Part shown: piece by piece, positions 1 to 20,339 of the stretch
Layout: each line of letters starts with the position of its first letter
Numbering within the stretch: the stretch's first letter is position 1
IMG/VR virus record: IMGVR_UViG_3300033233_000191
Location: 1-20,339 of that record
Source of the DNA: a virus
Direction: 5' to 3' (one strand)
Length of the DNA stretch: 20,339 nucleotides
Program-made: the position numbers and the translations under genes
Notes under the pieces: model-generated
The model's input: only the letters and a program-made list of their open reading frames with translations
Told to the model about the DNA's origin: nothing
Database searches by the model: none

Positions 1-83
1 TATATCGTGCCCAGATGGCAGAGCGTTCAGGAATCATCCTGTCTACTCAGATTCCTAGCAATGCGAGACTAATCAATGGGTAG
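1..83 (+). CDS. 3' end of an unidentified gene (partial)
   Basis: Reading frame 3 is open from the window edge to a TAG at 81-83 and encodes about 26 residues, including QMAERSGIILSTQIPSNARL. The composition looks protein-like, and the stop overlaps the ATG of the next gene at 76, which fits the tight gene packing seen through the rest of the window. The other two forward frames also stop early but read less like protein. The fragment is too short to assign a family. Confidence 0.55.
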   Translation, partial: YRAQMAERSGIILSTQIPSNARLING

Positions 84-450
84 AGCTATTTCGAGTGATA
101 ATAATGTTATCGTTCCATCTGGAATCATAAAATTAATATCACCTGTCACTATCGACAAAAAGAAGTATAGGAAAGTCTGGGCACCTTTCTGGGATGTCAT
201 TGTCAAAGACACAAAGATTGTCGATAAGAAAGAGCTGGAGAAAAAAGAAAATTGGATTTGGCATATTCTCTACAAAGATACTGTTTTGTTTCACATTCCC
301 GGAGAGAAGATGCAATCTTACGAAGTAGCTGATGTTCCTCCATTTGATGATAATACTATCTGGATACCAGATGTGTTACGCAAAGATATCAAGAAACGAA
401 TGAAGAAGAACAAAGCTATGATAAAAATCAAGAAAAAAGGACAAAGATGA
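76..450 (+). CDS. hypothetical protein, 124 aa
   Basis: This ORF overlaps the upstream stop (ATGGGTAG) and ends in an ATGA overlap with the next gene. The protein is strongly charged. It has a Trp-rich middle (WAPFWDVIV at about 35-43, WIWHILYKD at about 60-68) and a lysine-rich tail (IKKRMKKNKAMIKIKKKGQR) that could contact nucleic acid. I see no catalytic motif, signal peptide or membrane segment. The tight coupling on both sides supports it as a real translated gene in an early operon. I do not recognise the family and the function is unknown. Confidence 0.75.
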   Translation: MGRAISSDNNVIVPSGIIKLISPVTIDKKKYRKVWAPFWDVIVKDTKIVDKKELEKKENWIWHILYKDTVLFHIPGEKMQSYEVADVPPFDDNTIWIPDVLRKDIKKRMKKNKAMIKIKKKGQR

Positions 451-773
451 TTATAGATTCCAGCTTCTTACGAAAGAACAGAATGCCAGATGTTCTTTAT
501 TTGAAACATTTGTATGAAGTCACGACAGATGCAGAGATAAAAGCAATGATTGTATTGCTTGATAAGGAACATCTTACTTCACAAGAGCGTCAAGAAGCTG
601 AACTTTTCTTCTTGAAAGTACGCCAGAGGTTCGATACTTGGTATGATGCTATGCTTGGTCTCGTAGAAAATTTCGATTTTGATTTACTTACCATCTTGAA
701 TAACACGTTCATACTTGATAAGCTGAAAGCTGAAAGAAATAACGACCATGTAGATATGGGAGAACTGTTTTGA
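447..773 (+). CDS. hypothetical protein, 108 aa
   Basis: The ATG sits in an ATGA overlap with the preceding gene, and the stop shares bases with the TTG start of the next gene (TTGA). The protein looks mostly helical and acidic, with alternating charged and hydrophobic residues (TSQERQEAELFFLKVRQRFD at about 50-69) and an acidic end (DHVDMGELF). I see no zinc cluster, membrane segment or enzyme motif. It resembles the many small soluble early proteins of T4-like phages, but no named family can be given. Confidence 0.72.
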   Translation: MIIDSSFLRKNRMPDVLYLKHLYEVTTDAEIKAMIVLLDKEHLTSQERQEAELFFLKVRQRFDTWYDAMLGLVENFDFDLLTILNNTFILDKLKAERNNDHVDMGELF

Positions 774-1084
774 TTGTAAAGCATGATTTGGTGAATAATC
801 AAGTCGAACCAAGAGTGGGTTATACTGGAAGAATGAATATGGCCGCTGGAATGATATATGCGCCATATTTTCCTATGTTTGTAGCACCCGCGATTCAAAA
901 TGCTCATCCTGATATGTGGTATGCCCCAGCAGGGTTTACACGAAATGATATAAAAGCAGAAGGTACAATCGATAGCGTTTCTATCATTCGTAATACTTGT
1001 GATATATGTGGAGAACAAAAACCGAATCATTCACAGAATTGTGTTCATTGGGATATCAGGAGAGCAAATGAATTGCGCTCGTAG
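770..1084 (+). CDS. small protein with C-terminal zinc-knuckle-like cluster, 104 aa
   Basis: Translation probably begins at TTG 770, which overlaps the previous stop as TTGA and follows GGGAG at 758-762 at a normal distance. The first two thirds are rich in Gly, Ala, Met and aromatic residues (MNMAAGMIYAPYFPMFVAPA). The end carries TCDICGEQKPNHSQNCVHW, a C-x2-C plus later H, C and H that could bind zinc. This could be a structural zinc site in a DNA- or protein-binding protein, but the family is not recognised. The next gene starts inside its last 17 bases. Confidence 0.65.
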   Translation: MIVKHDLVNNQVEPRVGYTGRMNMAAGMIYAPYFPMFVAPAIQNAHPDMWYAPAGFTRNDIKAEGTIDSVSIIRNTCDICGEQKPNHSQNCVHWDIRRANELRS

Positions 1085-1688
1085 ACAAGTACCCTCAGCA
1101 TTGCAGGTTTACAACAAGTTCATGGTGGTATATTTCAAATACTTTCATGGACATGCGATAAAACCAGGCAAGCACATACCCGAGCAGTTTGTGTACTCTC
1201 TGGATGCGTTCGTTCAAAAAGAATTCGAAAAGCTAGAGTGTGACTTGAAGAAGTTCGAAGCATATCTCATATGGGTATTTTCTACACATGGCTCAAAATA
1301 TATCACAGACATACCGAGATACATTGATGATTATTTGAAAGACCAGAATAAGTCGGCTAATCTCAAACCGTTTTCTGTGCAGATGTCAAAGTACATCAGA
1401 GATAACAAAGTGAAGTCGTGGGAAGAATACACATCAACAAAAGGTACTGGGTACCCCATCATTATTCAGCATTATCTTAAAGATAGAGATTTTCCCTTCG
1501 AGTTCTTGCTTTTCTTGAAAGTGTTTGATAAGATACCTGACTTGCAGAAGAAAATGTTGAAGTCTGTATTCGGTAAAGAAATGTACAATCTGAAAGAGCG
1601 AACTGAACTAGCTAAGAAGAACATCGCTTTTTTCAGAGAGCAAATGATTGTCGTAAACGATGCGTTCAAATACACATCAGGGAGGTAA
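1068..1688 (+). CDS. hypothetical protein, 206 aa
   Basis: The frame is open from 999, but ATG 1068 is the better start because AGGAG at about 1058-1063 lies just upstream and it overlaps the preceding stop by 17 bases. The product is basic, rich in aromatic residues and apparently helical (FVVYFKYFHGHAIKPG near the start, FPFEFLLFLKVFDKIPDLQK near 155). In size, charge and position next to the primase it recalls accessory replication proteins such as the T4 gp59 helicase loader. I cannot see a diagnostic motif, so that is only a suggestion. A profile comparison with gp59 would decide it. Confidence 0.7.
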   Translation: MNCARRQVPSALQVYNKFMVVYFKYFHGHAIKPGKHIPEQFVYSLDAFVQKEFEKLECDLKKFEAYLIWVFSTHGSKYITDIPRYIDDYLKDQNKSANLKPFSVQMSKYIRDNKVKSWEEYTSTKGTGYPIIIQHYLKDRDFPFEFLLFLKVFDKIPDLQKKMLKSVFGKEMYNLKERTELAKKNIAFFREQMIVVNDAFKYTSGR

Positions 1689-1690
1689 CA

Positions 1691-1942
1691 ATGGGTTATA
1701 AGAATATGCTTGAAATGAAAGAAGAACTCGAAAAATATTGGGAGTTAGAAGATGATGAACACGGTGAAGCTGTATCATTGATGTGTTCTCTCGTAAGTCG
1801 ATATGATTATGTGAGTGATGATTTCAAGATTGCTTTAGAGAAAGAACTTGCCCATCAACTTAATAACTACAAAGAATATACAGAGATTGTCGAAAGAGAA
1901 GTAACCCATTCCAAAACATTGAAAGAGTTGGTGTATCTATGA
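1691..1942 (+). CDS. hypothetical acidic protein, 83 aa
   Basis: A strong ribosome site (GGGAGG at 1680-1685) precedes the ATG, and the gene ends in an ATGA overlap with the next one. The protein is short, acidic and probably helical (MLEMKEELEKYWELEDDEHG at about 6-25). It has no membrane segment and no metal-binding cluster. I do not recognise a family. The good ribosome site suggests it is well expressed. Confidence 0.7.
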   Translation: MGYKNMLEMKEELEKYWELEDDEHGEAVSLMCSLVSRYDYVSDDFKIALEKELAHQLNNYKEYTEIVEREVTHSKTLKELVYL

Positions 1943-2127
1943 TTACGATAACATTTGCAAGCTGGATGATTCCTACAGCAATCACAGTTTTTGGATTAGT
2001 GTATGCTCTATTCATCTATGACGATGGTTCATCTGGATATTGTTCTGGTATTGGGAATGTGTTTATGTTGGTCCCAGCATTAGCGGTAAGCTGTATATCG
2101 TGGATGCTTTGGGGGATTTTTAAATGA
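1939..2127 (+). CDS. small membrane protein, 62 aa, two transmembrane segments
   Basis: The ORF starts in an ATGA overlap with the upstream gene and stops in another ATGA overlap downstream. Two hydrophobic stretches are visible: residues about 5-27 (FASWMIPTAITVFGLVYALF) and 43-60 (VFMLVPALAVSCISWMLWGI), separated by a polar loop with DDGSSGYCSG. This pattern predicts a two-pass inner-membrane protein. Small membrane proteins in phage early regions often alter the host envelope or affect superinfection, but nothing in the sequence shows which role applies. Confidence 0.7.
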   Translation: MITITFASWMIPTAITVFGLVYALFIYDDGSSGYCSGIGNVFMLVPALAVSCISWMLWGIFK

Positions 2128-2324
2128 GCGATTATATCGACCAATTGAGATTACAGATTCAATCTTTATCTAGTCAAATTGAATCTATTCAGAATGATTG
2201 TTCTCATCCGAAAGCGGCTGTTACAGAGAAAAATGGAGCGAATACAGGTGGTTACGACAGAGATGTTTACTGGGTAGATAAACACTGTAGACTTTGCGAC
2301 AAAAAGTGGAGAGTAGATTGCTAG
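2124..2324 (+). CDS. coiled-coil plus zinc-cluster protein, 66 aa
   Basis: The first 25 residues form a heptad-like helix (YIDQLRLQIQSLSSQIESIQ), followed by CSH near residue 26 and a C-terminal CRLCDKKWRVDC. Together the cysteines and histidine could hold one zinc ion. The gene is linked to its upstream neighbour by ATGA and overlaps the primase start by a few bases. The position suggests co-translation with the primase, and a role as a small replication accessory factor is possible but unproven. Confidence 0.7.
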   Translation: MSDYIDQLRLQIQSLSSQIESIQNDCSHPKAAVTEKNGANTGGYDRDVYWVDKHCRLCDKKWRVDC

Positions 2325-3298
2325 ACAAGCAAGCCTTAAATGAAGTTATGCGTCAGATTGCCCCAGGATTGAAGGAGAGCAGTCGGGGATATAACTTCCG
2401 TTGCGTTCTATGTGGAGACAGCAAGAAAAGCCGGTCTAAGCGAAGAGGATGGGTGCTTTTCGGGGATGATTCAGCTACTTACTACTGTCATAACTGTGGC
2501 GCAAGCCTGTCACTTAAGGCCTTCCTCAAAGAGAATTATCCAGAGCATTACAAGAAGTTATTTGGGTTGAAGCATTTACGCCCTATGGCATCTACATCAG
2601 GGCTAATCAAATTGGCTGTTCCAAAACCTGATAGAGTTGATGCGACAGAAGAATTCGTTAAGGATAGTTTTCCAGTGTTCGAGCATCAGGAGTCAGTTGA
2701 GCGTATGACTCTTCAGCACGCCGCTATAACACTTTTGATGAAGAGAAAGATACCTGAAAAATATTACAGCACATGGCGCATTTGTGATTCTGGTGATTAC
2801 AGAAACAGATTGTTGATTCCATTTCTCGATACAGAAGGTAGAGTTTATTGCTATCAGGGTAGAGATTTGACTGGCAAGCATACTGATGATTTCAAGTATC
2901 TGACATACAAACCCAAAGAGAATCACAAAATATTCAATTACTATCTTGTTGACTCGTCAAAAGATGTATTCATACTTGAAGGTCCGATAGACGCTATGTT
3001 TATCGACAATGCGATAGCAACAAGTGGTATAACTCGCTGGGAAACAGCTATGTATGAAACAGTAGCTAAAAAATTCCCGAGAAGAGTTTGGGTATTCGAT
3101 AACGATAAAGCTGGTAAGAAAGAAGCATCAATTTTTGCTCGAAACTATGAGCGAGTATTCGTTTGGCCAAAAGATACAAAAGTGAAAGATATAAATGACA
3201 TAATTCTCGAAAGGGGATTGACAAAAGCCGAGCTTTTAAGTATCATCACCACTAATACATACACGGGAATTCAAGCAGTAATGAAGTTAAAAACATAG
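2318..3298 (+). CDS. DNA primase (zinc finger plus TOPRIM; T4 gp61-like)
   Basis: This protein should make RNA primers for lagging-strand synthesis. Residues 29-60 hold a zinc ribbon (C29-x2-C32 and C57-x2-C60, in FRCVLCGD and YYCHNCGA). The TOPRIM domain follows with the acidic motif VFILEGPIDAMF (Glu221) and the DxD motif FDNDKAGKK (Asp261, Asp263), which bind catalytic metal. At 326 aa it is close to phage gp61 and DnaG-core sizes. TTG 2318 is preferred as the start because GGAGAG lies 5 bases upstream and it overlaps the previous stop. TTG 2294 is also in frame. No helicase domain is fused to it, so the partner helicase must be encoded elsewhere. The family call is firm and the exact orthology is inferred. 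Confidence 0.9.
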   Translation: MLDKQALNEVMRQIAPGLKESSRGYNFRCVLCGDSKKSRSKRRGWVLFGDDSATYYCHNCGASLSLKAFLKENYPEHYKKLFGLKHLRPMASTSGLIKLAVPKPDRVDATEEFVKDSFPVFEHQESVERMTLQHAAITLLMKRKIPEKYYSTWRICDSGDYRNRLLIPFLDTEGRVYCYQGRDLTGKHTDDFKYLTYKPKENHKIFNYYLVDSSKDVFILEGPIDAMFIDNAIATSGITRWETAMYETVAKKFPRRVWVFDNDKAGKKEASIFARNYERVFVWPKDTKVKDINDIILERGLTKAELLSIITTNTYTGIQAVMKLKT

Positions 3299-3307
3299 GA
3301 GGAACAC

Positions 3308-4075
3308 ATGGCAACAGTAATTAAAGTTCTTGATGTAAAGAAGTTCGTTGGTCCGCTTAAAGCGTTGATGAATTCAGTCAACTCTGTGATATTCGCAAAG
3401 AGAGGTGAAACTCTCATGGTGAATACACGCTCTGAAGATGGTTCACAGATGGCAAACGTCTGGTACAAACCAGCAATCGTTGCAATCGAATCTGGAGACT
3501 TGGAGAAGTTCGGTATCTACAATCTCTCAGAGTTCGTCACAGTCTTGACAATGTTTGGTGATATCAATTCTCTCACACTTTCGATTGAAGGTAACGAGAT
3601 GACAATCAACTATAACGACAAGTCAAAGGTTGATTATGTTCTCTCTGCTCTAACTCTCATCACAGAAGGCGCGCTCGGCCCGAAGAATCCTTTGGATTTC
3701 CACGGGGAATTTGAAGTAGATTCAGCTTTCATCAAGAAAGTAAAGACTATCTCAAATAGCATCAATGTGAATGTTCTCAAGTTGAAAGCATCGGGTGGTC
3801 AGCTATCGTACAGCATCAGCAACAAAGTCAAAGATTCTCAGTCCCATGCTTATACAGAGAAGATTGATGGTGAATGTGCCGTTGACTTCGATGTATCCGT
3901 AACAATCAAAGATGAGAAGCGAGACAATTTCGGTCTTTTCTTCGATGGACCAAAGTACAAAGTAGGCGTTCATGCCAAGACTGTTCAGTTTGAAGCAGAA
4001 ACGACAGACTACGAGAAGTTGCGCTACTTCATCTCACCTCTTCGGGTGGGCGCGGCAGCAACGACAGGAGCATAA
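3308..4075 (+). CDS. sliding clamp (DNA polymerase processivity factor, gp45-like)
   Basis: At 255 aa the protein is a little longer than the 228 aa T4 gp45 clamp. It shows the alternating strand-and-helix pattern of a clamp, with an N-terminal unit (KFVGPLKALMNSVNSVIFAK) and a repeat of similar shape after residue about 135 (DSAFIKKVKTISNSINVNVL). Clamps form a trimeric ring around DNA that tethers the polymerase and, in T4, activates late transcription. A strong ribosome site, AGGAGG at about 3298-3303, precedes the ATG and fits the high expression a clamp needs. Its position between primase and thymidylate synthase, with both loader subunits downstream, supports the call. Sequence identity to T4 looks low, so the call relies on pattern and context. 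Confidence 0.8.
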   Translation: MATVIKVLDVKKFVGPLKALMNSVNSVIFAKRGETLMVNTRSEDGSQMANVWYKPAIVAIESGDLEKFGIYNLSEFVTVLTMFGDINSLTLSIEGNEMTINYNDKSKVDYVLSALTLITEGALGPKNPLDFHGEFEVDSAFIKKVKTISNSINVNVLKLKASGGQLSYSISNKVKDSQSHAYTEKIDGECAVDFDVSVTIKDEKRDNFGLFFDGPKYKVGVHAKTVQFEAETTDYEKLRYFISPLRVGAAATTGA

Positions 4076-4079
4076 CATC

Positions 4080-4337
4080 ATGCATGACCTTGTAAAAAAA
4101 TGCAAGTCATGTTGCGGCAAGGGACGTTTGCCAGTATATCATAAGCCGGGTTCTGTGCCAGCACAGGACTCGGTTCTTTTGAGACTATGGCGAGAAGCAC
4201 ATGAGAGCAGACATAAAATTCTTCATCGTATCAAATGTGCTTGGACTTTCAAGAACTTGGATATGTTATCAACAGAATGTAATGGTTGGCACCTAGTACA
4301 GTGCCCTGATTGCAAAGGTAAGGAGATTCGAGAGTGA
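4080..4337 (+). CDS. small zinc-cluster protein with DnaJ-like CxxC repeats, 85 aa
   Basis: The frame extends upstream inside the clamp gene, but ATG 4080 follows AGGAG at 4066-4070 and gives a compact protein. Two cysteine clusters frame it: CKSCCGKGRLP near the start and CPDCKGKEIRE at the end. These resemble the CxxCxGxG units of DnaJ zinc fingers. Between them lies a basic helical part (RLWREAHESRHKILHRIKCA). A zinc-stabilised protein-binding or nucleic-acid-binding fold is likely. No J domain is present, so it is not a DnaJ chaperone. The specific role is unknown. Confidence 0.7.
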   Translation: MHDLVKKCKSCCGKGRLPVYHKPGSVPAQDSVLLRLWREAHESRHKILHRIKCAWTFKNLDMLSTECNGWHLVQCPDCKGKEIRE

Positions 4338-4347
4338 TAATTTCGAT

Positions 4348-5304
4348 TTGAATGTTGTAAAATCTTATTCGATTCAAGATGCATGGCGAGAAGTGATGTG
4401 GTTATGCGTTGAGAATGGTTGGGATTTCGTTGTTAAGGGTGGCTCGTATGAGGGTCAGATTCGTAAACAGTTGGAAAGTGTCATGGTGATTATCGATAAT
4501 CCAGGACATCGCCCACTTGCGCCAATTATGCCTCCCGGTCTCCCACCTCCAACTGATGACGATAAGATTGCAGAGTATTGTGAACGCTATCTTTTGTCTG
4601 ACAGAAAGACAGAGAATGAAGTCTACACATACGGTGAATTCATTGTCAAACAGCTTGACCATATCATCGCAGTATTGAACAAAGCACAGGGAAACACAAA
4701 CCAAGCAAGATTCGCTATCGGTGATGTCTACACGACACATTTGAGCGACCCTCCTTGTCTGAACAGCATACAGATGAAGGTTGTTGAAGGAAAGCTCAAT
4801 ATGGCTGTTACGTTTCGTTCTTGGGATTTGTTTGCTGGCTTCCCTGAGAACTTGGGCGGGTTGCAGATGTTGAAAGAATATATCCTTGCCCACTTGACTT
4901 TCCCGTGTGAAGATGGCAAAATCATCGCATTCTCAGATGGTCTGCATCTATATGAAATGTATGAAGATTTAGTCAATTCTTTAAATTGGAGGAATAAAAT
5001 GAAAAAAGACTTAACAGAAGTTGTAATGATTTTGGATGAATCGGGTTCGATGGAGGGTTTAACAGCAGAGACATATAGCTGGGAATTCGTATTCCTCGCC
5101 CAGAACATTGACGCTCATGCTGCCGCATTGCAGATTGGTAGCGCACATAACATGAACTCTCGCGTTTATCAGGCTAAAGCTGGCGCTGAAGGATATCTCG
5201 ACCAGATGGTTGTTGCGTCTGCCGCATGTAGTTCTTATAGAAGCACAGGAAATGCAATCAATATCAGCGGTCAAGATGCTGGGAATATTGCGGGGAGTAA
5301 CTAA
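4348..5304 (+). CDS. thymidylate synthase (archaeal-type ThyA family), fused in frame to a shortened von Willebrand A segment
   Basis: Residues 1-210 match the thymidylate synthase / dUMP hydroxymethylase fold of the archaeal ThyA type: RPLAPIMPPGLPPPTDD (55-71), the catalytic PPC (Cys137), FRSWDLFAGFPENLGG (156-171) and DGLHLYEMYEDL (197-208). The enzyme methylates dUMP to dTMP, or makes hydroxymethyl-dUMP in relatives. Without a stop the frame continues into MKKDLTEVVMILDESGSM (218-235), the start of a bacterial VWA protein with MIDAS D230-S232-S234, joined to that family's C-terminal part (WEFVFLAQNIDA, 245-256). About 100 or more residues of the usual VWA core are missing. The start is probably TTG 4348, with only a weak ribosome site. 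A separate product from ATG 4999 is also possible. Confidence 0.82.
   Translation: MNVVKSYSIQDAWREVMWLCVENGWDFVVKGGSYEGQIRKQLESVMVIIDNPGHRPLAPIMPPGLPPPTDDDKIAEYCERYLLSDRKTENEVYTYGEFIVKQLDHIIAVLNKAQGNTNQARFAIGDVYTTHLSDPPCLNSIQMKVVEGKLNMAVTFRSWDLFAGFPENLGGLQMLKEYILAHLTFPCEDGKIIAFSDGLHLYEMYEDLVNSLNWRNKMKKDLTEVVMILDESGSMEGLTAETYSWEFVFLAQNIDAHAAALQIGSAHNMNSRVYQAKAGAEGYLDQMVVASAACSSYRSTGNAINISGQDAGNIAGSN
4988..5001 (+). promoter_or_regulatory. internal ribosome binding site and start for the VWA part
   Basis: GGAGG at about 4988-4992 lies 6 bases before ATG 4999, inside the open frame of the thymidylate synthase ORF. This is one of the best Shine-Dalgarno sequences in the window. It suggests that the VWA segment (4999-5304, 101 aa) is or was a separate gene, and that the upstream gene has lost its stop or naturally reads through. 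Confidence 0.6.
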
Positions 5305-5305
5305 C

Positions 5306-5815
5306 ATGGATTACAGAGAAGCTCCTGCAGAAGTTTTGACATTGGTACAAACAGTGAAAGAACGATTCTTTGGTGACATGGTATCAGCGAACATCAAAGT
5401 TCTTTTCGACACAAAACCAAAGCTGAAGAGTTGGTTGGCTTACATCAGCAAACCTTCACAGCTTGTTCGTTATCTCACAAGCAACCCAGAGATTGGGCAG
5501 CCTGAAGAGGGTTGGGATTACATTCTTGTTATCGATGAACTTCCTTGGGAACACTACAGCGAAGATGACAAGATGCGTTTGATTCGTCATGAACTCAGAC
5601 ATTGTGAGTACAATCCAGAATCAGAAGAACGCTCGAAGCAGTATGGAATCGCAAAGCACGATTATGAGGATTTCTATGCTGAAGTTTTGCTTGCTTCAGA
5701 AGAGAACGAACTGAAGTGGAGAGTCAGAGCATCAGAAGTCGCCGCATCAGTGTACGAAGATTTGAAAGAAAAAGAGAAGGAAAAGAAAAAGACCAAACTT
5801 CCAGTTGTTGATTAA
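5306..5815 (+). CDS. phage metallopeptidase-like protein (HELRH motif)
   Basis: The protein has 169 aa from ATG 5306, after GGGGAG at about 5292-5297. Residues 91-99 (RLIRHELRH) contain the zincin signature H95-E96-x2-H99, preceded by a hydrophobic strand (WDYILVIDELPW). It is followed by KHDYEDFYAEV (117-127), which can provide the third metal ligand. This arrangement matches the putative phage metallopeptidase domain family, whose substrates are not known. The tail is a lysine- and glutamate-rich helix (EKEKEKKKTK). It has no signal peptide and is therefore cytoplasmic. The motif is clear; peptidase activity is inferred. Confidence 0.75.
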   Translation: MDYREAPAEVLTLVQTVKERFFGDMVSANIKVLFDTKPKLKSWLAYISKPSQLVRYLTSNPEIGQPEEGWDYILVIDELPWEHYSEDDKMRLIRHELRHCEYNPESEERSKQYGIAKHDYEDFYAEVLLASEENELKWRVRASEVAASVYEDLKEKEKEKKKTKLPVVD

Positions 5816-5823
5816 GGAGAAAC

Positions 5824-6066
5824 ATGCATTATAGAAACGGACGTGAAGCAAAGAATGGTGATAAGGTTATCAAGATAGGTAATAGCGGGGAGATTGTATC
5901 CTTCGGTGTATTGCATAGTGCAGTTGCAGGGAACGATTACTGTAATGGTGGAATTGCCCCACTGACGAATGACCAAGGTGCTTGCATGTGTGACTGCTTG
6001 CATATAGATGATGTTGCCGCTATTCTGGCGCAAGCTGGATTGAACAAACGCCCAGCGGGTAAGTAA
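5824..6066 (+). CDS. hypothetical protein, 80 aa
   Basis: AAGGAG directly before the ATG gives a strong start. The protein begins MHYRNGREAKNGDKVIKI and continues through a Gly-rich middle (VLHSAVAGNDYCNGGIAPL) to CMCDCLHIDDVAAIL. The N-terminal wording is familiar from small uncharacterised phage proteins with a KOW- or SH3-like beta barrel, but I cannot name the family with confidence. Four cysteines (YCNG, ACMCDC) might bind metal. Confidence 0.7.
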   Translation: MHYRNGREAKNGDKVIKIGNSGEIVSFGVLHSAVAGNDYCNGGIAPLTNDQGACMCDCLHIDDVAAILAQAGLNKRPAGK

Positions 6067-6074
6067 ACAGATGC

Positions 6075-6082
6075 TATAAATA
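6075..6082 (+). promoter_or_regulatory. TATAAATA box, T4 late-promoter-like
   Basis: The exact octamer TATAAATA, the core of T4 late promoters, ends six bases before the ATG of the resolvase gene at 6088. That gene has no Shine-Dalgarno sequence. A transcript starting about 6 bases downstream would be leaderless. There is no TTGACA-like -35 element at the right distance, which fits a late-type rather than a sigma70 promoter. An 8-mer in AT-rich DNA can occur by chance, so the evidence is moderate. Confidence 0.4.
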
Positions 6083-6087
6083 CTTGC

Positions 6088-6630
6088 ATGAAAAAAATAT
6101 ATCATGCAGGTATCGATTTGTCCCTCCGTTCAACTGGCGTTACAATTCTTGACGAAAAGCAAGACATTGTTGACTACATCGTAGTGAGCAACCCAGAAGC
6201 GGGAGAAGAACTGATTGTTAAAAATTCGGATGATATTTTGGCTTTCTTGCTGAAATATCATCCGAAAACAATCAACCTCGAAGGTCTATCTTTTGGTTCA
6301 AAATCATCATCAAAAGATATAATCGCTGGAAATTTCTGGTATCTAAGAGTGAAGATACGAGAACTATTACCAGAGAGCGAATTGAAAGTTGTTGCTGTAA
6401 GTAGCTGGAGAAAGTATGTCATTCCAAAAGAACTCGCGGCTCAACTGAAAAAAGAAAATAAACAACCTAAAGGCTGGCAGAAAGTAGTATGTGTGGATAG
6501 ACTTCCACAGAATGTTCGTGTATTATTCGATGAGTATTTAAAAACAAACAGACCGCCGAAAGCTACATCAAAGATGCCGTTGTACGATTTGACCGATTCT
6601 TATTTTTTGGCTTTACACTCTTTTAGATGA
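6088..6630 (+). CDS. RuvC-like Holliday junction resolvase
   Basis: The 180 aa protein has the RNase H-fold pattern of RuvC: HAGIDLSLRSTGVTI with Asp10 on the first strand, TINLEGLSFG with Glu65, and a C-terminal YDLTDSYFLALH with Asp167 and Asp170. These four acids form the two-metal site that cuts four-way junctions. In this phage it could resolve recombination or packaging branches, a job T4 gives to the unrelated endonuclease VII. The length is close to bacterial RuvC (about 173 aa). There is no ribosome site, and a TATAAATA box lies directly upstream. The family call is strong. Confidence 0.85.
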   Translation: MKKIYHAGIDLSLRSTGVTILDEKQDIVDYIVVSNPEAGEELIVKNSDDILAFLLKYHPKTINLEGLSFGSKSSSKDIIAGNFWYLRVKIRELLPESELKVVAVSSWRKYVIPKELAAQLKKENKQPKGWQKVVCVDRLPQNVRVLFDEYLKTNRPPKATSKMPLYDLTDSYFLALHSFR

Positions 6631-6670
6631 AGAAATATTGGTTTATTTATAAAATTGGAGGATTTAAAAA

Positions 6671-6982
6671 ATGCAAGAAAGTAAACCCGTAAAAGTTGGT
6701 GATAACAAGTTGGAAAGTATCAGAATAGGTGAACAGTATATTCACCCATGGATTGTGAACGTGAAACACGAAGAACTTGAAGAAGGAATCGGAACATGCT
6801 ACAAAGTAATATCCCCAGAAAGTGTTGACTTTGTTGGTGTGTTGCTTGACTACGACCTAGAAGACCATCCCCGTTTCATTTTTGCTTACTTCAACAAGAA
6901 AGCGAATAGAGAATTCATCATCGATACAAAACATCAAATAGGTTGGTCAATCAATTTCCAAAATAAGTGTTGGGAGCTATAA
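6671..6982 (+). CDS. hypothetical protein, 103 aa
   Basis: GGAGG at about 6657-6661 precedes the ATG. The protein is acidic with many beta-prone aromatic and valine residues (ESVDFVGVLLDYDLEDHPRF at about 49-68) and ends NFQNKCWEL. I see no metal site, membrane segment or catalytic signature. It is followed after 4 bases by the next gene, so the two are probably co-transcribed. The function is unknown. Confidence 0.7.
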   Translation: MQESKPVKVGDNKLESIRIGEQYIHPWIVNVKHEELEEGIGTCYKVISPESVDFVGVLLDYDLEDHPRFIFAYFNKKANREFIIDTKHQIGWSINFQNKCWEL

Positions 6983-6986
6983 ACAC

Positions 6987-7310
6987 ATGAGCGTTGACGA
7001 GAAAAAGAAAGACGAGATATTGAGGAAATATGCTGAAGCAGTTCAGCGAGGTATGTACAGTACAATTGATGCTCTAGCTGAAGCTGGAGACGATGCCCCA
7101 GTTAATACAGCAGTATCGGCCTTGGGTATGAGTTTAGGTTCTATCGCTCATGAATTATCAGAAGGAAACGAAGAATTCAAAGCATTAATACTTGAGGATT
7201 TTAACAACCAAGCTGTACATATTCTGAAAGTTCTTAACGGTCATGATATTCAGAATATTCAATTTATAGATTTTGATGGCTCAAAGGTAGAACAAGCATG
7301 TCACGATTAA
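6987..7310 (+). CDS. hypothetical helical protein, 107 aa
   Basis: The protein is rich in Glu, Ala and Lys and should be mostly helical (KKKDEILRKYAEAVQRGMYS at about 6-25, SALGMSLGSIAHELSEGNEE at about 44-63). It is acidic and soluble with no cysteine cluster. It starts 4 bases after the previous gene and overlaps the following gene by 13 bases, which supports translation. I do not recognise a family. Confidence 0.7.
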   Translation: MSVDEKKKDEILRKYAEAVQRGMYSTIDALAEAGDDAPVNTAVSALGMSLGSIAHELSEGNEEFKALILEDFNNQAVHILKVLNGHDIQNIQFIDFDGSKVEQACHD

Positions 7311-7498
7311 CGATAAAAGATATCAAAACGATTGATACGTTCTGGGCTGAAATCAATATGGCTGGTGACATCAATTGGATTACTAAAGAATGTGCCAAAT
7401 ATTGTGAGAAGGGTCTGTGCGTTACGATAACCCAGCAGAAGTTCGTATACACGGGTGGAATAGAAGATGGGGAAGATTGGTCTAGTAAACTATCCTAA
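7298..7498 (+). CDS. hypothetical protein, 66 aa
   Basis: The start overlaps the end of the preceding gene by 13 bases, after a modest AAGG ribosome site. The protein is small and mixed alpha/beta (TIDTFWAEINMAGDINWITK at about 9-28) with two cysteines (ECAKYCEKGLC). Its end overlaps the next small gene at 7467. It could be a small early effector, but no motif supports a function. Confidence 0.62.
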   Translation: MSRLTIKDIKTIDTFWAEINMAGDINWITKECAKYCEKGLCVTITQQKFVYTGGIEDGEDWSSKLS

Positions 7499-7640
7499 AT
7501 TCCCATCGGACTCTAAGAAAATCACAGTAGAGGCTGTTAATCTAGCCGAACATCTGTTACTCTCTTGTTGTCAAGAAACAGCACTTGTCGTAACACCGCA
7601 ACATACACTTTGGTTGAAACGTCCGGAGGAAAGTAAATAA
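7467..7640 (+). CDS. hypothetical small protein, 57 aa
   Basis: ATG 7467 opens a 57-codon frame that starts inside the previous gene and ends with TAA whose last base begins the next ATG (TAATG at 7638-7642). It fills what would otherwise be a 140-base gap. A GGTGGA sequence about 10 bases upstream can act as the ribosome site. The product reads like protein (FPSDSKKITVEAVNLAEHLL) and ends with a basic, acidic tail. The double overlap is the main evidence, and the family is unknown. Confidence 0.55.
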   Translation: MGKIGLVNYPKFPSDSKKITVEAVNLAEHLLLSCCQETALVVTPQHTLWLKRPEESK

Positions 7641-8329
7641 TGCAATTGTCTGTTCCAGAAAAAGCTCCATATTATATAATTTATCAGACTATAAATTTAG
7701 TAAACGGTAAAGTCTATATAGGAGCACATAAAACCAATAATTTTAATGATGATTATCTTGGGTCTGGAACAATTCTTTTTAAAGCGATAGAAAAATATGG
7801 TAGAAGTAAATTTAAAAGAAATATAATCTGTTTTTGTTCTTCCAAAGAAGAGATGTATCAAGTAGAAAGAGAATTCATAACTTCAGAATTTATATCAATA
7901 AATCGAGACATTCTTTATAATACAAAATCTGGTGGTATCGGAGGCTATAACTCTCGTAAAGGTAAACATCATTCAGACGAAACAAAAAGAAAATTGAGAG
8001 AAATTACAAGAGGTCCAATTAGTGCAGAAACTCGTAAGAAAATAAGTATAGCAACTAAAGGGATAAGAAAAAGCGAAGCGTGGATAAAAGCATTACAGCA
8101 AAGTACCAAAGGTAGAAAATTTTCAGAATGTGCAATACAAAAAGCAATAGAATATCATAAAAATAATCCCCCATGGAATAAGGGTATGATTGGTGTTTCT
8201 TTAGAAACTAGAGAAAAAATGAGAGTTGCTAAACTTGGGAAGAGTCTGTCAATTGAACAAAGACAGAATATGAGAAAATCTCAAATACTTCGGAGGAACA
8301 ATGAGCGAAATATCAATACCGTGGGTTGA
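7640..8329 (+). CDS. GIY-YIG homing endonuclease with NUMOD3-type repeats
   Basis: Residues 11-80 form a GIY-YIG nuclease domain: YYIIYQTINLVNGKVYIGAH (11-30) carries the paired GIY and YIG elements, YLGSGTILFKAIEKYG follows, and Glu77 in QVEREFI is the expected metal-binding catalytic residue. From about 105 onward come several short NUMOD3-like DNA-binding units (KGKHHSDETKRKLREITRG, WNKGMIGVSLETREKMR), the usual recognition part of such endonucleases. The ORF sits without spacing between a small gene and the clamp-loader gene, overlapping the latter by 29 bases so that the loader's ribosome site lies inside its end. The gene is more AT-rich than its neighbours, in keeping with horizontal entry. 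Confidence 0.88.
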   Translation: MQLSVPEKAPYYIIYQTINLVNGKVYIGAHKTNNFNDDYLGSGTILFKAIEKYGRSKFKRNIICFCSSKEEMYQVEREFITSEFISINRDILYNTKSGGIGGYNSRKGKHHSDETKRKLREITRGPISAETRKKISIATKGIRKSEAWIKALQQSTKGRKFSECAIQKAIEYHKNNPPWNKGMIGVSLETREKMRVAKLGKSLSIEQRQNMRKSQILRRNNERNINTVG

Positions 8330-9251
8330 AAAATACAGACCCGTAGATTTAGAATCCATTATTATTCCTCAATCACTCAAAAAGATAATGTCTAAAGTAA
8401 TTGAGCTGGGGCCAGCACATATGCAAAATATGTTGTTTGAGGGTTCTCCGGGTACTGGCAAAACAACTCTAGCTAAAATTTTGGCTGGACAGATGGAATT
8501 AACGTATCTATATGTGAACGCTTCTGAAGAAAGCGGGATTGATTTGATAAGAACAAAAATCAAGACTTTCTGTTCAACTATGGCGATGGATGACAAAGTG
8601 AAGTTGGTTATTCTTGATGAAGCCGATGGGTTGAGCAAAGCCGCACAAGACTCATTGAGAAATCTTATTGAGACTGTGACTGAATCAGCAAGATTTGTAT
8701 TCACATGCAATAACCCAGAGAAGATATCATCCGCATTGAAATCCAGATTGAAAGAAATCTATTTCGAGCGGGTTGACGAACCTCTTATTCTTCGCAGAGT
8801 AGTTGAAATTCTTCGTGCAGAAAAGATAGAACTTCCAGCAGACCAGAAAACGAATTTGGTGAAGCTGATTAAGAAGCACTATCCTGATATTCGTAAGACT
8901 ATCAATCATTTGCAATACTTCTGCACAACTGGGACACTTGAGATTGACTTCCAAGAGCTCCAGAATGAAGATGTATACGCAAACTATGTTGATATGATTA
9001 AGCGCAAGAAGCTATCTGAGATTCGTGAGCTATTGAGAAACAACAAGCTCGATTATGAAGGTCTTATCAAATGTGTTTACAACTCGCTCATTTGGGAGAA
9101 GGATGATGCATTCAAAGACTGGAAAGAGCCACAGAAAGCAGAAGCCATCATTCTTTGTTGTGAGTACATCCATCGTGGGTTGAACTTCGTTATTGACAGA
9201 GAAACACACTTTGCAGACTTCAGCCTGAATTTGATGTTGTTGATGAAGTGA
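8301..9251 (+). CDS. clamp loader large subunit, AAA+ ATPase (gp44-like)
   Basis: This AAA+ ATPase opens the sliding clamp and places it on primed DNA. Visible motifs are IPWVEKYRP (6-14, the loader box), Walker A GSPGTGKT (48-55), Walker B VILDEAD (103-109), sensor 1 FTCNNPEKIS (134-143) and SRLKEI (148-153), a position that is usually SRC and carries the arginine finger. At 316 aa it is nearly the size of T4 gp44 (319 aa). CGGAGGAAC before ATG 8301 is a strong ribosome site lying within the upstream endonuclease ORF. Four copies would assemble with one small subunit, encoded at 10315. The family call is certain. Confidence 0.95.
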   Translation: MSEISIPWVEKYRPVDLESIIIPQSLKKIMSKVIELGPAHMQNMLFEGSPGTGKTTLAKILAGQMELTYLYVNASEESGIDLIRTKIKTFCSTMAMDDKVKLVILDEADGLSKAAQDSLRNLIETVTESARFVFTCNNPEKISSALKSRLKEIYFERVDEPLILRRVVEILRAEKIELPADQKTNLVKLIKKHYPDIRKTINHLQYFCTTGTLEIDFQELQNEDVYANYVDMIKRKKLSEIRELLRNNKLDYEGLIKCVYNSLIWEKDDAFKDWKEPQKAEAIILCCEYIHRGLNFVIDRETHFADFSLNLMLLMK

Positions 9252-9277
9252 TTGATTGTTAAGTAAATTTTGCGATA

Positions 9278-9285
9278 TATAAATA
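9278..9285 (+). promoter_or_regulatory. TATAAATA box before a homing endonuclease gene
   Basis: A second exact TATAAATA lies in the 46-base gap between the clamp-loader gene and the GIY-YIG gene starting at 9298. It is followed by a GAGGTG ribosome site at 9291-9296. In T4, free-standing and intron homing endonucleases are often made from their own late promoters, so this placement is biologically sensible. There is no -35 element. Confidence 0.5.
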
Positions 9286-9297
9286 ATAGTGAGGTGA

Positions 9298-9993
9298 ATG
9301 ATGACTTACTACTCTTATATATTTCTTGACGCTACAAAACCCGGAAGATTTACTTCCGAATTTGCTACTTTTTTCTTTGAACCGTTTTACGTTGGGAAGG
9401 GGAAAGACTCTCGAATAGATAGTAAACAAAGACATTTGATTCTTCGGGATAGATTGAAAAATTCTATACCTATAAAAGTAATATCGAATATTTCAGAAGA
9501 GTGCGCTTTGTGTTTTGAGAAGTATGTTATTCAATGTATCGGTAAAATACCATATGGTTCGTTATTGAATTTGACTAACGGTGGTGACGGCACTTCTGGT
9601 TGTAAATGTTCAGAACAACGAAAGCGAAAAATTGGTAAAGCAAATTCGATAGCTTTGAAAGGAAATATCCCTTGGAACAAAGGCAAACATAGTAAATCGG
9701 GGATGGAAGGTAAAACTCATTCTAAAGAAACGAAGATTCTAATGAGTAGAAATAGAACGGGCCGCAAATTATCAGAAGAACATAAGCAACGATTATCGGA
9801 AATTGCTACGGGTCGTATTCGTTCAGATAGTCATAGAAAATCTCTTTCAGACGCTTTAATCGGTAAAAAAGCGTCTGATGAGACCAGATTAAAGTTATCT
9901 GTTTCTCACTTGGGACAAATTATGACAAACGAAACTAAAAAGAAGAAATCTGAATCTATGAAACGATATTGGAAAGCGAGGAAAAGTTTATAA
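9298..9993 (+). CDS. GIY-YIG homing endonuclease (SegA-like) with NUMOD3 repeats
   Basis: The N-terminus YYSYIFLDATKPGRF (4-18) and PFYVGKGKDSRI (29-40) form a divergent GIY-YIG pair as in SegA-type enzymes. ALCFEKYVIQCIGK (70-83) holds the catalytic Glu74. After NLTNGGDGTSG come four or five NUMOD3-like repeats (GKTHSKETKILMS, GRKLSEEHKQRLS, SDSHRKSLSDALIGKKAS) up to a basic end. GAGGTG precedes ATG 9298; ATG 9301 is an equal alternative. It is inserted between the two clamp-loader subunit genes, which are adjacent in T4, and so it probably spreads by cutting and homing into phages that lack it. It shares architecture but little sequence with the gene at 7640. Confidence 0.88.
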   Translation: MMTYYSYIFLDATKPGRFTSEFATFFFEPFYVGKGKDSRIDSKQRHLILRDRLKNSIPIKVISNISEECALCFEKYVIQCIGKIPYGSLLNLTNGGDGTSGCKCSEQRKRKIGKANSIALKGNIPWNKGKHSKSGMEGKTHSKETKILMSRNRTGRKLSEEHKQRLSEIATGRIRSDSHRKSLSDALIGKKASDETRLKLSVSHLGQIMTNETKKKKSESMKRYWKARKSL

Positions 9994-10076
9994 TGGTACA
10001 TTATTCACAGTGCAAAATGCAAAAGGGTAACATCAATGTTGTTGCATGGATTCCAGCAGAGTTTGCAAAGAACTGA
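9993..10076 (+). CDS. very small ORF, 27 aa, possibly truncated
   Basis: The ATG overlaps the endonuclease stop as TAATG, and the product contains QCKMQKGNINVVAWIPAEFA before a stop. The phrase WIP-x-x-FAK recalls longer (50-70 aa) uncharacterised phage proteins, which suggests the reading frame is cut short by a single-base shift: the neighbouring frame continues KELKYDLLF before its own stop. It may be a remnant of a gene damaged when the endonuclease arrived. The resemblance is from memory and weak. Confidence 0.4.
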   Translation: MVHYSQCKMQKGNINVVAWIPAEFAKN

Positions 10077-10115
10077 AGTATGATTTATTATTTTAAACCC
10101 GAGGAGTCAATAAAG

Positions 10116-10325
10116 ATGAAAACAAAGAAAGACAAAGAGCGTTCACGGCTTGAAAAAGCTCTTGAATCTGTTGTAAGATTGGGTAATATTTTCTGCAAAA
10201 CACCTGCCCCATACCCAACAGCAGTAGTACCAGAAAAGAAGAAACCCGCACTAAAGAAAGCCGCTACCAGTCGTAAAGTGATAGCAGGCAAGAAGAAAGC
10301 GACAAAAAAGAAAAATGCTCGATGA
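10116..10325 (+). CDS. lysine-rich basic protein, 69 aa
   Basis: The frame opens at ATG 10080, but ATG 10116 follows GAGGAG (10101-10106) at an ideal distance and is preferred. The first half is a charged helix (KDKERSRLEKALESVVRLGN). The second half is a Lys, Ala, Pro-rich tail (PEKKKPALKKAATSRK, GKKKATKKKNAR) resembling histone H1-like tails. It probably binds nucleic acid without sequence preference. It overlaps the start of the clamp-loader small subunit by 11 bases, indicating coupled translation. Confidence 0.7.
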   Translation: MKTKKDKERSRLEKALESVVRLGNIFCKTPAPYPTAVVPEKKKPALKKAATSRKVIAGKKKATKKKNAR

Positions 10326-10785
10326 ATTGTTTGATTTACCTACCCAGAAAGTTGTCCATGTATTCGAAGAGGAAGTAAAGGGAAAGCCTGTTACTCTTTT
10401 CGATTATCTGTCTGATATCACTATCAATAAACGTGGTAATGTGACTGACAGAGATACAGAGATGAAAGTCTGGAATTCATTCATGATAATTCGTTTTCTT
10501 GGAATGGATGAGGGATATTTACCGATTATAAATAGTATCAGCGTATATCAGGATGCGTTGAGCAAGCGGGATATGTATGGTCTTTTGTTGAAGATAATCC
10601 CACGCAGTCGTAAGTTCTTGAAGTACCCAAAGCTACTCGAAACGGGAATTGACAAAGAACACGTTGACCTCATTTCATTGTACTTCAAATGCTCGAAAGC
10701 AGAATCTACAGAGTTTTTGAAGTTGGGGCTCATTACACGTTCAGATGTGGAAAAGATACGAATAGCGTTCGGAGGAAAGAAATAA
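10315..10785 (+). CDS. clamp loader small subunit (gp62-like)
   Basis: The protein has 156 aa against 187 in T4. It is mostly helical, and the segment SKRDMYGLLLKIIPRSRKFLKYPKLLE (about 82-108, quoted in part: YGLLLKIIPRSRKFLKYPKL) resembles the part of gp62 with the shape Y-L-x3-P-x-x-x-R-x-x-K-W-x-K. gp62 holds four gp44 subunits together and contacts the clamp. It starts inside the basic gene upstream and ends in a TAATG overlap with dTMP kinase. Its place between gp44-like and RegA-like genes matches the T4 set of genes 44, 62 and regA in a different order. The family is divergent, so the call rests on length, pattern and neighbours. Confidence 0.7.
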   Translation: MLDELFDLPTQKVVHVFEEEVKGKPVTLFDYLSDITINKRGNVTDRDTEMKVWNSFMIIRFLGMDEGYLPIINSISVYQDALSKRDMYGLLLKIIPRSRKFLKYPKLLETGIDKEHVDLISLYFKCSKAESTEFLKLGLITRSDVEKIRIAFGGKK

Positions 10786-11414
10786 TGTATATTTCACTGG
10801 AAGGAATAGACGGATGTGGTAAATCATCTGTACTCGACAAGATTGCAGAGAAGCATCCGGGTTGTATTGTCACAAAGGAACCGCAGGGAATATTTCGTGA
10901 TATGGTTCTTGACAAAGACAATAAGTATGGAATAGACGAGATGGCAAGAATGCTTCTATTCCAAGCAGACAGAGCAGTCCATATCAAGAATGTTGTTGAA
11001 CCAAACTGGGACAAGCTGATTCTTTGTAGTCGTGGTGTCTTGAGCACCTTAGCATATCAGACAATCACGACAGGGCTTGAAGTTGACACACTACTAAATA
11101 TATCAAAGATTGCGAGTCGGGGGTTTATGCCGAACGCAATTCTATTGTTCAATGTTTCCTTCGAGACGGCAAAGCAACGTATGTCAACTCGGGAAAAGGG
11201 CGCCGAAGATTATTTCGACAGAAAGGGGAAGGATTTCTTTGATGCACTTATAAATCGGTATCGAGTATACGGGGAAGAACTTTCTATGAAACATGGAATC
11301 CCTGTTATCAACATCAATACGGAAGATAAGAATCTCGAAGAAGTTGTTGTGAAAACACAAGAGATTTTGAAAAATATGCTTGACAAGAAATGTAATGGTA
11401 CTTGTGGATATTGA
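10785..11414 (+). CDS. tmk: thymidylate kinase (dTMP kinase)
   Basis: The 209 aa protein opens with the P-loop YISLEGIDGCGKSS (residues 2-15), the TMPK form of Walker A. It continues with TKEPQG (30-35), the substrate-binding EP motif, and FQADRAVHI (59-67). CSRGVLSTLAYQ (81-92) takes the place of the usual DRY segment, and a lid region follows (REKGAEDYFDRKG, 136-148). It phosphorylates dTMP to dTDP and so complements the phage thymidylate synthase. GGAGG lies 11-15 bases upstream in the preceding gene, and ATG 10785 shares a base with that gene's stop. The frame is open from 10689, but the P-loop position fixes this start. T4 uses an unrelated dNMP kinase. Confidence 0.9.
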   Translation: MYISLEGIDGCGKSSVLDKIAEKHPGCIVTKEPQGIFRDMVLDKDNKYGIDEMARMLLFQADRAVHIKNVVEPNWDKLILCSRGVLSTLAYQTITTGLEVDTLLNISKIASRGFMPNAILLFNVSFETAKQRMSTREKGAEDYFDRKGKDFFDALINRYRVYGEELSMKHGIPVININTEDKNLEEVVVKTQEILKNMLDKKCNGTCGY

Positions 11415-11437
11415 CATCGGGGATAGGAGCATGTAAA

Positions 11438-11818
11438 ATGAGCAAATTGGAAGTCAAGTTGTTGAAACCAGAGAAGATAATCAAAGAGACTCTGGAGCGC
11501 ATAGGGATAGCAAACAGAAAAGACAGAAAGATTTATCCGTCCTGTTATTTGATTCAAGAGAACGGAAAGAACTATCTCTGTCATTTCAAAGAATTGTTGA
11601 AAGTTCCTACTATGGATGAATCTGACATCAAACGAAAGAATACCATAGTGTGGCTTTTAGCGAGATGGAACATGATTGCATTGCCCTTAACAGAGAAGCA
11701 TCAGCAACCGAAGAATATTCTCGAAAAGAAAATATTCATCCTTACCAAACAGCAGATGCGAGAAGAGAAGTGGACGTGTGTACACAAATTACACCAGACA
11801 CCAAGACCAAATACCTAG
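11438..11818 (+). CDS. regA: RegA-like translational repressor
   Basis: The 126 aa product lines up with T4 RegA (122 aa): KETLERIGIANRKDRKIYPS followed by CYLIQENGKNYLCHFKELL, then an acidic turn and RKNTIVWLLARWNMIALPL. RegA is an RNA-binding protein that covers ribosome sites on early phage mRNAs, including clamp and clamp-loader messages and its own. Here it lies downstream of both loader genes and directly before the SSB gene. AGGAG at 11425-11429 fits ATG 11438. The frame opens earlier at 11402, but that extension has no ribosome site. The conserved run IGIANRKD with CHFKELL makes the call secure. Confidence 0.9.
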   Translation: MSKLEVKLLKPEKIIKETLERIGIANRKDRKIYPSCYLIQENGKNYLCHFKELLKVPTMDESDIKRKNTIVWLLARWNMIALPLTEKHQQPKNILEKKIFILTKQQMREEKWTCVHKLHQTPRPNT

Positions 11819-11831
11819 GAGATATACGATT

Positions 11832-12779
11832 ATGGCAAAATGGGACAGAAGCAAATTCGTTAATAACATGGGCAAGTTGAAAGAACAGGAAGATGCCTCA
11901 ACAGGCGTTGACAAGCGTTTCTGGAAGCCCGAAGCACCGAAAGAAGGAAAGAATATCTACCGCATCAGAATGTTGCCTATGGATTCAGCACTCATGCCAT
12001 GGGTAAAAGTTCTGAAGCATCAGTTCAAGACACCAACTGGGTTCTTTTACGAGAACTGCCCAGCAACTCTTGGACACAAGTGTCCTATTGATGAACATGC
12101 AGGTATCTTGTTTAACACAGGCGACCCGCAGGATGAAATCAAGGCACGTCAGTTCTACCGTAAGAAGAGATTCATTGCGAACATTCTTGTTATCACCGAC
12201 AAGAAAACCCCTGCAAACGAGGGTAAAGTATTCCTCTGGGAGTTTGGTACAAAACTGTATGACAAATTCTATGCAGTATTGTTCCCCGAACCAGGTTTGG
12301 AACAGTTGATTTTCATCGACCCTGAAAAAGGTTTCGATATCAACCTCATCACCAAAACTGTTAGCGGTTTCCCGAACTACGATGAAACTCAGTTCGTTCG
12401 TGAATCAAGCCCTATCTCAACAAATCCTGAAGAGATAGACAGAATCATGGAGAGTGCGTACAACCTCAACGAATTCATCGCAGAGAGCGCATTCAAGTCC
12501 TATGAGGAACTCGATACAGCATTCAGAGCAAAAGTTTTGAATGCTACTGGCACAACAGCGCCTGCTCCACAACAGCAGAGAACGCAACGTGCTAACCCAG
12601 CTCCTGCAGGCGTGCCAGAGACTCTTACGGATGATGAAGCTGAAGTAGTAACACCAAGACCTTCAGCAACCCCATCACCGAAACCAGCAACCCCTGCTCC
12701 AAAGCCTGCACCTGCGCCAAGTGCCCCTGAACTTGACCCATATCTTGCAGATTTGGAAGCTGAATTGAATAAGAAGTAA
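11832..12779 (+). CDS. single-stranded DNA binding protein (gp32-like)
   Basis: The 315 aa protein begins MAKWDRSKFV and carries the gp32 core: RFWKPEAPKEGKNIYRIRML (29-48), a zinc-type segment YENCPATLGHKCPIDEHAG (73-91) with Cys76, His82, Cys84 and His89 as possible ligands, and YRKKRFIANILVI (109-121). Residues about 240-300 are a Pro- and Ala-rich linker, and the acidic tip (LDPYLADLEAELNKK) is the usual docking site for other replication proteins. It coats single-stranded DNA at the fork. The start is ATG 11832 after AGGAG, not the upstream 11778. A terminator follows, making this the last gene of its operon. Confidence 0.9.
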   Translation: MAKWDRSKFVNNMGKLKEQEDASTGVDKRFWKPEAPKEGKNIYRIRMLPMDSALMPWVKVLKHQFKTPTGFFYENCPATLGHKCPIDEHAGILFNTGDPQDEIKARQFYRKKRFIANILVITDKKTPANEGKVFLWEFGTKLYDKFYAVLFPEPGLEQLIFIDPEKGFDINLITKTVSGFPNYDETQFVRESSPISTNPEEIDRIMESAYNLNEFIAESAFKSYEELDTAFRAKVLNATGTTAPAPQQQRTQRANPAPAGVPETLTDDEAEVVTPRPSATPSPKPATPAPKPAPAPSAPELDPYLADLEAELNKK

Positions 12780-12798
12780 AGAAATCAAAGACTTATCT

Positions 12799-12831
12799 GG
12801 GCAGATGAATTCATTTCATCTGCCCTTTTTT
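12799..12831 (+). terminator. rho-independent terminator after the SSB gene
   Basis: GGGCAGATGAA (12799-12809) pairs perfectly with TTCATCTGCCC (12815-12825) over a 5-base loop, and six T residues follow. It ends the replication operon about 20 bases after the SSB stop. Its T tract runs straight into the TTGACA of the next promoter. Confidence 0.9.
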
Positions 12832-12832
12832 C

Positions 12833-12860
12833 TTGACATTTTCCTGTTTTCTGATATAAT
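12833..12860 (+). promoter_or_regulatory. sigma70-type promoter with extended -10
   Basis: A perfect TTGACA (12833-12838) and perfect TATAAT (12855-12860) are 16 bp apart, with TG one base before the -10 (TGATATAAT). The expected start is near 12867, exactly the ATG of the next small gene. It belongs to a family of five similar promoters between here and 14410 and would use the host RNA polymerase. Confidence 0.85.
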
Positions 12861-12866
12861 TAAATC

Positions 12867-12956
12867 ATGAAACATGTAGTTCATCATGAAGATGTTTACT
12901 GTGACCAGTTGCAGGGCATCTTCACGAAAGAGACTGGGTTAGACACTCACTTATAA
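12867..12956 (+). CDS. very small ORF, 29 aa, possibly leaderless
   Basis: ATG 12867 coincides with the predicted transcription start of the promoter above, so it would be read without a ribosome site. The product is His- and Asp-rich at first (MKHVVHHEDVYCDQLQGIFT). Its stop (12954-12956) overlaps the AAGGAG site of the following gene. It may be a leader peptide rather than a functional protein. Confidence 0.4.
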   Translation: MKHVVHHEDVYCDQLQGIFTKETGLDTHL

Positions 12957-12964
12957 GGAGAAAT

Positions 12965-13075
12965 ATGTACATCTTGACCAACCCACATCTGTTCGATGCT
13001 GTTCCTCCTGAAGTGAAGCTAACTATCTGTATCTTAGGTGGATTGTTCATCTCATGGATTATGTGGAAATATTAA
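12965..13075 (+). CDS. small membrane protein, 36 aa
   Basis: AAGGAG (12955-12960) precedes ATG 12965 at a normal distance. After a polar start, residues about 18-35 form one hydrophobic segment (KLTICILGGLFISWIMWKY), predicting a single-pass membrane peptide. The transcript comes from the strong promoter at 12833 and the next promoter follows directly, so this two-gene unit stands alone. Tiny membrane proteins of phages often act on the host envelope; no specific role is visible. Confidence 0.55.
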   Translation: MYILTNPHLFDAVPPEVKLTICILGGLFISWIMWKY

Positions 13076-13077
13076 GG

Positions 13078-13105
13078 TTGACAAATCTCCAATTTCTGAT
13101 ATAAT
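13078..13105 (+). promoter_or_regulatory. sigma70-type promoter with extended -10
   Basis: TTGACA (13078-13083) and TGATATAAT (-10 at 13100-13105) are 16 bp apart. The 18 bases TTTCTGATATAATTAAAT are identical to those of the promoter at 12833. Transcription should begin near 13112, three bases before the ATG of the HNH endonuclease, which has no ribosome site. Confidence 0.85.
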
Positions 13106-13114
13106 TAAATAACG

Positions 13115-13696
13115 ATGAGAGAAACTTCAGAATTCAGAATCCGCAAGAGAGCAGAACTTCTCCGAGAGCAAGATGGGAAGTGCTTTTATTGCAAAAAACA
13201 AATCAAAGGAAAAGCATCCCTTGACCACATTGCTCCTGTTGTGGGTGGTTACACGAACGAACATAACTATGTAGTAACGTGTATTCGTTGCAACAAGAAC
13301 AAAGCAGACTTCATCATATTTGCATCAATCATGGACCGCGAATACTATCCCATGGTCGATACTCCGTACTTTTTTCGAGCAGAAGAAATTCAGAAGAACA
13401 GGATGAAAGTTAGAAAGGAAATGAAAGATGAAAAACGTGCCTCTAAATGCGGTGAATGCGGTCGTAAAGTTTCAAAAAAGGGACTCTGCGATATGTGCAG
13501 AAAGACTATGCATCCAGAGCTTAAATTACAATATCAGCAACGACTTATTGGAAAGAAGTGGACAGACGAACAAAAAGAAAATCAAGTAGTTTTGTTAAAG
13601 AGCAAGAAAAACTGTGGTGGTATGAGAAGAGGTAGTGGCCGAGGCAAGAAACAAGTTTACAAAAAAATGTCATTTTGGATAGCACTTGGGAGTTGA
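13115..13696 (+). CDS. HNH homing endonuclease, N-terminal part (frame broken)
   Basis: Residues 20-66 are a textbook HNH nuclease: C23-x2-C26 (KCFYCKKQ), LDHIAPVVGG with Asp37-His38, NEHNY, and C56-x2-C59 followed by NKNKAD. A second zinc cluster (CGECGRKVSKKGLCDMC) lies at about 109-125. A basic region KKNCGGMRRGSGRGKKQVYK then leads to a sudden stop. In related phage endonucleases that glycine-arginine segment is followed by a PD-(D/E)xK-like end domain. Here that domain is found in the -1 frame starting at about 13660, across a run of seven A residues (13661-13667). The N-terminal part keeps a full nuclease site and may still cut DNA alone. Near-leaderless expression from the promoter at 13078 is likely. 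Confidence 0.78.
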   Translation: MRETSEFRIRKRAELLREQDGKCFYCKKQIKGKASLDHIAPVVGGYTNEHNYVVTCIRCNKNKADFIIFASIMDREYYPMVDTPYFFRAEEIQKNRMKVRKEMKDEKRASKCGECGRKVSKKGLCDMCRKTMHPELKLQYQQRLIGKKWTDEQKENQVVLLKSKKNCGGMRRGSGRGKKQVYKKMSFWIALGS

Positions 13697-13965
13697 CATT
13701 TGTAAAACGATGTGATAGTATGAATATCATTTGGGAACGCAAATATGTTGGTTTTCAATACACGGATATTCATGGCAATGAACGTAAATACTACCCAGAT
13801 TTTTATTTACCAGAATTTGAAATCTGGGTTGAGATAAAAGGTTATGGGACAACAGAAGTAAAGCATAAAGTTGAAACAGCTACAAAAGAAAATTCTTTGA
13901 ATCTGATAGTTCTGGACAAACTAGAAGACATCAGAAATTTTACGCACCCATGGACGAATGGTTAA
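13675..13965 (+). pseudogene. C-terminal endonuclease domain in shifted frame (PD-(D/E)xK-like)
   Basis: The frame encodes LDSTWELTFVKRCDSMNIIW, then ERKYYPDFYLPEFEIWVEIKGYG, which has the strand pattern and the acidic D...E-x-K residues (YYPDFYLP and VEIKGY) of PD-(D/E)xK nucleases. It is the natural continuation of the HNH protein that stops at 13696. Reading with one base less across A7 at 13661-13667 restores a single protein (KKQVYKKNVILDSTWEL). Either a base was gained in the homopolymer, or a ribosomal or transcriptional slip joins the parts. TTG 13675 has no ribosome site. The end of this frame runs 22 bases into the tRNA-Glu gene. Confidence 0.65.
13693..13721 (+). promoter_or_regulatory. 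probable promoter for the tRNA genes
   Basis: TTGACA (13693-13698) is 17 bp from TAGTAT (13716-13721), which is preceded by TGA as in the neighbouring promoters. It lies inside the broken endonuclease and would transcribe its end together with tRNA-Glu and tRNA-Gln up to the terminator at 14114. Confidence 0.55.
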
Positions 13966-14016
13966 GTCGTTTCCCTTTCAAGGAAAAAATTACGGGTTCG
14001 AACCCCGTTGGGTGTA
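13944..14016 (+). tRNA. tRNA-Glu (anticodon TTC)
   Basis: The cloverleaf can be drawn directly. The acceptor GCACCCA pairs with TGGGTGT (14009-14015, one G-T pair at the end), the D arm is short, and the anticodon stem TTTCC/GGAAA has loop CTTTCAA with anticodon TTC. The T arm is ACGGG-TTCGAAC-CCCGT. The CCA end is not encoded. Its first 22 bases also code for the last residues of the upstream endonuclease frame. Confidence 0.88.
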
Positions 14017-14032
14017 CAAAACGTACCAATAT

Positions 14033-14105
14033 TCACTCATCGAGCTAACTGGTAGGCCAACAGACTTTGAATCTGTCAATCTAGGTTCGACCCCTAGTGA
14101 GTGAG
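14033..14105 (+). tRNA. tRNA-Gln (anticodon TTG)
   Basis: The acceptor TCACTCA pairs perfectly with TGAGTGA (14098-14104). The anticodon stem ACAGA/TCTGT holds loop CTTTGAA with anticodon TTG (14067-14069), and the T arm is CTAGG-TTCGACC-CCTAG. The D stem (GAGC against GGCC) pairs poorly, which is the only weak element. It follows tRNA-Glu by 16 bases, so the two are probably cut from one transcript. CCA is not encoded. Confidence 0.86.
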
Positions 14106-14113
14106 CAAAATCG

Positions 14114-14148
14114 CAGTTCAGATATAATTCTGAACTGTTTTCTTTTTT
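14114..14148 (+). terminator. rho-independent terminator after the tRNA pair
   Basis: CAGTTCAGA (14114-14122) pairs perfectly with TCTGAACTG (14129-14137) over a 6-base loop, followed by TTTTCTTTTTT. As at 12799, the T tract leads within two bases into the TTGACA of a new promoter. Confidence 0.9.
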
Positions 14149-14149
14149 C

Positions 14150-14177
14150 TTGACATTCCGCAGATTTATGATATAAT
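14150..14177 (+). promoter_or_regulatory. sigma70-type promoter with extended -10
   Basis: TTGACA (14150-14155) and TATAAT (14172-14177) are 16 bp apart, with TGA just before the -10. The expected start is near 14184, at the GTG start of the next ORF. It is the fourth member of the local promoter family. Confidence 0.85.
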
Positions 14178-14182
14178 TTAAC

Positions 14183-14401
14183 GTGCGTCTTGTTGGTTAT
14201 ACTCAAGAGGAAGCTAAGAAGCAGATTTTGTCTGTATTCGGCGCGAATGACGCATCATGGAAGCTCCAAGTGTCTTATGCTATCGTCAAAGACGTTTACA
14301 CTTTGGACCCTATAGTCACTCAATCGAAAAACCAACGAGAAATTTTATTTGCTCGTGGTCGTAAAATCTGTAATAATTTTCTTGACAAGAATCTCAAATA
14401 A
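14183..14401 (+). CDS. hypothetical protein, 72 aa, GTG start at the promoter
   Basis: The frame begins at GTG 14183 next to the predicted transcription start, with no ribosome site, so leaderless translation is implied. The protein is basic, helical and compact (GYTQEEAKKQILSVFGANDA at 5-24, NQREILFARGRKICNNFLDK near the end). The stop overlaps the -10 region of the next promoter. There is no known motif. The ordered, protein-like composition and tight fit between two promoters support it, but the start is uncertain. Confidence 0.58.
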   Translation: MRLVGYTQEEAKKQILSVFGANDASWKLQVSYAIVKDVYTLDPIVTQSKNQREILFARGRKICNNFLDKNLK

Positions 14402-14410
14402 TGATAGAGT
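14382..14410 (+). promoter_or_regulatory. probable sigma70-type promoter before the ligase operon
   Basis: TTGACA (14382-14387) is followed after 17 bp by TAGAGT (14405-14410) with TGA immediately before it. The -10 is weaker than in the three best members of the family. It lies at the end of the 72 aa ORF and would transcribe the 44 aa gene and DNA ligase. Confidence 0.6.
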
Positions 14411-14431
14411 AAATTAAATCAAGGAGAACAG

Positions 14432-14566
14432 ATGATTTTCAAACATCAGTATATTCCCGTTTATCGTGCAGACAAGACAACAATTCTCACATGGAAATGT
14501 ATGCATTGTCTCAATGAACAAAGTGATGTAAACCAGTTAGTCCAAGTGCCCGAAATCAACAACTAA
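14432..14566 (+). CDS. small hypothetical protein, 44 aa
   Basis: AAGGAG at about 14421-14426 precedes ATG 14432 at normal spacing. The product begins MIFKHQYIPVYRADKTTILT and contains a single CMHC pair (residues 23-26) that could take part in metal binding. It is the first gene behind the promoter at 14382 and ends 23 bases before the ligase start. The family is unknown, but good start signals make translation likely. Confidence 0.62.
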   Translation: MIFKHQYIPVYRADKTTILTWKCMHCLNEQSDVNQLVQVPEINN

Positions 14567-14589
14567 GTCAACTTTCTGGGAAGGCTTCT

Positions 14590-15882
14590 GTGCAACATAC
14601 AATCTTCTGGGAGACGAAAGGGACCGCAAAATTGGAAAAACTTCTTAAAGAACTGAACGAAACTTCTTCACTCAATGACAAAGTAGCTATCCTGGTAAAG
14701 AACGATTCAGTTCTTGTTCGTGAAGCATTGCAGATAGCCCTCGACCCAAAGATTCTCACGAACATCAAGAAGTTTGATGAATGCCCGACAGGACGCTATT
14801 CTGTCGCTGACGTTTGGATAGACTTCAAGAAGATATCAGGGAATCTTCACAGCAGAGCTATTTCAGGGACACAGGCTCGAACTGTCGTGAATGACCTGTT
14901 GAGCAAATGCACAGCAGATGCACAGAGAGTTATCAAGTTGATTCTTGGTAAAGACTTGAAGTGTGGTGTTGGTATCTCTCTTGTCGAAAAAGCCTACGGG
15001 AAAATCATCGGTGAGTTCACAGTACAGCTTGCAGAAAAGTATCTTGACTATCACAAGAAGCAGAAGAACGACGGTATTGCTTACTGGTGGGCAAGCAAGA
15101 AGCTCGACGGTATACGCTCATACTTCAACGGCACAATGTACTCTCGTACTGGTAAGAAAATCATCGGGTTCGACCACATTGCAGAAGAACTCAATATTCT
15201 CATGACCGAGAACGACCTCACTTTCGTAGACGGTGAACTTTACTCGCATTCTATTCCGTTCCAGACAATCTCAAGCATTGTCAGCAAGAAAAAAGGATTC
15301 GACCCAGCAGTAAAGAAACAACTCAAGTATTCAGTTTTCTACATCGGTGGGGACTGGGCGAACACTGACGAAATGGTAAAGAAGTATGCTGAATGCATGA
15401 CAAAGTACAATTTCAAGTACGTCACGTTCATTCCATACGAGCAAGTAGCGAACAACAGAGAGGCAATCGATGCTCTTTGCGTCAAGTATGTTGAAGAAGG
15501 CTACGAAGGTGTGATGCTTCGCAACCCTGTCAATCACTATGATTGGAAGCGGAGCGCGAATCTTCTCAAGCACAAACTGTTCATCGAGGATGACTTCAAG
15601 ATTGTTGGTTTCGAAGAAGGGACGCCCGGCACAGCTTGCGAAGGAACGCTCGGTGCAACTCTACTCGAAGGTGAGTATGAAGGAAAGAAAGTTCGCTCCA
15701 AGTGCGGGTCGGGATACAAACTCTCTGGTGAATATTCGAGAGATTGGTTCTGGACAAACAGAGCAACGATTCTTGGTCAGATGGCAGAAACAAAGTTTCA
15801 GGGTCTGACTGATGAAGCCGATGAAAATGGATACTTCTCGCTTCGATTCCCGATTTTCAGAAAACTCAAGGAGAAGTTATGA
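14590..15882 (+). CDS. ATP-dependent DNA ligase (gp30-like)
   Basis: The 430 aa protein has the nucleotidyltransferase motifs of ATP ligases in order: motif I KLDGIR with the adenylated Lys171, the segment TFVDGELY (motif III), EGVMLRNP (motif IV) and LLKHKLF (motif V). An OB-fold end follows, with DDFKIVGFEEG and LRFPIFRKLKEK. It seals nicks between Okazaki fragments and after repair. T4 ligase has 487 aa, so this form is shorter. The start is GTG 14590, six bases after GGGAAGG. The DNA-binding N-terminal part (1-150) is retained. The ORF ends in an ATGA with a very short ORF behind it. Confidence 0.93.
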   Translation: MQHTIFWETKGTAKLEKLLKELNETSSLNDKVAILVKNDSVLVREALQIALDPKILTNIKKFDECPTGRYSVADVWIDFKKISGNLHSRAISGTQARTVVNDLLSKCTADAQRVIKLILGKDLKCGVGISLVEKAYGKIIGEFTVQLAEKYLDYHKKQKNDGIAYWWASKKLDGIRSYFNGTMYSRTGKKIIGFDHIAEELNILMTENDLTFVDGELYSHSIPFQTISSIVSKKKGFDPAVKKQLKYSVFYIGGDWANTDEMVKKYAECMTKYNFKYVTFIPYEQVANNREAIDALCVKYVEEGYEGVMLRNPVNHYDWKRSANLLKHKLFIEDDFKIVGFEEGTPGTACEGTLGATLLEGEYEGKKVRSKCGSGYKLSGEYSRDWFWTNRATILGQMAETKFQGLTDEADENGYFSLRFPIFRKLKEKL

Positions 15883-15900
15883 TAGAAGTAAAGTAATCCG

Positions 15901-15981
15901 TTGGAAGCAATCATCGAACAAGTAGAGGATAATCTCGACCGCGACGGAAAAATATCAAAAAACAAAGGAGCCGCAAGTTGA
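15901..15981 (+). CDS. possible remnant of a small gene (26 aa)
   Basis: Behind the ligase stop an ATGA overlap starts MIEVK and then stops at 15894. In the next frame the sequence continues as NPLEAIIEQVEDNLDRDGKI and ends in a TTGA overlap with the following gene. Joining the frames by one base gives a plausible protein of about 33 aa with proper overlaps at both ends. It may be a frame-broken gene, or the short frame from TTG 15901 may be used. There is no ribosome site for TTG 15901. Confidence 0.3.
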   Translation: MEAIIEQVEDNLDRDGKISKNKGAAS

Positions 15982-16196
15982 AAACGCTTAAAGAATACGC
16001 AAATGAACTGAACAGATGCACAGAGCAGTATCCTGATGCATTAGTTGTATCAGCTTCAGATGAAGAGGGGAATTCGTTTTCGCTCGTAGGGTTTTCGCCA
16101 ACTCTAGGCCACTATAGCAACAGAGATTTCGAATCTGTGGATGAAGAAGTTACTGGGGAAGAAACACCAGAAATCAACGCAGTCTGTATCAATTAA
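15978..16196 (+). CDS. hypothetical acidic protein, 72 aa, TTG start
   Basis: TTG 15978 follows AGGAG (15965-15969) at the right distance and overlaps an upstream stop as TTGA, a junction also used at 770. The protein begins MKTLKEYANELNRCTEQYPD and has a compact alpha/beta look (ALVVSASDEEGNSFSLVGF) with a very acidic C-terminal third (SVDEEVTGEETPEINAVCIN). No family is recognised. It is probably cytosolic. Confidence 0.65.
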   Translation: MKTLKEYANELNRCTEQYPDALVVSASDEEGNSFSLVGFSPTLGHYSNRDFESVDEEVTGEETPEINAVCIN

Positions 16197-16207
16197 AGGA
16201 GAACAGG

Positions 16208-16384
16208 GTGTTATTAGTAGACAAGTACGTCCAAGAATCAATGGCTCACATAGAAGGAACTTGTGATGAAGAAACTTGCGAGTTTTGCAAGATGGAATCA
16301 GATACATTGATTGAAGACCACTACAGGGAAAAGAAGAATTTGGTCGGCAAGTACGAGCGACAACTTAAATCAAGGAGGGGTTAA
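16208..16384 (+). CDS. small hypothetical protein, 58 aa, GTG start
   Basis: AAGGAG at about 16196-16201 precedes GTG 16208. The protein starts MLLVDKYVQESMAHIEGTCD and has a C-x4-C-x2-C group (residues 19-27, CDEETCEFC) that may bind a metal. A charged helical end (EDHYREKKNLVGKYERQLKS) follows. It stops in a TAATG overlap with the next gene, and its last codons carry that gene's AAGGAGGGG ribosome site. The double coupling makes it a credible gene. The function is unknown. Confidence 0.62.
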   Translation: MLLVDKYVQESMAHIEGTCDEETCEFCKMESDTLIEDHYREKKNLVGKYERQLKSRRG

Positions 16385-17394
16385 TGCAGAAACATCAGAT
16401 GGTATTTCTTTCTATTGTGGGCAGGAAAATCTGGACAGCGGCTGAAGTGAGCGAAGAAGCTGGAGTAACTGTCCCATATGCTTCTGGAATTTCATCAGAT
16501 TTGATTAAACTCAATGCTGCTAGAGTAAATCACTATCTGGGGAATTTAAGAGGACCTTCAACCCCCGTTTATGAACTTGTGCGAGAAATCACAGAAGATG
16601 AAGTACGAGATTGTCCAACAGTAAACGATGAGAGAAACAGAATGAAGAACAAACAAGCAACTGGTGTTTTTGCATCAGATAAACCAACAGTAGACGAAGA
16701 CCATTTGGAATTATTTGGAGAAACGGGGGAAAAAGAAATGAAGACCAAAGCGGCGCAGAATTTCGATAATAAAGTATGGAATAAAATACGGATTTTCATT
16801 AACCAAAACAAAAAGTGGTCGATAGCCGACTTATCAAAAGCTGTGGGCTCTGCGAATAAGGGATATGCTCTCAGTATATCAAAACAGCTTGTCGAGAGAG
16901 ATAAAGCGTATCTCATGTACCCAGGAAAACCCATGGTTTTCGGTATCCATAAAGAACTTGAGCCTGATGATGTTCGATTGCTCCCGATTGTCAATAATCG
17001 TAAAGAAAGATTTCCAGCCGATAGAACAGTTGGCTTTCCTGAAAAGGAAATCGTATCAGTTGAAAAATATGCCGATGTTTCAGTTGTGAATCTGAAAAAG
17101 ATGCTTCGCCAGCGCGGAGTACGGAGTGTAGCAACCTCCTACATGACTAGAAGCGAATGTATCAATTTTCTTGAGAATGAAGTTCTGCCAAAGAAGTGGT
17201 ATACAGAAAACGCATTAGAAAAGAAAAAAACGAGGCGCAGTAGAACACGGGTAGAGAAACCGATGGCTCACAGAATCGCGGCCAGCAAGAAAGGGTCGTT
17301 TTCTGTCACAGAAGTCAAGGATATAAATACTATGCTCAGAATGTACGACCGCATAGGTAAAAAGTTGGTTAAACTGGCGAAGAAGGTAAAGTAA
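16384..17394 (+). CDS. protein with two winged-helix-like repeats, 336 aa
   Basis: Two parts of the protein repeat one another: IWTAAEVSEEAGVT ... PVYELVREITEDEVRDCPTV (16-80) and KWSIADLSKAVGSA ... PMVFGIHKELEPDDVRLLPI (144-201). Each looks like a helix-turn-helix (WTxAEVSxxxG) with a following beta wing. Such tandem winged-helix folds usually bind DNA. The two are joined by a polar linker of about 50 residues (88-135), and a basic tail (KKKTRRSRTRVEK, KKLVKLAKKVK) could add unspecific binding. It may be a phage transcription regulator or an architectural protein. No named family is known to me. The strong AAGGAGGGG before ATG 16384 predicts good expression. Confidence 0.78.
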   Translation: MQKHQMVFLSIVGRKIWTAAEVSEEAGVTVPYASGISSDLIKLNAARVNHYLGNLRGPSTPVYELVREITEDEVRDCPTVNDERNRMKNKQATGVFASDKPTVDEDHLELFGETGEKEMKTKAAQNFDNKVWNKIRIFINQNKKWSIADLSKAVGSANKGYALSISKQLVERDKAYLMYPGKPMVFGIHKELEPDDVRLLPIVNNRKERFPADRTVGFPEKEIVSVEKYADVSVVNLKKMLRQRGVRSVATSYMTRSECINFLENEVLPKKWYTENALEKKKTRRSRTRVEKPMAHRIAASKKGSFSVTEVKDINTMLRMYDRIGKKLVKLAKKVK

Positions 17395-17398
17395 ATTA

Positions 17399-18241
17399 AT
17401 GAAAAAGTGGCTCGACAAAACTCTGATTTTCATATGTTTGATTCTTGGTTTAATGATAGCCACATGGACATTCACGGTGCAATCAGCATTCTTTCTTGAG
17501 CTTGGTGTTTCTGCTTGGGGTGCTGTGACTGTCGAACCACTTATCATTGTTATATCGTTTCTGCTTGGTACTACGAAGCTACCGACTTGGAATAAAATTC
17601 TTGGGTCATGTCTATTAATTCTCTTGACAATCGTTTCATTGTCGAGTATGATATCCATGTACACTAAGCACAGCTACACAGTAATCGATTCATCAAAAGC
17701 ATCTATAGCGCAATTATCAACAAGCGCAAAGAATGAAGAACTGATTCGAAATTCTTTACAAGGTCTGTCTGAACGTGGGACAACTTCATCAAAGTCTATC
17801 ACGAAGGCGATTGACCAGCTACAGAAACAGCAGGAAAAGACAGAACAGATTGTAAAGCATGATACGCTCGAACTCAAAGCAATCATTGAAACGATTGCCG
17901 CAGTCATGCGTACTACAGAGAAGAATGCTATATTCTGGTTCGCTCTGTTCGTGAGTCTCGCCGCTGTATTCAGTCCATCGTTCTTGTTCTATTCTGCAAG
18001 TAAGATGATTACGAATGTTGGTTGGTATGATAACGTGACTGACCAATTCGATAGAATGAAAGATTTGTCATTGAAACAAAAGATTATTCTACTCACAAAA
18101 GAAAACGTATCTGGTGATGTAGAAGAGATAGCGAAGTTCTTGAAAACAACACCAACTGTAGTGAAGTCACAGTTGACACGAATCGACAAGAAATTCAAAG
18201 GCGAAGATGTTTCTGATGAAGATGAGGGATTGAAGATATGA
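17399..18241 (+). CDS. membrane protein with coiled coil and helix-turn-helix-like tail, 280 aa
   Basis: Hydrophobic segments at about 8-28 (LIFICLILGLMIATWTFTV), 44-58 (TVEPLIIVISFLLG) and 66-86 (ILGSCLLILLTIVSLSSMI) are followed by a long polar helix (95-172, ITKAIDQLQKQQEKTEQIV) with coiled-coil character. A further membrane span (177-199, AIFWFALFVSLAAVFSPSFL) comes next. The C-terminal part (224-262, LKQKIILLTKENVSGDVEEI) reads like a helix-turn-helix domain, an unusual pair with membrane spans. A membrane-anchored DNA-binding or sensor protein is conceivable, but the topology and function are inferred. No clear ribosome site precedes the ATG. The stop overlaps the next gene as ATGA. Confidence 0.75.
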   Translation: MKKWLDKTLIFICLILGLMIATWTFTVQSAFFLELGVSAWGAVTVEPLIIVISFLLGTTKLPTWNKILGSCLLILLTIVSLSSMISMYTKHSYTVIDSSKASIAQLSTSAKNEELIRNSLQGLSERGTTSSKSITKAIDQLQKQQEKTEQIVKHDTLELKAIIETIAAVMRTTEKNAIFWFALFVSLAAVFSPSFLFYSASKMITNVGWYDNVTDQFDRMKDLSLKQKIILLTKENVSGDVEEIAKFLKTTPTVVKSQLTRIDKKFKGEDVSDEDEGLKI

Positions 18242-18378
18242 ACAAGCAAGAGTTCTTGAAACAGTACATGTTGAATCGAATAGGTCTTATCAACGAGACT
18301 ATTCATTTCAAAAACATAGACGCAATTCTCGCAGATGGTTTGTACGCTTGGAACATAATCGTATCAGAAGGATACTAA
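18238..18378 (+). CDS. small hypothetical protein, 46 aa
   Basis: The ATG overlaps the membrane protein's stop as ATGA, so it is translationally coupled. The product starts MNKQEFLKQYMLNRIGLINE and ends with a moderately hydrophobic stretch (ADGLYAWNIIVSEGY). It is compact and mixed alpha/beta, with no identifiable motif. It precedes a gene with a strong ribosome site by only 10 bases. The overlap is the main support. Confidence 0.55.
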   Translation: MNKQEFLKQYMLNRIGLINETIHFKNIDAILADGLYAWNIIVSEGY

Positions 18379-18388
18379 AGGAGGAAGT

Positions 18389-18580
18389 ATGGCAAAAGGT
18401 GGACAAAAGAAAGCGAAGTATGATGCACAGAAGGGTCGTACGGCTCGCAACAAAGCCCAGAACATTGCGAAAGCAAAGCTCTTGGGTGATACAAATGCTG
18501 GGGTCGCATTGACACAGGCGAACTATAAGCCTAAGGTCAAGGCTGTTTCTGCACCAGTTGTTGCACAGGCGACTGTGTAA
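18389..18580 (+). CDS. basic lysine- and alanine-rich protein, 63 aa
   Basis: AAAGGAGGAAG before ATG 18389 is among the strongest ribosome sites in the window. The protein (MAKGGQKKAKYDAQKGRTAR at the start) has a highly positive N-terminal half and a Val- and Ala-rich end (KVKAVSAPVVAQATV). It could bind RNA or DNA, as ribosomal-protein-like or histone-like small basic proteins do. It is directly followed after 8 bases by the tmRNA gene, so it may share a transcript with it. No family is assigned. Confidence 0.68.
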   Translation: MAKGGQKKAKYDAQKGRTARNKAQNIAKAKLLGDTNAGVALTQANYKPKVKAVSAPVVAQATV

Positions 18581-18588
18581 CATAATTC

Positions 18589-18987
18589 GGGGGTGAAAGG
18601 TTTCGACATGGAGTAAAGATACTAGACTTTGCGCGGAGGTCTCACAGGCTCCTTAAAAAGGTGAAAACCAACAAATGCAAAAATTTCGAACGTAGTTTCG
18701 ATTTTCGCAAAGAGAGTTGCACAGGTGCTTGCGCCTTCTGCTCCTCTTGCAATGGCTGCCTAGTTCCATCGTGGTGAGGTACAGTGACGGGAGTAGAAAT
18801 ACCACCCGAATTGGGCAATAGCCACACAGCCGTTGCATTCAGTTTGTGTTCTCGGGGCAAACTGTCTTAACATTGACTTGAGAAAATAGTAGATTCAAAT
18901 GAATACTCAGATATGAGAGAATATCTAAGCGCATAAATGTCAAGTGTTAATATTTTATGGACGGGGATTCGATTTCCCCCACCTCCA
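18589..18987 (+). ncRNA. ssrA: tmRNA (ssrA), one-piece
   Basis: tmRNA rescues stalled ribosomes and tags the unfinished protein for proteolysis. The 5' GGGGGTG pairs with CACCTCC (18980-18986), including the G3-U70 pair (18591 with 18984) that marks alanine tRNAs, followed by discriminator A. The T arm is GGGGA-TTCGATT-TCCCC (18963-18979), and the conserved GGTTTCGACATGG follows the acceptor. Pseudoknot 1 can be drawn as GGAG/CTCC (18635, 18649) with TCAC/GTGA (18642, 18661). Twelve bases later GCA 18677 opens a tag frame that ends at TAG 18763. A long 3' helix (TTAACATTGAC with GTCAAGTGTTAA) closes the body. The length of 399 nt is within the bacterial range. CCA is not encoded. No clear promoter is seen directly upstream. 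Confidence 0.93.
18677..18763 (+). other. tmRNA tag peptide reading frame
   Basis: From GCA 18677, twelve bases after pseudoknot 1, the frame runs 28 codons to TAG at 18761-18763. It begins AKISNVVSIFAKRV and ends VLAPSAPLAMAA, whose small hydrophobic terminus fits ClpXP or ClpAP recognition. If resumption were instead at GCA 18707 the tag would be 18 residues. Most bacterial tags are about 8-15 residues, so either option is long. Confidence 0.7.
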
Positions 18988-18989
18988 CT

Positions 18990-19577
18990 ATGAGTTATTC
19001 TGAAGATTTATTTGAGCAGAGTCTTAATCTGGTTCTTAAACCGGGTATAAAAGTGATACGAAATTTTAGACCCGATTTTCTAAAGAATCCAAAGTCTGGT
19101 CATAATCTGGAGTACGACTTTTATATTCCAGAAGCTAAAGTAGCTTTTGAGATACAAGGCATTCATCATTTACGATGTATATCAATGTCAGAAAGACGAT
19201 TTGAAGCGTAAATTATCTCACTCGACTCGAATGATGTCATATTGCTAGAGATGGGAACTGTTCAAATAAGCGCATCGTGTATTCATAGAAAACTTCTAAA
19301 TGCTGGTCACTCTTCACGAAAAGAAATTCTGAATATATTCAGACCATACAGTAAAACTTGGGGTTCTGGACAACTTCATGAAGAGATAGCGAAATATAAG
19401 TTTAATATGAAACAGAAATACGGTGAGGAAACGAGCAGAACAAACCCAATTAAACTGTGTTCGAAGATAGAAACTGTTAATGTGGCCACATTCGATTCGA
19501 TGATAAGTATCGAAAGTCTTGAAACGGTCAGTTATCGGGTTAGATTGACAGCGGAAAAGAACGCTTCATCTCATTAA
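18990..19577 (+). pseudogene. decayed PD-(D/E)xK homing endonuclease
   Basis: ATG 18990 starts three bases after the tmRNA end (SYSEDLFEQSLNLVLKPGIK). The nuclease core NLEYDFYIPEAKVAFEIQGI has the acidic D...E-x-Q pattern of phage PD-(D/E)xK endonucleases. After GIHH the frame is lost at TTT 19169-19171; the next frame reads YDVYQCQKDDLKRKLSHS. A tandem ACTCG duplication (19220-19229) then shifts it again, and from 19242 the third segment continues LLEMGTVQISASCIHRKLLN to a stop at 19575-19577. Removing one ACTCG and restoring one base near 19170 gives one continuous protein of about 196 residues. Two independent lesions make a pseudogene likely; sequencing errors are the alternative. Confidence 0.72.
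19220..19229 (+). repeat. tandem duplication of ACTCG in the endonuclease
   Basis: ACTCGACTCG is a direct repeat of five bases. Deleting one unit turns the frame from KLSHSTRMMSYC-stop into LSHSNDVILLEMGTVQ, which matches the following open segment exactly. It is therefore a recent slip-type frameshift rather than ancient drift. Confidence 0.6.
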
Positions 19578-20339
19578 TGGTATGTGACAATCTTGAAAAT
19601 AGACGTATTCTGGAACTTATGGGACTTCAACTCCTACTTCAGATAAGGACTTTGTTGGTGTTCTTGTTGGTCTACCTGAGCATTATTACGGACTCTCGAC
19701 ACTTGAGCAGGTTGATTTGTCAACTCTGTCCAAGAGTGCTGATGGAAAGAACGATGAAAACGCTGTAGACCGGAAATTATACGAAATCCGCAAATTCATG
19801 AAGTTAGCCATGGAGAATAACCCAAATGTGCTAGAAATGCTGTTTGTGAACAAGGAGAACGTGGTTTTCGAAGATGCATTCGGACAAATGCTTCTCGACA
19901 ACGCTTATCTGTTCCCGTGGAAGGGAGCCAAGCAGAAGTTTCTTGGTTACGCATTCGGACAGAAACATAAGATGCAGATTCGTACAGAGAATTTTTCTGA
20001 CTTGAACATCGCTTACAGTTTCCTAGTAAGCGCCGTCGAGGAAACACCAAACAAACTTCTCGCTGAGTATCGCGGTTGTTTGCTCCCTGGTGGAATCGAT
20101 AAGGGTGATAGTTTCACCATCGGTGACTTGAACTTTCATCCAAGCAGAAAAATCAAAGACGTTGCGAAGATGTTGAAGTCTCGCTTGGACAAAGCTACCA
20201 ATCGTAGCGGGCTGATGGAGAAGTATGGTTACGACACAAAGTTTGCCAGCCATCTCATCCGCCTCATGTACGAGGGTCAGCACATCTTGAGAACTGGAAG
20301 GTTAATCTTCCCTCTCCCTGAAGCAGATTTCTTGAGAGA
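19577..20339 (+). pseudogene. nucleotidyltransferase-family protein (RlaP-like), frame-damaged start, runs out of the window
   Basis: From about 19603 to the window edge the frame encodes SGTYGTSTPTSDKDFVGVLV, the GS...YGT-x4-SD-x-D core of polymerase-beta-type nucleotidyltransferases of the RlaP kind found in phages. It continues through DRKLYEIRKFMKLAMENNPN, LEMLFVNKENVVFEDAFGQM and FLGYAFGQKHKMQ. No start codon exists in this frame before the motif (stop TAG at 19600-19602). ATG 19577, which overlaps the upstream stop as TAATG, opens MVCDNLENRRIL in another frame. A one-base shift near 19605-19611 would join both into a normal N-terminus. The nucleic-acid or nucleotide target is unknown, and the 3' end is missing. 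Confidence 0.68.

Follow-up and report, generated by a model that had tools for sequence, protein, structure and literature searches.

A one-piece tmRNA gene with a 28-residue tag in the record of a T4-type phage

A tmRNA releases ribosomes that have become stuck and adds a tag to the incomplete proteins on them. Towards the end of the phage record analysed here over its entire length of 20,339 bases (in the following "the window"), which is linear and probably a fragment, a first-pass annotation had recognised the hallmarks of such an RNA, namely G3-U70, T arm, pseudoknot 1, tag frame and closing helix. This raises the question of whether a genuine tmRNA gene is present and, if so, how unusual its tag is, where the gene came from and what it would do for the phage. 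ARAGORN and the Rfam model agree on a one-piece tmRNA (ssrA) gene at 18589-18987 of the plus strand (Table 1). ARAGORN calls a tmRNA from 18589 to 18988 with the tag AKISNVVSIFAKRVAQVLAPSAPLAMAA, and the covariance search which the annotation had proposed as a check, performed by cmscan with Rfam 15, places RF00023 at 18589-18990 over the full model (1-374) with a score of 113.1 bits. The gathering score serving as cut-off for this family is 47; across 45 bacterial genomes, none of the matches below this cut-off exceeds about 43 bits. The minimum-energy fold of the RNA lies 4.3 standard deviations below those of dinucleotide shuffles, none out of 100 being as low. The presence of a complete tmRNA gene in the phage record is thereby confirmed.

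Table 1. Positions of the tmRNA gene and of its elements within the window.
Feature	Position	Strand	Basis
tmRNA (ssrA), one-piece, CCA not encoded	18589-18987	+	ARAGORN; RF00023 113.1 bits, E 6.7e-44; fold z -4.3
Acceptor 5' strand GGGGGUG, paired with CACCUCC 18980-18986, G3-U70	18589-18595	+	fold; sequence
Long helix H2, 5' strand, paired with 18929-18959	18607-18634	+	fold; also in cmscan alignment
Pseudoknot 1 (PK1)	18635-18664	+	read from sequence against RF00023 model positions
Tag frame, 28 codons + TAG: AKISNVVSIFAKRVAQVLAPSAPLAMAA	18677-18763	+	ARAGORN; RF00023; context AACAAAUGCA
Possible hairpin within tag frame	18712-18748	+	fold
P5 helix, GCAATGGCTG 18749-18758 with CAGCCGTTGC 18827-18836, 10 bp	18749-18836	+	fold
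Likely late pseudoknot	18840-18886	+	read from sequence; inferred
T arm GGGGA-TTCGATT-TCCCC, stem 18963-18967/18975-18979	18963-18979	+	RF00023 alignment; fold

In its architecture the RNA resembles the bacterial one-piece tmRNAs described by RF00023, with which it shares the acceptor with G3-U70, the T arm, H2, PK1, the resume context, a stop codon in P5 and the late pseudoknot. The G3-U70 pair, which is the alanine-acceptor feature of tmRNAs, is present in the helix formed by 18589-18595 and 18980-18986, while H2 is interrupted and folds into segments of 9, 9 and 5 bp. PK1, which was read by eye and not taken from a pseudoknot-aware prediction, pairs GGAG (18635-18638) with CTCC (18649-18652) and TCAC (18642-18645) with GTGA (18661-18664); S1 and S2 thus comprise 4 bp each, and the element ends 12 nt 5' of GCA 18677, in agreement with the expected distance of about 10-12 nt. 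The late pseudoknot is likely formed by CAGTTTG (18840-18846) with CAAACTG (18858-18864) and by the loop TTCTC (18849-18853) with GAGAA (18880-18884). A18987, named as the mature 3' end in the first-pass annotation, is borne out in this role. Since positions 18988-18990 read CTA, CCA is not encoded, as in many of the bacterial tmRNA genes compared, and therefore needs to be added post-transcriptionally. A search of bacterial genomes for the exact 3' end of the RNA gave no match.

The annotation had left undecided whether the tag comprises 28 residues, read from GCA 18677, or 18, read from GCA 18707, and the longer reading holds. The covariance model aligns the conserved context AACAAAUGCA (AAnAAnUGC type) at 18677, which makes this GCA the resume codon. 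GCA 18707, in contrast, is situated 42 nt after PK1 and away from this context, and represents an internal alanine codon. From 18677 the frame stays open up to the stop codon TAG 18761 within the loop region enclosed by P5, the 5' strand of which encodes the end of the tag (AMA plus the first base of the last alanine codon). The tag terminates in ...LAMAA, a small/hydrophobic degron type, in keeping with the degron-like end noticed before. The possible hairpin within the frame is rejected as a selected RNA element, as a synonymous-codon control yielded a z of -0.70, with 126 of 500 controls reaching an equally low value, and 13 other tags subjected to the same control were likewise unremarkable.

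Tags of tmRNAs usually comprise 9-14 residues, and the 28 residues encoded by the phage gene set it apart from its bacterial counterparts. The commonest tag length is 10 residues (PMC11915505). For comparison, a T-arm pattern search of IMG/VR provided 120 stretches (L025-L144) with 97 tmRNAs, while a like pattern in bacterial genomes, together with samples of five phyla, supplied the bacterial genes. Among unique one-piece genes, with five doubtful frames excluded, tags of at least 21 residues occur in 10 of 43 tmRNAs from viral contigs versus 4 of 226 from bacteria. Grouping of relatives leaves a Fisher p of 0.0004 for clusters at 70% identity and of 0.09 for clusters at 60%; as the excess was noticed post hoc and shrinks on grouping, we treat it as a hypothesis. 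The long one-piece viral tags include those of L112 (27 residues), L113 (26), L085, L126 and L128 (24 each) and L064 and L076 (24 each), and the two-piece viral tmRNA L077 bears a tag of 31. Like the phage gene, these one-piece tmRNAs reside on viral contigs and end in a hydrophobic degron, but their tags are unlike that of the phage except for L112, the third-best tag match (z 3.0). Hence, the tag was rightly called unusually long when measured against the usual range, yet it is not singular, since tags of 21-31 residues recur in viral contigs; its length falls near the upper end of the range without being unique. It appears improbable to us that selection favours long tags in phage one-piece tmRNAs, the present phage being an extreme case, so that proteins tagged by the phage would meet a fate unlike that of proteins tagged by the host.

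The surroundings of the gene are clearly those of a phage. The window encodes the T4-type proteins gp44 clamp loader, gp32-like SSB, primase, ligase, RuvC-like nuclease and thymidylate kinase as well as RegA, and membership in the T4 type (gp32/gp44/RegA) is indicated by phrog_168, phrog_224, phrog_47 and PF01818, the last being the RegA family. Among 50,697 phage records no near nucleotide match was found, and neither INPHARED nor IMG/VR yielded a close relative. Searches via ligase and RlaP gave no relatives, while gp44 and gp32 led to protein relatives in IMG/VR of just 31-44% identity which share no gene block with the window. For a phage of this kind, possession of a tmRNA is normal, since 19 of 80 gp32 loci of T4-type relatives in IMG/VR have one nearby (L407-L471, e.g. 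L421:6575-6969). All of these are two-piece, as is the tmRNA of phage Melnitz (PMC9004378), in contrast to that of the present phage, the one-piece form of which suggests a host outside those groups that use two-piece tmRNA. That tmRNA genes in phages are known but uncommon, as previously stated, agrees with their occurrence in 402 of 18,146 phage genomes (PMC9004378) and with a count of 79 unique phage tmRNA sequences (PMC11915505). The mycobacteriophage Bxz1 group, Wildcat and Bacillus phage G (PMC4131195) as well as Melnitz likewise carry a tmRNA gene in the phage genome. In one viral contig (L137), a small protein (L137:2884-3126) 67% identical to that encoded at 5824-6066 of the window lies about 370 bp upstream of the contig's own tmRNA.

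The closest tags belong to the ssrA genes of one freshwater bacterial lineage (L165, L168, L220, L287, L288, L290, L292), among whose genomes L165 and L220 bear the titles "delta proteobacterium" or "Deltaproteobacteria" and L168 the title "Proteobacteria", all members falling into one single-class phylum. Its tags, AKNVIDASARFAARATQAFEPVAIAA, AKNVIHADFSRPQYALAA, AKNNVINAAARFARPSMPMAMAA, AKNNVIHANFARPAFAPAYAMAA and similar ones, follow the type AKN(N)VI...FAR...AMAA; the phage tag fits it in the form AKN(N)VI...FAR...A(M/L/I)AA, with ISNVV replacing NNVI and FAKR replacing FAR. When the phage tag was compared with those of 274 one-piece tmRNAs, two members of the lineage scored highest, L288 (z 4.5, matched or exceeded by none of 300 shuffles) and L165 (matched or exceeded by 4 of 300). 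The notion of a private tag is therefore not borne out. Comparison with the ssrA genes of candidate hosts revealed the same tag type, yet no identical tag. Given that other phages and this freshwater group also have long tags of a similar kind, we regard the phage gene as a new example of a known thing. With the tag excluded, pairwise comparison of the flanks on its 5' and 3' sides ranks the lineage genes 1, 2, 4, 5, 7, 8 and 11 of 274; as the seven are close kin, these ranks count as one observation. Like the phage gene, the lineage genes do not encode CCA, but their tags are shorter (18-26 residues) and their flanks just about 59-69% identical to those of the phage. A gp32-like gene was sought in 45 genomes of the lineage's class and none was found, which says little. 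In L165, the ssrA gene is intact, but a second copy of about 28 nt from its 5' end lies about 125 nt upstream, and ARAGORN overextends the gene because of this repeat; L287 and L282 are overextended likewise.

Viral tmRNA has been proposed to help maintain the hijacked machinery or to selectively tag host proteins (PMC9004378). In the present case, a functional tmRNA might be used against the host, either because its long tag alters the fate of tagged proteins (through a different protease or adaptor, or by slowing or speeding their decay) or because it displaces the host ssrA. A tag far longer than the usual 10 residues and the greater frequency of long tags in viral one-piece tmRNAs would fit such a use, but the tag ends in a degron of the usual type, ordinary bacterial tags match it best, and the enrichment fades with broader clustering. 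Judged from these comparisons, we consider a use against the host unlikely.

The similarity of the tag and, in pairwise comparison, that of the flanks speak for the lineage as source of the gene, whereas the maximum likelihood tree calculated from the flanking columns does not join the two. It groups the phage tmRNA with 21 viral tmRNAs (UFBoot 99, SH-aLRT 82.9), and descent within a phage-borne line of tmRNAs, with the likeness of the tags being convergent, is accordingly a reading to which we give somewhat less than an even chance. The SH-aLRT value is just 82.9, however, and the branches are long, more than one substitution per site separating the phage tmRNA from every neighbour. The aligned blocks of the phage tmRNA have a GC content of 0.41, those of the lineage 0.47-0.52, and phage sequences are AT-rich. 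Upon purine/pyrimidine (RY) coding the support for the viral grouping is gone, with no support either way, and neither placement is rejected by the AU test (p 0.17 for the lineage grouping). We retain the lineage as the strongest pointer to the host or donor, at odds of about even.

Immediately downstream of the tmRNA, an ORF at 18990-19577 contains a homing-endonuclease-like domain (phrog_559, phrog_9084). Its ATG at 18990 overlaps the base three positions beyond the mature 3' end of the tmRNA (CCA site), and the ORF may be broken, since a stop at 19209-19211 splits off an in-frame open remnant reaching to 19577. It is followed at 19717-20337 by an RNA-repair-type nucleotidyltransferase of the RlaP family (PF10127) which runs off the contig end. 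Further mobile endonuclease candidates are encoded at 7640-8329, 9298-9993 and 13115-13696, two with NUMOD3/GIY-YIG features and one of HNH type, the latter just before tRNA-Glu and tRNA-Gln. The possibly broken ORF, starting three bases past the end of the mature RNA, would be in line with the tmRNA being a decaying, functionless passenger, carried in by chance or with this neighbour, as would an Rfam score of 113 bits compared to 148-163 bits for the genes of the lineage. The intact paired elements, the resume context and the open 28-codon frame that ends in AMAA with its stop inside P5 argue against decay, and we deem a passenger very improbable.

Very probably, the gene encodes an ordinary functional tmRNA which works with SmpB and proteases of the host and benefits the phage through ribosome rescue, and the gene reached the phage from a bacterium or a different phage; the lineage with AKN(N)VI...FAR...AMAA tags is the best single hint at a source. 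The ORFs searched in the 20-kb fragment included no smpB, so SmpB is assumed to be that of the host. After addition of CCA, the alanyl-tRNA synthetase of the host would charge the RNA with alanine, and the RNA would then bind host SmpB and enter ribosomes stalled on broken messages. Translation would then switch to GCA 18677, append AKISNVVSIFAKRVAQVLAPSAPLAMAA and stop at TAG 18761, and the -LAMAA end would direct the tagged product to host proteases of the ClpXP type. The phage would probably gain from ribosome rescue while host messages are destroyed and transcription of the host ssrA fails.

The gene adds a one-piece, long-tag tmRNA to T4-type phages, the distant relatives found carrying the two-piece form. 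Our small survey hints at an over-representation of long tags in viral one-piece tmRNAs, a claim that is testable on the whole tmRNA database with its 97,179 sequences (PMC11915505). For the phage itself, the freshwater lineage and its uncommon type of tag may provide a lead on the host.
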